A stretch of DNA of 64,000 nucleotides from Brachybacterium massiliense. Lineage in GTDB: Bacteria > Actinomycetota > Actinomycetes > Actinomycetales > Dermabacteraceae. This document shows, one piece after another, positions 1 to 64,000 of this stretch. Location of the stretch: contig NZ_FXXB01000008.1 of the NCBI RefSeq assembly GCF_900184245.1, positions 1,178,001-1,242,000 on the forward strand, written 5' to 3'. Every line of letters begins with the position of its first letter. Position 1 is the stretch's first letter. The position numbers were made by a program, and so were the translations under genes. The notes under the pieces are model-generated. The model did no database searches and was not told the origin of the DNA. It saw nothing but the letters and a program-made list of their open reading frames with translations.

Positions 1-263
1 CAGAGCGCTGAGCGAGTAGTCGATCAGGCGATGCTCGCCGATCGGCATGAGCGCCTTGTGGCCCGACGCCGCCGCGGCGGCCTGCGCGGGGGTGAGATCT
101 GACCCTCCGGCGGCCCGCATGCGGCTGCCGAGCCCGCGGGCGAGGAGCACGGCGGTGGTGATGGCAGGGGCGTGGGCGGGCGTGGCGGCGTCGGCGGTGG
201 ACGGGGCGTCGGCGGGGGGGTGGCGGCGTCGGCGGTGGACGGGGCGTCGGCGGGGGTCATCAT
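1..263 (-). CDS. sugar/NTP nucleotidyltransferase, N-terminal part (3' end outside window; apparent frameshift)
   Basis: The reverse strand encodes a nucleotidyltransferase N-terminus: the nucleotide-binding loop AVLLARGLGSRM followed by a lysine segment KALMPIG, typical of enzymes that make NDP-sugars from sugar-1-phosphates. The start ATG at 263 overlaps the stop of the upstream phosphohexomutase gene (ATGA), so translation is probably coupled, and the mutase would supply the sugar-1-phosphate. From that ATG the frame reads a 12-residue repeat, TPADAPSTADAA, but the second copy has a run of 7 C where the first has 5, which throws the conserved motif out of frame. With 5 or 8 C the whole gene is in frame. 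This is either a sequencing error, a slippage-prone tract or a mutation. The family assignment is firm; the exact substrate is not known. The gene continues beyond the left edge. Confidence 0.72.
184..257 (-). repeat. two-copy 36/38-bp tandem repeat with C5/C7 tract at gene start
   Basis: Two direct copies encode TPADAPSTADAA near the nucleotidyltransferase start. The copies are identical except for the length of a C run (5 C at 252-256, 7 C at 214-220 on the coding strand). The unequal tract causes the reading-frame break described for the gene. Confidence 0.85.
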
Positions 264-1678
264 GCTCCCAGGTCGTAGTGGTCGGCGACGGTGCGCGAGA
301 GCTCGCGGGCGCCCTCGGCGGTCTCCGCCTCGGAGAACACGCGGATCACGGGCTCGGTGCCGGAGAAGCGGATGGTCAGCCAGGAGTCGTCGGCGAAATA
401 GACCTTACAGCCGTCCTCCCAGGCGATCCGCGCGATCTCGCGGTCGAAGGCCGGCAGCTCGTGCTCGGTGAAGATCCGTCGTTGCAGCTCCTCCCGACGC
501 TCAGGCGTGTACCCGTAGGCAGCCTCCTCCATCACCAGCGCGCCGTGCCGCTCCACCAGCTCCGCGTACAGCTGGGAGAGCTTCTTGCCGGAGCGGGCCA
601 CCATCTCCACCAGCAGACCGGCCGCCTGGATGCCGTCCTTGCCAGGGATGTGCCCGCGCACCGTGAGACCACCCGAGGACTCCCCGCCGATCACGGCATC
701 GGTCTCGGCCATCTTGGCACTGATCCACCTGAAGCCGACGGGCACCTCATGGCACTCCTGCCCGTGCGCGGCCGCCACCCGGTCCAGCAGATGCGTGGTC
801 GAGAAGTTCCGCACCACGGGCCCCTCCCAGCCCTTGCCGGTGAGCAGGTACTCGTACAGCAGCACCAGCACCTGGTTGGGGCTGAGGTAGTTGCCCTGGT
901 CATCGATGATTCCGAGACGGTCCGCGTCGCCGTCGGTCGCGATCCCCAGATCCGCGCCGTGCTCGAGCACCGCCTGGCGCAGCGGCGAGAGGCTGCCCTC
1001 GGCCGGGGACGGCATGCGCCCGCCGAACAGCGGATCGTGCCGGGCGTTGATCACCTCGACCTGGCAGCGGGCGCTGACCAGGATGGTCTGCAGGCTGGTC
1101 TGGGCCACGCCGAACATCGGGTCCAGCACGATGTTCAGGTGCGCGTGGCGGATCGCGTCGAGGTCCAGCTGAGAGATGATCGCATCGAGGTACCAGTTGA
1201 TCGAGCTCTGCTCGGTGACCAGCTCGCTGCCGCGCACCTCGTGCGGGGGCAGGGAGCGGACATCCTCGGCGGTGAGGGTCGCGACGTGCGCGCTGAGCTC
1301 GTCAGTCACGCCGAGATCCGCGTCCCGGCCGCCCGCGGTGAAGATCTTCAGCCCGTTGTACAGCGCCGGGTTGTGGGAGGCGGTGACGGCGATGCCGTAC
1401 GCGGCCTCGGTCTGCTTGACGGTCCACATGCACATCGGGGTGGGCACCGGGCGAGTGATCACCCGCACCGGGATCCCGTTGCCGGCCAGCACCTCGATCG
1501 CCCACCACGCGGCGACATCCGAGAGGAACCTGCGGTCATAGCTGATCACCAGGCCCCGCTCGACCACACCCTCGGCGTGCATCCGGTCCGCGAGCCCCTG
1601 CGCGAGCAGGCGCACGTTCTCCCGGGTGAACTCGTCCCCGATGATGGCTCTCCAGCCACCGGTCCCGAACTGGATCAT
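260..1678 (-). CDS. phosphoglucomutase/phosphomannomutase family protein
   Basis: This cytosolic alpha-D-phosphohexomutase (472 aa) interconverts hexose-6- and hexose-1-phosphates. Visible family motifs are the phosphoserine loop TASHNPALYNGLKIF (Ser about residue 101), the metal loop DGDADRLGI (about residue 245), the sugar-binding loop GGESSGGL and a C-terminal phosphate-binding RFSGTEPVIR. The start MIQFGTGGWRAIIG at 1678 is chosen because the conserved N-terminus begins there and GGAG lies just upstream; an in-frame ATG at 1747 would add 23 non-conserved residues. The stop overlaps the start of the nucleotidyltransferase gene, so the pair probably makes an NDP-sugar for glycogen or cell-surface glycans. 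Whether glucose or mannose is preferred cannot be read from the sequence. Confidence 0.93.
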   Translation of the reverse strand: MIQFGTGGWRAIIGDEFTRENVRLLAQGLADRMHAEGVVERGLVISYDRRFLSDVAAWWAIEVLAGNGIPVRVITRPVPTPMCMWTVKQTEAAYGIAVTASHNPALYNGLKIFTAGGRDADLGVTDELSAHVATLTAEDVRSLPPHEVRGSELVTEQSSINWYLDAIISQLDLDAIRHAHLNIVLDPMFGVAQTSLQTILVSARCQVEVINARHDPLFGGRMPSPAEGSLSPLRQAVLEHGADLGIATDGDADRLGIIDDQGNYLSPNQVLVLLYEYLLTGKGWEGPVVRNFSTTHLLDRVAAAHGQECHEVPVGFRWISAKMAETDAVIGGESSGGLTVRGHIPGKDGIQAAGLLVEMVARSGKKLSQLYAELVERHGALVMEEAAYGYTPERREELQRRIFTEHELPAFDREIARIAWEDGCKVYFADDSWLTIRFSGTEPVIRVFSEAETAEGARELSRTVADHYDLGA

Positions 1679-1834
1679 CGTCGCTCCTTCGCCACGGGGA
1701 GGGGCGCTGCGCCGAGTGCGCCGGGCTCGCTTCCCCAAAACGTTCACGTTCAGAACAAACTAGGTGGGGGTGGGTAAGAGTGTCAAGGGAGGGCCCGGCG
1801 GGGGTGGGACCAGCCCCCACGCCCCACGCCCCAC

Positions 1835-1893
1835 GCGAGCGTCACAAACATGGGGTTATCCGGGCTCCATTCCCCCAGTTTCGTCACACTCGC
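1835..1893. repeat. palindromic repeat family A, copy 1
   Basis: Imperfect inverted repeat in the gap between the phosphohexomutase and ROK genes. Outer arms GCGAG/CTCGC enclose GTCACAAACATGGGG on the left and CCCCCAGTTTCGTCAC on the right. The family consensus is GTGACAAAACTGGGG, a 15-20 base centre, then the reverse complement. It lies 60 bp from copy 2 in the same gap (1679-2048), which otherwise shows no gene. Confidence 0.75.
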
Positions 1894-1950
1894 CCGGCAC
1901 GCGGGGGCTCGTGACGAGCAGGTGGGAGGTTCACGCCCCGCGCCACGTCC

Positions 1951-2005
1951 GAGAGTGACAAAAGTGGTGTTATCCAGGGGCTATTCCCCCAGTTTCGTCA
2001 CGCTC
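1951..2005. repeat. palindromic repeat family A, copy 2
   Basis: Second copy in the same intergenic region: GAGAGTGACAAAAGTGG on the left and CCCCCAGTTTCGTCACGCTC on the right, around TTATCCAGGGGCTATT. It lies just past the stop of the ROK gene, so it may act as its transcription terminator, but no T-run follows. Confidence 0.75.
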
Positions 2006-2048
2006 ACGGGGTCTGGACGGGGGCACGGCCGGGCTGACCGGGGCGCGG

Positions 2049-3338
2049 TCAGGCCTCGAGCTCCGGGGCGAGGAGGGGATCGTCGAGCACCCGCTCGAGC
2101 GCCACGGCGGCACCACCGGCCGCGGCGGCGTCGAGGCCGAGCGCGGAGGCGCTGACCTCGACCCGCCCGTCGGCCGCGAGGAGGCGCGCATCCAGCGCGG
2201 ACTGGACCGGCTGGACGAGCAGGTCCGCGAAGGAGGCGAAGTAGCCGCCGAGCACGATGGCCTGCGGGTTCAGCACGTCCACGAGCACGCCCGCGCCGCG
2301 TACGAGGTCACCGGCGAGCCGTTCGAATCGCTCATGCAGCGGGGCGTGGCCCGCATCGAGCAGGCTGCGCAGCCGTGCCAGACGCTCGGTCATGGGCAGG
2401 CGCCCGGAGCGGGTGGGGTCATCCGCCTCGAGCACGTCCAGGACGGTGTCGAAGCCGACCATCGTCTCCCAGCAGCCACGGCGCCCGCAGCGGCACCGCT
2501 CCCCCGCCGGGTCCAGCCCGATATGCCCCACCTCACCGGAGAAGCCGGACCAGCCGCGGAGCAGACGACCGCCCGCGATGATGCCGGCACCCACTCCCTT
2601 GTCGCCGGTGAGGTAGACGAGATCGGTGATGCCGCGCTGGGCGAGGCGCGGCGCTTCGGCGAGGGCGGAGAGCTTCGCGTCGTTCTCGAGGGCGAGCACG
2701 GGAGAGTCCTCGCCGAGGCGTCGTGCGAGCTCCTCGGCGAGGGGGACGTCGGTCCAGCCGAGGTTGGAGGCGAAGCGGACCCGCGAGCCGTCGTAGTCGA
2801 TCGGGCCGGGCGGGGCGATGGTGGCGCCCGCGACCCAGAGCCCCTCCGCGTCGGCGGCGTCAAGGGCTCTCTGCAGCAGCTCGGCGGCGCGGTCGAGCAC
2901 GGGGTCCAGCGGGTAGGAGCGCCCGTCGGCCGCTGAAGGTTCCAGGGCGTAGGGCGTGGGGACGGAGTCGGCGAAGCGCGCCGCGCCGGCCAGATCGCGC
3001 AGGCTCACGGCAAGGTAGTCGACGTTCAGCTCGAGCCCGATGCCGGCCACGTGACCAGGGTCGATGCGCACCTCGGTGCCGGGGCGACCCACCGCGCCGA
3101 GGCGCTCCACCTTTCCCTCCTGCACCAGCCCGCGCACGGCCAGATCGTTCACGAGCGACGTGACCGCGGCCTTGGACAGGCCCGTCTCCTGGGAGAGGGT
3201 GGCGCGGGAGCGACCGCCGCGGGTGTGGAGGTGGCGCAGCAGCAGGCTGAGGTTCGCCGAGCGCATCGCGGCATGGCCCACCGGGGCCGCCCGGCGGCTG
3301 CCCCGCCCCGCCTCGGCCGGTGATGTCATGCAGGCCAT
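2049..3338 (-). CDS. ROK family transcriptional regulator
   Basis: Sugar-responsive repressor of the NagC/XylR type. An N-terminal winged helix (about residues 25-75, ATLSQETGLSKAAVTSLVND) is followed by a ROK sugar-kinase-like fold. The diagnostic zinc motif is GHIGLDPAGERCRCGRRGCWE in the middle, and LVYLTGDKGVGAGII marks the ATP/sugar lobe. The start at 3338 (MACMTSP) is preferred over an ATG at 3413 that would add a low-complexity Arg/Gly tail; ATG 3329 is equally possible. The gene follows the glycosyltransferase on the same strand with a 70-bp gap. Its ligand and targets are not evident; the neighbouring sugar-phosphate genes suggest carbohydrate control. Confidence 0.88.
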   Translation of the reverse strand: MACMTSPAEAGRGSRRAAPVGHAAMRSANLSLLLRHLHTRGGRSRATLSQETGLSKAAVTSLVNDLAVRGLVQEGKVERLGAVGRPGTEVRIDPGHVAGIGLELNVDYLAVSLRDLAGAARFADSVPTPYALEPSAADGRSYPLDPVLDRAAELLQRALDAADAEGLWVAGATIAPPGPIDYDGSRVRFASNLGWTDVPLAEELARRLGEDSPVLALENDAKLSALAEAPRLAQRGITDLVYLTGDKGVGAGIIAGGRLLRGWSGFSGEVGHIGLDPAGERCRCGRRGCWETMVGFDTVLDVLEADDPTRSGRLPMTERLARLRSLLDAGHAPLHERFERLAGDLVRGAGVLVDVLNPQAIVLGGYFASFADLLVQPVQSALDARLLAADGRVEVSASALGLDAAAAGGAAVALERVLDDPLLAPELEA

Positions 3339-3409
3339 CGTAGGCCGCACCAGGACCGCGCCCGGCCCAGGACCGCGCCCGGCCCGGGACCGTGCCCCGC
3401 CACGGGGCC

Positions 3410-4696
3410 TCACCCCCGCAGCACGTCCTGGAGGATCGCGAGGTAGCGGCCGGCGAGCACATCGTCATCGGCGTGCTCGGCGACCCACGCCCTGCCGCTC
3501 GCCCGCACCGCGGCACGGGAGCGGTCAGCGGCCATGCCGCGCCACAGCTCGACCAGCGCGTCGACGTCCTCGGGCGGGAGCACATCGCCGGCGTCGGCCT
3601 CGCGCACCACGTCGGCCGCCTCCCCCGCGAGCAGCGCAGTGATGTGCCGGCCCGTCGCAAGCATCTCGTAGAGCTTGGACGGGACGGTCCATGCGAACGG
3701 CGCCCAGTCGCGCAGGGACACGATGACGGTATCCGCCCAGGCGTACTGCGCACCCACCTCACGGTGCGGGATCCGCGGGATCACCTCGACCGGGGCGTCC
3801 AGCTCGACGGCGAGCGCCGCGAGCTCCGCCGCCTCGACCCCGTGGCCCACCATCCGCACCTGCACGTCCACGCCCTGGCCGCGCAGCGCAGCCGCGGCAC
3901 GCACCACCGTCTCCAGGCCCTGGGAGCGGCCCATGTTGCCCAGGTACAGGCAGCGCAGCTCGGGATGATCGCCGGGCAGATGGTCGCGCTGGCGCGGCAC
4001 CAGGGAGAGGTCGGTGCCGTTGCGCACCACGTGCACGATCCCCACGCCCCGCTCGCGCAGCACCTCGGCGAAGCGCCCGGTGGTCGTGACCACGGCGCGA
4101 GCCCCGCTCTGCCAGCGAGTGACCTGCTGATGCACCTCGCCCTTGGCGAGCGCCACACCCCAGGACAGCGCACGGCGCAGGGCGCTGCGGTGCATGGTCT
4201 CCGCGGCCTCGGGCGTGATCGCGCCCGCGGGGCCGACGTGGGTGACCAGATCCGGCCAGGCATCGCGCATCTCGACCACCAGCGGCACGCCCCACAGCGC
4301 GGAGAGGGTGCGGCCCAGCAGCAGGGTGGGGATCGCGGGGGCGGTGGCGACGATGACATCGGGCCGCGTCCCGGGGCGGGAGAATCGTTGCCGCAGGCGA
4401 CGCAGCGCATCGGCCGCGGCGAGGGCGTGATCGGCGGTGCGGGTGCCGATGTCGGCGCGGTGCGGGAGGAAGGCGGTGCGCAGCACGGTCTCGCCGTGCG
4501 AGCCGGTCTCGACCGCGCCCACCCGGTGCAGACGGCGCTGGAGCGGGGTGGGCCGGCCCGCCGGGTAGTGCGGCACGGGCGCGGCGACGGTGACTCGGTG
4601 CCCCGCGGCGATGAAGCGCCCCACGAGAGCGGACCAGCGGCGCTGCGGGGCGCCGAACTCGGGAGCGTAGTAGTGGGTGAGCAGCAGCAGCCTCAT
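3410..4696 (-). CDS. glycosyltransferase family 4 protein
   Basis: GT-B fold glycosyltransferase (428 aa), predicted to move a sugar from an NDP donor onto a cell-envelope acceptor in the cytoplasm. The N-terminus MRLLLLTHYYAPEFGAPQRR with the acceptor-side AGHRVTV is typical of GT4 enzymes. The donor half carries LRCLYLGNMGRSQGLETVV and the late motif PSKLYEMLATGRHITAL, where family members have an E-x7-E signature. The chosen ATG at 4696 overlaps the stop of the PRC-barrel gene (ATGA), which implies translational coupling; another ATG lies at 4708. Donor and acceptor are unknown. Confidence 0.88.
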   Translation of the reverse strand: MRLLLLTHYYAPEFGAPQRRWSALVGRFIAAGHRVTVAAPVPHYPAGRPTPLQRRLHRVGAVETGSHGETVLRTAFLPHRADIGTRTADHALAAADALRRLRQRFSRPGTRPDVIVATAPAIPTLLLGRTLSALWGVPLVVEMRDAWPDLVTHVGPAGAITPEAAETMHRSALRRALSWGVALAKGEVHQQVTRWQSGARAVVTTTGRFAEVLRERGVGIVHVVRNGTDLSLVPRQRDHLPGDHPELRCLYLGNMGRSQGLETVVRAAAALRGQGVDVQVRMVGHGVEAAELAALAVELDAPVEVIPRIPHREVGAQYAWADTVIVSLRDWAPFAWTVPSKLYEMLATGRHITALLAGEAADVVREADAGDVLPPEDVDALVELWRGMAADRSRAAVRASGRAWVAEHADDDVLAGRYLAILQDVLRG

Positions 4697-5142
4697 GCGT
4701 CGACGCACCCTCCGGCGCGGAGTCCGAGGGCGGTCTCCGCCTCGCGCAGCAGCTCGGCGGTGGCGTGGGCGGTGTCCGGTGGGCGCAGGCCCGCGCGGGC
4801 GGCGTCGGCCCCGATCCGCAGCTGCACGGCGTCGGCCGCGCGGGGTTCGGCGGGCTCCTCGGGCGGCTCAGCGGGCAGGGCCGCGATCGCGGCCGACGGG
4901 ATCAGCACCGCACGCGAGCTCAGCTGGCGGGGCATCACCGTGATCGCGGCGAGCTCGCCGCTGTCATCCTGCTGGTAGATGTCCCGCACCCGGCCGACGG
5001 TCCTGCCGTCGCTGCCCAATACGGTCATGCCCGCGAGGCGCTGCAGGCGCAGGGGCCGCTCGGCGCGGGTGCTCGGCGGGACGGGCTCGGCACTCCCCGC
5101 AGGGACGGAGGGGGAGTGCTCGGGCATCGCACCGAGGCTCAT
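4693..5142 (-). CDS. PRC-barrel domain protein
   Basis: Small protein (149 aa) with one PRC-barrel domain: LQRLAGMTVLGSDGRTVGRV then DIYQQDD and ITVMPRQLSSRAVLIP, residues about 32-90. PRC barrels are small beta domains found in RimM and in many proteins of unknown role that bind other proteins or membrane components. The C-terminal third is Ala/Glu-rich with a likely helix. GGAG precedes the ATG by 7 bases. It is the first gene of a coupled pair with the glycosyltransferase. No specific function can be assigned. Confidence 0.8.
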   Translation of the reverse strand: MSLGAMPEHSPSVPAGSAEPVPPSTRAERPLRLQRLAGMTVLGSDGRTVGRVRDIYQQDDSGELAAITVMPRQLSSRAVLIPSAAIAALPAEPPEEPAEPRAADAVQLRIGADAARAGLRPPDTAHATAELLREAETALGLRAGGCVDA

Positions 5143-5294
5143 CGGTCATCTCCGCAGGCGGTCACAGCCTGGGAGTCTACCGACCGGCCGCGATCCCGGC
5201 CCACCCTCGGGCGCGAGAACCGGGCCGCTGCGCAGCGCCACCACCCACCAGCACCCCGATCATCCCTGGTCAGGGCATGGATAACACTCCGGTG

Positions 5295-6155
5295 TCAGTC
5301 GATGACGCAGTAGCGCACGAACTCCTGGACGTCCTCGATCGGATCGGCCTCGGCGCTGTTCTGCAGCTCGCGCACCGTGTGCTCGCGCACCGCGAGGCTC
5401 AGCAGCAGCGAGAACAACGTGCGGGCAAGCATCCGCGGGTTCGCGCCCTCGACCAGCCGGCCGTTCTCGGCCAGACCCGAGAGCACCTTCTCGAGCACGT
5501 GCTCGTGCACCAGGCGCAGCCTGGCCACCCGGAAGCGGCCAGGGTGGTCGGGGTTGACGATCTCGGCGGAGAGCGTGGCCAGCAGCGCCATCGGGTGCTT
5601 GCGCGGGTCCCACGGGCCGGCCAGCGCCGACAGCAGCGCCTGCGGGGAGGCCTGCAGCGACTCGGCCGAATCCAGCAGACCCTGCGCATGCGCCTCGAGG
5701 CGGTCCACCACCGCGCCCAGCAGCGCCTCCTTGGAGGAGAAGTGGTGCAGCATCCCCGGATGCGAGATGCCCACGCGGCGGGAGATGTCGCGCAGGCTCG
5801 CGCCGTGGTACCCGCGCTCGGCGAACAGGGCCGAGGCGCTGTCGAGGATCTCCTCGCGCCGCGCGGAGCCCGGCGTCGGCGCGCTCTCCGGCTCCACGAG
5901 GCCCTGCGCGTCGGGGGTCACCGCCCCCGGAGGCGCGGACGGGACACCGGCCACGGCGCGGAGGGACTCGCCCGCGGCGAGCTCGCTCGAGGAGATCGAA
6001 TCGAGGGTCCGCAGGGCGCGGGCCAGCGGATCCACGCTCGGATCCACGGACCCGCCGCCCGCGGCCTCCTCACCGATGCGGTCGGAGAACATGGTCGAGA
6101 GCGGCGACGGGCCGGCTCCTGCTCCTGGAGGACCTCCGGCGGCAGCGAGGGTCAT
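5295..6155 (-). CDS. TetR/AcrR family transcriptional regulator
   Basis: TetR-type repressor with an unusually long N-terminal extension of about 80 low-complexity residues before the DNA-binding domain (REEILDSASALFAERGYHGA, SLRDISRRVGISHPGMLHHF, about residues 85-140). The C-terminal half is a ligand-binding helical domain of unknown specificity. The ATG at 6155 is preceded by AAAGGAG; the in-frame GTG at 6170 lies before that ribosome site. The gene begins 18 bp after asd on the same strand, so it is likely the third gene of a lysC-asd-tetR operon. Whether it controls the aspartate pathway is inference. Confidence 0.88.
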   Translation of the reverse strand: MTLAAAGGPPGAGAGPSPLSTMFSDRIGEEAAGGGSVDPSVDPLARALRTLDSISSSELAAGESLRAVAGVPSAPPGAVTPDAQGLVEPESAPTPGSARREEILDSASALFAERGYHGASLRDISRRVGISHPGMLHHFSSKEALLGAVVDRLEAHAQGLLDSAESLQASPQALLSALAGPWDPRKHPMALLATLSAEIVNPDHPGRFRVARLRLVHEHVLEKVLSGLAENGRLVEGANPRMLARTLFSLLLSLAVREHTVRELQNSAEADPIEDVQEFVRYCVID

Positions 6156-6173
6156 CGTCGCTCCTTTCACATG

Positions 6174-8632
<2,459 letters not shown>

Positions 8633-8762
8633 GGGGCGGGTTCCTTCGCGGTTGGCGGCAGTCGGGCTGAGCATGCGGGCTGCGGGGCGGCAGGCCGTGT
8701 CACGGGCCCGCCGGGGTGGGCGGACCGTGCGGTGGACCGGCCGGGGTGGGCAGGTCCTGCGG

Positions 8763-8843
8763 GTCCGCCGGTGGGCGGCTCCGGGGTGGTGCCGCCGGTG
8801 AGCGGCTCCGGGGTGGTGCCGCCGGTGAGCGGCTCCGGGGTGG
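8763..8843. repeat. 27-bp tandem repeat, three copies, upstream of lysC
   Basis: Three 27-bp units (the last two identical, containing GCGGCTCCGGGGTGGTGCCG) lie about 130 bp upstream of the lysC start. They are part of an 800-bp gap (8633-9448) in which I see no convincing gene on either strand; the rest is GC-rich with low-complexity GGTGGGC runs, followed by palindrome A3. The gap probably holds the lysC promoter and leader. Confidence 0.7.
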
Positions 8844-9181
8844 TCCTGCGGGGAGCAGGTCCAGGGGTCGTGGCGGGGACCGCGGGGAAGCGGCCGCCGC
8901 TGGTCAGCGCCGGTGGGCGATGCTCTCGCTCGCCCGACGCATCTCGGCGCCGGAAGCCCGGCCACCGGGCACGAGCCCAGCGTCGAGTCTACGAAAATGC
9001 CTGGTCGACGCCATACCTGCCCCGACATTCGAGATGGACCCGCTGGTAGAACGGATATCGGGACGTGGTGCACACAACATCCGCCCGGGCGTGGCGGAAC
9101 CCAGCCGGCCCCGCGCGATGTGGTGGGGTCCGCGGTTCCAGGTGCGCGGCGTGGCGCCCCTCCCCCGCGCCTCCCCCGCGC

Positions 9182-9238
9182 CCGGCGTGACATAACTGGG
9201 GAATAGCCAAAGCCATTAGCCCACTTTCGTCACGCCGG
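9182..9238. repeat. palindromic repeat family A, copy 3
   Basis: Outer arms CCGGCGTGAC and GTCACGCCGG are perfect complements. Inside are ATAACTGGGGAATAG on the left and GCCCACTTTC on the right. Directly after it two short direct repeats of CGGTTGTCGTCACGCTGG (about 9240-9285) reuse the GTCACG word. It lies 210 bp before the AbiEi/DUF559-like gene. Confidence 0.75.
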
Positions 9239-9448
9239 CAGCGGTTGTCGTCACGCTGGCGGCGGTTGTCGTCACGCTGGTGGCGGCTGCGCCCCCGGGC
9301 ACCGGGACGTGGGGGGCGTGGCGCGGTCGAGTGCGCCTCGAGGGCGGGGTGGCGTGGCGCGAGTGGGGAGGAGAGGTGTTCCGGGGCGGTGACCTCGACG
9401 TTGTGGATGGCACAGTCGGCTCTTCGGCACGGCACCCACCATGAGTCC

Positions 9449-10405
9449 ATGCCCCGCCGCCCTGCTCCGCTGCCCAGCGCACTCCCTCATGCCGTGTTCA
9501 CCACGGCGGAGGCGAGAAGCGTCGGCGTGGGCACGGAGAGGCTGCGAGCCCGCGATCTGAAGCGTCTCGCCTACGGACTCCACGCCCGAGTCGACGCCGA
9601 GCTCACCGAGCTCGACGTCCTCACCGCGCTCACCCGGGATGATCCGCTGGCGGTGGTGCGCGGCCTGAGCGCCGCCCGCTACTGGGGGTTCCCGCTGCCG
9701 TGGCAGAAGCAGCAATGGAAGGCAGGCAAGGAACTCACCGCGGTCCATCTCACGGCGAACGGGGAATCACGCCGCAGCTCGGCGCTGATCACCTGGAGCA
9801 GAAAGCGGCTCCGTGTCGACGAAATCGTCGCGCTCGAAGATCTCAGGGTCACGAGCCGCATCCGCACCTGGCTCGACCTCCAGCAGGACCTCTCACTCGC
9901 TCAGCTCGTCGACATCGGAGATCACCTGGTACGGATCCCACGCGAATGGGCTGAGTCGCGTGAACACCCGTACGCCACTCTCGACCAGCTCTCGATGGCG
10001 GTGGACAGCTTCCCCGGCCCCGGCCGAACTCGGCTGCGCGAGGCCCTGGACCTGGTCCGCGTAGGCAGCGACTCCCCGCCCGAGACCAGACTCCGCCTCG
10101 CCGCCGGTCGCGCGGGCCTTCCCGAGCCCGATCTCAACGTCCGCCAGATCGACCAAGGGAGGGATCTCGGCGAACCGGATCTCGCGTGGCCCGCATGGAA
10201 GGTGTGCGTCGAGCACGATGGGCCGACCCATCGCACCCCCGAGCAGCAGGAACGGGACATCCAGCGCCGCGAGCTGCGCGAATCCCTCGGCTGGATCGAG
10301 GTCCAGACCGTCGCCAAGGACCTCCACGACGGCTGCCGGCGTGGCCTGCGGAGGATGACCGATGCCCTGAGGAAGCACGACTGGCACCCCGACGCGCACC
10401 CATGA
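9449..10405 (+). CDS. AbiEi-like/DUF559 (Vsr-fold) domain protein
   Basis: This 318-aa protein is a type common in actinobacteria and of unproven function. The N-terminal third resembles AbiEi-type antitoxin/winged-helix regions (FTTAEARSVGVGTERLRARD). The C-terminal 110 residues look like a very-short-patch-repair (PD-(D/E)xK) nuclease fold: a Glu in SPPETRLRLAAGRAGLPEP, an Asp in GEPDLAWP and a Glu-x-Asp in VCVEHDGPTH, then a conserved-looking helix with QQERDIQRRELRE. The start is ATG 9449 in a run of ATGs (the ATG at 9441 is out of frame). It is monocistronic and flanked on both sides by family A palindromes. A role in defence or DNA repair is inference. Confidence 0.65.
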   Translation: MPRRPAPLPSALPHAVFTTAEARSVGVGTERLRARDLKRLAYGLHARVDAELTELDVLTALTRDDPLAVVRGLSAARYWGFPLPWQKQQWKAGKELTAVHLTANGESRRSSALITWSRKRLRVDEIVALEDLRVTSRIRTWLDLQQDLSLAQLVDIGDHLVRIPREWAESREHPYATLDQLSMAVDSFPGPGRTRLREALDLVRVGSDSPPETRLRLAAGRAGLPEPDLNVRQIDQGRDLGEPDLAWPAWKVCVEHDGPTHRTPEQQERDIQRRELRESLGWIEVQTVAKDLHDGCRRGLRRMTDALRKHDWHPDAHP

Positions 10406-10457
10406 GCACGACCTCGGCGAGCGAAACCCCGGCACGCGACCCGACACCACAGCGCAC

Positions 10458-10504
10458 GTGACAAAACTGGGGGAATCCGGCGGGCTATTCCCCAGTTTTG
10501 TCAC
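10458..10504. repeat. palindromic repeat family A, copy 4 (best preserved)
   Basis: Arms GTGACAAAACTGGGG and CCCCAGTTTTGTCAC are perfect over 15 bp and extend by AAT/ATT past one bulged G. The loop is CCGGCGGGCT. It lies between convergent genes (AbiEi-like, plus; mannitol-type dehydrogenase, minus) and could act as a bidirectional terminator. Confidence 0.85.
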
Positions 10505-10527
10505 TCCCGGAGGCGCGGGGCCCCGGC

Positions 10528-12126
<1,599 letters not shown>

Positions 12127-12245
12127 GGCTCATCCTTCATCGGCGAGTGAGGAGGAGGCCGACGATACCCATCCCGTCTCCCTCGGGGCTACCGAACCGG
12201 CAGCCCCGGGCAGCCACCGGGCGATCGGGCCCCGACACACCGCGC

Positions 12246-14687
12246 TCACGCCCCCGGGACGTCCCGCTCGATCTCCGCGAGCCAGGCCGTCGCCGTCGCG
12301 TCGGCCGGCATCCGCCAGTCGCCGCGCGGGGAGAGCGAGCCGCCGGCCAGCACCTTCGGGGCGTTGGGCAGAGCGGAGCGCTTGAACTGGTTGGCGAAGA
12401 ACCGCCTCGTGAACACGGTCAGCCAGTGCTTGATCTCCTCGCGGGAGTAGGCACGGGCATCGTCCTGCGGGTACCCGGCCGGCCACTGTCCGGCGTCAAC
12501 GTCACCCCAGGCCTGGTGGGCGAGGTAGGCGATCTTGCCGGGGCCGTAGCCGCGGCGCAGCACGTGGAAGAGGGAGAAATCGTGCAGGGCGTAGGGACCG
12601 ATCGAGCTCTCGGTGGACTGTGCCTGCTGTCCCTCTCCCGCCGGGATCAGCTCAGGGCTGATCTCGGTGTCGATCACCGACTGCAGGATCGCGGACGCCT
12701 CCGTCCCGAAGATGCCCTCGGCGATCACCCAGCGGATCAGGTGCTGGATCAGGGTTTTGGGCACCCCGGCGTTCACGCCGTAGTGGGACATGTGGTCGCC
12801 CACCCCGTAGGTGCACCAGCCCAGCGCCAGCTCGGAGAGGTCGCCGGTGCCCACCACGATGCCGCCACGGTGGTTGGCCAGGCGGAACAGGTAGTCGGTG
12901 CGCAGCCCGGCCTGGACGTTCTCGAAGGTGACGTCGTAGACCTTCTCGCCGCCGCCGTAGGGGTGGCCCATGTCCTGCAGCATCTGGGTGGCGGCCGGGC
13001 GGATGTCGATCGTCTCGAAGCTCGCACCCACTGCGCGGGACAGCGCCTCGGCGTTGGAGCGGGTGTGCTCGGAGGTCGCGAAGCCCGGCATCGTGAAGGT
13101 GAGGATCTCGGAGCGGTCCCGGCCCAGCAAGTCCATCGCCCGCGCGCACACCAGCAGCGCATGGGTGGAGTCCAGACCGCCGGAGACCCCGAGCACCGGG
13201 GCGGTGCCGCCGGGCTTGTCCCCGCCGATCGCGCTCAGCCGACGCACCAGCCCCGCCACCTGGATCGAGAACGCCTCATAGCAGTCCTGGGCCAGGCGCG
13301 CCGGATCGTCGGGCACGAAGGGGAAGCGGTCGAGCTTGCGGCGCAGCGGCCCGGTCGCGGGCGGGCCGACGGGCCGGCCGCTCTCCTCCTGCCAGGGATC
13401 GTAGGAGATCTCGGGGTCTGCGCCCTCGAGCCCGGGTCCCTCCGCCGCATTGTCGGCCGCCGCCCCGTCGGCGCCGCTCGCCGCCGCACCATCGACCTCC
13501 CGGCCGAACAGCAGCGCCTCCGGTCCCCTCGCGAATTCCGAGATCCGCTCGGCGTGCAGGCGACGGTTGTCGTCGAAGGTGTTCATGCGCCGACGCTCGG
13601 CGACGATCCGATCCAGGTCGATGTCCGCGATCGTGGCGCGCGGCCCCTGCGGGAACCGCCCGCTCTCGCCGAGCAGGTCACCGCATTCGTAGACGAAGGT
13701 CTGCCCGTCCCAGGCCAGATCGGTGGTGGACTCTCCCTCCCCCGCGGCGGCGTAGACGTACGCGACCTGGCTGCGAGCGGAGGCGGAGCGGGCCATCAGC
13801 TTGCGCTCCTCGGCCCGGCCGATCGTGATCGGGGAGCCCGAGAGGTTCGCGACCACGGTCGCGCCCGCGAGCGCCGCCTCGGCCGACGGGGGGATCGGCA
13901 CCCACATGTCCTCGCAGATCTCGACGAACAGGCTCAGCCCGGGCACGTCCGGGACATCGATCAGCTGGTGCGGGGTGAGGGCGTGGGTCGCGCCGCCGAT
14001 CCGGACGTCCTTCCAGCAGGCATCGTCACCGGGCGCGTACCAGCGCCGTTCCTGGAACTCGCGGTAGTCGGCGAGATGCTGCTTGGGGGTGATGTTCAGG
14101 ATCCGACCGCGGTGGATGGTGAGCGCGCAGTTGAACACGCGCGAGCGCTCGCTGGAGCGCAGCGGGGCACCCAGCACGATGAGCGGCATCAGCTCGCGGC
14201 TGGCCTCGACCACGGTGAGGATCGCCTGCTCGGCGGCGTCCAGCAGCGGCTCCTGCAGCACCAGGTCATCGAGCGAGTAGCCCGTCAGCGACAGCTCCGG
14301 GAACACGGCCAGACCCACCTGCTGCTCGTGCAGATCACGCAGCACCTCGAGGTGGCGCGCGGCGTTGGTGTAAGGGTCGGCGAGCGCGACGGGGAGGGTC
14401 ACGGCCGCGGCGCGCAGGAAGCCGTGGCGGTAGATCGAGGCGTGGGGGTCCGACGGGTCCTCGTGCGTGACCGAGGGCAGGTCGCGCTCCAGCTGCTGCT
14501 CACCGTCCGGACCGGCGGGGACGTGACCGCCGGGGACGGGGGCGGAGGTGGCGCCGGCCGGGTGATGGGCCGGGGCGGAGCTCGGCGGCTGGTTCTGGCC
14601 GGGCGGCTGCTGCCGGTCCTGGCCGGTGGGCCGGGACGGGTCCTGACCGGAGGGCTGCGGGGCGGCGGGCTGGGGCGCGGAGCTCAT
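12246..14687 (-). CDS. nadE: glutamine-dependent NAD(+) synthetase
   Basis: Final step of NAD synthesis: amidation of nicotinate adenine dinucleotide with ammonia from glutamine. The N-terminal nitrilase domain shows the Glu-Lys-Cys triad in [29 protein letters not shown] and [12 protein letters not shown]. The C-terminal synthetase domain has the PP-loop [16 protein letters not shown] and [16 protein letters not shown]. It resembles the mycobacterial two-domain enzyme throughout. The chosen ATG at 14687 adds about 82 Pro/Gln/Gly-rich residues before the usual start ([12 protein letters not shown]); no ATG or GTG closer to the domain is evident and no strong ribosome site is seen, so the start is uncertain. 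Confidence 0.95.
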
Positions 14688-14920
14688 GGAGGCGAGCGTA
14701 ATGGAGGCCCGGCCGCAGGGCGGGGCGCACCCTGCACTCGGTCCGCTCGGTCGGGCACCGAGCCGGTGAGTCGGGCACCGCCCCGGGCAGCCCGGCCGGC
14801 CAGCCGAGCACCGCGCCGGTCCACCGAGCAACCGGGGCCTCAGCCGAGCACGCCGGTGCCCTCAGCCGAGCACGCCGGTGCCTTCAGTGCGCGGTGACCG
14901 ACGGCTCGGTGCGCGGTCCC

Positions 14921-14996
14921 TGGTCGAGTACCGGCGTCACAGCCACCCCTACGGCGATATCGCCGTACACGTCGCCGCTGCGCCCGTAGTCGACCA
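14921..14996. repeat. palindromic repeat family B, copy 1
   Basis: Outer arms TGGTCGAGTAC and GTAGTCGACCA (10 of 11 paired) enclose a perfect inner palindrome TACGGCGATATCGCCGTA at 14950-14967. It lies in the 14688-15113 gap between divergent nadE and the sugar transporter. The remainder of the gap contains short repeated CCGAGCA words and no gene. Confidence 0.75.
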
Positions 14997-15075
14997 TCAC
15001 TCGTTCGCCCCATCGTCGCGCGCGAGCCGCCGGCCGCCGTCCCGCGCCCGTCCCGACCTGCTATACGTTGAACCG

Positions 15076-15117
15076 ATGACAACCCGCACCGCACCGCGCA
15101 CGAGAAGGGCCGCATGA
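15076..15117 (+). CDS. possible 13-aa leader peptide before sugar ABC operon
   Basis: A short frame MTTRTAPRTRRAA ends in a TGA that overlaps the ATG of the first permease (ATGA). A TATACG hexamer lies about 10 bases before its start, so this could be a leaderless transcript start. The permease also has its own GAAGG site inside the small frame. It may be a coupled leader peptide or chance; I rate it weak. Confidence 0.3.
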   Translation: MTTRTAPRTRRAA

Positions 15118-15977
15118 ACGCGCGCAGGCCCCTGCTGGGGTGGCTGCTCATCGCCCCCAGCCTGATCGGGGTGACGGCCTTCCTGATCCTGCCGGTGCTG
15201 CTCGCCTTCGTCGTCTCGCTGTTCCGCTGGGACCTGCTGGGCACACGTCGCTTCATCGGGCTGGAGAACTACACCACCCTGCTCTCGAGCGGCGCACTGC
15301 CCAACTCTCTGCTGGTCACAGGGATCTTCACGCTGATCTCGGTGCCGGTCTCCCTCGCGCTGGGCCTGATCCTGGCCACCCAGCTGGTGCGCGCCCTGCC
15401 GGGCTCGGCGATCGTGCGGGTGATCGTGGTGATCCCCTGGGTGTGCGCCCCGCTGGCCCTGGGCGTGGTGTGGAAGTGGATCTTCCAGCCCTCCGTCGGC
15501 GCGCTGAACCAGATCCTGGGCGTGCGCATCGAGTGGCTGACCGATCCCTCGCTCGCGCTGCCGGCGGTGGCGTTCGTGGCGATCTGGCAGAACGTCGGCT
15601 ACATCTCGCTGTTCTTCCAGGCGGGCCTGACCCGCATCCCCGGCTCGATCTACGAGGCGGCGCGGATCGACGGCGCGGGCCCCGCCCAGCAGCTGTGGCA
15701 CATGACCATCCCGCTGCTGCGTCCCACCACGTTCTTCCTCGCAGTCACGCAGGTGGTGGCGAGCTTCCAGGTGTTCGACATGGTCTACGCCCTCACCGGC
15801 GGCGGGCCCCAGCGCCGCACCGAGGTGATCGCCTCGCTGATCTACAACGAGGCCTTCGAGGCGAGCCGTCTGGGCCGCGCGAGCGCGGTCGCGGTGATCC
15901 TGTTCCTGCTGCTGGTCGTGATCACGCTGCTCCAGCAGCGCTGGTTCTCCCGCCGCATCACCTATGACATGAGCTGA
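15114..15977 (+). CDS. ABC sugar transporter permease (MalF/UgpA type)
   Basis: Integral membrane permease (287 aa, six predicted helices) of a carbohydrate importer of the CUT1 class. It starts with a signal-like first helix (LLGWLLIAPSLIGVTAFLIL). The cytoplasmic EAA loop that docks the ATPase is EAARIDGAGPAQQLWHMTIP. It is the first gene of a permease-permease-binding-protein set with a 13-bp gap to the next gene. No ATPase gene is present in the set; such CUT1 systems commonly share an MsiK-type ATPase encoded elsewhere. The sugar is unknown. Confidence 0.93.
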   Translation: MNARRPLLGWLLIAPSLIGVTAFLILPVLLAFVVSLFRWDLLGTRRFIGLENYTTLLSSGALPNSLLVTGIFTLISVPVSLALGLILATQLVRALPGSAIVRVIVVIPWVCAPLALGVVWKWIFQPSVGALNQILGVRIEWLTDPSLALPAVAFVAIWQNVGYISLFFQAGLTRIPGSIYEAARIDGAGPAQQLWHMTIPLLRPTTFFLAVTQVVASFQVFDMVYALTGGGPQRRTEVIASLIYNEAFEASRLGRASAVAVILFLLLVVITLLQQRWFSRRITYDMS

Positions 15978-15990
15978 GAGGAGGACCGCG

Positions 15991-16977
15991 ATGACCACCC
16001 CGCACCGCACCCCCGGGACGCCCGGGGCCGACGAGCGCACGTCCGCCGTCGGGCCCGACGCTCCCGCCGCTGGGCACCGCGCCGCCACCCGCGCGAGCGC
16101 CGACGGGCGCAGCCCGTCCCGTCGGCCGCGCCGGCTCACCGGCTCGCTGCTGGCCCGCCGCCTGCTCGCGCACTCCGCCACCTACCTGGTGCTCGTGATC
16201 GCCGCGCTGCTCACGCTGGGACCGTTCCTGTTCTCGGTGATGACCGCGTTCACCTCGACCACGCAGTTCGCGCAGCAGGGGCCGCTCTCGTTCCCCGCAC
16301 CGCCGGTGCTGGAGAACTTCCTCGAACTGTTCAGCTCGCAGGACGGCTTCGTGACCCCGGTGGTGGTGACCGTGCAGATGGTCGCGGTGATCCTCACCGG
16401 CCAGATGGTGTTCTCGGTGCTGGCCGCCTATGCCTTCGCGCAGCTCCGCTTCCCCGGCCGTGACCTGCTGTTCTGGGTGTATGTGGCGACGCTGATGGTG
16501 CCGCAGGTGGTCGTGGTGGTGCCGCTGTACCTGATGATGAGCGAGGTCGGGCTGCGCAACACGTTCTGGGCGCTGGTGCTGCCGTTCGTGCTCGGCTCCC
16601 CGTACGCGATCTTCCTGCTGCGGGAGAACTTCCGCGGCGTGCCCAGCGAGCTGATGGACGCGATGCGGATCGACGGCGCGGGCACGCTGCGCCTGCTGTG
16701 GCACCTGGTGGTGCCGTTGAACCGGGCCATCATCGTCACCCTGGTGCTGATCACGGTGGTCACCCACTGGAACAACTTCATGTGGCCGATGGTGATCACC
16801 TCCGGGCCCGAGTGGCGGGTGATCACGGTGGCGACCTCCGCGCTGCAGTCGCAGTACAACAACAACTGGACGCTGGTGATGGCGGGGACCACCCTCGCGA
16901 TGGTGCCGCTGGTGATCTTGATGATCGTGTTCCAGAAGCAGATCACCCGCTCGATCGGCGACGCCACCCTGCGTTGA
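15991..16977 (+). CDS. ABC sugar transporter permease (MalG/UgpE type)
   Basis: Second membrane subunit of the CUT1 importer (328 aa). A hydrophilic Arg/Ser/Pro-rich N-terminus of about 60 residues is followed by six predicted helices. The EAA loop is MDAMRIDGAGTLRLLWHLVV, and the C-terminal helix ends in FQKQITRSIGDATLR. A GAGGAG site lies 8 bases before the ATG. It would pair with the preceding permease and the lipoprotein encoded downstream. Confidence 0.93.
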   Translation: MTTPHRTPGTPGADERTSAVGPDAPAAGHRAATRASADGRSPSRRPRRLTGSLLARRLLAHSATYLVLVIAALLTLGPFLFSVMTAFTSTTQFAQQGPLSFPAPPVLENFLELFSSQDGFVTPVVVTVQMVAVILTGQMVFSVLAAYAFAQLRFPGRDLLFWVYVATLMVPQVVVVVPLYLMMSEVGLRNTFWALVLPFVLGSPYAIFLLRENFRGVPSELMDAMRIDGAGTLRLLWHLVVPLNRAIIVTLVLITVVTHWNNFMWPMVITSGPEWRVITVATSALQSQYNNNWTLVMAGTTLAMVPLVILMIVFQKQITRSIGDATLR

Positions 16978-17117
16978 GGGGGCGCGGAGGTTCCGGCCGG
17001 GAGGGGCGCTGTCCACTCGTCCCGCCACCTCGGCGCCACACGGGTTCACCGCTCTCCCCATCGCCTGCGGAAACGGGAGAGAATGGGTCCACTCGACCGA
17101 CCCGGAAGGACTTCTCC

Positions 17118-18479
17118 ATGATGAAGCGTCGCACCATCCTCTCCTCCCTCGCCGCCGCCGGCCTGCTCGGCACCGCAGCGGCCTGCTCCCCCTCCTCCGA
17201 TGGCGGCGGTGACAGCGCGGGCGGCGCCTCGGACGCCGGCGGCAGCACCGGCGGCGACAAAGGCACGCTGACCTTCCGCCTCTGGGACCAGAACGCGGTG
17301 CCCGCCTACGAGGAGTCCTTCCAGGCCTTCACCGCCGAGAGCGGCTGGAACGTGAACATCGACGTGGTGCCGTGGGGCGACTACTGGACGCGTCTGCCGC
17401 TGGATGTGGCCAGCGGGGATGCGGCCGACGTCTACTGGATGAACTCCGCCAACTACGTGCAGTTCAAGGACTCCGAGGCGCTGCTGGACATCAACGAGAT
17501 CATCCCGGACGGTGCCTCCCAGTGGGAGCAGTCCGTGGTGGACCTCTACACCCGCGACGGCGGCCTCTGGGGCGTGCCGCAGATCTGGGACTCGATCGCC
17601 GTGTTCTACAACAAGGGCCTGGTCGAGGAGGCGGGTGTGGACCCCGAGGACCTCGTCTTCGACCCGAGCGCCGAGACGGACTCCCTGCGTGACGCCGCGC
17701 GCGCCCTGACACTCGACGGCGCGGGCCTGCACCCGGGCGAGAGCGGCTTCGACGTCGACTCCCGTGAGCAGTTCGGCTTCAACTCGCAGGCCGACCGTCA
17801 GGCGATCATCGGCCCGATGCTCGCCTCCAACGGCGCAACCTGGCAGGAGGACGACCAGTACACCTTCGCCTCGCCCGAGGGCATCGAGGCGTTCCAGTAC
17901 ATGGCGGACCTGATCAACGTCGAGAACGTCGCCCCGAGCGCCGCGGACACCAACGAGAACGGCGACTTCAGCCGCGACCTGTTCACCCAGGGCAAGCTCG
18001 GCCTGTTCCAGTCCGGCCCGTACAACCTGCTGGCGATCTCCGAGGGCGTCGCGGACTCCTTCGAGTGGGCGCTGGCCGGTCCGGTGGAGGGTCCCGCAGG
18101 CGCGAAGTCCCTGGTCCACGGCGTGGTCGCGGTGGGCAACGCGCAGGCCGACGAGGACCAGCAGGAGGGCATCGCCGCTCTGCTGACCTGGCTGGGCTCG
18201 AAGGAGGGTCAGCTGCCGCTGGCCGAGCAGGGCGTCTCCTTCCCCGGTCACGTCGACGCGCAGGACGCCTTCATCGCCTATTGGCAGGAGAAGGGCGTGG
18301 ACGTGAGTGTGTTCGTCGAGGCCGCGAAGAACCCCGCGGAGGCCGACACCGGCGCCCGCGCCAACGCCGGCCTGGGCGCGGCGATCCCGATCTTCCAGGA
18401 GGTCTTCATCGGCCGTCTCTCCGCCGAGGACGGCATCCCCCAGGCGCAGGAGGAGGGCAACGCCGCGATGGCCGAGTGA
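17118..18479 (+). CDS. extracellular sugar-binding lipoprotein of ABC transporter
   Basis: Substrate-binding protein (453 aa) of the CUT1 importer. The N-terminus MMKRRTILSSLAAAGLLG is a lipoprotein signal with lipobox TAAAC; the cysteine would be lipid-modified and hold the protein on the outer face of the membrane. A Gly/Ser/Asp-rich linker leads into the type I extracellular solute-binding fold (TLTFRLWDQNAVPAYEESF). GGAAGGA precedes the ATG at 17118, and 140 bp separate it from the permease gene, room for a stabilising hairpin or a second promoter. The ligand is not known. Confidence 0.93.
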   Translation: MMKRRTILSSLAAAGLLGTAAACSPSSDGGGDSAGGASDAGGSTGGDKGTLTFRLWDQNAVPAYEESFQAFTAESGWNVNIDVVPWGDYWTRLPLDVASGDAADVYWMNSANYVQFKDSEALLDINEIIPDGASQWEQSVVDLYTRDGGLWGVPQIWDSIAVFYNKGLVEEAGVDPEDLVFDPSAETDSLRDAARALTLDGAGLHPGESGFDVDSREQFGFNSQADRQAIIGPMLASNGATWQEDDQYTFASPEGIEAFQYMADLINVENVAPSAADTNENGDFSRDLFTQGKLGLFQSGPYNLLAISEGVADSFEWALAGPVEGPAGAKSLVHGVVAVGNAQADEDQQEGIAALLTWLGSKEGQLPLAEQGVSFPGHVDAQDAFIAYWQEKGVDVSVFVEAAKNPAEADTGARANAGLGAAIPIFQEVFIGRLSAEDGIPQAQEEGNAAMAE

Positions 18480-18490
18480 GGCGACGGTCC

Positions 18491-18566
18491 GTGGCGAGTA
18501 CTGGCGATATAGCGCGCACTACGCAAATATCGGCATAGCCCGCTCTCCTGAGCCAGTACTCGACAC
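18491..18566. repeat. palindromic repeat family B, copy 2
   Basis: Outer arms CGAGTACTGGC and GCCAGTACTCG are perfect 11-bp complements. The inner region contains GATATAGCG and CAAATATCGG. It begins 12 bp after the stop of the sugar-binding lipoprotein gene, a position consistent with transcription termination or mRNA 3'-end stabilisation. Confidence 0.78.
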
Positions 18567-18695
18567 GGCTGACCGGGACGGCGACCCGACGCCCCCGCTT
18601 TGCACGGCGGCCTCCACCAGTCCCTCACGAATCGTGTGCAGACTCCGCCCGGTACGTCACGGGCGCTGCGCGCCGGCACATGGGATTCTGTGCGT

Positions 18696-19886
18696 ATGAC
18701 ACACAGCACTCCCCCGGTCGGGGGTCCGGGCTCGCACCGCGACCAGGGCGCGGCGAATGCCTACGACTACGGTCCCGGCACACCGGGGACTCCGGTCCGC
18801 CCGCTCTCCGCTCAGCCCGATCGACCCGCTCAGCCCGATCGACCTGCTCAGCCCGGGATCCCGGTCCCGCCTGAGCGAGCCGCACAGCCCGGACCGCTGC
18901 CTGCGGGTCACGCGGACCTCGCCGCGGCCGGCGGAACGGCACCGGGGATCGTGGCCGAGCAGGTCAGCCGCGCGTTCGGCCAGGTGCAGGCGGTGCACGG
19001 GCTGAGCTTCACCGCGCCGCGCGGGGCGGTGACGGCGCTGGTGGGTCCGAACGGCTGCGGCAAGTCCACGCTGATGCTGATGCTGGCCTCGCTGCTGGCT
19101 CCCGATTCCGGGCGGGTGCTGGTGGACGGGCTGGACCCGTCGGCCGATTCCGCGGCGGTGCGAGCGCGCGTGGGCTGGATGCCCGATCAGTTCGGCGCAT
19201 GGGATTCGCTGCGGGTCACCGAGGTGCTCGAGGTGATGGGGCGCGCCTACTTCCTGCCTGGTCCGCAGCTACGGCAGCGCGTGAACGAGCTGCTCGAGCT
19301 GATGGACCTGGTGCCGCTCGCGCAGCAGCCCGCGCACGTGCTCTCGCGCGGGCAGAAGCAGCGGCTGGGCCTGGCGCGGGCGCTGATCCATGCCCCGTCG
19401 GTGCTGATCCTGGACGAGCCCGCCTCCGGGCTCGATCCGGCCTCGCGTCGGCGCCTGCTGAAGGTGGTGCGGACGCTCGCCTCGGAGGGGACGACGGTGC
19501 TGATCTCCAGCCACATCCTCACCGAGCTCGAGGAGATGGCCGATCACGTCGTGTTCATGGACTCCGGGCGGGTGGTGGACGCGGCAAGCGTGCGCGAGCT
19601 CGCCGCCCGGCCGCGGCCGTGGCGGGTCTCCTCCCTGGATCCGCGGGCGCTGTCGGAGGCGCTCGCACGGCTCGGGGTGGAGCACGGCGAGCTGCGCGGA
19701 CCTGAGCACACCGCCTCCGGTCATGCCGAGGTGATCATCCACCTGCCCGACGAGGCCACCGCCTCGCGCCTGCTCGCGGATCTCGCCGCCGCGCGTGCAC
19801 AGGTGATCGGGTTCGGCCCGGCGACCGGTCGGCTCGAGGCGGCCTACCTCGCCTCGGATGCCGCGCATCGTGAAGGAGCCCTGTGA
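18696..19886 (+). CDS. ABC transporter ATP-binding protein (partner permease lost)
   Basis: ATPase of an ABC-2 type exporter (396 aa). A Pro-rich N-terminal tail of about 85 residues includes QPDRPAQPDRPAQPG repeats. The ATPase domain has Walker A GPNGCGKSTL, signature LSRGQKQRLGLARALIH (Arg replaces the first Gly of LSGGQ) and Walker B VLILDEPASGLDPASRR. The H-loop is in ISSHILTELEEMADHV. The gene ends TGATG, overlapping the start of the next frame, which should encode the membrane subunit but runs out after about 19 codons against dnaX. The ATPase may therefore be orphaned. Confidence 0.88.
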   Translation: MTHSTPPVGGPGSHRDQGAANAYDYGPGTPGTPVRPLSAQPDRPAQPDRPAQPGIPVPPERAAQPGPLPAGHADLAAAGGTAPGIVAEQVSRAFGQVQAVHGLSFTAPRGAVTALVGPNGCGKSTLMLMLASLLAPDSGRVLVDGLDPSADSAAVRARVGWMPDQFGAWDSLRVTEVLEVMGRAYFLPGPQLRQRVNELLELMDLVPLAQQPAHVLSRGQKQRLGLARALIHAPSVLILDEPASGLDPASRRRLLKVVRTLASEGTTVLISSHILTELEEMADHVVFMDSGRVVDAASVRELAARPRPWRVSSLDPRALSEALARLGVEHGELRGPEHTASGHAEVIIHLPDEATASRLLADLAAARAQVIGFGPATGRLEAAYLASDAAHREGAL

Positions 19887-19943
19887 TGAGCACGCACACC
19901 CCCGGCCCCGGCAACCACGCGCCCGACCCCGGCACCCCCGCAA
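19886..19943 (+). pseudogene. 5' remnant of ABC permease gene truncated at dnaX
   Basis: The ATG overlaps the stop of the ATPase gene and has GAAGGAG 8 bases upstream. It reads MSTHTPGPGNHAPDPGTPA, a Pro-rich tail like that of its neighbour, and then enters the antisense of the dnaX 3' end at 19944. The frame stays open for 232 codons but encodes no membrane segment, only the shadow of dnaX. I read this as a permease gene cut off by a deletion or rearrangement, or by a wrong assembly join. Confidence 0.6.
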
Positions 19944-22421
19944 CTATAAGAGACGGGGCGGGTAGGGGTCGTCGGGTTCGGGGGCGAAGTCCTCGACCCG
20001 CTCGCTCGTCGAGCCGCCGCTGCGTGCGGCCTGCGCAGCGCGGGCCGCGGCCTGCATGGCCCGCTCGGAGGCGCGCTGCCCCGCGGAGAGCGGAGCATCC
20101 TCCTGTGCAGCGGACTGCGCAGGGGCCGCCGCGGCCGACGGGGCGGATGCCGGTGCCGCGGACTGTGCAGAGGGCTGCGCCGCGGACTGGCTCGATGGCT
20201 GGGCCTGGGCTGATCCCGGAGCGGAGCCCGCGTCGGTGCTGCGTGGGGGCATCGCCGCGACGGCGTCGCCCCACGGCGCTGCGCCAGGACGCTCCGTGGC
20301 CGGGCTCGGGGCGTTCGACTCGGGCCAGGCGGTGGTGCCACCGGAGCGCTCGGCGCCGCTCCCGGCAGGCTGTCCCCATCCCTCTCCGCTGCCGGCGGGT
20401 CCGTTCTGGCCGCCCGGCCCGCCCTGCGCTCCGCCCGGACCACCGGGCGCACCGGCAGCCGCGCCATCTGCGGGCCCGCCCGGCGCACCGCCCTGGCCGC
20501 CACCGGGGCCTCCCCCGGGACCTCCGCCGCCGGGGCCGCCGCCGGGACCGGGGTCCTCTCCGACCACGGCCTCGATCGTGACCTCGACGTGCATGATGCG
20601 ACGCACCGCATCGGCCAGGTTCTCCGCCGCGGTGCCGCGATGGAAGGCGTTGACCAGACCGTCAGTGCGGAATCCGATCACGAGCGTGCTGCCGTGCACG
20701 CCGTTGACGTGGCCGTTCTGCGAGATCAGCGCCCAGCTGGGCCGACGGATCTGCTGCAGCTCGTCCAGGATCGCCGACCAGTGCCCACGCACCTGGTCCG
20801 CGTCGAGCCCGCCGCCCGTCGCCGCCGCCGGTGCGCTCTGCTCAGGCGCGGGTGCACCCTGCGGCTCCTGCGGGGCAGGGGCCTGGGGCTGGGGCTGCTG
20901 CGCGGGAGCCTGAGCGGCCGGGCCCTGAGGCTCCTGGCGAGGCTGCGACTCCTGAGAAGCCGGGGCGTCCTGTGACGGCTGCGCGGGCTGGACACCGGGC
21001 TCCTGCACCGGAGGCTCGGCCTGCACCGGCGCCGACTGCGCGCGAGCCTGCGGCGCCTGGGCCTGCGCGGGCGCGGGCGCATCCTGCTCGGGTGCCCGCG
21101 CAGGTCGCTCGCGCACGTCGCCCGGATCCTGCGTCGGCGGTTGGGGCCGGCCACCGCGCGCCTGACGTGCCGCTTCGACCTTCTCCTGCGCGATCCGACG
21201 CGCCTCCTCACGGGCGCCGGACGCTCCAGGGCTGCTCTGCACCGCGGCCGCGGTCGCCTGCACGGCGGGCACCGCCCCGGCGACCGGGGCACCGGCCTCA
21301 CCGGCGGCGAGCGCGGCCCGCTCGTTGCGCAGCACCAGGCGTGCGGCGAGCAGCTCGAGGTGCAGGCGCGGCGAGGTTGCGCCGCTCATGGTGGAGAGGG
21401 TCTCGTGGACCAGGTCGCCGCACAGCGACAGATCCGCCGGGGACATCAGCGTGGCCTGCTCGCGCATCCGCTCGAGCTCGTCGGCCGGGACCTGCGGCAG
21501 CAGATCCGCGCCCTTGTCCGGCACGGCCGCGAGCACGATCAGGTCCCGCATCCGCTCGAGCAGGTCCTCCACGAAACGTCGCGGCTCATGCCCGGTGGCG
21601 AGCACATGCTCGACCGCGCCGTAGAGGGACGCGGCGTCGCGCTGGGCGATGGCGGTGATCGCGCTGTCCAGCAACGAGGTGTCCGTGAAGCCGAGCAGCG
21701 CGATCGCGGTCGGGAAGTCGAGGCCGTCCTCCCCGGCGCCGGCCATCAGCTGGTCCAGCACCGACATGGAGTCACGGGCGGAGCCGCCGCCGGCGCGCAC
21801 CACCAGCGGCATCACTCCCTCCCCCACGGACACCTGTTCCGCGGCGCAGACCTCCTCGAGATAGGGGCCCAGCACCTGCGGCGGGATCAGACGGAAGGGG
21901 TAGTGGTGGGTGCGCGAGCGGATGGTGCCGATGACCTTGTCCGGCTCGGTGGTCGCGAAGACGAACTTCACGTGGTCCGGCGGCTCCTCGACGAGCTTGA
22001 GCAGCGCGTTGAAGCCGGCCGAGGTGACCATGTGGGCCTCGTCGATGATGAAGACCTTGAAACGGTCGCGCACGGGGGCGAAGGAGGCGCGCTCGCGCAG
22101 CTCGCGGGCGTCGTCCACACCGCCGTGGCTGGCGGCGTCGATCTCGACCACGTCGAGACTGCCGGCGCCGCCGCGTGCGAGGTCGCGGCAGGAGTCGCAG
22201 GCGCCGCAGGGGGTGTCCGTCGGCCCTTCCGCACAGTTCAGACAGCGCGCGAGGATGCGCGCGGAGGTGGTCTTGCCACAGCCGCGCGGGCCGGAGAACA
22301 GGTAGGCATGACCCACCCGCCCGGCACGCAGAGCACGCCGCAGAGGCGTGGTGACGTGGTCCTGGCCGATCACCTCGGCGAAGGACTCCGGGCGGTAACG
22401 ACGGTACAGAGCGGTGGCCAC
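19944..22421 (-). CDS. dnaX: DNA polymerase III subunit gamma/tau
   Basis: Clamp-loader ATPase of the replisome (825 aa). The conserved N-terminus TALYRRYRPESFAEVIGQDH leads to Walker A GPRGCGKTTSARIL, a four-cysteine zinc finger (CLNCAEGPTDTPCGACDSC), Walker B FIIDEAHM and the sensor region FVFATTEPDKVIGTIRSR. Domain III ends near residue 370, then a long Pro/Gln/Ala- and Gly-rich linker and a tau-like segment follow. A GTG at 22421 is the likely start (homologues begin near VATALYRRY); GTG 22427 is also possible. The stop lies exactly where the truncated ABC permease frame ends, which makes the C-terminus worth comparing with relatives. Confidence 0.95.
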   Translation of the reverse strand: MATALYRRYRPESFAEVIGQDHVTTPLRRALRAGRVGHAYLFSGPRGCGKTTSARILARCLNCAEGPTDTPCGACDSCRDLARGGAGSLDVVEIDAASHGGVDDARELRERASFAPVRDRFKVFIIDEAHMVTSAGFNALLKLVEEPPDHVKFVFATTEPDKVIGTIRSRTHHYPFRLIPPQVLGPYLEEVCAAEQVSVGEGVMPLVVRAGGGSARDSMSVLDQLMAGAGEDGLDFPTAIALLGFTDTSLLDSAITAIAQRDAASLYGAVEHVLATGHEPRRFVEDLLERMRDLIVLAAVPDKGADLLPQVPADELERMREQATLMSPADLSLCGDLVHETLSTMSGATSPRLHLELLAARLVLRNERAALAAGEAGAPVAGAVPAVQATAAAVQSSPGASGAREEARRIAQEKVEAARQARGGRPQPPTQDPGDVRERPARAPEQDAPAPAQAQAPQARAQSAPVQAEPPVQEPGVQPAQPSQDAPASQESQPRQEPQGPAAQAPAQQPQPQAPAPQEPQGAPAPEQSAPAAATGGGLDADQVRGHWSAILDELQQIRRPSWALISQNGHVNGVHGSTLVIGFRTDGLVNAFHRGTAAENLADAVRRIMHVEVTIEAVVGEDPGPGGGPGGGGPGGGPGGGQGGAPGGPADGAAAGAPGGPGGAQGGPGGQNGPAGSGEGWGQPAGSGAERSGGTTAWPESNAPSPATERPGAAPWGDAVAAMPPRSTDAGSAPGSAQAQPSSQSAAQPSAQSAAPASAPSAAAAPAQSAAQEDAPLSAGQRASERAMQAAARAAQAARSGGSTSERVEDFAPEPDDPYPPRLL

Positions 22422-22453
22422 CCACACAGGCTAATGGAGGGCGCCCACGTTCC

Positions 22454-23617
22454 TCACCGATCGGGGGATGGAGGCGCTGTGGAGGAAGAGTCCCCGCGGC
22501 CCTCGTCGGCGCCACGAGCGGGCTCATGAGCCTCGTCCCTCGGCTCATCGGCGCCCACGCTCGTCGACCCGCGGTCGCCGGCCGACTCCCGAGCCGCCGC
22601 GGCCGACGCCTGGCGTGTCCTCTCGAGCCTCGCCCGGCGATGTCGCAGCTGCCGGAAGGTCACCACGAACACTGAGACCACCACGATCACCGGGATCGCG
22701 ACGTCCACCACCCATGCGGGGATCGAGAACGGCAGGGAGAGCTCCGGGATCCATCCCAGCAGCAGGTCCCTCAGCCATGCCAGGGCCTCGCCCACGGGTC
22801 GCAGCAGCGCGGAGACGACCTCGCGCACGGGACGGGTCAGCTCCGAGACCCAGTCACGGATCGGCGCGAGGAACGCCCCGACGGCCTCGACGACCGGTCG
22901 CACCATGCGCTCGACCCAGTCCTTCACCGGATCCAGCAGCCCGCTGAACAGCGCACCGAGCCCGAGCAGCGGGATCAGGTAGCGGGCCGACGTCGCGAGC
23001 GCCTCGAGCAGCGCGAAGCGGGTGGGATGCTCAGCCCGCTGCTCCTCGCGCGCGGCCGACGGGCTGCCCTCCTCGGGCACCAGCAGCACCTTCCCGAAGC
23101 CCCGGCGCACATCCACCTCGCCCGCTCCGCCGAGCCCGGCGGTGCGCACATGGATCACTTCGGCGTCCTCGTGATCACCGTCCGCGTCGGGCCGGCGCAC
23201 CGTGAAGCGCAGGGACGTGAAGCCGTCCTCGCAGCGGAACTGCAGATCATCGGCCGACGGGGACTCCGCGTCGGCGTCGGGCTCGCTCTCCGGCTCACCC
23301 TTCCGGGCTTTCTTCCGCGCCTTCTCCTCGGCCTTCGGATCGTGCTCGACGCCGTCGATCTCCACGGTCGCGGAGGTGTCGAGCAGGCGGTGCTTCACCC
23401 GCACCACGTAGTCGTGGCCGTGGGAGGTGCCGCGGTACTCGACGTCGGCCGCGAAGCGGGTCGGAGCCTGAGCGCCGAACGGAGGCTCCTCGACCTCCGC
23501 GGCGCCGGGCGGCGCGGGCCCGTCGGCCGCCTCGCGCTCCACCGATGCGCTCCGCACGCCCTCATCCCTCTCCTCGGGGCTGGGGTGCGGAGCGGTGCGC
23601 GCGGAGACGTTCGGCAT
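22454..23617 (-). CDS. membrane protein of unknown function with repeated amphipathic segment
   Basis: I do not recognise this 387-aa protein. Residues 1-65 are Pro/Glu-rich. Residues about 60-190 look like a small beta domain (FAADVEYRGTSHGHDYVVRV and FTSLRFTVRRPDADGD). A hydrophobic stretch YLIPLLGLGALFSGLL follows, then three related segments DPVKDWVERMVRPVVEAVGA, IRDWVSELTRPVREVVSALL and RPVGEALAWLRDLLLGW, which look like amphipathic helices. A clear transmembrane helix VVDVAIPVIVVVSVFVVTF comes next and the tail is basic then acidic. It lies 32 bp upstream of dnaX on the same strand, so the two may be cotranscribed. Confidence 0.6.
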   Translation of the reverse strand: MPNVSARTAPHPSPEERDEGVRSASVEREAADGPAPPGAAEVEEPPFGAQAPTRFAADVEYRGTSHGHDYVVRVKHRLLDTSATVEIDGVEHDPKAEEKARKKARKGEPESEPDADAESPSADDLQFRCEDGFTSLRFTVRRPDADGDHEDAEVIHVRTAGLGGAGEVDVRRGFGKVLLVPEEGSPSAAREEQRAEHPTRFALLEALATSARYLIPLLGLGALFSGLLDPVKDWVERMVRPVVEAVGAFLAPIRDWVSELTRPVREVVSALLRPVGEALAWLRDLLLGWIPELSLPFSIPAWVVDVAIPVIVVVSVFVVTFRQLRHRRARLERTRQASAAAARESAGDRGSTSVGADEPRDEAHEPARGADEGRGDSSSTAPPSPDR

Positions 23618-23752
23618 GCCCTCATCGTCTCAACCGCCCATGCCCCGACGGATCCGCCGCTCGGCTGTTCTCCCGCCTCTCCTCCTCAGCCGTTCGGCGG
23701 AGGCCCCAGCATCTCCCTTGCCCCTCGCTCACCGATCGCGAAGACTGCCTGC

Positions 23753-24196
23753 ATGAGTGTCTTCCTCTCGCACACCACGATCGACTGCCACGACGCCTTC
23801 GCGCTGTCCGAGTGGTGGCGCGCGGCCCTGGACTATGCGATGGATCCCGAGGACCCAAACCTCCCCGGGCACGAGCAGTGCATGATCCATGACCCGGAGT
23901 CCGGCCACCGGCTCCTCTTCCACGAGGTGCCCGATCAGCGCCTGCCCGGCAAACGGATCCATCTCGATGTGCGTCCTCGTGAACGCGACCAGGGCGCAGA
24001 GGCCTCCTGGCTGCTCGCCCACGGGGCGACGCTGATCGAGGACCGCCGCGGGATCCGCGGCCCCGGCTCGGGCTGGTTGACGATGGCCGACCCCGAGGGC
24101 AACCAGTTCTGCGTGCTGCGCTCCTTGGATGAGACTGCGGAGCCGGCGCGGCGCGCGACCTCCGACTCCATAAGCTCGCCTACTGTGATCCCCTAG
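23753..24196 (+). CDS. VOC family (glyoxalase-like) protein
   Basis: Small protein (147 aa) with the vicinal-oxygen-chelate fold. It begins HTTIDCHDAFALSEWWRAAL, the first beta-alpha unit, with RIHLDVRPRERDQGA in the middle and the late motif MADPEGNQFCVLRS. Members bind a divalent metal and include glyoxalases, dioxygenases and resistance proteins; this one is of the generic actinobacterial type with no assigned substrate. ATG 23753 is chosen because homologues begin here; the open frame continues upstream without coding character. Monocistronic, divergent from the unknown membrane protein gene. Confidence 0.85.
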   Translation: MSVFLSHTTIDCHDAFALSEWWRAALDYAMDPEDPNLPGHEQCMIHDPESGHRLLFHEVPDQRLPGKRIHLDVRPRERDQGAEASWLLAHGATLIEDRRGIRGPGSGWLTMADPEGNQFCVLRSLDETAEPARRATSDSISSPTVIP

Positions 24197-24241
24197 GCAA
24201 ACCATTGATGTCAGGGTGACAACGGCGTAGCGTGCCATGCC

Positions 24242-25705
24242 GTGAGCACATCAACCACCCCCTCCCCCGAGGCGACCTCGCGCACGCGCAACCCGCTGCG
24301 TCAGATCGCCCGCATCCCCTTCGGCTGGCAGGTCCTGATCGGCCTCGTCCTCGGCGTAGTCCTGGGCCTCGTCGCCGCCCAGATGGGACCGGTGCCCGGT
24401 GTCGGCGAGGACGGCGGTGACGGCCCCAACTGGCTGACCACCACCCTCCAGACCATCGGCTCGACCTTCGTGACCCTGCTGAAGGCCCTGGTCCCGCCGC
24501 TGATCTTCCTCGCGATCATCACCTCGATCGCGAACCTCCGCAACGTCACCAACGCCGCCCGACTGGCCGGCAAGACGCTGCTGTGGTTCGCCATCACCGC
24601 CCTGATCGCCGTCGCGATCGGCATCGGCCTGGGCGCCGTGACGAAGCCCGGTGAGAACTCCGGCGTCTCCGCAGACTCCGCCGCGGCCTCCTCCACCCAG
24701 GGCGGCTGGATGGACTTCCTGAACGGCCTGGTGCCCTCGAACTTCCTGGGCATCGCCGGGTCGATGAGCGATGACGGCTCCGTCTCGCTGAGCTTCAACG
24801 TGCTGCAGATCCTGGTCATCTCGATCGCCGTCGGCATCGCGGTGCTCTCCGTGGGCGAGAAGGCCGAGCCCTTCCTCAAGGTCACCGGCTCCGCGCTCGA
24901 GATCGTGCAGAAGCTGCTGTGGTGGGTGATCCGCCTCGCCCCGATCGGCACCGTGGGCCTGCTCGGCAACGCCGTGGCCAGCTATGGCTGGGAGGCCATC
25001 GGCCAGCTCGGCGTGTTCACGCTCGACGTCTACGTGGGCATGCTGATCGTGCTGCTGGTCGTCTACCCCGTGCTGCTGAAGGTCAACGGCCTCTCCATCG
25101 GCTCGTTCTTCCGCGGCGTGTGGCCCGCGACCTCGCTGGGCTTCGTCTCCCGCTCCTCGCTGGGCACCATGCCGATGACCCAGACCGTCACCGAGCGGAT
25201 GGGCGTGCCCCGCCACTACGCGAGCTTCGCGATCCCGCTGGGCGCGACCACCAAGATGGACGGCTGCGCCGCGATCTACCCCTCGCTGGCCGCGATCTTC
25301 GTGGCGAACTTCTACGGGGTGCCGCTGGGCATCACGGACTACCTGCTGATCGTGCTGGTCTCGGTGCTCGGCTCGGCCGCGACCGCGGGCATGACCGGCG
25401 CGACCGTCATGCTCACCCTGACCCTGTCCACACTGGGCCTGCCGCTCGAGGGCGTGGGCCTGCTGCTGGCCGTCGACCCGATCCTGGACATGGGCCGCAC
25501 CGCCCTGAACGTCACCGGCCAGTCGCTGGTGGCTGTGATCGTCGCCAAGCGCGAGAAGATCCTGGACCAGGGCGCGTACGACGCCGCGCGCCGCACCTCC
25601 TTCCAGATCCTCCAGGCCGAGCAGGCCGCGGAGACCGAGGGCGCGGCCGACGCCGAGGCCGAGGCGGCGCCGGAGGGCAGCGGGAAGCAGCCCGCCACCG
25701 CCTGA
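24242..25705 (+). CDS. dicarboxylate/amino acid:cation symporter (GltP/DctA family)
   Basis: Membrane symporter (487 aa) that takes up C4-dicarboxylates or acidic amino acids with Na+ or H+. Eight helices and two re-entrant loops are expected. The hallmark segments are the serine-rich hairpin VSRSSLGTMPMTQTV and the TKMDGCAAIYPSLAAIF segment (TNMDGTA in glutamate carriers). The later DPILDMGRTALNVTGQS is the substrate-site motif, with the NxxG-type Asn and an Arg in place. It starts at GTG 24242. The C-terminal 40 residues are Ala/Glu-rich. No neighbouring gene is cotranscribed; palindrome B3 lies 23 bp after the stop. Confidence 0.93.
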   Translation: MSTSTTPSPEATSRTRNPLRQIARIPFGWQVLIGLVLGVVLGLVAAQMGPVPGVGEDGGDGPNWLTTTLQTIGSTFVTLLKALVPPLIFLAIITSIANLRNVTNAARLAGKTLLWFAITALIAVAIGIGLGAVTKPGENSGVSADSAAASSTQGGWMDFLNGLVPSNFLGIAGSMSDDGSVSLSFNVLQILVISIAVGIAVLSVGEKAEPFLKVTGSALEIVQKLLWWVIRLAPIGTVGLLGNAVASYGWEAIGQLGVFTLDVYVGMLIVLLVVYPVLLKVNGLSIGSFFRGVWPATSLGFVSRSSLGTMPMTQTVTERMGVPRHYASFAIPLGATTKMDGCAAIYPSLAAIFVANFYGVPLGITDYLLIVLVSVLGSAATAGMTGATVMLTLTLSTLGLPLEGVGLLLAVDPILDMGRTALNVTGQSLVAVIVAKREKILDQGAYDAARRTSFQILQAEQAAETEGAADAEAEAAPEGSGKQPATA

Positions 25706-25727
25706 GCCTGGCCCTGCGTCGGCTCAC

Positions 25728-25803
25728 GTGACGAGTACCGGCTCTGGGTGACGCGCTCTGGCTATATAGCCAGAGCGTGTTCCCTGGAGCCCGCACTCGT
25801 CAC
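25728..25803. repeat. palindromic repeat family B, copy 3 (double palindrome)
   Basis: Outer arms GTGACGAGTACCGGCTC and GAGCCCGCACTCGTCAC pair at 15 of 17 positions. The inner 24-bp palindrome at 25754-25777, centred on CTGGCTATATAGCCAG, is perfect. It follows the symporter stop by 22 bp. The rest of the 25706-26051 gap has no gene. Confidence 0.85.
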
Positions 25804-26051
25804 CGCCCGTCGTGGACTGCGGGGCCGGCACAGGTTCCAGCACCCGGCACGCGGCCCTGGCCCCGCCGCGGACACCCACTGCCGCACCCGGTGAATCGGC
25901 GCACCACCGGCGGCGGAACCCTGGCCCCTCGCGCCGCGCGCCCCTACAGTGGACGCCGTCAGATCGGCCCGACGCACGGGCCCCCGCAGTGCATCTACCT
26001 CGGGTCCACGGTGTGGATCGTCCAAGGCGGCACCCACCGTCCGGAGCTTCG

Positions 26052-27389
26052 ATGTCCACTCCCCCTCGCACAGCCCCCGCCTCGCAGCAGGAGCAGACCA
26101 CCTTGCGCCGCGTGGCCGGCACCGCGTACTTCCCGATCGCGTTCATCGCCCGCTTCCCCTTCGCGATGATGGTCGTGGGCACCCTGACCCTGGTGGTCTC
26201 CGCGCGCGAGTCGATCTGGCTGGGCGGCGTGAACTCGGCCGTGGTGGGCCTGGGCTCAGCGCTGATCGGCCCGCTGCTGGGCGCTGCGGCGGACAGGATC
26301 GGCCAGCGCCCCGTCATCCTCACCGCCGGGATCGTGAACTCGCTGGCCCTGGTGGCGATGGCGGCCGTCGCGTTCAGCTCGCTGCCGGATGCGGCGGTGC
26401 TCGCGGTCGGCTTCGTCATCGGTGCCTCCTCCCCGCAGATCGGCCCGTTCTCGCGCACCCGCCTGGTGCAGCTGATCCTCACCCGCCTGCCCGTGGCGCG
26501 TCGGGCCCGCAGCCTGAACTCGACCATGGGCTACGAATCCGCTGCGGACGAGACGGCATTCGTGTTCGGTCCGGTGGTGGTGGGTCTGCTCGCGACCACG
26601 ATGAGTCCTGCCGCGCCGATGATCGGCGCGGCGGTGCTGACGCTGCTGTTCGTCACCGCCTTCGCCCTCCACCCCACGGCGAAGGTCGCCGCCCCCGCCA
26701 CTGCGGAGGAGCCGGTCACGCAGGCTCCCGCACGCGAGCTGGCCTCCCTGTCGGTGCTGGTGGTGGTCGCGGGCGCGCTCGGCGTGGGCCTGTTCTTCGG
26801 CACCGTGCTGACCTCGCTCACCTCCTTCCTCGCGGACACCGGCGACGGCGACTCCGCGGGCCTGGTCTACGGCGTGATGGGCGTCGGCTCGACGATCCTG
26901 GCGCTCTCGGTGGCGCTGTTCCCCGAGCGGTTCCGCCTGCAGGCACGGTGGCTGGTGTTCTCCGCGCTGATGCTCGCGGCGATGATCGGCTACGGGCTCG
27001 CGAGCGGGCTCACCGGGATCGTGATGGCGATGGCGATCGCCGGGATCGGCATCGGGCCGACGATCGTGACGCTGTACAGCCTCGCCGCGGAGCGCAGCCC
27101 GCAGGGCCGGTCGGCGACAGTGATGACGATGCTGGGCTCGGCCACGATCGTGGGGCAGTCCGCGGCCTCCGCGCTGACCGGTGCGGTCGCCGAGTACGCC
27201 GGGTCCCAGGCCTCGATGTGGCTGCCGATCGGCGCGGCCGGCCTGGTGGTGCTCGCCGCGCTCGTCAACGTCCTCGCCTGCCGCGAGCCCGGCTCACGGG
27301 CCGCCGCGGAGGAGCGGGAGCAGCAGGCCGAGGATCACCTCTTCGAGGACGCCCGCACCCTGGCGGAGCACCCCACCGAGCACCCCTGA
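26052..27389 (+). CDS. MFS transporter
   Basis: Major facilitator superfamily protein (445 aa, 12 predicted helices) that would move a small molecule by proton coupling. The loop 2-3 motif A appears as GPLLGAAADRIGQRP and a second-half counterpart near LFPERFRLQARW. The hydrophilic central loop is about residues 205-230. The start at ATG 26052 is chosen for the short hydrophilic N-terminus (MSTPPRTAPASQQEQ) before helix 1. The C-terminal tail is Glu-rich and cytoplasmic. The substrate is unknown; the closest general type is drug or sugar efflux. The next gene is convergent, 20 bp away. Confidence 0.88.
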   Translation: MSTPPRTAPASQQEQTTLRRVAGTAYFPIAFIARFPFAMMVVGTLTLVVSARESIWLGGVNSAVVGLGSALIGPLLGAAADRIGQRPVILTAGIVNSLALVAMAAVAFSSLPDAAVLAVGFVIGASSPQIGPFSRTRLVQLILTRLPVARRARSLNSTMGYESAADETAFVFGPVVVGLLATTMSPAAPMIGAAVLTLLFVTAFALHPTAKVAAPATAEEPVTQAPARELASLSVLVVVAGALGVGLFFGTVLTSLTSFLADTGDGDSAGLVYGVMGVGSTILALSVALFPERFRLQARWLVFSALMLAAMIGYGLASGLTGIVMAMAIAGIGIGPTIVTLYSLAAERSPQGRSATVMTMLGSATIVGQSAASALTGAVAEYAGSQASMWLPIGAAGLVVLAALVNVLACREPGSRAAAEEREQQAEDHLFEDARTLAEHPTEHP

Positions 27390-27409
27390 GCCGCTGCGCC
27401 GGGCGCGCC

Positions 27410-28783
27410 TCAGCGGCGCAGCGCGTGCCGCAGGGCCTGCTCGAGCGTGGTGTGCGCGGGCTCGAACCCGCTCGCGCGCAGCCGGGCGTCGGAGATGTTC
27501 TGGTCGACGTCGATCAGCTCGTCCGCTGCGGCGGATCCCAGCACCGCGCGCGGTCCGAAGCCCGGCACGGGCACCAGGGAGGGGCGGTGCAGGACCCGGC
27601 CCAGGGTGCGTGCGAACTCGCCGGCGGTGACCGGCTGGGGGCCCACGCCGTTCAGCGGACCGGTCACGTCGGCGCTGAGCGCGGCGTGGGCGAAGGCGCG
27701 CACGATGTCATCGAGCGAGATCCACGAGGTCATCGCGTCGGCGCGGGTGAGCCGGCCGCCCACCCCGGCCAGGAACAGCGGCAGCTGGGGCAGCAGCGGG
27801 CCGCCGCCGTCGGTCAGCGCCATCCCGGTGCGCACGAACGCGACCCGCACCCCGGCCTCTTGGGCGGCGTGGGTGGAGCCCTCCCAGTCGCGCACCAGAT
27901 CGGCGAGGAACCCCTCCCCTCCCTGATCGGCCTCGGTGAGCAGTTCACCGGGGCGGCGCGGGCCGTACAGCCCGATCGCGGAGGCCTGGACCAGCGCGGC
28001 GGGCCCGTCCCGCATCCCGGCGAGGGTGCGGGCGATCAGGCTGGTCCCGTGCACGCGGGAGTCGCGGATCTCGCGGCGGGCGCCGGCGCTCCAGCGGGCC
28101 GCGATCGAGCGCCCGGCGAGGTTGATGACCACGTCCACGCCCTCGAGGTCCGCGGGGTCGAGCTGGCCGGCCTGCGGGTCCCAGGAGATCTCCCCCTCGC
28201 CCACCTCGGGCTCGCGGATCATGCGGCGCACGGTGTGCCCGCCGGTCTCGAGCAGGGCTGCGAGCTGCGTGCCGATCAGGCCGGAGGAGCCGGTGATCGC
28301 GATGGTGCGGCGCGGCAGATGCGCCCAGCGGGCGTGGAAGGCGAGGTCATCACGCAGCTGCCGGGCGCGGAAGCCGAGCAGGCGGTGCATCTGGGCCTCC
28401 GCCAGCGGTTCGAGACGCTCGAGGCGGCGCGGGAGCTCGAGGTCGATGCTGTCGTGGACCTCGGTGATGGCCTCCGCGACGCTGTCGATGCGGTGCTCGT
28501 GTCGCCAGGTGCGGAATGGGCCATGCACCTGCTGGTCCACGAAGCGGCCCTCGGGCTCGTGCTCGAGATGGCGCAGGATCCAGTGGGGGCGCAGCGCGGT
28601 CGGCAGAGCCGAGGGCCCCACCCGCACGCCCACCAGACGGCCGGCGCGCATGCCGCCGGTGGCGGGATCGTCGGCACCGGCGAGGCCGGGCGGGGTCAGA
28701 CGCACGAGCGCTCCAGGCCTGTCGTACCAGGCCATCACCTCGGAGCACGGGCGGGGCACCCGATGGACGGTCTCGATCCTCAC
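27410..28783 (-). CDS. TIGR01777 family NAD-dependent epimerase with SRPBCC N-domain
   Basis: Two-domain protein (457 aa). Residues 1-140 look like an SRPBCC/polyketide-cyclase lipid-binding barrel (RIETVHRVPRPCSEVMAWYD). Residues 150-457 form an extended short-chain dehydrogenase of the YfcH/SDR39U1 group: nucleotide-binding ITGSSGLIGTQLAALLE, VVINLAGRSIAARWSAG and the Tyr-containing SAIGLYGPRRPGE, ending with PEFALRALLG-like PGFGPRAVLGSAAADELI. The reaction is unknown in this family. The fusion of the two domains is common in actinobacteria. It is a single gene, convergent with the MFS gene. Confidence 0.92.
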   Translation of the reverse strand: MRIETVHRVPRPCSEVMAWYDRPGALVRLTPPGLAGADDPATGGMRAGRLVGVRVGPSALPTALRPHWILRHLEHEPEGRFVDQQVHGPFRTWRHEHRIDSVAEAITEVHDSIDLELPRRLERLEPLAEAQMHRLLGFRARQLRDDLAFHARWAHLPRRTIAITGSSGLIGTQLAALLETGGHTVRRMIREPEVGEGEISWDPQAGQLDPADLEGVDVVINLAGRSIAARWSAGARREIRDSRVHGTSLIARTLAGMRDGPAALVQASAIGLYGPRRPGELLTEADQGGEGFLADLVRDWEGSTHAAQEAGVRVAFVRTGMALTDGGGPLLPQLPLFLAGVGGRLTRADAMTSWISLDDIVRAFAHAALSADVTGPLNGVGPQPVTAGEFARTLGRVLHRPSLVPVPGFGPRAVLGSAAADELIDVDQNISDARLRASGFEPAHTTLEQALRHALRR

Positions 28784-28819
28784 GGCGACTCCCTGCCTCG
28801 ACGATGATGAATAGCCAGG

Positions 28820-29845
28820 CTAGCGACCTGCGGGCCGCAGGGGAAGGTGCGCCGAGCGCCGCGGCGCGAGCGATCCGCCGACGCGCAGCACCATCCAGGC
28901 CGCCGCGAGCCACAGCACCCAGGAGGCGCCGTCGAGCAACCAGGCGGTGCCCGGATCCACCGGGCCGATCACGTTCTGCTCGATCGCGACGCGGACGCTG
29001 CTGAACAGGCCGTGGCCGAGCACGGCGGTCCAGGCGGTGCCGGAGATCTCGCGCAGCGCCGCGAGCAGCGGTGCCACCGCGACGATGGTGCCCAGGTAGC
29101 TCACGGCCCCGCGGGGCGTGAGCCCCAGGGCGAGCACGATCGGGGCGTGCCACAGCGCCCACAGCCCGCCGATCAGCAGGGACAGGCGCCAGAAGCCGAG
29201 CGGGGCGAGCTGGTCGTGCAACCATCCCCGCCAGCCGGCCTCCTCGCCGATCGCGAACAGCGCCTGCATCACGAGCACCGCCGGGACCGCCAGCAGCAGC
29301 GAGGTCAACGGCACCGGGCCCGCGATCGGCGGGGCGCCGGCGCCGAGACCGATCAGCACCCGGGCCAGCGGCACCATCGTGAACGCGGTGATCGCGGCGA
29401 GAGAGGTGATGAGAAGCGCCGGCCATGAGGGGACGGTGAGCGCGAGGGCGCGGTGCCAGGGGCGGCCGCGTCGGCGCACCGCGAGCGCGGCGAGCAGCGG
29501 GGTCAGCTGCGCGATCGGCACCACCAGTCCGAGCGCCGCCTCGGGCAGCAGGTCGAGGGCGAAGGGCAGGGAGAGCAGGGTGGTGGCGCCGACGGCGAGG
29601 GCGAGGAAGACGAGCAGCCGTGGGAAGTCGAGGCGGTGCGGGCGGTCGCGGGCCTCGACGTCGAGGGACGATCCGGGCGCGGTGCCGGAGAGGGCGTCGG
29701 AGGAGGGGGCTGCTGGGGCGGGCGAGGCATGGTGCGCTCCTGAGCGGGATGCGCGGGCCCTGGGCGGGTGCCGCGTCGTGATCCACCGTAGGAATCGGTG
29801 CTGCCTGCCGGTACGGGGGCATCCGCCCGCCCGGGGTGGGGTCAT
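28820..29845 (-). CDS. CPBP family intramembrane metalloprotease (start uncertain)
   Basis: Membrane protein of the Rce1/CAAX protease-bacteriocin-processing family. The catalytic motifs are EEAGWRGWLHDQL (Glu-Glu-x3-Arg) and LWALWHAPIVLALGL (His), both on predicted helices, with a further conserved His in AVLGHGLFSSV. About seven to eight helices are seen. The start is a problem: the frame has ATG at 29845 and further upstream into the SRP RNA, while the only ATG with a good ribosome site (AGGAG, ATG at 29730) is in another frame. A frameshift in the low-complexity N-terminus or a start at 29845 are both possible. Confidence 0.78.
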   Translation of the reverse strand: MTPPRAGGCPRTGRQHRFLRWITTRHPPRARASRSGAHHASPAPAAPSSDALSGTAPGSSLDVEARDRPHRLDFPRLLVFLALAVGATTLLSLPFALDLLPEAALGLVVPIAQLTPLLAALAVRRRGRPWHRALALTVPSWPALLITSLAAITAFTMVPLARVLIGLGAGAPPIAGPVPLTSLLLAVPAVLVMQALFAIGEEAGWRGWLHDQLAPLGFWRLSLLIGGLWALWHAPIVLALGLTPRGAVSYLGTIVAVAPLLAALREISGTAWTAVLGHGLFSSVRVAIEQNVIGPVDPGTAWLLDGASWVLWLAAAWMVLRVGGSLAPRRSAHLPLRPAGR

Positions 29846-29890
29846 CCCCCGCCTGCCGTCGCGGGGCCGCGGGGTGCGTCCGGGCATGAA

Positions 29891-29982
29891 GCGACCCCTC
29901 GCGCACCTGCCAGAGCTCACCTGCCCTTGCTGCCGTCAAGCCCTGGGGGAGTTCAGCAAGATGACACCGCACGAGGGGTCGC
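29891..29982 (-). ncRNA. ffs: signal recognition particle RNA (small, 4.5S type)
   Basis: The reverse strand reads a closed hairpin: 5' GCGACCCCTC pairs with 3' GAGGGGTCGC, and the apical domain holds CCCAGGGC, then GACGGCAGCAAGGGCAGG, matching the conserved SRP54-binding core (GGNAGGCAGCA type with flanking GC pairs) of actinobacterial 4.5S RNAs. The length of about 92 nt is normal for this group. The RNA binds Ffh and targets membrane proteins to the Sec translocon. It lies between the CPBP protease gene and the alanine symporter, not next to dnaX as in many relatives. Confidence 0.88.
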
Positions 29983-29987
29983 CACCA

Positions 29988-29993
29988 GTGTAA
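29988..29993 (-). promoter_or_regulatory. likely -10 element of SRP RNA promoter
   Basis: On the reverse strand TACACT lies about 6 bases upstream of the first paired base of the SRP RNA, the spacing expected of a sigma-70-type -10 box. No strong -35 box is apparent. Confidence 0.5.
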
Positions 29994-30197
29994 CGGCTCG
30001 TCGGCCCCGGGTCCGCGCCGCGCGGGGCGATCCCGCTCACGACACGCCGCACCGCACCCGCACGCCTCCCCGCAGTATCGCCCCGACCTGCGCGCTCGCG
30101 TCCGCCACGCCGGACGCTCCATCACGAACGGGCAACGGGGACCTGGATGAACTCTCAGAATCGGAGCGCGTCCAGTATGTTCCATTCAACACCAGAG

Positions 30198-30213
30198 GGT
30201 GACCGCGGTCACC
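30198..30213. promoter_or_regulatory. 16-bp perfect palindrome upstream of alanine symporter
   Basis: GGTGACCGCGGTCACC is a perfect palindrome 53 bp before the symporter start, with TATGTT (possible -10) about 20 bases upstream of it. Its position suggests an operator for a dimeric regulator. The regulator is not identified. The rest of 29994-30197 holds no gene. Confidence 0.5.
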
Positions 30214-30266
30214 TTCTATGCGCGGCGCCAAAGGTGTCGCCGCTTCCCCTCTCCCCAGGAGCGCAC

Positions 30267-31838
30267 ATGTTCTCAGAGCTCATCTCGGGCGCCAACATCC
30301 TGATCTGGTCGGTCCCGCTGATCGGTCTGTGCCTGCTCGCCGGTCTCTACTTCACGATCCGCACCGGCCTCCTCCAGGTGCGCAACCTCCCGGACATGAT
30401 CGATCAGCTCAGGAAGGGCGAGACCTCGCCGGACGGCACCTCGTCCTTCCAGTCGCTGATGATGTCGCTCTCGGGCCGCGTGGGAATGGGCAACATCGGC
30501 GGCGTCGCCACCGCGATCGCCTTCGGCGGCCCCGGCGCCGTGTTCTGGATGTGGGTCTCCGCCTTCCTCGGCGCCTCCACCTCGTTCATCGAGTGCACCC
30601 TGGGCCAGATCTACAAGGAGAAGGACCCGGACACCGGCGAGTACCGCGGCGGTCCGGCGTACTACTTCGAGAAGGCCTACAAGCACAAGGCCCCCGGCCT
30701 CTCGGTCTTCTACGGCATCCTCTTCTCGATCGTCACGATCCTCGCGATGAGCTTCTTCCTGCCGGGCGTGCAGGCCAACGGCATGGCCTCCGCGATCGAC
30801 AGCGCCTGGGGCGTCCCCGCCTGGGTCACCGCCATCGGCCTGGTCATCCTGCTCGGCTTCATCGTGATCGGCGGTGTCAAGCGCATCGCCCGCTTCGCGG
30901 TGATCGTGGTGCCCGTGATGGCGATCCTGTACGTGATCATCGCGCTGGTGGTGTTCTTCCTGAACTTCTCCGAGATCCCGCGGGTGTTCGGGCTGATCTT
31001 CGGCAGCGCCTTCGGCATCCAGCCGATCTTCGGCGCGATCATCGGCCTGGCCATCAAGTGGGGCGTCCAGCGCGGCATCTACTCCAACGAGGCCGGCCAG
31101 GGCACCGGCCCGCACGCCGCGGCCGCCGCCGAGGTCTCCCACCCCGCCAAGCAGGGCTTCGCGCAATCGTTCTCGGTGTACATCGACACCCTGTTCGTGT
31201 GCTCCGCGACCGCGTTCATCATCATCTCCACCGGCATGTTCAACACCTTCGAGAACGAGGAGTGGCTGGAGGGCGAGTCGCCGGTGATCGGCAGCGGTGT
31301 GGGCGAGATGTCCACCAGCGTCGAGCCGGGCCCGAACTACGTCCAGTCCGGCCTCGACTCGGTGTTCCCCGGCGCCGGGCCGTCCTTCATCGCGATCGCG
31401 CTGTCCTTCTTCGTGTTCACCACGATCGTGGCCTACTACTACATGGCCGAGGTGAACCTGAACTACCTCACCCGCAAGATGAAGAACCGCGTGGCCGCCC
31501 GCGGCATGCTCCGCGCCCTACAGGCCCTGGTGCTGGTGTCCGTGGCCTACGGCGCGGTCACCACCGCCGGCGCCGCCTGGGGCCTCGGTGACATCGGCGT
31601 GGGCTCGATGGCCTGGTTGAACATCATGGGCATTCTGTTCCTCCAGGTCCCGGCGCTGAAGGCGCTCAAGGACTACCGCGAGCAGAAGAAGCAGGGCCTG
31701 GATCCGCAGTTCGATCCCCGCAAGCTCGGGATCGAGGGTGCGACCTTCTGGGAGCTGCGGGCCGACGGCATGAACCTCCAGGGCAAGGCCGGTGGCGAGC
31801 TGCCGCCCGAGCAGCTGGGGATCGACACGAAGAAGTGA
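30267..31838 (+). CDS. alanine/glycine:cation symporter (AGCS family)
   Basis: Sodium-coupled alanine or glycine importer (523 aa), with about ten helices. Family marks are GRVGMGNIGGVATAIAFGGP near residue 75, the GGPAYYFEKAYKH segment and the long signature GVQRGIYSNEAGQGTGPHAA (about residue 265). ATG 30267 with AGGAG 6 bases upstream is chosen; an in-frame ATG at 30147 would add 40 hydrophilic residues across the palindromic operator. It stands alone between that operator and a strong bidirectional hairpin. Confidence 0.95.
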   Translation: MFSELISGANILIWSVPLIGLCLLAGLYFTIRTGLLQVRNLPDMIDQLRKGETSPDGTSSFQSLMMSLSGRVGMGNIGGVATAIAFGGPGAVFWMWVSAFLGASTSFIECTLGQIYKEKDPDTGEYRGGPAYYFEKAYKHKAPGLSVFYGILFSIVTILAMSFFLPGVQANGMASAIDSAWGVPAWVTAIGLVILLGFIVIGGVKRIARFAVIVVPVMAILYVIIALVVFFLNFSEIPRVFGLIFGSAFGIQPIFGAIIGLAIKWGVQRGIYSNEAGQGTGPHAAAAAEVSHPAKQGFAQSFSVYIDTLFVCSATAFIIISTGMFNTFENEEWLEGESPVIGSGVGEMSTSVEPGPNYVQSGLDSVFPGAGPSFIAIALSFFVFTTIVAYYYMAEVNLNYLTRKMKNRVAARGMLRALQALVLVSVAYGAVTTAGAAWGLGDIGVGSMAWLNIMGILFLQVPALKALKDYREQKKQGLDPQFDPRKLGIEGATFWELRADGMNLQGKAGGELPPEQLGIDTKK

Positions 31839-31869
31839 CCCCTCCGGGGCCGTGACCGCTCGGCCCCGC

Positions 31870-31926
31870 ACAGCACGGCGCCCGGTGCCGCGTGGATCCT
31901 CCACGTGACACCGGGCGCGGTGCTGT
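31870..31926. terminator. bidirectional terminator-like hairpin
   Basis: Two 27-base arms, starting ACAGCACGGCGCCCGGTG and ending CGCGGTGCTGT, pair at 24 of 27 positions around a TCC loop. It sits between the convergent symporter and aldo/keto reductase genes. There is no T-run, as is common in high-GC actinobacteria. Confidence 0.75.
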
Positions 31927-31987
31927 CTGCGAGCAACCGGGGCGCGGGGCCCGAGACGGGTGCCGAGGCCCCAGGGGCGGAGTCGGC

Positions 31988-32992
31988 TCAGCTCAGGCGG
32001 TGCGCCGGGGAGACGGTCTTCGCCGGGTCGGTCTCGGGGATCTCGCCGAGCACCTCGTCGATCCGAGCCTTCACGTCGGCCTCGAGCGTGATGCCGGCGG
32101 CCTTGACGTTCTCGGTGATCTGCTCGGGGCGGGAGGCGCCGATGATGGCGCCGGCGACGTTGTCGTTGCTGAGCACCCAGGCCACGGCCAGCTGCGCCAT
32201 CGACAGGCCCAGCTCCGCGGCGATCGGCTCGAGGCCTTGGACCGCCTCGAGCACCTCGTCGTCCAGGAAGCGCTTGATCATGTCCGCGCCGCCCTTCTCG
32301 TCGCGGGCGCGCGAGCCCTCGGGCAGCTCGGCCCCGGGCTTGTACTTGCCGGTGAGGATGCCCTGCGCGACCGGGGACCACACGATCTGGGAGATGCCGA
32401 GCTCGCGCGAGGTGGGCACCACGCGCTCCTCGATCACGCGCCACAGCATCGAGTACTGGGGCTGGTTGGAGATCAGTTGGATGCCGAGCTCGCGGGCCAG
32501 CTGATGGCCGGCGCGCAGCTGATCGGCGTTCCACTCGGAGACCCCGATGTACAGCGCCTTGCCGGAGTGGACCACGTCGGCGAAGGCCTGCATGGTCTCT
32601 TCGAGCGGGGTCGCATCGTCGTAGCGGTGGGCCTGGTAGAGGTCGACGTAGTCGGTCTGCAGGCGCTCGAGGGAGGCGTCGATCGACTCGCGGATGTGCT
32701 TGCGGGAGAGGCCGGTGTCGTTGTGGCCCTTGGGCCCGGTGGGGAAGTAGACCTTGGTGAGGATCTCGAGGGACTCGCGCCGCTCGCCCTTGAGCGCCTC
32801 GCCGAGCACCACCTCGGCGGCGGTGTTGGCGTAGGTGTCGGCGGTGTCGAAGGTCGAGATGCCGGCGTCGAGCGCGGCGCGCACGCAGGCGCGGGCGCGC
32901 TCGTCCTCCACCTGGGAGGCGTGGGTGAGCCAGTTGCCGTAGATGATCTCGCTGATCTTGAGGCCGGAGCGGCCGAGGTGACGGTGTTCCAT
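31988..32992 (-). CDS. aldo/keto reductase (Kv-beta-like)
   Basis: NADPH-dependent oxidoreductase (334 aa) with the TIM-barrel AKR fold. It starts MEHRHLGRSGLKISEIIYGN; the catalytic tetrad is in FDTADTYANTAAE (Asp, Tyr), LTKVYFPTGPK (Lys) and YQAHRYDDATP (His). IVWSPVAQGILTGKYKPG and the cofactor loop GASRPEQITENVKA are typical of the voltage-gated potassium channel beta/YghZ group. It acts on unspecified aldehydes or ketones. Its start at 32992 lies 112 bp from the divergent DUF779 gene. Confidence 0.93.
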   Translation of the reverse strand: MEHRHLGRSGLKISEIIYGNWLTHASQVEDERARACVRAALDAGISTFDTADTYANTAAEVVLGEALKGERRESLEILTKVYFPTGPKGHNDTGLSRKHIRESIDASLERLQTDYVDLYQAHRYDDATPLEETMQAFADVVHSGKALYIGVSEWNADQLRAGHQLARELGIQLISNQPQYSMLWRVIEERVVPTSRELGISQIVWSPVAQGILTGKYKPGAELPEGSRARDEKGGADMIKRFLDDEVLEAVQGLEPIAAELGLSMAQLAVAWVLSNDNVAGAIIGASRPEQITENVKAAGITLEADVKARIDEVLGEIPETDPAKTVSPAHRLS

Positions 32993-33104
32993 GGGCTTCA
33001 CCCTATGGCCGCCCGTCGTACGGAGCGCAGGGTCTATCCTGGTGGCCCATGTCACAGTGCGGTGGTCTCGCCGCTCGTCGGCACGCTCTCGGAAGGGGAC
33101 GACC

Positions 33105-33581
33105 ATGACCGGAACCTCCACCACCCCCGCGCCGCAGTCCGGGCAGCCGCCCGCTCCGCCGCTGCCCGAGCCCACCGAGGCGGATGACGTCCTGGAGATG
33201 GAGCCGACGGTCGAGGGCGAGGACTTCTCCCGCGTGGCCTTCACCGCCGCGGCGGTCGCCCAGATCCAGCGGCTGATCGACCGCAACGGCCCGCTGATGT
33301 TCCACCAGTCCGGCGGCTGCTGCGACGGCTCCTCCCCCATGTGCTACCCGGAGGGCGACTTCCTCACCGGCGATGCCGACGTGCGGATGGGCCATGTCGA
33401 GGTGCCGCTGCCGGACGGCACCACCAGCCCGCTGGACTTCTGGATGAGCCGCGAGCAGTTCGCCTACTGGCGCCACACCCATCTCACGATCGACCTGGTG
33501 GATGGCCGCGGCGGCGGGTTCAGCCTCGAGACGCCCGACGGGAAGAGGTTCCTGACCAGGTCGCGGATGCTCGAGGAGTGA
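33105..33581 (+). CDS. DUF779 domain protein
   Basis: Protein of 158 aa with a low-complexity N-terminus and a DUF779 domain. The family mark is LMFHQSGGCCDGSSPMCYP, a Cys-Cys-x6-Cys cluster likely to bind metal or be redox active, followed by DFWMSREQFAYWRHTHLTID. Homologues are often encoded next to aldehyde dehydrogenases. Here it is divergent from an aldo/keto reductase, so a link with aldehyde metabolism is plausible but unproven. GGAAGGGGA precedes the ATG at 33105. Confidence 0.88.
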   Translation: MTGTSTTPAPQSGQPPAPPLPEPTEADDVLEMEPTVEGEDFSRVAFTAAAVAQIQRLIDRNGPLMFHQSGGCCDGSSPMCYPEGDFLTGDADVRMGHVEVPLPDGTTSPLDFWMSREQFAYWRHTHLTIDLVDGRGGGFSLETPDGKRFLTRSRMLEE

Positions 33582-33590
33582 CCTCGGCGC

Positions 33591-34256
33591 TCAGCGGGCG
33601 TCGGCCCCGGCGTCGGCCGCGGGCGGGAGCGGGGTCAGAGGGATCATCCGCATCGCGTGCTCGCGATGGGCCATCATCCGCAGGGTGAGCAGCAGCGGTT
33701 CGAGCATCACCGTGCCCACCACGACGCGGTGCACCGCGTCGTCGTCGCCGTCGGGGAACGCGGCGATATCGCGCGCGGCGACGAGGTCCATCGCGTCGGC
33801 GTAGTGGTCGAGCATGGCGTCATCGATCTCGATGCCCGCGTCCTCGCACGCCTCCCACACCCGCGCCAGGCGCGCGAGCAGCAGATCCTCGGGGATATCC
33901 GACCAGCCCCTGCGCCGCATCCAGTCGAGGGCGCGGGCCCCGGAACTCGTCTCGTCCTCATGCGCGTCCACGGGGGTCTCGCCCTGCAGCAGGGCGTCCT
34001 GGGCGGTGGCGAGCACGTCGATCCGTGTGGGTTCCGGGGCGTCGAGGACGCCGACGATCCGCCGCACCATGGCGATGCCGAGCCCGCCGGCGTCGGTCAG
34101 GGCACGGATCAGGAGGATCCGCTCCACGTGCGACTCGCCGTACTCGGCCGTGGTGCGGGAGGTGGGCTCACCGGGGGCGAGGAGACCCTCGCGCAGGTAG
34201 AACTTGATCGTGCCGACGGGCAGCTCCGTGCGCGCGGCGAGCTCGGAGATTCTCAT
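33591..34256 (-). CDS. MerR family transcriptional regulator
   Basis: N-terminal MerR winged helix (MRISELAARTELPVGTIKFY, LREGLLAPGEPTSRTTAEYG) and a dimerisation helix (VERILLIRALTDAGGLGIAM). The C-terminal 130 residues form a helical ligand domain of the TipAS-like or unknown type, without the cysteines of metal sensors. It is convergent with the DUF779 gene, 9 bp apart. Its target may be its own promoter in the 334-bp gap upstream; I see no clear 19-bp-spaced MerR operator there. Confidence 0.87.
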   Translation of the reverse strand: MRISELAARTELPVGTIKFYLREGLLAPGEPTSRTTAEYGESHVERILLIRALTDAGGLGIAMVRRIVGVLDAPEPTRIDVLATAQDALLQGETPVDAHEDETSSGARALDWMRRRGWSDIPEDLLLARLARVWEACEDAGIEIDDAMLDHYADAMDLVAARDIAAFPDGDDDAVHRVVVGTVMLEPLLLTLRMMAHREHAMRMIPLTPLPPAADAGADAR

Positions 34257-34525
34257 CGTCCTCCTTCCCGGTCAGCGGCATCGGACGCCCCGATTGTGCC
34301 CCACGCCCGCCGTCGCGTGCGGGGCGATCCATGCGCCTCGCCCCTTGACGCCGAGCCCCGTCGGCCCCGTTCTTGGAAACCACCACTTTCTCGTTGAGCC
34401 GAGAATGCCATGGGCCTCTCTCCGTCGGCCGCAGACCCCCGAATCTGACCCATGCCGAGCCCGACAGACTGGTGTTCTCCTACATCGGTATGACGATCCG
34501 CGCTGCCTGGCGCCCCGGGGGCGGA

Positions 34526-34601
34526 TGGTCAGATACGGGATCATGTGCGAGGAGTACGGCTATATGACCGTAGTCATCGCTATGTCGCCACTACCTGACC
34601 A
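34526..34601. repeat. palindromic repeat family B, copy 4
   Basis: Outer arms TGGTCAGATA and TACCTGACCA (9 of 10 paired) enclose an inner near-palindrome from GAGTACGGCTATA to TGACCGTAGTC at 34552-34575. The right arm overlaps the last codons and stop of the FAD oxidoreductase gene. The remaining part of the gap, 34257-34525, has lower GC than its surroundings in places and no gene that I can support. Confidence 0.72.
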
Positions 34602-35751
34602 GGCTCCGCGCCACCAGGCGGCTCACGCCTGGCACGCCGATCGCGCGGCGCCCGATCTGCTGCAGGCGCAGCTGGAGGGGACTGGACGGGGTGAAGAACG
34701 AGGCGCTGCGACGCCCGGAGCGCTGCACCGCCTCGACCGTCGACCGCCACCGCCGCTCGTACTCGGCGAGCCCCGCCTCGAGATGCGGCCCGGTCGCGCG
34801 AAGGCTCCTGGCGAGCGCCTCCGCCCCCGCGATCGCGAGGGAGGTGCCCTGCCCGGCGAGCAGTGAGGGGGCATGGGCGGCGTCCCCGGCGAGCACCACC
34901 CGGCCATTGCTCCAGCGGGGCGCCACGGACTGGGCCACGAGGTCGTCGTAGAAGCTCTCCGGCGCATGGACCAGCGCGCGATCCACCTGCGGATGCAGGC
35001 CCGCGAAATCCCGCTGGAGGCGCTCGCGGTCCGGGGTGGGACGCTGGGTGAGCGCGGGGTCCACGCGCTCGGCGAGCATCACACCGACGCGGGCGGCATC
35101 GGCGGCATAGGCCCAGCCCACCCGGCCCACGGTGTCCGTGATCAGCAGGCGCTCCCCCAGCTCGGCCGCGAGCCCCGGGTCCTCGTACAGGTAGCTCGCC
35201 ACCCGGTACCCCATCGGCAGGATCCCGCCATGACCGGGAGCGACGATCTCCCGGGCGAGCGAGCGCACCCCATCGCAGGCGATCACCAGGTCGGCAGAGA
35301 TCTCGGTGCCGTCGGCGAGCTCGACCAGGGCGCGGGTGGGAGCGCCCGCTCCCCGCAGTCCTGTCTGGCGCAGGGCCACCGCTCGCGCCGAGTATCGCAG
35401 CTGGACCGAGGCGGGCAGCTGCGCGAGCAGCCCCAGCTCCACCTCGGGCCGCAGGATCGAGAAGTACCGACCGCCGGTCGCGCGGGCCAGGGGGCCGACG
35501 TCGATCCGCCCGGTCTCGGTCCCATCCGGCGCCGCGTAGCGGATCCCCTCGAAGACGTGGCCTCGAGAGCGCAGCTCCTCGATCAGCCCCATCCGCTCCG
35601 CGGCGACGTAGCCGGGGCCGAAGAAGTCGATCATGTAGCCGCCTCCGCGCGGGCCCGGGGAGGCCTCGAGCACGGTGACGTCATGATCCGGGACGAGCTG
35701 ATGGGCGAGGGCGAGGCCGGCGATGCCGCCGCCGATGAGGGTGACGTCCAT
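34591..35751 (-). CDS. FAD-dependent monooxygenase (PHBH-type)
   Basis: Flavoprotein (386 aa) related to aromatic-ring hydroxylases and TetX-like enzymes. It has the N-terminal dinucleotide-binding fold VTLIGGGIAGLALAHQLV, the middle DG-type motif LVIACDGVRSLAREIV and the second FAD motif VVLAGDAAHAPSLLAGQGTS. These bind FAD and NADPH in the class A flavin monooxygenases. GGAG lies 6 bases before the ATG at 35751. The start region is triplicated (see tandem repeat). Substrate unknown. No cotranscribed neighbours. Confidence 0.88.
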   Translation of the reverse strand: MDVTLIGGGIAGLALAHQLVPDHDVTVLEASPGPRGGGYMIDFFGPGYVAAERMGLIEELRSRGHVFEGIRYAAPDGTETGRIDVGPLARATGGRYFSILRPEVELGLLAQLPASVQLRYSARAVALRQTGLRGAGAPTRALVELADGTEISADLVIACDGVRSLAREIVAPGHGGILPMGYRVASYLYEDPGLAAELGERLLITDTVGRVGWAYAADAARVGVMLAERVDPALTQRPTPDRERLQRDFAGLHPQVDRALVHAPESFYDDLVAQSVAPRWSNGRVVLAGDAAHAPSLLAGQGTSLAIAGAEALARSLRATGPHLEAGLAEYERRWRSTVEAVQRSGRRSASFFTPSSPLQLRLQQIGRRAIGVPGVSRLVARSLVR

Positions 35752-35810
35752 GCTCCGACGCTACCCGGGCATGCTCCGACGCGCCCGGGCATGCTCCGAC
35801 GCGCCCGGGA
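35749..35810. repeat. 20-bp tandem repeat duplicating a ribosome-site/start unit
   Basis: Three head-to-tail copies of a 20-21 bp unit lie at the start of the FAD monooxygenase. Read on the coding strand each contains GTCGGAGCATG, i.e. a GGAG site and an ATG; only the copy nearest the gene starts the long frame. The other two ATGs give very short out-of-frame peptides. Confidence 0.75.
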
Positions 35811-35864
35811 GCGCGTTGCAGAATTGGGGTATACGCACGCTCTATACCCCAGTTATGTCACGCC
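35811..35864. repeat. palindromic repeat family A, copy 5
   Basis: Left arm GCAGAATTGGGGTATA and right arm TATACCCCAGTTATGTCAC around CGCACGCTC. The TGGGGTATA/TATACCCCA core is perfect; the left outer part (GCGCGTTGC) has diverged. It lies between the 3' end of the ABC exporter operon and the start region of the FAD monooxygenase. Confidence 0.75.
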
Positions 35865-35934
35865 CGCGGGCGGGGCTGGCGGCGCGAGGGGCGCCCACGG
35901 GAGGGGCGGCCCGCGAGCCGAGCCCCTGCCCCCG

Positions 35935-37977
35935 CTAGGCCCCGGGCTCCTCACCGACGGCGGCGACCTCGCCGGTCACGGCGGGGGTCGCGCCGGTGGT
36001 GGCGCCCTCGAGCACCGCGTCGTCGGCGTCGGGATCCACCCCGGAGGCGAACTGCGACCAGTACAGGCGGTGGTAAGCGCCGCCCGCCTCGAGCAGCTGC
36101 TCGTGGCTGCCCTGCTCGACGATGTCGCCGTGCTCCATCACGAGGATCACGTCGGCATCGCGGATGGTGGAGAGGCGGTGGGCGATCACGAAGGAGGTGC
36201 GGTCGGTGCGCAGCGCCGCCATCGCCTCCTGGACCAGCACCTCGGTGCGGGTGTCCACGCTCGAGGTGGCCTCGTCGAGGATCAGCAGCGCGGGGTCGGC
36301 GAGGAAGGCGCGGGCGATGGTGATCAGCTGCCGCTCACCGGCGGAGACGTTCGCACCCTCGTCCTCGATGACGGTGTCGTAGCCGTCGGGCAGGGTGTGC
36401 ACGAAGCGGTCCACGAAGGTCGCGGTCGCGGCGGCGACCACCTCCTCGTCGCTCGCCTCGAGACGGCCGTAGCGGATGTTCTCCCTGATGGTGCCGCCGA
36501 ACAGCACCGCGTCCTGCAGCACCATGCCCACCCGCGAGCGCACGGCGCCGCGGTCCAGGGCGCGGATGTCCACGCCGTCGAGGCGGATCTGCCCGGCGTC
36601 GATCTCGTAGAACCTCATGATGAGGTTGACCAGGGTGGTCTTCCCGGCGCCGGTGGGGCCGACGATCGCGATGGTCTGCCCCGGTTCGGCGACGAGCGAC
36701 AGGTCGCTGATCAGGGGCTTGTCCGGGGTGTAGGAGAAGGCGACGTGATCGAACTCGATCCGGCCGCGGGTGGTACCGGTGAGCTCCGCGCGCTCGATCC
36801 GCTGCTCGCGGACCTCACCGTCGGCGTCGATCGACCGAGCGGTGATCTCCCCGTCGGTCTCCTGCTCCTCGGCGTCCAGCAGCTCGAAGATGCGCTCCGC
36901 GGAGGCGACGCCGGAGATCAGCATGTTCGCCATCCCCGCCACCTCGCCGAGCGGGGCGTTGAACTCGCGCGAGTACTGGATGAAAGCCGTGACCTGGCCC
37001 AGCGACATCTGCCCGGCCGCGATCCGCAGACCGCCCACCACGGCGATGCCCACATAGCCGAGGTAGGTCACCCACTGCATGATCGGCATGATCATGCCGG
37101 AGTAGAACTGGGCTTTGAAGCTCGCCTCCCACAGCTCCTCGTTGCGCTCATCGAACTGCTCGCGCATCGAGTCCTGACGATCGAAGACGGTGACCAGGTC
37201 GTGACCGGTGAAGGACTCCTCGACGTGGCCGTTCAGCCGGCCGGTGTTGCGCCACTGGGCGGTGAACAGCTTCTGCGACTTCGCGCCGATGATGCCGATG
37301 ACCACGGCAGAGATCGGCAGGGCGATCAGCGCGATCAGCGCCAGCTGCCAGGACAGCCAGAACATCATCACGGTGATGCCCACGATGGTCAGCACCGCGT
37401 ACACGAGCGAGGCGAAGGCCTGCTGCAGGGCGGTCTGGACGTTGTCGACATCATTGGTGGTGCGGGAGAGCAGGTCACCGCGCTGGCGGGTGTCGAAGTA
37501 CTTCAGCGGCAGGCGGTTGACCTTGGCCTCGATCCTCTCGCGCAGCCGGTAGACGATGTTCATGACCACGTCGTTGAGCAGCCGGCCCTGGAGCCAGTCG
37601 AACAGCGCCGCGACCACGTACATGCCCAGCACGATCAGCAGCAGGCGCCCGAGCGCGTCGAAGTCCACGCCCTGCCCGCTGAGGAAGCCGTCGAAGATGA
37701 CGTCCATCGCGTCGCCCAGGATGGCCGGTGCCCACACGGTGAGCACGGTCGAGATGATGCCGAAGGCGAGCACGACGGCGAGGCCCAGCTTGTGGTCGCC
37801 GAAGGTCTTGAACAGCCGGATCGCCGAGGGCCAGAAGGCCTTGGCCTTGCGGGGCGCGCCCTCGCCCCACTCGTTGCTCATCGAGTCCTGCATCTCGAGG
37901 ATCTCAGCCTCGGTGAGCTCGGCGCCCCCGACGTTCTTCGCAGCCCGCTTCTCGGAGCTCTGCTTCTTCGCGCTCAT
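35935..37977 (-). CDS. ABC exporter half-transporter, catalytic subunit of heterodimer
   Basis: Fused six-helix membrane domain and ATPase (680 aa) of the multidrug/lipid exporter type. Walker A is GPTGAGKTTLVNLI and Walker B LLILDEATSSVDTRTE carries the catalytic Glu; the signature is VSAGERQ, a departure from LSGGQ. An insertion rich in Glu/Asp lies between the membrane and ATPase domains, and the C-terminal 45 residues are Asp/Ala/Gly-rich. The ATG overlaps the stop of the preceding half-transporter gene (ATGA), so the two are made together. Substrate unknown; multidrug-like. Confidence 0.93.
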   Translation of the reverse strand: MSAKKQSSEKRAAKNVGGAELTEAEILEMQDSMSNEWGEGAPRKAKAFWPSAIRLFKTFGDHKLGLAVVLAFGIISTVLTVWAPAILGDAMDVIFDGFLSGQGVDFDALGRLLLIVLGMYVVAALFDWLQGRLLNDVVMNIVYRLRERIEAKVNRLPLKYFDTRQRGDLLSRTTNDVDNVQTALQQAFASLVYAVLTIVGITVMMFWLSWQLALIALIALPISAVVIGIIGAKSQKLFTAQWRNTGRLNGHVEESFTGHDLVTVFDRQDSMREQFDERNEELWEASFKAQFYSGMIMPIMQWVTYLGYVGIAVVGGLRIAAGQMSLGQVTAFIQYSREFNAPLGEVAGMANMLISGVASAERIFELLDAEEQETDGEITARSIDADGEVREQRIERAELTGTTRGRIEFDHVAFSYTPDKPLISDLSLVAEPGQTIAIVGPTGAGKTTLVNLIMRFYEIDAGQIRLDGVDIRALDRGAVRSRVGMVLQDAVLFGGTIRENIRYGRLEASDEEVVAAATATFVDRFVHTLPDGYDTVIEDEGANVSAGERQLITIARAFLADPALLILDEATSSVDTRTEVLVQEAMAALRTDRTSFVIAHRLSTIRDADVILVMEHGDIVEQGSHEQLLEAGGAYHRLYWSQFASGVDPDADDAVLEGATTGATPAVTGEVAAVGEEPGA

Positions 37978-39734
37978 GCCGTCTCCTCCACGGTGATCTG
38001 GGAATCGACGATCTCCCGGTAGGTCTGCGAGCTCTCGAGCAGCTCCTCATGGGTGCCGCGGCCCACGATGCGGCCCTCCTCGAGCACCAGGATCTGGTCG
38101 GCGCCGGTGATGGTGGAGATGCGCTGGGCGACGATGATCGTGGTCGCGCCCCGGGTGTGCTGGGCGAGGCCCTCGCGCACCTTGGCGTCGGTGGTGACGT
38201 CGAGCGCGGAGAAGGAGTCGTCGAAGACGTACACCCGCGGCGCGGCGACCAGGGTGCGGGCGATGCACAGGCGCTGGCGCTGGCCGCCGGAGACGTTCGT
38301 GCCGCCCTGGGAGACGGCGGAGTCGAGGCCGGTCGCGGCGGTCTCGCCCTCGCCGGTGGTGCGGTCGGTGACGAACTCGGTGCCCTGGGCGACGTCGAGC
38401 GCCCGCCACAGCCGCTCGTCGTCGGCCGTCGGATCCCCGAAGCGGAGGTTGTGGCCGATGGTGCCGGAGAACAGGTAGGGCTTCTGCGGCACCAGGCCCA
38501 CCGCGGCGGAGATGCTCTGGCGGGAGAGGTCGGTGACCGGGACACCGTCGATCAGCACCTGGCCGCTGGTCGCGTCGTGGAGGCGCGGGATGAGGCTGAC
38601 CAGGGTGGTCTTGCCAGCGCCCGTCGAGCCGATGATGGCGGTGGTCTTCCCCGCCTCGGCGGTGAAGGAGACACCGTCGAGCACGGGCGATTCCGCGCCG
38701 GGGTAGGCGAAGGTGACGTCGCGGAACTCGATGCTCGCGCCGCCCTCCCCCTCGAGCGGGACGGGCTGGGCGGGCTCGGCGAGGGTGGGGACGGTCTCGA
38801 GCACCTCGCTGATGCGTCGGCCGCTGATGATCGCGCGCGGGAACATCATGAACATGAAGGTGCCCATCATGACCGCCATCAGGATCTGCAGCAGGTACTG
38901 CATGAACGCGGTCAGCGCGCCCACCTGCACCAGCTCCGCATCCACGCGGTGACCTCCGAACCAGAGCACGGCGGCGGTGGCCAGGTGCAGCACGATCGTG
39001 ATCGCGGGGCCCATGATCACGAACAGCCGGCCGATCCGCACCGAGGTGTCGGTGAGGGTGGCGTTCGCGTCGCGGAAGCGCTCGGTCTCGTGCTGTTCGC
39101 GCACGAAGGCGCGCACCACGCGGATGCCCATGATCTGCTCGCGCATCACGCCGTTGATCGAGTCGATGTTGTCCTGCATCCGCTGGAACAGCGGCATCAG
39201 CTCCCGCACCAGGAACCCGACGATCAGCATCAGCAGCGGCACCGACACCCACACCAGCCAGGACAGCCCCGGATCCTCCTGGATCGCCATGATGATCCCG
39301 CCGATGGACATGATCGGCACCATGACCATGAAGTTCAGCGTCATCAGCACCAGCATCTGCACCTGCTGAACGTCGTTGGTGGCACGCGTGATCAGCGTGG
39401 GCGCGCCGTAGCGGGCCATCTCCTCGCTCGAGAAGCGGTCCACGCGGGTGTAGATGGAGCGGCGGATGTCCCGGCCCATCCCCATCGAGACCCGCGCCCC
39501 GAACCACACCGAGGCGATCGCGGTGATCAGCTGCACCATCGCCACCAGCAGCATCAGGCCGCCGACGCGCCAGATGTAGTCGGTATCGCCCGTGGCCACA
39601 CCATTGTCGATGATGTCGGCGTTGAGGCTGGGCAGGTACAGGGTGGCCAGCACGGTGGCGAGCTGGAGGACGGCCACGGCCGCCACATGCGGCAGGTAGG
39701 GCCGCAGATGGCGCCGGATCAGGGTCCAGAGCAT
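37974..39734 (-). CDS. ABC exporter half-transporter, degenerate-site subunit of heterodimer
   Basis: First gene of the exporter pair (586 aa): six membrane helices (MLWTLIRRHLRPYLPHVAAV start) and an ATPase domain with Walker A GSTGAGKTTLVSLI, signature VSGGQRQRLCIART and Walker B VYVFDDSFSALDV. The residue after the Walker B Asp is Asp instead of the catalytic Glu, as in heterodimeric exporters such as TM287/288 and BmrCD, where one ATP site hydrolyses and the other mainly binds. The partner carries the normal Glu. A short open gap of 190 bp precedes it. Confidence 0.93.
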   Translation of the reverse strand: MLWTLIRRHLRPYLPHVAAVAVLQLATVLATLYLPSLNADIIDNGVATGDTDYIWRVGGLMLLVAMVQLITAIASVWFGARVSMGMGRDIRRSIYTRVDRFSSEEMARYGAPTLITRATNDVQQVQMLVLMTLNFMVMVPIMSIGGIIMAIQEDPGLSWLVWVSVPLLMLIVGFLVRELMPLFQRMQDNIDSINGVMREQIMGIRVVRAFVREQHETERFRDANATLTDTSVRIGRLFVIMGPAITIVLHLATAAVLWFGGHRVDAELVQVGALTAFMQYLLQILMAVMMGTFMFMMFPRAIISGRRISEVLETVPTLAEPAQPVPLEGEGGASIEFRDVTFAYPGAESPVLDGVSFTAEAGKTTAIIGSTGAGKTTLVSLIPRLHDATSGQVLIDGVPVTDLSRQSISAAVGLVPQKPYLFSGTIGHNLRFGDPTADDERLWRALDVAQGTEFVTDRTTGEGETAATGLDSAVSQGGTNVSGGQRQRLCIARTLVAAPRVYVFDDSFSALDVTTDAKVREGLAQHTRGATTIIVAQRISTITGADQILVLEEGRIVGRGTHEELLESSQTYREIVDSQITVEETA

Positions 39735-39924
39735 GGGGGTCTCCCGAACAGGGGGTGGCGGGCCGACGGGGGTGAGCGGCCGAGGTCTTGTTCAAGCGTT
39801 CCTGTCCTCCGCCGGGGGCGGCCGGGGCGGGCCGCGCCCCTGCATTCTCACCGACCGGCCCGGGAGGGCGCACCCGACTTTCGGCGGTGCTGCGGGATGG
39901 GGTGGAGCACCCTCCCCCGCGAGA

Positions 39925-40134
39925 TCAGACCCCGGCGTCCTCGCGCGATGCCTGCACGAGCTTCTCGACCAGAGCGTCCGGGATCGGCTTCGACGGGGTG
40001 AAGGTGATGCCGGTCTTGGTGGCCTTCAGCCCGGCCGCCGCGATCTCCTCGGCATGCTCGGCGAGCGCTCCCGCCTGCAGATACAGACCGCACTGCCTGC
40101 TGAACGCCGCATAGCTCGCGACGACGGTGCCGCC
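39925..40134 (-). pseudogene. 5'-truncated DUF1801 (YdhG-like) relic
   Basis: The last 69 codons match the C-terminal part of DUF1801 proteins: SYAAFSRQCGLYLQAGALAE, then TKTGITFTPSKPIPDALVEK. The N-terminal half of the domain (catalytic-looking YxxP region) is absent; upstream the frame is only antisense shadow of arsC with no ATG, GTG or TTG close by. It lies 35 bp after the arsC stop on the same strand, so a deletion probably fused the end of this gene to the arsenic operon. Confidence 0.65.
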
Positions 40135-40169
40135 GATGAGGAGGAGCGTCCTCAGCGTACTCCCGACGC

Positions 40170-40613
40170 TCAGGCCTCCTCGGCCGTGATCTCCGCGAGC
40201 AGCTCCCGCACCCGTCGGTCGATGTCGTCGCGCACCAGGCGCATCCGCTCGACGCCCTCGATCCCGCGCTCGGAGGGCTCGTCGGTGATCCAGGTGGTGA
40301 TCGTCCCTGCCATTCCCGGGACCGGGTCGACCACGGCCTCGTTCCCGAGCACCACCACCCTGTCCACGCGGGCCAGGAGCACGGGATCGATCGGCGTCGG
40401 GGACCCGGCGGACATGTCCGCTCCGGCCTCGGCGACGACCTCTGCCGAGAGGGCGTTGATCGCCGTGCCGGGCCTGGTACCGGCGGAGTGGACCTCGACG
40501 GCGCCGGCAGCGTGAGCCTCCATCAGTGCGGCGGCGATCTGTGACTTGCCGCCGTTCTTCACGCAGACGAACAACACGGACGGGATGGAGGGCGCGGGGT
40601 TCGGGGTGCTCAT
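40170..40613 (-). CDS. ArsC-like low-molecular-weight phosphatase-fold protein
   Basis: Homologue of arsenate-mycothiol transferases and protein tyrosine phosphatases (147 aa). The P-loop reads [16 protein letters not shown], so the usual Arg of the Cys-x5-Arg loop is Lys. The general acid Asp is in [13 protein letters not shown] or the following ITDEPSERG region. The start overlaps the acr3 stop (ATGA). A canonical ArsC is encoded 1.6 kb away, so this one may act on another substrate or be a specialised arsenate reductase. Confidence 0.8.
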
Positions 40614-41728
40614 GCGGAGACCTTCTGCTCGGTGCGGGCGGAGGAGGGAACGGTGGGGTCGCCGGGGAACAGGCGCCTGCCCAGCCACAGCGAGACGTAG
40701 ACCAGGCCGACCAGCACGGGCACCTCGATGAGGGGGCCGACGACGCCCGCGAGCGCCTGCCCCGAGGTGACGCCGAAGGTGCCGATCGCGACGGCGATCG
40801 CGAGCTCGAAGTTGTTGCCGGAGGCGGTGAAGGCGACTGTGGTGGAGCGGGCGTAGTCCATCCCGACGGCCCGGCTGAGCAGCAGGGACCCCACGAACAT
40901 GAGCACGAAGTAGAGCAGCAGGGGCAGTGCGATGCGGGCCACGTCCGCCGGGGCGGAGAGGATCGCGTCACCCTGCAGCGCGAACAGGAGCACGATCGTG
41001 AACAGCAGCCCGTAGAGGGCGAAGGGGCCGATGCGCGGCAGGAACCGGTTCTCGTACCAGTCCCGGCCCCTGGCACGCTCCCCGAGGATGCGGGTGAGGA
41101 ACCCTGCCAGCAGCGGGATGCCGAGGAACACCAGCACGCTGAGCACGATCGCGCCGACGGAGAACTCCACCGAGGTGGTGGACAGGCCCAGCCACGAGGG
41201 CAGCACCTGCAGGTAGAACCAGCCGAGTGCGCCGAAGGCGAGCACCTGGAACACGGAGTTGATCGCTACCAGCACCGCGGCGGCCTCGCGATCGCCGCAG
41301 GCGAGGTCGTTCCAGATCAGCACCATCGCGATGCAGCGGGCGAGGCCCACGATGATCAGTCCGGTGCGGTACTCGGGCAGGTCCGCGAGGAAGATCCAGG
41401 CGAGGGCGAACATGAGCGCCGGGCCGACGACCCAGTTCAGCACGAGCGAGGTGATCATCAGGCGTCGGTCGGCACCGATGCGACGGGTCTCGTCATACCG
41501 CACCTTCGCGAGGACCGGATACATCATCACCAGCAGTCCCACGGCGATCGGGAACGAGACGCCGGCGATGCTCACGGCCTCGAGCGCGGGCGCGATGCCG
41601 GGGACGATGCGGCCCAGCAGCAGTCCCAGGGCCATCGCGAGCAGGATCCAGACCGGCAGGTATCGGTCCAGGAACGACATCTCCCCAGCAACTCTCGTGG
41701 GCGCCGCAGGAGCGGAGGTGGTCGACAT
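40610..41728 (-). CDS. acr3: arsenite efflux transporter Acr3
   Basis: Membrane carrier (372 aa, ten helices) that expels arsenite, driven by the proton gradient. It has the ACR3 family marks [40 protein letters not shown] (with the essential Cys) and [20 protein letters not shown]. It is the first gene of a leftward operon with the Lys-variant ArsC, and is divergent from arsR; the 84-bp gap carries a palindrome likely bound by ArsR, so transcription should be induced by arsenite. Confidence 0.95.
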
Positions 41729-41758
41729 GAGGGGAACTGCCTCTTCCTATAGACGGAT

Positions 41759-41789
41759 ATCGATGCGAACGCTAGCCTGTCGCATAGAT
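41759..41789. promoter_or_regulatory. probable ArsR operator between acr3 and arsR
   Basis: ATCGATGCGA and TCGCATAGAT form an imperfect palindrome (9 of 10 paired) around an 11-base centre, in the short divergent gap. Overlapping TATAGACGG and GTCAATGTAAGG sequences could supply promoter elements for the two directions. Confidence 0.6.
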
Positions 41790-41812
41790 GGCCGTCAATG
41801 TAAGGTGAGCCC

Positions 41813-42241
41813 ATGACTCCTTCGACCTCCTCCCGTCCGGTGCGCCTCTCGATCGGGACGTCCGCCGAGGCATCCGGGGAGTCCTGCGGGCCCGCCGACA
41901 CCGCGTGCGCACCCGCCCCGTCGGGCGCGCTGGACTGCTGCGCCCTCGGCGCCGGTCCGATCGACGCCGTAGAGGCGGAGCACCTGGCCGGTCGCCTCAA
42001 GGCGCTCTCCGATCCCACCCGCCTGCAGCTGCTCTCCCACGTCGCGGCGCGCGGCTGCGGTGATGTGTGCGCCTGCGACCTCGCAGCCTCGCAGGGCATC
42101 TCGCAGCCGACCGTCAGCCACCACATGAAGAAGCTGGTCGATGCCGGGCTGCTCACTCGGGAGCAGAATGGCCGCTGGGCGCACTACTCGGTGGTCCCGT
42201 CAGCCTTCGCCGAGCTGCGCGCCTTCCTCGACCTGTCCTGA
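41813..42241 (+). CDS. arsR: ArsR/SmtB family arsenic-responsive repressor
   Basis: Metalloid-sensing winged-helix repressor (142 aa). DNA-binding region AAGRLKALSDPTRLQLLSHV-type (here LAGRLKALSDPTRLQLLSHV), then the metal-site segment GCGDVCACDLAA with Cys residues in a C-x3-C-x-C arrangement, and recognition helix GISQPTVSHHMKKLVDAGLL. The N-terminal 45 residues carry extra Cys (SCGPADTACA, DCCALGAG), which may add ligands. Next to the ArsC gene, 25 bp apart, it heads an arsR-arsC operon divergent from acr3. Confidence 0.93.
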   Translation: MTPSTSSRPVRLSIGTSAEASGESCGPADTACAPAPSGALDCCALGAGPIDAVEAEHLAGRLKALSDPTRLQLLSHVAARGCGDVCACDLAASQGISQPTVSHHMKKLVDAGLLTREQNGRWAHYSVVPSAFAELRAFLDLS

Positions 42242-42266
42242 CCCCTCGCCCCCTCCAGGAGCCGCC

Positions 42267-42668
42267 ATGTCCGATCGTCCCAGCGTCCTGTTCGTCTGCG
42301 TCCACAATGCCGGGCGCTCCCAGATGGCGGCCGGCTGGCTGCGCCACCTCGCGGGAGACCGCATCGAGGTGCGCTCGGCCGGCTCCGCCCCCGCCGATTC
42401 GATCAACCCCGCGGCCGTCCAGGCGATGGCGGAGCAGGGCGTGGACATCACCGCCGCGTCCCCGACCGTGCTCACCCGCGAGGCCGTCCAGCTCTCCGAC
42501 GTGGTGATCACCATGGGGTGCGGGGATGCCTGCCCCATCTTCCCCGGCAAGCGCTATGAGGACTGGGAGCTGCCCGATCCTGCTGGTCAGGGCGTCGAGG
42601 CGGTGCGCCCGATCCGCGACGACATCCGCGCTCGCGTCGAGGAGCTGATCGCGAGCCTCGGAGCCTGA
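42267..42668 (+). CDS. arsC: arsenate reductase (arsenate-mycothiol transferase type)
   Basis: Cytosolic enzyme (133 aa) of the low-molecular-weight phosphatase fold that reduces arsenate for export by Acr3. The catalytic P-loop VCVHNAGRSQMAAGWL is canonical (Cys-x5-Arg-Ser). A second Cys pair lies in ITMGCGDACPIFPGKRYEDW, which in relatives takes part in thiol transfer or disulfide relay, and the Asp of DWELPDP is the general acid. AGGAG precedes ATG 42267. Actinobacteria use mycothiol or thioredoxin as the reductant. Confidence 0.93.
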   Translation: MSDRPSVLFVCVHNAGRSQMAAGWLRHLAGDRIEVRSAGSAPADSINPAAVQAMAEQGVDITAASPTVLTREAVQLSDVVITMGCGDACPIFPGKRYEDWELPDPAGQGVEAVRPIRDDIRARVEELIASLGA

Positions 42669-42702
42669 CCGGCGCTCGCCTGTGCGCGGCACCGCTGCCG
42701 GA

Positions 42703-43401
42703 TCAGCCCGTGACCAGCGCCGCCACCATCGGCAGCGTCACCGTCATCACCAGGGCGTTCAGCACCATCGCGGCGCTCGACCAGCCGCCGGAGACCGTCG
42801 ACTCGGACAGCACCCTCGAGGTGCCGATGCCGTGCGAGGTCAGCCCGATCGCAAAGCCGCGCGCCCGCTCGTCCCGCACCCTGATCAGGGTCAGCAGCGC
42901 CGGGCCCACCACGGCGCCGAGCACCCCCGAGATCAGGGTGAGCACCACGGCCATCGGCACGGACGCCTGCAGCGTCTCGGCGATGGTGAGGCCGACGGGC
43001 GAGGTCACCGAGCGCGGCAGCGCGGCGCGCAGCATGGCCTCGTCGGCCCCGAGTCCCACCATCGCGCCCACCGTCACCGCGATGCTCACCAAGCCGCCGA
43101 GCACGAGCGTGAGCACCACCGCCGGCGCGGAGGAGGCCAGCGCCCGCCCGTTGCGCAGCAGCGGCACCGCGAGGGCCACGGTCGCGGGGCCCAGCAGCAG
43201 GGTCAGCAGCGTCACCTGCTGCATGTACAGGGCATACGGCATCCCCATCAGCTGCAGCACCGCCGCTACCCCGATCACCGTGATCAGCACCGGGGAGAGC
43301 AGACCGGGCCGGCCCAGGCGGTGGTAGAGCGCGTAGGAGACCAGGTAGATCCCGAGGGTGAGGGTGAGGCCGAAGACGGGCAGCTCGTACAGCGCGCTCA
43401 T
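42703..43401 (-). CDS. lrgB: LrgB/CidB family membrane protein
   Basis: Membrane protein (232 aa, about eight helices) of the LrgB family, ending with the conserved SHGIGTSRVLSESTVSGGWS segment. LrgAB-type pairs act as holin/antiholin-like or organic-acid (pyruvate) transport systems in other bacteria. Its start overlaps the stop of lrgA (ATGA), so the two are coupled. The direction of its effect on autolysis is unknown. Confidence 0.9.
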   Translation of the reverse strand: MSALYELPVFGLTLTLGIYLVSYALYHRLGRPGLLSPVLITVIGVAAVLQLMGMPYALYMQQVTLLTLLLGPATVALAVPLLRNGRALASSAPAVVLTLVLGGLVSIAVTVGAMVGLGADEAMLRAALPRSVTSPVGLTIAETLQASVPMAVVLTLISGVLGAVVGPALLTLIRVRDERARGFAIGLTSHGIGTSRVLSESTVSGGWSSAAMVLNALVMTVTLPMVAALVTG

Positions 43402-43862
43402 GCCGGCTCCCCCTCGGGACCGCCCGCAGTGCCGTCGGCTGCGCCGCCCGCGGCGCCGTCTGCTGTGCCGTCGGCTGTGCCGCGTCGGCGGTCCTGGCGG
43501 CGCAGCAGCGCCTGCAGCAGCGCGCCGCTGAGCAGGAGAGTCGCCACGAAGGATCCGCCCACGGCGAGCGCGATCGGCAGCGCGTTCTGCGCGAGGGCCT
43601 GCATCTCGAGCACGATCCCCACGCCCGGCGGGACGAACAGCAGCTGCAGGTGCGCCAGCAGCGGGGTCGCGGCGGGCTCGGCCGCGCGCACCACGGCTCG
43701 GGTGGGGCGCAGCAGACCCAGCCCCACCAGCAGCACCAGGCCGATCACCACCCCGGGGATCGGCAGGCCCAGCAGCGCCTCCGCAGCGAGACCCACCATC
43801 TGCACGAGCAGCAGGATCACCAGTCCCAACAGCACGGGCGGGAGGAGGGCGGCGCGGGACAT
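43398..43862 (-). CDS. lrgA: LrgA/CidA family membrane protein
   Basis: Holin-like membrane protein (154 aa, four predicted helices). Family marks are LGLPIPGVVIGLVLLVGLGL and LLFVPPGVGIVLEMQAL. The C-terminus is a hydrophilic tail with Gly-Thr-Ala-Asp repeats (TADGTADGAAGG). Translation is coupled to lrgB. In other species the LysR or LytSR regulators control such pairs; no regulator gene lies nearby here. Confidence 0.9.
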   Translation of the reverse strand: MSRAALLPPVLLGLVILLLVQMVGLAAEALLGLPIPGVVIGLVLLVGLGLLRPTRAVVRAAEPAATPLLAHLQLLFVPPGVGIVLEMQALAQNALPIALAVGGSFVATLLLSGALLQALLRRQDRRRGTADGTADGAAGGAADGTAGGPEGEPA

Positions 43863-43915
43863 GAGGACATCGTGCCATCGCGGAGCCGACGCCGCGGTGA
43901 CGGGATACTGGTGGG

Positions 43916-44419
43916 ATGCCCCTGGACTTCCCGCTGCGCGGCGACCGCCTGGACCTGCGCCCCTTCGTCGAGGCGGATCTCGAGGCGATGCATCGCGTCT
44001 ACGGCGATCCGGAGGTGATGCGGCATGTGGGCGAGGGCGGGGCCGTGACCGCTGAGGAGTCCGCGCGGATGCTGGCCGCGTATCGCGAGCATCAGGCCCA
44101 GCACGGCTTCGCGTTCTGGGCGGTGTGCGACCGGGCCACGGGCACGCTGATCGGGGACGCCGGGCTCGAGGTCACCGCGGACGGAGTCGAGCTCGGCTAC
44201 ACGCTCGCCCGGGCATGGTGGGGGCGAGGCCTGGCCACCGAGGCGGCGCGGCTGTGCGTGGCGGCGGCCTTCGGCCCGCTCGAGCTGCCGCGTCTGCTCG
44301 CGGTCGCCGACGTCGACAACCCCGCCTCGGCGCGGGTGCTCGCGCGGCTCGGCTTCGTCGACGAGGGGCGGGTCATCGCCTATGGACGGCCCCACCGGAG
44401 GTTCGTGCTCGAGCGCTGA
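43916..44419 (+). CDS. GNAT family N-acetyltransferase (RimJ/RimL type)
   Basis: Acetyl-CoA-dependent acetyltransferase (167 aa). Start DFPLRGDRLDLRPFVEADL, acetyl-CoA loop LGYTLARAWWGRGLATEAAR (Arg/Gln-x2-Gly-x-Gly/Ala pattern) and the late motif NPASARVLARLGFVDEGR. Members acetylate ribosomal protein N-termini, aminoglycosides or small amines; the target here is not known. Divergent from lrgA. Confidence 0.9.
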   Translation: MPLDFPLRGDRLDLRPFVEADLEAMHRVYGDPEVMRHVGEGGAVTAEESARMLAAYREHQAQHGFAFWAVCDRATGTLIGDAGLEVTADGVELGYTLARAWWGRGLATEAARLCVAAAFGPLELPRLLAVADVDNPASARVLARLGFVDEGRVIAYGRPHRRFVLER

Positions 44420-44528
44420 GGTTCCGAGCGCCGAGGCGTGGAGAGCCATGCCAGCGAGCAGGGGGCTGACCTGATGATGCACCCAGTTCCCTCCTTCACG
44501 ACGGTTGCCGGACCGTCGACTTCCCGGT

Positions 44529-44548
44529 GCCGAAGTGGAATGTTCGGC
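44529..44548. promoter_or_regulatory. palindromic operator candidate before DtxR-family regulator gene
   Basis: GCCGAAGTGGAATGTTCGGC is a 20-bp palindrome with 6-bp perfect arms, 14 bp upstream of the ATG. The same GCCGA-N10-TCGGC form occurs at the promoter of the metal ABC transporter, which suggests both are bound by this regulator. Confidence 0.6.
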
Positions 44549-44562
44549 GATACCCTCGTGCC

Positions 44563-45243
44563 ATGTCCGTCACTCATCTGTCCACCAGCGCCCAGAACTA
44601 CCTGAAGGCGATCTGGGGGCTGTCCGAGTGGAGCGATGAGGCGGTGACGTTGACGCTCATCGCCCAGCGTGTCGGGGTCGCGCTGTCCTCCACCTCCGAT
44701 GCGGTGCGGAAGCTCACCGAACAGGGCCTGCTGACCCACGCCCGATACGGCGCGGTCGAGCTCACGGAGACCGGTCGCACCTACGCCCTGACGATGGTGC
44801 GACGGCACCGCTTGATCGAGACGTTCCTCGTGGAGGTCCTCGGCTACCGGTGGGACCAGGTCCATGACGAGGCCGAGGTGCTCGAGCATGCCGTCTCGGA
44901 CCTCATGGTCGAGCGGATCGATCATGTCCTGGGTCGCCCCGTGCGCGATCCTCACGGCGATCCGATCCCCACGGCGGAGGGTGCCGTGACCATCCCCGAC
45001 GCTCGGCGCCTCACCGAGGTCGGTGTGGGCAGACGGGTCGTAGTGGAGCGGATCTCCGACTCGGACCCGTCGATGCTGCAGTTCTTCGCCTCCCAGGGCA
45101 TAGGCGTCGGGGTCACGCTCACGGTCGAGGCAGGCGCACCCTTCTCCGATGCGCTGGAAGTGCATGCCGCCGCATCGAGCGCGCCGGTCCTGCTGGGGCG
45201 CGCGGCGACGGATGCCCTCTACGTCTCGACGGAACCGGCCTGA
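44563..45243 (+). CDS. mntR: DtxR/MntR family metal-dependent regulator
   Basis: Metal-sensing repressor (226 aa) of the IdeR/DtxR type. N-terminal winged helix with ALSSTSDAVRKLTEQGLLTH as recognition region, metal/dimer helices with RRHRLIETFLVEVLGYRWDQ, HDEAEVLEHAVSDLMVERID and a C-terminal SH3-like FeoA domain. Adjacency to a manganese-type ABC importer makes it likely an Mn-responsive MntR rather than an iron regulator. Its last 25 bases overlap the 3' end of the permease gene. It probably represses the importer, and perhaps the divergent nrdF, when the metal is abundant. Confidence 0.88.
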   Translation: MSVTHLSTSAQNYLKAIWGLSEWSDEAVTLTLIAQRVGVALSSTSDAVRKLTEQGLLTHARYGAVELTETGRTYALTMVRRHRLIETFLVEVLGYRWDQVHDEAEVLEHAVSDLMVERIDHVLGRPVRDPHGDPIPTAEGAVTIPDARRLTEVGVGRRVVVERISDSDPSMLQFFASQGIGVGVTLTVEAGAPFSDALEVHAAASSAPVLLGRAATDALYVSTEPA

Positions 45244-46121
45244 TCCGCAGGCAGACGCACCGCTCCGCGTCGATGACGGCGAGCCCGGGAGCCCTGCCCG
45301 AGGAGACCGTGCTTCGGGCCCAGGAGGTAGACGAGAGCGAAGGCGCAGCCCTGGGTGACGACGACGAGGCCCCCGGGTGAGGCGTCGGCCCAATAGCTGA
45401 TGTAGATCCCGAGCACCGAGCAGAGGGAGGAGAGCACCGGTGCGATCACGAGCATCCGGCCGAAGCGATCGGTGAGCAAGTACGCGGTGGCTCCCGGGAT
45501 GATCAGCATCGCGACGACCAGCACGACTCCCACGACCTGGAGGGCGACGACCGCGGTCAGCGCGAGCACCCCGAGCAGCAGGGCGCCGAGGACGCGCGGG
45601 GACAGGCCGATGGCATGGGCATGCGTCGGGTCGAAGGCGTAGAGCGTCAGATCGCGTCGCGTGAGGACGAGGACGGTGAACGCGGCACTCGCGAGGACGG
45701 CGACCTGGACCAGATCTGCACGGGAGACGCCGAGGATGTTGCCGAAGATGATGTGATTGAGGTCGGTGTGGCTGGGGGTGACCGAGATGAGCACCAGCCC
45801 CAGCGCGAAGAGCGTGGTGAAGACGATGCCGATGGCGGCATCCTCCTTGACCCGGCTGGTCCCACGCACCAGCCCGATCAGCCCGACGGCGGCGACGCCG
45901 AAGACGAGCGCACCGAGGGCGAACGGGACGCCGAGGATGTAGGCGATCACCACGCCGGGGAGCACGGCATGGGAGACCGCATCGCCCATGAGCGACCAGC
46001 CGATCAGCACGAGCCAGCACGACAGGAGCGCGCACACCACCGCCGCGATCACGGTGGTGACGAGTGCACGGGTCATGAAGTCGTACGAGAGCGGTTCGAT
46101 GATCCAGTCCAGCGGGGTCAT
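45219..46121 (-). CDS. manganese/zinc-type ABC transporter permease
   Basis: Membrane subunit (300 aa, eight or nine helices) of the ABC-3 family importing Mn, Zn or Fe. It shows the family segments LMGDAVSHAVLPGVVIAYIL and DPTHAHAIGLSPRVLGALLL and the C-terminal VLIIPGATAYLLTDRFGRML-type region (here LIIPGATAYLLTDRFGRML). The tail is Arg-rich and overlaps the mntR 3' end. The ATG overlaps the ATPase stop. Third gene of the leftward operon. Confidence 0.92.
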   Translation of the reverse strand: MTPLDWIIEPLSYDFMTRALVTTVIAAVVCALLSCWLVLIGWSLMGDAVSHAVLPGVVIAYILGVPFALGALVFGVAAVGLIGLVRGTSRVKEDAAIGIVFTTLFALGLVLISVTPSHTDLNHIIFGNILGVSRADLVQVAVLASAAFTVLVLTRRDLTLYAFDPTHAHAIGLSPRVLGALLLGVLALTAVVALQVVGVVLVVAMLIIPGATAYLLTDRFGRMLVIAPVLSSLCSVLGIYISYWADASPGGLVVVTQGCAFALVYLLGPKHGLLGQGSRARRHRRGAVRLPADQAGSVET

Positions 46122-46858
46122 GCCACTCCGTCCCGTCCGAGCACGTCCAGGCCGAAGGCGAGCGCGAGCCGTTCGGGCGCGAGGGCCTCGTCCACCTTCC
46201 CGTGGAAGAGGACCTTCTGCAGCAGCAGCACCGCCTGGTCTGCCAGCTGCGGCAGCGCATGCAGGTCGTGGGTGGAGACCAGAACGGTGCGGCCGTCATC
46301 GGCGAGCGCGCGCAGGAGCTCGACGATGGTGGCCTCGCTGCGTTTGTCCACGCCGGCGAACGGCTCGTCCAGCAGCATGATCCGCGCATCCTGCGCGATC
46401 GCCCGGGCGACGAAGGCACGCTTCTTCTGCCCGCCGGAGAGCTGACCGATCTGCCGTTCGGCGTACGCCGTGAGCTCCACCTGCTCCAGGGCGTCGTCGA
46501 CGGCGAGACGGTCGCAGGCCCGCACTCGTCGCGTCGGGCCCTGGCGACCGAACCGGCCCATCATCACCACGTCGCGCACGCAGACGGGGAAGGACCAGTC
46601 CACCGCCTCGCTCTGGGGCACATAGCCCACCGCTCCCCGCCGGCGTGCACGGGCGGGCGATGCGCCATCGAGCAGGATGCGGCCGCTCTCGGGCCGGATC
46701 ATTCCGGTGATCGCCTTGAAGAGGGTCGACTTCCCCGAGCCGTTCATCCCGATCAACCCCGTCACCGCCCCCGTCGGCACCTCGAGCGATACGTCGTCGA
46801 GTGCGAGCGCCTCGCCGTAGCGGACGGTCACGCCGTCGACCTCGATCGCCGCCGTCAC
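46118..46858 (-). CDS. manganese/zinc-type ABC transporter ATP-binding protein
   Basis: ATPase subunit (246 aa). Walker A GMNGSGKSTLFKAI, Q-loop GYVPQSEAVDWSFPVCVRDV, signature LSGGQKKRAFVARAIAQ and Walker B IMLLDEPFAGVDKRSEAT. The typical PQ-x-x-x-vDWxFP segment is characteristic of Mn/Zn importer ATPases. The start is a GTG at 46858 that overlaps the stop of the binding-protein gene (GTGA), so an ATG is not used. Powers metal uptake together with the preceding permease and lipoprotein. Confidence 0.93.
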   Translation of the reverse strand: MTAAIEVDGVTVRYGEALALDDVSLEVPTGAVTGLIGMNGSGKSTLFKAITGMIRPESGRILLDGASPARARRRGAVGYVPQSEAVDWSFPVCVRDVVMMGRFGRQGPTRRVRACDRLAVDDALEQVELTAYAERQIGQLSGGQKKRAFVARAIAQDARIMLLDEPFAGVDKRSEATIVELLRALADDGRTVLVSTHDLHALPQLADQAVLLLQKVLFHGKVDEALAPERLALAFGLDVLGRDGVA

Positions 46859-47787
46859 GAGTCGCTCCCCGTGAGTGCTGCGACGATCGTGTCCGTGTCG
46901 TGCCGGATGAGATCCAGGTAGGTGGGCACCGGCCCGTCGGCCTCGGAGAGGGAGTCGACGTACAGCGTCCCCCCGAAGCGTGCGCCCGTGGCGCCGACGA
47001 TCTGCTGCATGGGGGCGTCGGAGACGGTGGACTCGCAGAACACGGCCGGCACGTCGTTTTCGTCGACGAACTCGATCACGGCGGCGATCTGCCGCGGCGT
47101 CGCCTGCTGCTCGGCGTTGACGGGCCAGATGTACTTCTCCGTCAGCCCGGCATCGCGGGCGAGGTAGGAGAACGCACCCTCGCAGGTCACCAGTGCTCGG
47201 TGGGAATCCGGCAGGCCATCGAGCGCGCCGACGAGATCGTCCTGCACCTCCTGGAGCTGCTGCGTGTAGAGCTCCCCGTTGCTCTCGTAGTCCGCCGCGT
47301 GCGCCGGGTCGAGATCGCTGAAGACGTCGACCATGTTGTCGACGTACACCTGCACGTTCTTCGGGCTCATCCAGGCGTGGGGGTTGGGTGTGCCCGCATA
47401 GGCGTCCCCGGCGATGTCGATCGGATCCACCCCCTCGGACACGACGGCGTGGGGCGCGTCCGCCTCCTCGACGAACTGCGCGAACCACACCTCGAGGTTG
47501 AGCCCGTTGTCGAGGATGAGGTCGGCGTCCGCAGCTCTGCGGATGTCTCCCGGAGTCGGCTCGTAGCCGTGGATCTCCGCCCCCGACTTGGTGATCGATT
47601 CGACCACCAGGTGCTCGCCCGCGACGTTCTGTGCGATGTCCTGCAGCACGGTGAACGTCGTGAGCACCACCGGCTTCTCACCGTCCGCACCCTCTGTGCC
47701 CACCTCTGCGGAACATCCCGCGAGCACCAGCGCAGTGCTTGCTGTGATCCCTGCCAGCGCTGTCTTCCATCCCCCGTGTCCGAGCAT
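46855..47787 (-). CDS. manganese/zinc-type ABC transporter substrate-binding lipoprotein
   Basis: Cluster A-I metal-binding protein (310 aa). Signal and lipobox TALVLAGC; ligands are expected among the His in AEIHGYEPTPGDIRRA, the His of NPHAWMSPKNV, a Glu of CESTVSDAPMQQI (His or Glu in MntC/PsaA) and a late Asp. The His/His/Glu/Asp set is typical of manganese- and iron-binding members, in contrast with His-rich loops of Zn proteins, and none is present here. GGAGAGGAG lies before the ATG. First gene of the operon, divergent from nrdF. Confidence 0.9.
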   Translation of the reverse strand: MLGHGGWKTALAGITASTALVLAGCSAEVGTEGADGEKPVVLTTFTVLQDIAQNVAGEHLVVESITKSGAEIHGYEPTPGDIRRAADADLILDNGLNLEVWFAQFVEEADAPHAVVSEGVDPIDIAGDAYAGTPNPHAWMSPKNVQVYVDNMVDVFSDLDPAHAADYESNGELYTQQLQEVQDDLVGALDGLPDSHRALVTCEGAFSYLARDAGLTEKYIWPVNAEQQATPRQIAAVIEFVDENDVPAVFCESTVSDAPMQQIVGATGARFGGTLYVDSLSEADGPVPTYLDLIRHDTDTIVAALTGSDS

Positions 47788-47846
47788 CCGTGACTCCTCT
47801 CCCTTCCGACCGCGACCACGGTGGTCCCGACCCGCTGATCCTAATG

Positions 47847-47877
47847 TTAGGCACGCCGAAGTTATCAAATCGGCGTG
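47847..47877. promoter_or_regulatory. palindromic operator at metal-transporter/nrdF divergent promoter
   Basis: TTAGGCACGCCGAA (47847-47860) is a near-palindrome of DtxR-family type, overlapping a perfect 8-bp-arm palindrome CACGCCGA-N10-TCGGCGTG (47852-47877). The inner GCCGA-N10-TCGGC form repeats the one upstream of mntR. It lies 60 bp before the binding-protein start. Confidence 0.62.
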
Positions 47878-47907
47878 GCGTAACCGAAATGGGCAACACC
47901 CCTGATA

Positions 47908-47954
47908 TCACTACATGTGGCGCCTGACCGCCCATCGGGCACAACATCTAGACC
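47908..47954 (+). promoter_or_regulatory. pair of NrdR-like boxes upstream of nrdF
   Basis: TCACTACATGTGGCGC (47908) and GCACAACATCTAGACC (47939) share the core CAC-W-ACAT-S-T-R-G and lie 31 bp apart (three helical turns), as do NrdR boxes upstream of ribonucleotide reductase operons. NrdR is an ATP/dATP-sensing repressor; its gene is not in this window. Confidence 0.55.
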
Positions 47955-47961
47955 GTCCGCA

Positions 47962-48121
47962 GGGGCGAGCACTGCTGCCTGGCCGGCCCCGTCATCTCCC
48001 GCAGATGCGGCGTCCCGGAGCTCTCTCGCTTCGAGCTCCTGGGCACCCGCACGCCGTCGACCGCGTGGACGACGGGCTCGACCGCTTCTGGGAGCAGGCG
48101 CAGCCGGCCGACGACACGTAG
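47962..48121 (+). pseudogene. nrdI: nrdI relic, 5'-truncated with one-base frameshift
   Basis: About 52 codons of the C-terminal third of the flavodoxin-like activase NrdI remain. The first part reads GEHCCLAGPVISRRCGVPEL then SRFELLGT, very close to the normal NrdI end. One C is missing in a C run near 48047; in the next frame the sequence resumes HAVDRVDDGLDRFWEQA and ends in TAG at 48121. The FMN-binding N-terminal part is absent. The relic abuts the second NrdR-like box and ends 20 bp before nrdF, in the order seen in nrdI-nrdF operons. No start codon serves it. Confidence 0.7.
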
Positions 48122-48141
48122 AACGAGAACAGGAGAACGAC

Positions 48142-49152
48142 ATGACCATCACATCGACCGCCAGAGGGTCGATCACCCCTCCCGGGTACCGGCACGATCC
48201 CGCCGCGCGGCTGCGCCCGATCAACTGGAACCGGGTCGACGACGAGAAGGACCTCGAGGTGTGGAACCGGCTGACCGCGAACTTCTGGCTGCCGGAGAAG
48301 GTGCCGCTGTCCAACGACCACCAGGCCTGGCAGGGCCTCGCTCCCCACGAGCGCACACTCACCATGCGGGTCTTCACCGGACTCACGATGCTCGACACCG
48401 TGCAGGCCACCGTCGGCGAGGTGTGCCAGATCCAGGACGCCCGCACCGAGCACGAGGAGGCGGTCTACACCAACATCGCGTTCATGCAGTCCGTCCATGC
48501 TCGCTCGTACTCTTCAGTGTTCTCGACCCTGACCAGCACCCGTGAGATCGACGAGGCGTACGAGTGGGCGATCGGCAATGACCTGCTGCAGGAACGGTGC
48601 AAGAAGGTGCTGCACCATTACTACGGGCCCGACCCCCTGAAGCGGAAGGTCTCCTCCACCCTTCTCTCGAGCCTGCTGCTCTACGCCGGCTTCTACCTGC
48701 CCCTGCACTTCTCCGTGCGCGCCACCCTCACGAACACCGCCGACATGATCCGGCTGATCCTGCGCGACAAGGCCGTCCACGGCTACTACTCCGGCTACAA
48801 GTACCAGCGAGGCCTCGACGCGCACCCCGATCGTCGTGACGAGATGGGCGAGTTCACGTTCGCCCTGCTCGACGAGCTCTACGAGCTCGAGCTCGACTAC
48901 TCCGGTGAGCTCTACGCACCGCTCGGCCTGATGGAGGACGTCTCCGCCTTCGTGCGCTACAACGCGAACAAGGCCCTGATGAACCTCGGCTATCCGGCAC
49001 GGTTCCCCGCTGACGAGACGATGGTCAGCCCCGAGATCCTCGCGGCCCTCGCGCCCAGCGCGGACGAGAACCACGACTTCTTCAGCGGTTCCGGCTCGAG
49101 CTACGTCATCGGCAAGGCCGAGCACACCAGCGACGACGACTGGGACTTCTAG
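48142..49152 (+). CDS. nrdF: ribonucleotide reductase small subunit NrdF2, metal-free class Ie (QSK) type
   Basis: Radical-carrying subunit (336 aa) for reduction of ribonucleotides with an NrdE partner, which is not encoded in this window. It aligns over its length with NrdF: D85 in FTGLTMLDTVQ, H119 and Y123 in QSVHARSYSSVF, H213 in KAVHGYYSGYKYQ and the C-terminal ADENHDFFSGSGSSYVIGKA. The three ligand glutamates are replaced: Q116 (for Glu before SVH), S176 (LLSSLLLYAGF, Glu in LLESFLFYSGF) and K210 (RDKAVH for RDEAVH). In 2018 this Gln/Ser/Lys set was described for NrdF2 of Aerococcus urinae, which works without metal and carries a DOPA radical on the tyrosine. AGGAG precedes the ATG. 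Confidence 0.9.
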   Translation: MTITSTARGSITPPGYRHDPAARLRPINWNRVDDEKDLEVWNRLTANFWLPEKVPLSNDHQAWQGLAPHERTLTMRVFTGLTMLDTVQATVGEVCQIQDARTEHEEAVYTNIAFMQSVHARSYSSVFSTLTSTREIDEAYEWAIGNDLLQERCKKVLHHYYGPDPLKRKVSSTLLSSLLLYAGFYLPLHFSVRATLTNTADMIRLILRDKAVHGYYSGYKYQRGLDAHPDRRDEMGEFTFALLDELYELELDYSGELYAPLGLMEDVSAFVRYNANKALMNLGYPARFPADETMVSPEILAALAPSADENHDFFSGSGSSYVIGKAEHTSDDDWDF

Positions 49153-49180
49153 GTGCTCGGATCGGTCCGTCGGCGAGGCC

Positions 49181-49741
49181 TCAGCCGGCCGGCGTGGTGA
49201 CCTCGGCGTGCGTCCAGCTCCCGCCCTCGCGGCGGTAGCCGAGACGGCGGTGGCGACGGTCGTGCCGGGCCTGCAGGAACTCGTACCGCTCCGGCTGCAG
49301 CGCGTAGACCTGCCAGTCCGGGTTCGGCCGTCCGTCCGATGTGGGGCGGGCCAGCCAGTCCGCCCGGGAGGTCTCCTCCTCGAGGGCGTGCACGGTCCCG
49401 CCGATCTGCACCTGCCGTCCGCTCTCGCGCCAGAAGAACGTCATCGCCGCCCGCGGATCCGCCGCCAGCTGCTCGCCCTTGCGGGAGGTGCGGTGGGTGG
49501 AGACGTGCAGCCCGCGCTGGTCGAGATCCTTGAGGATCAGGGTGCGGCCGACGGGGCCGCCGTCGGCGCCGAGGGTCTGGAAGGTCATGGCATGCGGCTG
49601 CCGCACCCCGGCCGCGATCGCGTCCTCGAGCCAGCTCAGGAGCAGCTCGGCCGGGTCCTCGGGGGCGGCGCCCGGGTCGAGCTCGGGCATGTCATCGGGG
49701 AAGGAGGGCAGGGCGCGCAGACGCGCGGCGAGATCGCTCAT
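49181..49741 (-). CDS. pdxH: pyridoxamine 5'-phosphate oxidase family protein (PdxH-like)
   Basis: FMN-dependent oxidase (186 aa) of the type that makes pyridoxal phosphate from pyridoxamine or pyridoxine phosphate. FMN-phosphate motifs are VGRTLILKDLDQRGLHVSTH and RKGEQLAADPRAAMTFFWRE, followed by QVQIGGTVHALEEETSRADW. The C-terminus is shorter than in E. coli PdxH, and the RRLG-type ending differs, so it may be a general PNPOx-fold enzyme. The ATG at 49741 is chosen over an ATG at 49867 that begins in repeat C2. Convergent with nrdF; monocistronic. Confidence 0.85.
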   Translation of the reverse strand: MSDLAARLRALPSFPDDMPELDPGAAPEDPAELLLSWLEDAIAAGVRQPHAMTFQTLGADGGPVGRTLILKDLDQRGLHVSTHRTSRKGEQLAADPRAAMTFFWRESGRQVQIGGTVHALEEETSRADWLARPTSDGRPNPDWQVYALQPERYEFLQARHDRRHRRLGYRREGGSWTHAEVTTPAG

Positions 49742-49828
49742 GCCCCCATCCTCACCCCGCCGGCCCCGCCGACACACCGCAGGTTGCCGAGGTTTCGGGC
49801 CGCAGTTTGCCGAAGTTCTGCGGCCGCA

Positions 49829-49878
49829 GGACCGATGCGAGCGCACACATCGGTCCCTGGGCTTCAATACTTTGGTGT
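49829..49878. repeat. palindromic repeat family C, copy 2 (left arm eroded)
   Basis: GGACCGATG-N10-CATCGGTCC (arms 9 bp), extended on one side by CTGGGCTTCAATACTTTGG. The right half matches the right half of copy 1 (CATCGGTCCCTGGGCTTCA), the loop CGAGCGCACA resembles the other, and the left part has decayed. It lies between pdxH and the AbgT transporter. Just before it, two 25-base direct repeats around TTGCCGA-GTTTCGGG occur (about 49784-49830). Confidence 0.75.
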
Positions 49879-49958
49879 CGGGGCGGCCGAGCCGAGCGCG
49901 GGGCGCGCGGACGGAGGCGCGACCGGACCGGACCGAGCCGGCGCAGGCCGGCCCCCGC

Positions 49959-51542
49959 TCACTCCATGAAGATGCCGTTGCCCGGGCCGATGGGGAGGTC
50001 GAAGAAGAAGAACACGGCCAGGATGACGGTCCACACCACCCAGAACGGGATCACGAACGGGAGCATCCGCGCCATCAGCGTGCCCAGGCCCGCCTCGGGC
50101 TCGTACTTCCGCAGCATGCCCAGCAGCACGATCATGTACGGGTTCATCGGGGTGATGACCTGGGTGGCGGAGTCGCCCACGCGGAAGGCGGCCTGGGTGA
50201 AGGCGGGCTCGTAGCCGATCAGCGCGAACATCGGCACGAACACGGCGCCCATGATCGCCCACATGCCGGAGCCGGAGATGATGAACAGGTTCAGCACGCT
50301 CGCCAGCAGGATGAAGCCGATGATCGCGGCGAAGCCGGTCAGGCCCGCGTTCTCGAGGCCCGCCGCTCCGGTCACGGCGATCCAGGTGCCGATGCCGGAC
50401 CAGTTGAACAGCGAGATGAAGTTGCCGAGGATGAACGCGAGCACGATGAACGGCAGCATCTCCTTGAGCGCGTCGGACATCATCTGCACCGCATCGCGGG
50501 TATTGCGCAGCGTCCCGACGATCACGCCGTAGGCGGTGCCCACCACCATGAAGTACGCGACCACGATGAACACGATCGAGCTCAGCAGCGGGGACTTCGG
50601 CAGGAAGCCGCCGTCCTCGTTCCGCCACGGGGAGCCCTCGGGCAGCACGGCGAGCAGGATCAGCGCGGTGAGCACGACGCCGCTCAGCACCGCGACCAGC
50701 AGGCCCTTGTTCTCCTTCGGGGTGAGGGCGGCGCGCATCTGCTCGGCGCTCTCGGCGGAGTCCTCGGCGTCCTCCACGGCGACCTCGTCGACAGGAACGT
50801 TCTGGCGGCGCAGGCGCGGCTCGATCAGCTTGTCGATGATGAAGCCGGCCACGAAGCCCAGGATGAGCGAGGAGACGATGTTGAACCACCAGTTCGACAC
50901 CGGGTTCACAGCGGTGAACTCGAAGCCGGGCAGAGCGTCCATCACGGAGGTGGTGATGCCGGCGAAGAGCGCATCGAGCGAGGTGGGGAAGATGTTGGTG
51001 GAGTAGCCGGCGCCCGCCGCGGCGAAGCCGCCCAGCAGGCCTGCCACGGGGTGGCGCCCGGCGGCCTTGAACACCAGGGCCGCCAGCGGCGGGACCACCA
51101 CGAAGGCGGAGTCGGCCATGATCGAGGAGACCACGCCCACGAAGCCCACCACGTAGGGCAGCAGCCAGGCCGGGGCCGAGCCGAACAGCTTGCGGATCGC
51201 GGCGGCGAGCAGCCCGGAGTGCTGGGCGATGCCGATCGCGAGCAGGATCGGCATCACGGTCACCAGGGGCGGGAAGCCGATGTAGTTGATGCCGAGGTTG
51301 GTGGTCAGCCAGGCCATGCCCTCACCGGTGAACAGGCCCTTGATCACCGTCGGCTCGTCGGAGCCGGGCACCTGGACCACGACGCCGGCCATCTCCATGC
51401 CGGTCGAGACCGCTCCCGTGATCAGGAACAGCACGATGAAGAGCATGAACGGTTCGGGCAGCTTGTTGCCTGCCCATTCGACCCAGTTCAGGGCCCGATC
51501 GGTGAGTCCGGACTTCGCGGGCCCGGTCTGTGCAGCGGTCAT
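49959..51542 (-). CDS. AbgT family transporter
   Basis: Membrane transporter (527 aa, about nine helices and re-entrant loops) of the AbgT family, which takes up p-aminobenzoyl-glutamate or expels sulfonamides. It begins with LNWVEWAGNKLPEPFMLFIV and has the segments GVVSSIMADSAFVVVPPLAA and GDSATQVITPMNPYMIVLLG typical of the family. AbgT usually pairs with an M20 hydrolase, as it does here (34 bp apart), indicating use of a dipeptide-like or acyl-amino acid substrate. Confidence 0.93.
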   Translation of the reverse strand: MTAAQTGPAKSGLTDRALNWVEWAGNKLPEPFMLFIVLFLITGAVSTGMEMAGVVVQVPGSDEPTVIKGLFTGEGMAWLTTNLGINYIGFPPLVTVMPILLAIGIAQHSGLLAAAIRKLFGSAPAWLLPYVVGFVGVVSSIMADSAFVVVPPLAALVFKAAGRHPVAGLLGGFAAAGAGYSTNIFPTSLDALFAGITTSVMDALPGFEFTAVNPVSNWWFNIVSSLILGFVAGFIIDKLIEPRLRRQNVPVDEVAVEDAEDSAESAEQMRAALTPKENKGLLVAVLSGVVLTALILLAVLPEGSPWRNEDGGFLPKSPLLSSIVFIVVAYFMVVGTAYGVIVGTLRNTRDAVQMMSDALKEMLPFIVLAFILGNFISLFNWSGIGTWIAVTGAAGLENAGLTGFAAIIGFILLASVLNLFIISGSGMWAIMGAVFVPMFALIGYEPAFTQAAFRVGDSATQVITPMNPYMIVLLGMLRKYEPEAGLGTLMARMLPFVIPFWVVWTVILAVFFFFDLPIGPGNGIFME

Positions 51543-51575
51543 GGGGGACTCCAGAGGGGTATCGGGACGAGGAGG

Positions 51576-52946
51576 TCAGTCGAAGTAGGCGGGCACGTCG
51601 ATCGCGCCCCCGGCAGCCTCGAACTCGGAGGCGACCGACGCCGCCAGCGCCGGGTCGTGGAGCGTATCGAGCACGGTCGCGGCGAGGCCGTAGGCCCCGT
51701 CGGCCGCCGCGTCGCGCGCCTGCTCGGAGACGGCCCAGGTCGCGAACTCGCGGGTGTGCAGCGCGACCTCGGGCGGGGCGATGCGGATCACCGGGTGGAT
51801 GCCGGGGACCCGGTAGCTGACGTTGCCGAAGTCGGTCGAGGCGGCGAGCGACGGGGAGACCACGCCGTGGGGCAGCGGGTCGCGGCCGCGGCGACGCTGC
51901 GCCTGCACCCAGCGCCCGGTGAGCGTCTCGTTGGTGCGCACCGGCAGAGAGGGCGGATGCTCGTCCCAGCGCACGGTGAGGCCGACGCCGGCCATCAGCG
52001 CCGCACCCCGGGCGACGTCCTCGACCCTCTCCGAGAGCACCTTCAGGGTCTCGGGCCGCTGCGAGCGGACGTACAGATCGAGCCGTGCGTGGTCGGGGAT
52101 GACGCTGGCCCGCTCCCCGCCCTCGCGGATCACGGCATGGATACGGTCGGTGGGCGGGGTCTGCTGCCGCAGCAGGCCGAGCCCCTGATACATCAGGCTC
52201 GCCGCGTCCAGCGCATTGCGGCCCATGAAGGGCTGGGCGGAGGCGTGGGCGGTGTGCCCGTGGTACTCGACGGTGAGGGTGCGCCGCCCCAGCCAGGTCT
52301 GATCGGCGAGGTCGTAGCCGTAGGGGTGCGCCATCACCGCGGCATCGAGCCCCTCGAAGGCGCCCTCGCGCGCCATGTACTCCTTGCCCGTGTGGCCCTC
52401 CTCGGCGGGGGTGCCGAGGAACACGATGCGTCCCGGCACGGCCGACGGGTCCTCCTCGGCGATCGCCGCGAGGGCGAGGAACGCTCCCAGCCCCATCACG
52501 GCGATGACGTTGTGGCCGCAGCCGTGGCCCACGCCGGGCAGGGCGTCGTACTCGGCCAGGATCGCGAGCGTCGGCGCATCGTCGCGCTCCGCGCCGGCGC
52601 CGCGGATCTCGGCCCGGATCGCGGTGTCCAGCCCGTACGCCCCCACCTGCGCGTCGATGCCGTGCGCGGCGAGGGACTGCGCGAGAGCACGGGCGGAACG
52701 GTGCTCCTCGAAGGCGACCTCAGGGTGAGCGGCCAGGTCGAGCATCAGCTCGGTCATCTCGGCGGCCTCGCGTGCGATGAGCTCCTCCAGCCGGGCATGG
52801 AGCTGTTCCGAGGCGCCCTCGTAGGCGGAGCCCGGATGAACGGAGACGCGCATCGCGGCCTCGCGCTCCTCATCGAGCTGCCGCAGATAGCTGGTGGAGA
52901 CCTCGGGGCATCGGGCCTCGGAACTCGCCGTCGACTCTGAAGACAT
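51576..52946 (-). CDS. M20 family amidohydrolase (AbgB-like)
   Basis: Zinc/manganese-dependent aminoacylase or peptidase (456 aa). Motifs are GVGHGCGHNVIAVMGLGAFL, FLGTPAEEGHTGKEYM (the catalytic Glu pair), HPYGYDLADQTWLGRRTLTV, YHGHTAHASAQPFMGRNALD and late HPVIRIAPPEVALHTREFAT. This is the layout of the AbgA/AbgB and amidohydrolase group. It probably cleaves an amide substrate in the cytosol that AbgT imports. The start at 52946 follows GGCCGAC with no good ribosome site; the in-frame codons further up lack an ATG. Confidence 0.9.
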   Translation of the reverse strand: MSSESTASSEARCPEVSTSYLRQLDEEREAAMRVSVHPGSAYEGASEQLHARLEELIAREAAEMTELMLDLAAHPEVAFEEHRSARALAQSLAAHGIDAQVGAYGLDTAIRAEIRGAGAERDDAPTLAILAEYDALPGVGHGCGHNVIAVMGLGAFLALAAIAEEDPSAVPGRIVFLGTPAEEGHTGKEYMAREGAFEGLDAAVMAHPYGYDLADQTWLGRRTLTVEYHGHTAHASAQPFMGRNALDAASLMYQGLGLLRQQTPPTDRIHAVIREGGERASVIPDHARLDLYVRSQRPETLKVLSERVEDVARGAALMAGVGLTVRWDEHPPSLPVRTNETLTGRWVQAQRRRGRDPLPHGVVSPSLAASTDFGNVSYRVPGIHPVIRIAPPEVALHTREFATWAVSEQARDAAADGAYGLAATVLDTLHDPALAASVASEFEAAGGAIDVPAYFD

Positions 52947-53102
52947 GTCGGCCAATGTAAGGCAGATCGCACCTGCCGGGTGACGACTTGGCCGATCCGA
53001 GGAGGAAGGTTCACCGGAGCATCGCCACTGTCGGCAACCGCCCGCGCGCGCCCACCCCGCTGGCCCGGCCCCGCGGTCTCCCGCCGCTGCCCTGTGGAGC
53101 GG

Positions 53103-53108
53103 TACGAT
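53103..53108 (+). promoter_or_regulatory. possible -10 element for the metPS operon
   Basis: TACGAT occurs 158 bp before the transporter start, in the divergent 52947-53265 gap. No -35 hexamer is convincing. The rest of the gap is GC-rich and has no gene; the GGAGG ribosome site lies at 53255. Confidence 0.35.
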
Positions 53109-53265
53109 CCTCACAGCGCGACGCGGCGATCCCGTACTCGTGCGCTCTCGGCCGCCCACCCCCGCGGACCGGCATCGCCCTCGGGCACGTCCCTTCCTCG
53201 GGCCGTCATCGTCGACGGCTCCCACCACGCGCCGCCAGGCGGCGCAGCTCCCTCGGAGGCACACC

Positions 53266-54906
53266 GTGAGTGCATCGACCTCATCCGCCGGCGCCGCAGC
53301 GCCGAGCGCCGATCGCGGCGCCTTCTCCGGCCGCATCGCGTTCATCTTCGCCGCCATCGGCTCCGCCGTGGGCCTGGGCAACATCTGGCGCTTCCCCGCC
53401 GTGGCCTATGAGAACGGCGGCGGCGCGTTCATCCTGCCGTACCTGGTCGCGCTGCTGACCGCCGGCGTCCCGCTGCTGTTCCTGGACTACGCCCTGGGCC
53501 ACCGCTGGCGCGGCTCCGCCCCCGCCGCCTGGCGCCGCTTCACGCGCTGGACCGAGTTCATCGGCTGGTGGCAGGTGCTGATCGCCCTGATCATCGCGCT
53601 GTACTACGCGCTGATCCTGGCTTGGGCCACGAACTACACGATCTTCTCGCTCGACCAGCGCTGGGGCGATGACCCCGGGGCGTTCTTCGGCGAGTACACC
53701 AAGGCGCTCGGGGGCGCCGAGGCGACCGTCTCCTTCGACATCGTGCCCGCCGTGCTGATCTCGATGATCGTGGTGTGGCTCGCGGTGATCGTCGTGATGG
53801 CGCTCGGCGTGCAGAAGGGCATCTCTGCCAGCGCGGTCGTGTTCATCCCGCTGCTGGTGGTGATGTTCGTGATCCTGGTGGTGCGCTCGCTGTTCCTGCC
53901 CGGCGCGGTCGACGGCCTGGACGCCTTCTTCCAGCCCAACTGGGCCGCGCTGCTGGACCCGGGCGTGTGGATCGCCGCCTACGGGCAGATCTTCTTCTCG
54001 CTCTCGGTGGCTTTCGGCATCATGCTCACCTACTCCTCCTACCTGAAGAAGAAGACCGACCTCACCGGCTCCGGTCTGGTGGTGGGCTTCGCGAACTCGG
54101 GCTTCGAGATCCTGTGCGGCATCGGCGTGTTCTCGGCGCTGGGCTTCATGGCCCAGGCGCAGGGCGTGGCGATCGACGAGGTCGTCACCTCCGGCGTGGG
54201 CCTGGCCTTCATCGCCTTCCCCACCATCATCTCCGAGGCCCCGGCCGGTGCGCTGATCGGCGTGCTGTTCTTCGGCTCCCTGGTGCTCGCAGGCTTCACC
54301 TCCCTGATCTCGATCGTCGAGGTGGTCATCGCCGCGGTCCAGGACAAGTTCGGCCTGGCCCGCCTCTCCGCGACCCTCCTGGTCAGCGTGCCGATGGCCG
54401 TGGTCTCCGTGGTGCTGTTCTCGACCACGATGGGCCTGCCGCTGCTGGACGTGATGGACAAGTGGGTCAACGAGTACGGGATCGTCGCCGCCGCGGCGGT
54501 GTCCACGCTGATCGTCTCCTACGCGGTGCGAGGCCTGCCCACGCTGCGCGATCACCTCAACCATCGCGGCAGCTTCCCGGTGGGGCGCCTGTGGATGGTG
54601 TTCGTGGCCGTGATCGCCCCGGTGGTGCTCGGCGTCTCGCTGGTGCTGTCCACCATCAGCCTGCTCACCGCCGAGGGCACCTACGAGGGCTACCCCGGCT
54701 GGTTCGTGCTGGTGTTCGGCTGGCTGATGGCGATCGGTCTGGTGGTGGTCGCGATCGGGCTCTCCCTGATCCCGTGGCCCGCCGGCTCGAACCTCTACAA
54801 GGCCGACTCCGACGGCGACCCGATCGCTCCGGAGGCCGTGGCCGGCAAGGGTCTGGTCATCGTGCCCGAGGCCGAGTCCCCGCACGAGCTGCGCTCAGCC
54901 CCGTGA
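53266..54906 (+). CDS. metP: sodium-dependent NSS transporter, large subunit (MetP type)
   Basis: Neurotransmitter:sodium symporter family (546 aa, 11-12 helices), which brings in methionine or alanine with Na+. The helix-1 motif AIGSAVGLGNIWRFPAVAYE is the Na+/substrate site, GGGAFILPYLVALLTAGVPL the next helix. GTG 53266 with GGAGG upstream is the start. It is followed after 75 bp by a small hydrophobic partner gene, as with MetPS of Corynebacterium glutamicum. The substrate is assumed from that pairing. Confidence 0.92.
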   Translation: MSASTSSAGAAAPSADRGAFSGRIAFIFAAIGSAVGLGNIWRFPAVAYENGGGAFILPYLVALLTAGVPLLFLDYALGHRWRGSAPAAWRRFTRWTEFIGWWQVLIALIIALYYALILAWATNYTIFSLDQRWGDDPGAFFGEYTKALGGAEATVSFDIVPAVLISMIVVWLAVIVVMALGVQKGISASAVVFIPLLVVMFVILVVRSLFLPGAVDGLDAFFQPNWAALLDPGVWIAAYGQIFFSLSVAFGIMLTYSSYLKKKTDLTGSGLVVGFANSGFEILCGIGVFSALGFMAQAQGVAIDEVVTSGVGLAFIAFPTIISEAPAGALIGVLFFGSLVLAGFTSLISIVEVVIAAVQDKFGLARLSATLLVSVPMAVVSVVLFSTTMGLPLLDVMDKWVNEYGIVAAAAVSTLIVSYAVRGLPTLRDHLNHRGSFPVGRLWMVFVAVIAPVVLGVSLVLSTISLLTAEGTYEGYPGWFVLVFGWLMAIGLVVVAIGLSLIPWPAGSNLYKADSDGDPIAPEAVAGKGLVIVPEAESPHELRSAP

Positions 54907-54981
54907 CCGGGCAGGGGCCGACCCGCACCGGCCGGCCCCTGCCCCGCCAGTCCTTCCTCCCCTCACCCACCAGGAGTGATC

Positions 54982-55089
54982 ATGTCCTTCGCCTCCATCG
55001 TCATGATGATCGTTGCGATCGCCACCGTCTGGGGCGGCCTCGCCGCCGCCATCGTCAACCTGCGCCGTCACCCGGAGAACGACGACTGA
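54982..55089 (+). CDS. metS: NSS transporter small subunit (MetS type), 35 aa
   Basis: A 35-residue membrane peptide, MSFASIVMMIVAIATVWGG, continuing LAAAIVNLRRHPENDD. One helix and a charged C-terminus match the small subunit of the MetPS-type methionine/alanine importer, which is needed for activity of the large subunit. AGGAG lies 7 bases before the ATG. It is too short for most gene callers. Confidence 0.9.
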   Translation: MSFASIVMMIVAIATVWGGLAAAIVNLRRHPENDD

Positions 55090-55140
55090 CCTGAGCCGCG
55101 GCCGGTCCGGGCTGGCCCCGGCCCCGGCCCGGTCCTGCCC

Positions 55141-55210
55141 CCACCCAGAAATGAAGCCCAGGGACCGATGTGTGATCGCGCATCGGTCCCTGGGCTTCAT
55201 TTCTGGGTGG
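55141..55210. repeat. palindromic repeat family C, copy 1 (30-bp perfect arms)
   Basis: Arms of 30 bp, from CCACCCAGAAATGAAGCCC to its complement, are perfect around loop TGTGATCGCG. It follows the metS stop by 51 bp and is convergent with ecfT, so a strong bidirectional terminator or a mobile palindromic element are possible. A related, decayed copy lies at 49829. Confidence 0.9.
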
Positions 55211-55224
55211 CAGCGCGGCGGGGC

Positions 55225-55272
55225 AGCTGGACGGCTGGACAGCTGGACGGCTGGACAGCTGGACGGCTGGAC
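55225..55272. repeat. three perfect 16-bp tandem repeats
   Basis: AGCTGGACGGCTGGAC occurs three times without change directly after palindrome C1. Part of the 55090-55481 gap, which holds repeats (C1, this one, B5) and no gene. Confidence 0.85.
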
Positions 55273-55301
55273 CGGGGTCGCCGCCCGGCCATGCTCGGGG
55301 C

Positions 55302-55377
55302 GTGTCGTCCGCGGGCCTATGGCAGCACTCACTGGTCATATCGCCAGTGCGTGCTGCCATAGGCCCGTACTCGTCAT
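55302..55377. repeat. palindromic repeat family B, copy 5
   Basis: Inner arms of 23 bp (GGGCCTATGGCAGCAC... and its complement, one mismatch) around TCATATCG, with outer elements GTGTCGTCC and GTACTCGTCAT that match the family ends. It lies 105 bp beyond the ecfT stop on the side facing metS. Confidence 0.8.
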
Positions 55378-55481
55378 CTCACCGTGCACCGGCCAGGACC
55401 TTGGGGATCGAGAAACTGCCAGGGCCGTGGAGTTCCGCGCACCGGACGGGGCCGCAGTCCCGCGCCGCGCTCCCCGCCCCC

Positions 55482-56309
55482 TCACCGGTGCAGCGGGAAC
55501 TGCGCGCCCAGCCAGTAGGCGCCGATCACGGTCAGCGCGGTCGCGGCGAGCACGGCCACGTCCAGGCCCGTTACCCTCAGGTAGGCCAGGCGCAGGGTGC
55601 GGCCTGCGGGGTTGGACGCCCCGTAGGTGAAGCCGCGGGTCTCGAGCGCCTCGACCGTGGTGCGCACGTTCTTGGCGGTGTTGAGCATGATCGGGTAGAA
55701 CGCGGTCACCGCCATCACGCACCACTGCCACACCACGCGCCAGCCCAGCAGCCCGCGCCGCTCGGGCGGGGCGTGGCGCAGCCGCTGTCCCTCGAACACG
55801 GTGACGTACTCGTCCACCAGGATCGGCAGCATCCGGTACCCGTAGCTGACCCCGAAGGCGAGCAGCTCGGGGGCGCGCAGCGCGAGCAGGGCGTCGGAGA
55901 GCTTCTCGGGGTCCAGGGACACGAAGGCCGCCATCGACGCCATCGAGACGGCGCCGAGCTTGAGGTTCAGCTCGGCGAGCGCGATCAGCGTGGTCAGGTC
56001 GCCGCCGAACAGGAAGGCGGCGACGAACAGGGCGATCACGTCCGCACCGAGCCCGATCACGAACAGGCCCAGCACGAGCGGGCCCACCCGGGCGAGGATC
56101 ACCGAGACCACGCCGAGCACGAAGAAGCCGATCAGCACGGTGAGGTTGTGGGTGAACCAGGGCGCGATCGCCATCACCAGGTACCAGGCGATGACCATGC
56201 GCGGGTCCATGCGGGCGAAGAGTCCGCCGCGGGTGGAGTAGGCGGTGCGCAGCAACTCCAGGCGCACCCAGTCGACGCTGAGCACGTCATGGGTCTTGCG
56301 GGCCATCAT
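55482..56309 (-). CDS. ecfT: ECF transporter membrane component EcfT
   Basis: Scaffold membrane protein (275 aa, five or more helices) that joins ATPase and substrate-binding components in energy-coupling-factor vitamin or metal importers. The CbiQ/EcfT family region includes ARMDPRMVIAWYLVMAIAPW and the coupling helix with ALETRGFTYGAS (the Ala-Arg-Gly motif). The ATGATG start overlaps the ATPase stop. It is the last gene of the module HAD-HAD-S / EcfA / EcfT. Confidence 0.9.
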   Translation of the reverse strand: MMARKTHDVLSVDWVRLELLRTAYSTRGGLFARMDPRMVIAWYLVMAIAPWFTHNLTVLIGFFVLGVVSVILARVGPLVLGLFVIGLGADVIALFVAAFLFGGDLTTLIALAELNLKLGAVSMASMAAFVSLDPEKLSDALLALRAPELLAFGVSYGYRMLPILVDEYVTVFEGQRLRHAPPERRGLLGWRVVWQWCVMAVTAFYPIMLNTAKNVRTTVEALETRGFTYGASNPAGRTLRLAYLRVTGLDVAVLAATALTVIGAYWLGAQFPLHR

Positions 56310-58120
56310 CGCTCCTGGGGATCTGAGGTGAGGGCGGGCAGGTCGAGCCGGGTGCGCAGCTCCGCGGCGGTCAGCGGCAGCGGGTCCAGGCCCAGCTGGT
56401 GGGCGATGCGGGCGGCCTGCGGCGGGACCAGACGGGCCTGGGCGGTGAGCTCGGGACGGGAGAACAGCTCGCGCGGGGTGAGGTCGGCGAGCACGCGGCC
56501 CTGGTCCAGCACGATCACGCGGCTGGCCCAGGAGGCCACGAGCTCCATGTCGTGGGTGGCGACCACGGCGCAGCGCACGGTCTCGGCGAGGGAGTCGAGC
56601 ATCCCGGTGACGTCGTGGCGGGAGCGCACGTCCAGGCTCGAGGTGGGCTCGTCGAGCAACAGCAGGGTGGGCCGCATCGCGAGGCCGATGGCGATGGTGG
56701 CGCGGCGCTGCTGGCCGCCGGAGAGCGTGCGACCGTCGCGCGCGGCGAGCTGGTCCAGCCCCACCCGCGTGATCACCTCGTCGACCCGCGCCTCGGCGTC
56801 CGGCACCCTGCGGCCGGTGGGGAACAGGGCGACGTCGGCCCGCACGGTGTCCTTGAGGAACATCTGCTGGGGGTGCTGGTAGAGGTAGGCGACGTGGTCG
56901 GAGAGCCGTGCTGCGGAGCGGGAGCGGGTGTCGATCCCGTCCACGGTGACGGTGCCCTGGCGGGGCACGATCAGGCCGGTCAGCAGCTTCATCAGGGTGG
57001 TCTTGCCGGCGCCGTTGGTGCCCACCAGCGCGATCCGCTCCCCCGCCCGCAGGTCGAGGTCGAGGTCCACCAGCACGGGGGCGAGGTCGCCGGCGACGGT
57101 GCGATAGCCGTGGTGGATGCCGCGCAGCGTGGCGACCGGGTCCCCGGTCTCCGCACCCGTCGGCCGCGAGTCCGCCGTCGGCCACGAACCCGCCGTCGGC
57201 TCGGGCCCGGCAGCGCGCTCCCTCACATGCGGCCGCAGCGCCGTCACCGCGGAGGGCACGTCGAGTGCCACGCTCTCCTCGCCCACCGCGGCGGTGAGCG
57301 AGACCGCGTCGGGCGCGGGGATGCCGTGGGCCTCGAGGTCGCCGTGGCGGTCCATCGCGTCCTGCACGCCCAGGTGCCACACGGGGGCGCCGTCGGCCAT
57401 CAGCACCACCGAGCGGGCGAACTCGGCGATGAACTCGGCGTGGTGCTCGATCGCGATCACGGTGATGCCGTGCTCCTGGTTCAGGGCACGCAGGCGCAGG
57501 TAGATCTCACGGGCGCGGGCCGGGTCGAGCTCGGCCACGGGCTCGTCCACCACGATCACCTCGGGCCGCATCGCGAGCACCGCGGCGAGGGCCACCAGGT
57601 GTGCCTGCCCGCCGGAGAGCTGCCAGACGAAGCTGTCGCGCAGGTGGGAGATGCCCAGCTGCTCGAGCGCCTCCTCGGTGCGCTCGCGGTAGTCCTGGTG
57701 CCCGAAGTTCAACGGCCCGAAGGCGACCTCGTCGCGGACCGTCGGCCGCACCAGCTGGTTCTGGAAGTCCTGGTAGACGTAGCCCACGCGGCTCGAGAGC
57801 TCCGCGACGGAGGAGTCCCAGGTGTCGATCCCGTTCACGTGCACGGAGCCGGCGAAGTCCCCGTTCCAGTAGTGCGGGACCAGGCCGTTGAAGGTCTTGC
57901 ACAGGGTGGTCTTGGCAGAGCCGTTGCCCCCGACCACCGCCACGAAGTCGCCTCGTTCGATCGTGAGATCGACGTTGCGCAGCGTGTCGCGGTCCGCCCC
58001 GGGATAGCGGAAGGACAGGTCCTTCACGACGATCACGGGATCGACGGGTGTGCCGTCCCCGGGCGCGGAGGCCACGGGCGCGGTGGCCTCAGGGGCGGTG
58101 GTCGGGGGCGCGGTCTGCAT
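56306..58120 (-). CDS. ECF transporter ATPase, two fused ATP-binding domains
   Basis: Tandem ABC ATPase (604 aa) that replaces the usual EcfA1/EcfA2 pair. Domain 1 (about residues 25-250): Walker A VVGGNGSAKTTLCKTF, where the Gly before Lys is Ala, signature LSGGQAHLVAL and Walker B VIVVDEPVAELDPAR. Domain 2 (about 330-560): Walker A LVGTNGAGKTTLMKLL, signature LSGGQQRRATIAIGL and Walker B LLLLDEPTSSLDVRS. The linker is Pro/Gly-rich. It starts 42 bp after the HAD-S gene and overlaps ecfT; the three form one operon. Confidence 0.92.
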   Translation of the reverse strand: MQTAPPTTAPEATAPVASAPGDGTPVDPVIVVKDLSFRYPGADRDTLRNVDLTIERGDFVAVVGGNGSAKTTLCKTFNGLVPHYWNGDFAGSVHVNGIDTWDSSVAELSSRVGYVYQDFQNQLVRPTVRDEVAFGPLNFGHQDYRERTEEALEQLGISHLRDSFVWQLSGGQAHLVALAAVLAMRPEVIVVDEPVAELDPARAREIYLRLRALNQEHGITVIAIEHHAEFIAEFARSVVLMADGAPVWHLGVQDAMDRHGDLEAHGIPAPDAVSLTAAVGEESVALDVPSAVTALRPHVRERAAGPEPTAGSWPTADSRPTGAETGDPVATLRGIHHGYRTVAGDLAPVLVDLDLDLRAGERIALVGTNGAGKTTLMKLLTGLIVPRQGTVTVDGIDTRSRSAARLSDHVAYLYQHPQQMFLKDTVRADVALFPTGRRVPDAEARVDEVITRVGLDQLAARDGRTLSGGQQRRATIAIGLAMRPTLLLLDEPTSSLDVRSRHDVTGMLDSLAETVRCAVVATHDMELVASWASRVIVLDQGRVLADLTPRELFSRPELTAQARLVPPQAARIAHQLGLDPLPLTAAELRTRLDLPALTSDPQER

Positions 58121-58162
58121 GATGCTCCTGGTCGGCTCGGCTCGTCCGGGGTATCCGGCGCC

Positions 58163-60778
58163 TCAGCGCTCGGTCTCCGCGTCCCGGGAGGCTCCGGGGG
58201 TGGTGCGGGAGAGGCGGAACAGGGCCAGGGCGACCACCATCACCAGCACGATCGCGGCGACGGAGACGAGCAGGAACCAGTTGCCGAAGCGGTCCAGGAA
58301 GTCCGGCTCCCAGGCGCCGGCGCTGAGGTCGAAGGCCTCGAGGAAGGCGAAGCCGAAGGACGCGATCGCCAGCAGCAGCGCGAAGCCCACGAACAGTGGG
58401 GTCCGGGGCGCATCGCCGGGGATCGGCTCGCCGGGCACGCGCGGACGCATCCCCATCAGCGGCTCGATCTTGCCGTGCAGGGCGGGGATCAGCCAGATCG
58501 CGGGGATCGCGCCGAGCAGGATGCCGCTCATGATCACGTCCACGCCGAGGCCCAAGATCTCCAGGGTCAGCACCGATTCGGGCAGCCCCTCGACGTACTC
58601 GGCGTCCTCGACGCCGATCCACACCTTGCCGAGGTCCACCACGGCGGAGAGGATCTTGTCGATGAGGATGATCGCGACCGCGCCGATCGCGATCTGGAGG
58701 CGATTGCGGGGATTGCGCACGAGCGAGCCGCCGACGTAGATCGCGAGGAACATCTGCAGGTAGCCCTCGATCTCGGCGAGGCCGGAGAAGTCACCCATCA
58801 GCAGGTCGGTGAACACGATCTCGCCCAGCGGTGCGCCGAGCGCAGCCCAGAACGGGGACAGCAGCGCCGCCATCGCGAGCGGCACGAAGATCATGTTGGA
58901 CACGGAGATGTCCACGGGCCCGATCGAGGGGTCCGGGACGATCTCGAGGATGATGTTCGACAGCCCGAACAGGGACATCGACAGCACGAACACCATCAGC
59001 TTCTGGGAGGTGGTCAGCTCGGTGCGGCGCACGCCGTCGACGACGCCGCGCAGGCGGCCGCGGCGCTGGTCGTCGGCGGGCGGGGCGGGGATCTGGGTGG
59101 ACATGGTCAGCATCGCGGCGAGCACACTGATGACCTGGTCGGGGGAATCGAGCACGTGGTCGGCGTCGCCGCTGGTCAGTGCGGCCTCGAGGGTCTCGTC
59201 GGAGTCCTTGCCGCCGCGCAGCAGGCAGATGGTGCCGATGCCGGCGTCGCGGCCTCCGCGACCGTCGTTCAGGGCCTTGTCGCCCACGTAGACGACGTCG
59301 GCCCGGTCGGTCTCGAGCCCGGCGAGGGCGGCCTCGAAGATCGCGCCGCCGGGCTTGCGCACCCCGATCTCGTCGGAGTACGCGGCGGGGCCGATCATCG
59401 CGGCCAGGCCGTAGCGGGCGAGGATCTCGCGCACGCCGCGGCCGGAGATGGTGTTCGAGACGATGCCTACCACGATCCCGTTCTCGTGGCACCAGCGGAT
59501 CAGCTCGAGCGCACCGGGGCGCGGGGCGGGCAGGTTCTTGTTCCGGTGCAGGAGCAGGGACAGCTGCGCGCCCTCGAGCCGGAGGGCGGCGCGCAGCGGG
59601 GCGGGCAGTTCGGCGCCGACGAGGTCGCCCCAGAGCATCGCCGGGTCGATCTCCTCGTGCCGGTGGGCGGGGTCGGCGGAGGCGTCGCGGGCCCGCTTGC
59701 GGGCGCGGTGGCGGTCCCAGCCCTCGGCCGCGGCGCGCTCGGCGGTCTCGAGGTCGATCGGGTGGCCGATGCGCTGCGAGAGCGCAACGATCCGGGCGGC
59801 GACCTCGGTGAAGCGCTGCGGGTTCGGGGTGGACAGGGTGATCACGCCGCCGTGGTCCAGCAGCAGGGCGGGGCGTCGGTCAGGGGCGATCGACGGGCCC
59901 GCGCCGCTGCGCGGCGCCGGCTCGCTGTCGAGCGCCTCGCGCAGCGGCTCGAGCAGCCCCTCCGGGGTCTCGAGCACGAGGTCGGGCACGTCGGTGATGC
60001 GGAAGGGAGGGTTGTCGGTACGGCGGTCGCGGGTGATCACCACGGCGCCCACGCCCGCGCGGCGCCCGGCGACCACGTCGCGATCCAGGGTGTCCCCCAC
60101 GTACCAGGTCTGAGCGGGGGTGACGCCGAGCGCCTCGGTGGCCAGGTGGATCATGTCCGGATGGGGTTTGCGGATCCCCACCTCGTCGGAGTAGATCTGC
60201 ACCCCGAAGTGCTCGGCCAGTCCGAGGCTGTCCAGGATCGTGCGGTGGGCGCGGCCGGAGTGGGCATTGGAGACGATCCCGAGCCGGATCCCGCGGGTGG
60301 TGCACTCGGTGAGCAGCTCGGCGATGCCGGGGCGCGGATGATGCTCGGCGACCAGCGGCGCCATCACGGCGAGCAGCTCCTGGGCGTCGAGCGCGAGGGC
60401 GCTGCGCACCGTCGGCGCGAGGTCGGCGAGCAGGAAGTCCTCGACGATCTCGCGCGGGGCGAGCTCGCGCGGGGCCAGGCGCCGGCTGGCGGCGTTCTTC
60501 CACAGCGACAGCGCGGAGCGGCCCACCCGCAGGGAGTCCTCGACCTCGGCGGTCTCGAGCTCGGCGCCGACGGCGCGGGCGCGCTCGACCACGATCTCCG
60601 CAAGCTCCCGCGCCCAGCTCAGGCGGGAGGTGGTGGAGATGACCACGCCGCCGAAGTCCAGCAGCAGTGCGCGCGGCGCCGGGAGGGCGGGATGCTCGCC
60701 GCCGGGCCGCGTCGCCTCGAGGCAGCCGGGCCCGGTGGGGGTGGGGCCCGGCTGCGGGGTGCGAGGCGCAGTGCTCAC
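58163..60778 (-). CDS. fusion of two HAD hydrolase domains and an ECF S-like membrane domain
   Basis: An 871-aa protein with three parts. HAD domain 1 (about 37-270): motif I LLLDFGGVV (D41), motif II GIVSNAHSG, motif III RKPHPD (K204) and motif IV YVGDTLDRD. HAD domain 2 (about 303-545): LLLDHGGVI (D308), GIVSNTISG, VRKPGG (K475) and YVGDKALND. In both the residue two after the nucleophile is Gly, not the usual Asp. Residues 590-871 are membrane-embedded (FVLSMSLFGLSNIILEIVPD and six or more helices), resembling an ECF substrate-binding component. The start is GTG 60778, with GGAGAG upstream. An internal ATG at 59104 could give a separate membrane protein. First gene of the ECF operon. Confidence 0.8.
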   Translation of the reverse strand: MSTAPRTPQPGPTPTGPGCLEATRPGGEHPALPAPRALLLDFGGVVISTTSRLSWARELAEIVVERARAVGAELETAEVEDSLRVGRSALSLWKNAASRRLAPRELAPREIVEDFLLADLAPTVRSALALDAQELLAVMAPLVAEHHPRPGIAELLTECTTRGIRLGIVSNAHSGRAHRTILDSLGLAEHFGVQIYSDEVGIRKPHPDMIHLATEALGVTPAQTWYVGDTLDRDVVAGRRAGVGAVVITRDRRTDNPPFRITDVPDLVLETPEGLLEPLREALDSEPAPRSGAGPSIAPDRRPALLLDHGGVITLSTPNPQRFTEVAARIVALSQRIGHPIDLETAERAAAEGWDRHRARKRARDASADPAHRHEEIDPAMLWGDLVGAELPAPLRAALRLEGAQLSLLLHRNKNLPAPRPGALELIRWCHENGIVVGIVSNTISGRGVREILARYGLAAMIGPAAYSDEIGVRKPGGAIFEAALAGLETDRADVVYVGDKALNDGRGGRDAGIGTICLLRGGKDSDETLEAALTSGDADHVLDSPDQVISVLAAMLTMSTQIPAPPADDQRRGRLRGVVDGVRRTELTTSQKLMVFVLSMSLFGLSNIILEIVPDPSIGPVDISVSNMIFVPLAMAALLSPFWAALGAPLGEIVFTDLLMGDFSGLAEIEGYLQMFLAIYVGGSLVRNPRNRLQIAIGAVAIILIDKILSAVVDLGKVWIGVEDAEYVEGLPESVLTLEILGLGVDVIMSGILLGAIPAIWLIPALHGKIEPLMGMRPRVPGEPIPGDAPRTPLFVGFALLLAIASFGFAFLEAFDLSAGAWEPDFLDRFGNWFLLVSVAAIVLVMVVALALFRLSRTTPGASRDAETER

Positions 60779-60900
60779 GTCTCTCCGATCTGGAAGGGGG
60801 CGAGGCCGGGGGTTCCGACGTCGCACCAGCCACGCTAGGAAGGAAGCCCGGGCACCCCGTGAACTCTCGGTGAACCTCCCGCCACACCTTCGGCTCGGGC

Positions 60901-60914
60901 ACTGAAACTCTTCA
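60901..60914. promoter_or_regulatory. possible LacI-type operator
   Basis: CTGAAACTCTTCAG has 5-bp perfect arms around a 4-base centre, 44 bp before the LacI-family gene and 122 bp before the divergent HAD-S gene. Direct repeats GTGAAC-N5-GTGAAC lie 40 bp to the left. Confidence 0.4.
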
Positions 60915-60957
60915 GATCCCGAGGTCAGCGGGCGGTGCGGCCGTGTAGACCGGTGTC

Positions 60958-61971
60958 ATGGAGTCGGTGACGCTCGCGGATGTCGCCCGGGAGGCGGGGG
61001 TCTCCTCGGCGGCGGCGTCGATGGCGCTGAACGATCGTCCCGGGGTGGCTCGGGGCACCCGGGAGCGGGTGCTGCTCGCGGCGCGGCGGCTGGGATACCG
61101 CCGACGGGGCCGCGGCGCGGGACTGATCGGGGTGATCCCCACGGACCTCGGCAATCCGTACCACACCGATGTCATCGCCGGGATCGAGGCGGAGGCGGAG
61201 ACCCTCGGGCTCGGGGTGGTGATCGCCCATGGCCGGCGCGACAGCGACCATCTCGAACGCCAGCTGCAGCGCCTGCTCGACCTGGACGTGGACGGCATCG
61301 TCGCGGTCACCACGTGGCTGAGCCCGCACGCGCTCGAGCAGGCCGGGCGCACGGTGCCGGTGGTGGTGATCGGGCGGATGCAGGATGCGGTGCCGGGCAC
61401 CGACGCGGTGCGGAACCTGGACCAGGCCGGGGCGGCGCTCGCGGTGCGGCACCTGGTGGAGCGCGGCCACCGCCGCCTCGCGCACGTGACCCTGTCCACG
61501 CGGCCGGGGCCGGCGATGCGCAGGGCCGGCTTCCTCGCCGAGGCCGAACGGCTGGGGCTGCGCGAGAACGCGCAGGTGATCGGCCCGGAGTCCGCGAGCG
61601 AGGGCATCGACCTGCTGCTGCGGGCGCTGCGCCGGGGCGATCCCACCGCCCCCACCGCCGTGTTCGCGGCGAATGACATCGCAGCGGTGGAGGTGCTGCA
61701 CCGGGCCGCGGATCTGGGGGTCGAGGTGCCGGCCCGGCTGAGCGTGGTCGGCTACGACTCCTCCGCGGTCGCGCTCACCGTGCGCCCGCACCTGACCAGC
61801 GTGAACCAGCCCCGGCAGGAGATGGGGAAGCTCGCCGCGCAGATGCTGCGCGAGCGCCTGGCGGGACGGGACCACGACGCCTCGGCGAGCGTCGAGCCGG
61901 TGCTGCGGATCCGCGACTCGACCGGCCCGGGCCCCGCGCTGTCGGCGGGTGCTGCGGAGAGTGGAGTGTGA
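60958..61971 (+). CDS. LacI family transcriptional regulator
   Basis: Repressor of 337 aa: the LacI helix-turn-helix and hinge region VTLADVAREAGVSSAAASMA and LNDRPGVARGTRERVLLAAR, then the periplasmic-binding-protein-like sensor from LIGVIPTDLGNPYHTDVIAG to LVRPHLTSVNQPRQEMGKL (similar text here VRPHLTSVNQPRQEMGKLAA). It binds an unknown sugar-like effector. Divergent from the ECF module across a 180-bp gap, so it may control the module; a tRNA gene follows. Confidence 0.92.
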   Translation: MESVTLADVAREAGVSSAAASMALNDRPGVARGTRERVLLAARRLGYRRRGRGAGLIGVIPTDLGNPYHTDVIAGIEAEAETLGLGVVIAHGRRDSDHLERQLQRLLDLDVDGIVAVTTWLSPHALEQAGRTVPVVVIGRMQDAVPGTDAVRNLDQAGAALAVRHLVERGHRRLAHVTLSTRPGPAMRRAGFLAEAERLGLRENAQVIGPESASEGIDLLLRALRRGDPTAPTAVFAANDIAAVEVLHRAADLGVEVPARLSVVGYDSSAVALTVRPHLTSVNQPRQEMGKLAAQMLRERLAGRDHDASASVEPVLRIRDSTGPGPALSAGAAESGV

Positions 61972-62038
61972 CCTGCGCCCGCCCGGTTAGCGCGCATCCG
62001 GTGCGTCGGGTACTCTGATACCTGCTCTGAGGAGCGCT

Positions 62039-62123
62039 GGAGGATTCGCATAGCGGCCTAGTGCGCACGCCTGGAACGCGTGTTGGGTTAACGCCCTCGG
62101 GGGTTCAAATCCCCCATCCTCCG
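62039..62123 (+). tRNA. tRNA-Ser (anticodon GGA)
   Basis: Folds as a class II tRNA: acceptor stem GGAGGAT/ATCCTCC with discriminator G, anticodon stem-loop CACGC-CTGGAAC-GCGTG (anticodon GGA), a long variable arm and T-loop TTCAAAT closed by GGGGG/CCCCC. CCA is not encoded. A hairpin follows within 10 bases. Confidence 0.95.
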
Positions 62124-62132
62124 CCGCAAGAA

Positions 62133-62172
62133 TGGCCCCTGACCTGCGAGTTCGCTCGCGGATCAGGGGTCA
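62133..62172 (+). terminator. hairpin after tRNA-Ser
   Basis: TGGCCCCTGA and TCAGGGGTCA (9 of 10 paired) with an inner GCGAG-TTCG-CTCGC stem, then ATTCG. Probable terminator; no long T-run. 62173-62425 holds no gene that I can support. Confidence 0.65.
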
Positions 62173-62425
62173 TTCGCATGTCGGGCGATGCCGCCCCGGG
62201 GTACTGGCCCACCGCCCCGCGCACCCATCGCGTCCCCTCCACTCGTGACCGCATCGGGACCTCTCGCCCCGCTCCCCCGTCCGCGCACGTCAGCGCCGCG
62301 CACGGCGCACGCGTCGGCCGCCGATCGGGCGCCGACGGGGGCGGCCGCGCTCGAGCGCCTACCGGGGCGCGGCCTGCGCGCCTATCCTTCTGTGAGCACA
62401 TGTCTGACACAGGTGAGGGGAACTG

Positions 62426-63733
62426 ATGTCCAGCGCAGGATGGGGTGGTCCGAGCAACGGACCTCAGGGACCCGACGGAACACCGCACCAGAACGGCCAC
62501 CCACAGGGACCCGGCCAGCCGCAGCCCGGCCAGCAGGCTCCATGGCAGCAGCCTCCGCCCCCGCAGGGCCCCGGATACGGCGGCCCCCAGGGCCCCGGCC
62601 CCGGCGGGCCCCAAGGTCCGGGCGGCCCGCAAGGTCCCAGCGGTCCCGGCGGCCCGCAAGGTCCCGGCGGTCCGGGCGGTCCGCAAGGCCCCGGCGGCTA
62701 CGGCCAGCCTCCGGCCCCGAAGCGTCCGTGGGCGGTGATCACCGTGGCGCTCGGCTGCGTCCTGGCAATGGTGCTCGTGGTGGGCGGCGGCCTCACCTAT
62801 CTGGTGCTGAGCCGTGGCGGGGACGAGGATCCGGTCGCCACCGACACCCCTTCCGTCACGGACACCGGCACCCCCTCCGAGACGGAGACAGAGACCGAGA
62901 CGGAGTCCCCCAGCGAGACCCCGTCGGAGGATGTCACCCCGGCCGAGGGCTCCGAGTTCGTGGTCATCTCCCCGCTCGATACACCGCCGGGCGATGTCGA
63001 GGACATGTGGGAGGTCATGCAGACGAACCCGCTGGTCGAGGGCACGCTGCCCACCGTCCCCGAGTGCGAGCTGCCCGCCACCCCGATCGAGCCCTCGGAC
63101 GAGGAGCTGCAGGCGGTGCTGGATGCGTCGGCGCTGTGCCTGAACCGGGTGTGGTCCACGGCGAGCTCGGACCGCAACCTGCCGTGGATCAGCCCGACGG
63201 TCGTGGTGTACACCCACCCCGAGATCCCGAGCGATGCCTCGTGCGACACGAGCTTCGAGCCGGACTTCCCGCGCATGTGCAACCTCGACAACACGATCTA
63301 CTGGCCCGTCGGCTACGGCACGGCGCTGGATCTCACCGATCCCGCCAACGTGCCCGGCACCTACCTGTGGGACCTCGCCTACCTCTACACCAACGCGCTG
63401 ACCTGGCAGAGCTCCGTGGGGCTGTATTACAGCACCATGCGCACCCTGCTCGAGGAGTCCGGTGACCAGGAGCTGCTGGACGAGTCGTGGCGGCGCTACA
63501 ACCTGCAGATGCAGTGCATCGCCTCGGCCTCCTCGATGCAGGTGCCCAGCGACGCCGAGCCCAGCCCGGCGCTGCGCGAGTCCCTCACCGATCCGGGCAA
63601 CTGGTCCGAGGGCGATCCGCCGCGGAACATCTCCCCCGAGAACCGGGCGAAGTGGCTCGAGATCGGCTTCAGCTCCGGCGGCGACCTCTCCGCCTGCGAC
63701 ACCTGGTCGGTGGACGCCGCCGAGATCAGCTGA
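62426..63733 (+). CDS. membrane-anchored neutral zinc metallopeptidase-like protein, active site lost
   Basis: Protein of 435 aa. Residues 1-95 are Pro/Gly/Gln-rich, then one helix (VITVALGCVLAMVLVVGGGL) and a Ser/Thr/Glu-rich linker (about 135-165) carry a C-terminal domain outside the cell. That domain resembles YpfJ-type neutral zinc metallopeptidases (CNLDNTIYWPVGY; RYNLQMQCIASA where relatives have a LQADCxAG region), but the HExxH zinc motif is replaced by AYLYTNALTW. It may be a non-catalytic derivative. ATG 62426 has GTGAGGGG upstream. The function is unknown. Confidence 0.65.
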   Translation: MSSAGWGGPSNGPQGPDGTPHQNGHPQGPGQPQPGQQAPWQQPPPPQGPGYGGPQGPGPGGPQGPGGPQGPSGPGGPQGPGGPGGPQGPGGYGQPPAPKRPWAVITVALGCVLAMVLVVGGGLTYLVLSRGGDEDPVATDTPSVTDTGTPSETETETETESPSETPSEDVTPAEGSEFVVISPLDTPPGDVEDMWEVMQTNPLVEGTLPTVPECELPATPIEPSDEELQAVLDASALCLNRVWSTASSDRNLPWISPTVVVYTHPEIPSDASCDTSFEPDFPRMCNLDNTIYWPVGYGTALDLTDPANVPGTYLWDLAYLYTNALTWQSSVGLYYSTMRTLLEESGDQELLDESWRRYNLQMQCIASASSMQVPSDAEPSPALRESLTDPGNWSEGDPPRNISPENRAKWLEIGFSSGGDLSACDTWSVDAAEIS

Positions 63734-63840
63734 CGGCGCCGGCCCCGCCCGCCCCGTCGGCCTCCTCGCGCAGACGCTCCCGCAGGCGCTCGAGCTCCTG
63801 CTCGCTCAGCCCGCCGGAGCGGAGGTAGGCCGGCGGCGGC
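63726..63840 (-). other. coding-like tail without a start codon
   Basis: Just beyond the S9 peptidase stop, a different reverse frame reads PPPAYLRSGGLSEQELERL and RERLREEADGAGG, ending at 63726. It has the look of a real C-terminus with a charged helix, but no ATG, GTG or TTG precedes it between this point and the peptidase gene. It may be a fragment or a frame-shifted extension. It overlaps the last codons of the metallopeptidase-like gene on the other strand. Confidence 0.3.
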
Positions 63841-64000
63841 TCAGCCCAGGGTCGCGGGACGCTCCCAGGCCTCGCCGCGCACGTGCTCGTCGAGGAAGCC
63901 GAGGAAGGTCTCGTACCAGACCTGCGCGTTGCCGCGGCCGAGGATCCAGTGGCCCTCGTCGGGGAAGTACAGGTAGCGGTGGCGGGTGCGGCCCTCGGCA
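63841..64000 (-). CDS. S9 family peptidase, C-terminal end (5' end outside window)
   Basis: The last 52 codons carry the prolyl oligopeptidase end: YLYFPDEGHWILGRGNAQVW with the catalytic His in DEGHWI, then WYETFLGFLDEHVRGE. These serine peptidases cut short peptides or acyl-peptides. Only the C-terminus lies in the window; it ends in TGA at 63841. Confidence 0.88.
   Translation of the reverse strand, partial: AEGRTRHRYLYFPDEGHWILGRGNAQVWYETFLGFLDEHVRGEAWERPATLG

Follow-up and report, generated by a model that had tools for sequence, protein, structure and literature searches.

A QSK-type class Ie ribonucleotide reductase subunit beside a Mn-type importer in Brachybacterium massiliense, and its likely role under manganese starvation

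Described class Ie reductases and the Brachybacterium locus

The closest described counterpart of the protein studied here is the class Ie R2 subunit (NrdF) of Gardnerella vaginalis, which is of the QSK type, has the same residues and belongs to the same clade. According to PMC11846895 this enzyme is metal-free: the protein held only traces of Mn and Fe, its DOPA was formed with NrdI, and it was active with reduced NrdI, dithionite being used in the assay to reduce the latter. The same article counts 275 QSK genes in 266 genomes and gives the Gardnerella gene order as nrdHIEF. Another class Ie type, VPK, is represented by Aerococcus urinae, Streptococcus pyogenes, and Mesoplasma florum. It has the metal-free principle in common with QSK, but differs from our locus in its residues, in its nrdFIE order, and in occurring mostly in Bacillota. 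Class Ie genes of S. pyogenes are repressed by Fe and Mn (Do 2019, as cited in PMC8463856). PMC8463856 describes the conditions under which class Ie is used as not understood, and cites work in which flavodoxin reductases serve the class Ib NrdI of B. cereus in vitro. Together, these findings in the two sources provide a precedent for the principle of the system proposed below.

The literature searched gave no description of the linkage to Mnt genes, the promoter motif, the plasmid-like cassette, the broken nrdI, or the FMN reductase reported here, and in the parts consulted we found no mention of an importer linked to VPK class Ie. The neighbourhood search of PMC11846895 was limited to RNR genes on one strand and no farther than 300 nt, which means that importers would not appear in it, and the word "transporter" was not found in its main text.

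Two further systems resemble parts of the locus. The class Ib NrdF (Mn2-Tyr; 8j4x, 1kgn, and the copy on contig C1 of the same genome, 62% identical) is of the same family and has the same types of partners, but keeps all three Glu and has no Mnt neighbour at any of 56 loci. The MntABC/SitABC-type importers with MntR have the gene set, the type of regulator and the mntC-promoter palindrome found here, but not the ribonucleotide reductase subunit that the present unit includes. Compared with Gardnerella, our locus has nrdF with a broken nrdI and adjoining mntCAB and mntR, whereas the Gardnerella-type rows have neither an Mnt gene in the available flank nor the palindrome.

The window, a stretch of 64,000 nucleotides, contains a gene that, judged from its residues, is an intact class Ie nrdF of the QSK type:

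48142..49152, + strand: nrdF, class Ie QSK type, 336 aa, intact frame with ATG at 48142

Its product matches PF00268 (E 7.8e-78), scores above the NCBIfam cut-offs for two class 1b NrdF subfamily models and TIGR04171, and has D85, Q116, H119, Y123, S176, K210, and H213 at the metal-ligand and radical positions. The closest solved structures are 8rag and 8rah (E 2.3e-153, alignment covering residues 9-336), which we believe are the structures that PMC11846895 describes for the Gardnerella QSK enzyme; Q, S, K, and Tyr match them residue for residue. We aligned 85 NrdF of classes Ib and Ie, from 80 GTDB loci (two with two genes), the window, and contigs C1 and C6 of its genome (labels such as L004 and L107 denote individual compared loci or rows). 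At window positions 85/116/119/123/176/210/213, 39 proteins read DQHYSKH and 46 read DEHYEEH, with no intermediates. The four carboxylates and two His required of a class Ib R2 are not all present in the window protein: Q116, S176, and K210 occupy metal-ligand sites in place of three Glu, and D, H, H, and the radical Tyr are retained. An enlarged set gave 72 DQHYSKH and 61 DEHYEEH, plus one decayed gene (L107). In a tree of 122 rows, from which L108 was omitted as too short, one branch (100/100) separates 61 QSK rows from 60 ordinary rows, the row nearest to the window NrdF being a second copy in the same genome, on C6. A sequence-only reading of the gene had given its residue numbers exactly, and its assignment to the QSK type is upheld by the alignment and by the single clade. 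It erred in taking Aerococcus as the QSK parallel, a model ruled out by PMC11846895, which places Aerococcus in VPK and characterises the QSK enzyme of Gardnerella. Since QSK enzymes were already known and characterised, the window protein is a new member of the type. It appears to be a metal-free enzyme, and by analogy with the relative described in PMC11846895 would use the same DOPA chemistry.

Manganese genes and a palindrome at QSK promoters

The genes and promoter elements next to nrdF are the following:

44563..45243, + strand: mntR-like gene for a DtxR-family regulator
45219..46121, - strand: importer permease (ABC-3)
46118..46858, - strand: importer ATPase (scanned as 46118-46804)
46855..47787, - strand: mntC-like substrate-binding lipoprotein of a Mn-type ABC importer (PF01297, E 7.5e-81)
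47846..47861, no strand: MntR-box-like palindrome GTTAGGCACGCCGAAG in the stretch separating mntC from nrdF, scoring 15.8 bits with the mntC-promoter matrix
47869..47884, no strand: second, weaker, similar element ATCGGCGTGGCGTAAC, found by eye
47908-47923 and 47939-47954, no strand: two NrdR-box-like sites with a spacing of 31 bp, matched to the NrdR-box consensus

By Pfam and NCBIfam families the importer gene set is complete, with a ZnuA-type substrate-binding protein (SBP), an ABC ATPase, and an ABC-3 permease. The best matches of the SBP and the ATPase are Mn/Fe families and those of the permease are SloB and the Zn-type AztB, all below the NCBIfam cut-offs. The regulator has DtxR-type domains, its closest solved relative is 5zr4, with which it has EVLEHAVSD in common, and it carries Glu at the Mn-type ligand position, where DtxR has Cys; the NCBIfam MntR models match below cut-off. 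A Mn-type importer with its MntR, as proposed earlier, is in this way confirmed at the level of the family, the named Mn/Fe families being matched below their cut-offs. The divergent pairing proposed with it stands for nrdF and mntC, but not for mntR, which lies beyond mntCAB and is convergent with mntB.

We trained a palindromic matrix on ten mntC promoters away from nrdF, trying each 16-mer as a start and keeping out L161 (short upstream), and it converged on GTTCGGCATGCCGAAC. In regions outside the training set, a palindrome of at least 10 bits lies upstream of 30/61 QSK operons versus 1/59 ordinary ones, after one promoter shorter than 150 bases was dropped on each side (62 to 61, 60 to 59). 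Without the six operons sharing the mntC promoter the counts are 24/55 and 1/59 (Fisher 1.5e-8; some QSK promoters are near-copies, so this value overstates independence). Presence of the palindrome changed at least nine times on the QSK tree, and 31/61 QSK promoters are without it (<10 bits). Its tie to linkage is loose, with the box in 16/23 linked and 11/27 unlinked QSK rows. In Corynebacterium, where each of the five distinct rows has mntR nearby, the score is 10.6 in two rows and 1.4-4.8 in the other three. Because the palindrome is a feature of mntC promoters and mntR genes are adjacent, we regard the copy between mntC and nrdF as operator-like, a candidate MntR operator. Letters similar to ATCGGCGTGGCGTAAC occur at the equivalent place in L004, L007, L009, and L116. 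Against shuffled sequence, the best single NrdR-like site falls short of significance in the window (P 0.17) and has P 0.03 at C6; at the nrdH promoter of class Ib, 0/300 shuffles reach the best site. A regulon search by pattern across the genome was dropped as too noisy (64 sites with three mismatches versus 21 for a control pattern). In two Corynebacterium promoters (L019 and L020) another perfect palindrome, CGTAGTTGCAACTACG, is seen by eye upstream of nrdI, and is perhaps a local MntR site.

The linkage to Mnt genes extends to other QSK loci. Counting up to 9 kb from where nrdF starts, any Mnt gene is found at 23/62 distinct QSK genes versus 0/56 distinct ordinary ones from loci that have no QSK (Fisher 3.4e-8, which overstates independence because QSK is a single clade, one split on the tree). 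By gene, MntR is found at 20 versus 0, the SBP at 13 versus 0, and the permease at 10 versus 0. Eleven rows whose nrdF DNA duplicated another row, an ordinary one among them, were removed before counting, L107 was excluded from every count, and four ordinary nrdF within QSK loci, none with Mnt genes, were counted separately. Flanks reaching 5 kb or more ahead of the start of nrdF and 6 kb or more beyond it were available at 44/62 QSK and 47/56 ordinary loci. Because QSK is one clade, repeated gain or loss inside it is better evidence, and Mnt linkage was gained or lost at least 11 times (any Mnt gene, 50 rows scored). The arrangements are 1) mntCAB divergent from nrdIF in Brachybacterium; 2) mntR ahead of nrdIEF in Corynebacterium; 3) mntR ahead of nrdIF in Actinomyces; and 4) mntCAB and PEPCK divergent from nrdIEF in Leucobacter 7(1). 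Among 38 genomes of the genus Brachybacterium, 10 have QSK and 15 the importer; nine of the 10 QSK genomes also have the importer, six in the same locus, and the tenth is an assembly of 530 contigs. Conversely, 39/62 QSK genes are free of Mnt neighbours within 9 kb or within the available flank. Both Mnt genes and the box are missing from four Streptomyces rows and 11 rows of the Bifidobacteriaceae clade, so that control by Mn is not general to QSK.

A second cassette and the probable role of the locus

The genome (8 contigs) has three nrdF: that of the window, one on C6 (92% identical to it), and one on C1 with ordinary ligands, near nrdH, nrdI, nrdE, and, by eye, a nrdD-like gene. The C6 and C1 copies were absent from the sequence-only reading. 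Contig C6 (58.6 kb) carries a complete cassette with mntR, mntBAC, nrdI, nrdF-QSK, an FMN reductase, and a short alanyl-tRNA synthetase. After these come an IS3-type integrase and a P-type metal ATPase, and farther along the contig encodes a TrwC relaxase and a conjugative coupling protein, proteins of the ParA and ParB types, and a resolvase; a small glutaredoxin resembling NrdH is also encoded. On these genes, we read C6 as a putative conjugative plasmid or part of one. CtaG/CopD-like and PepSY-like proteins were seen by eye on C6 (L004, L208, L209), which holds two small glutaredoxin-like proteins.

Near-identical cassettes cross families. L027 (Pseudoglutamicibacter) and L117 have 8.3 kb in common at 99.5%, and L112 and L114, of different families by their taxonomic codes, have 5.9 kb in common at 99.6%, the source of L114 being a one-contig genome. 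In a plasmid collection (517 records), identity was 60-69% among the 40 matches listed, with three further records at 80-90%. As the kit moves between families and can sit on a plasmid-like contig, metal-free DNA synthesis could be acquired.

We consider it likely that the window locus is a mobile module, repressed by MntR, that serves as a backup for DNA synthesis when Mn is short. Use under Mn and Fe starvation had been proposed before, and for Mn it is now backed as the likeliest role by the common operator-like palindrome and the recurrent linkage. The mechanism would involve 1) occupation by MntR-Mn, when Mn is plentiful, of the GTTCGGCATGCCGAAC-type palindrome between mntC and the nrd genes, silencing both sides; 2) joint expression of the importer and the class Ie NrdF when Mn falls, the starved cell scavenging Mn while a Mn-independent R2 subunit supplies dNTPs; 3) activation of the QSK NrdF by NrdI, reduced flavin and O2 hydroxylating Y123 to DOPA, with formation of the radical; 4) pairing with NrdE supplied by the ordinary class Ib genes; and 5) in many relatives, supply of electrons to NrdI by the NADPH:FMN-reductase-like protein encoded beside nrdF. 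We infer the binding of MntR, the timing, the electron donor, and an in-trans source of NrdI and NrdE. If this reading is true, the cell could continue DNA synthesis once manganese runs out. What the locus offers for testing is a single operator-like site, one Mn regulator, and a specific reductase as the candidate donor to NrdI.

A functional class Ie NrdF whose tie to Mn is incidental is the strongest alternative, and we deem it unlikely. Here the neighbours would be metal-related cargo of a plasmid or island, and the nrd genes would respond chiefly to dNTP demand through NrdR or to oxidative stress. The near-identical cassettes across families, the conjugation genes and P-type metal ATPase of C6, the NrdR-like sites at the window promoter, and the 39/62 QSK genes without an Mnt neighbour in the available flank all suit such an explanation. 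It accounts poorly for a palindrome at 24/55 QSK operons that do not share the mntC promoter and for Mnt neighbours at 0/56 ordinary loci.

Upstream of nrdF the window contains a remnant that had escaped the sequence-only reading:

47964..48121, + strand: nrdI remnant, by DNA alignment to the C6 nrdI (tblastn 86% over residues 110-138 of 169)

Only its 3' part aligns with the intact C6 nrdI, the 5' part being absent and the rest having a one-base gap; the promoter part is retained. The remnant rules out a solitary nrdF as the original arrangement. Since the local gene is broken, NrdI for the window NrdF, if used, must come in trans, and intact genes are present on C6 and C1, either of which would supply it in the mechanism above. 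The window QSK copy, without an adjoining nrdI, could be on its way out. That it is already a decaying chromosomal relic, only the plasmid-like C6 copy being at work, is a reading we find quite improbable: the remnant, and the decayed QSK copy L107 of a related genome, whose radical Tyr is gone, speak for it, but the window frame is intact with every active-site residue present, the promoter palindrome is retained, and nrdF is conserved by its low dN/dS (NG86), 0.083 to the C6 copy and 0.108-0.195 to six other Brachybacterium copies (L098, 0.108), constraint that may predate the loss of nrdI. It is least probable of all, to the point of being hardly credible, that the window NrdF is a Mn or Fe enzyme with an unusual site, for instance one ion held by D85/H119/H213, since the two His and one Asp remain but the three Glu are replaced, one by Lys, and the relative with the same set holds only traces of Mn and Fe (PMC11846895).

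Genes that accompany the cassettes

Several other genes recur near QSK nrdF. We suggest, tentatively, that Actinobacteria may share a mobile, in part plasmid-borne Mn-starvation island that exchanges enzymes for metal-sparing versions: a metal-free ribonucleotide reductase that brings an NADPH-driven donor for NrdI, the atypical PEPCK described below, and an AlaRS reduced to its catalytic part, together with importer and MntR.

First, an NADPH:FMN-reductase-like gene (PF03358), mostly shortly downstream of nrdF, lies within 9 kb of 22/62 QSK genes versus 1/56 ordinary genes (18/39 versus 2/44 loci in an earlier, coarser clustering). Its subfamily occurs in 15/392 genomes of the order, 11 of them QSK genomes; for the remaining four no QSK NrdF match was listed. 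As the class Ie donor is unnamed in the literature consulted, its product ranks as a candidate electron donor to NrdI. A box of its own is mostly lacking: among six copies away from nrdF only L225 has the palindrome, which was found neither at L218, L223, L224, L226, and L227 nor at the copies beside PEPCK.

Second, a GTP-PEPCK lies near 9/62 QSK genes versus 0/56 ordinary genes. It belongs to an atypical clade:

L014:5302-7179, - strand: atypical PEPCK
L009, L010, L012, L013, L026, L027, L030, L117, L178-L190: further atypical PEPCK rows (L178 and L180 repeat L117 and L026)

All 22 rows of the clade (20 distinct genes) have Lys replaced by Ile, His by Gln, and the P-loop Cys by Ser, whereas the three residues are kept in 17/17 ordinary PEPCK. 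The Lys and His are Mn ligands, at two of three such sites. The palindrome lies within 350 bases upstream of five of the nine cassette genes (L009, L010, L012, L014, L027), not of the other four. The gene is not confined to cassettes, as ten rows (L181-L190) carry the same replacements with no nrd gene within 1.5 kb on either side and no palindrome of at least 10 bits.

Third, a short AlaRS (465-472 aa) has no C-terminal half and has CGPD in place of CGPC, the replaced Cys being part of a zinc motif:

L004:8412-9809: short AlaRS, 465 aa
L022:9802-11220: short AlaRS, 472 aa

The C6 gene has its own palindrome (14.6 bits). Linkage is seen at 4/62 QSK loci, which is not significant against ordinary loci (P 0.07), and also at the decayed L107; relatives at 53-55% (L232-L236) occur in five genomes without a QSK match.

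The decaying QSK nrdF of L107 has small in-frame deletions besides the substituted radical Tyr, and adjoins FMN reductase and AlaRS genes that are free of internal stops:

L107:8324-9268, - strand: decaying QSK nrdF of a related genome

Finally, a small protein of about 75-100 aa, for which no Pfam or NCBIfam match was found with the L020 copy, often ends in a C-terminal AGPPPAFG.RPF.P and is encoded near 12/62 distinct QSK genes versus 0/56 ordinary genes:

L020:8965-9243, and 14 more loci, three of them duplicates: small protein
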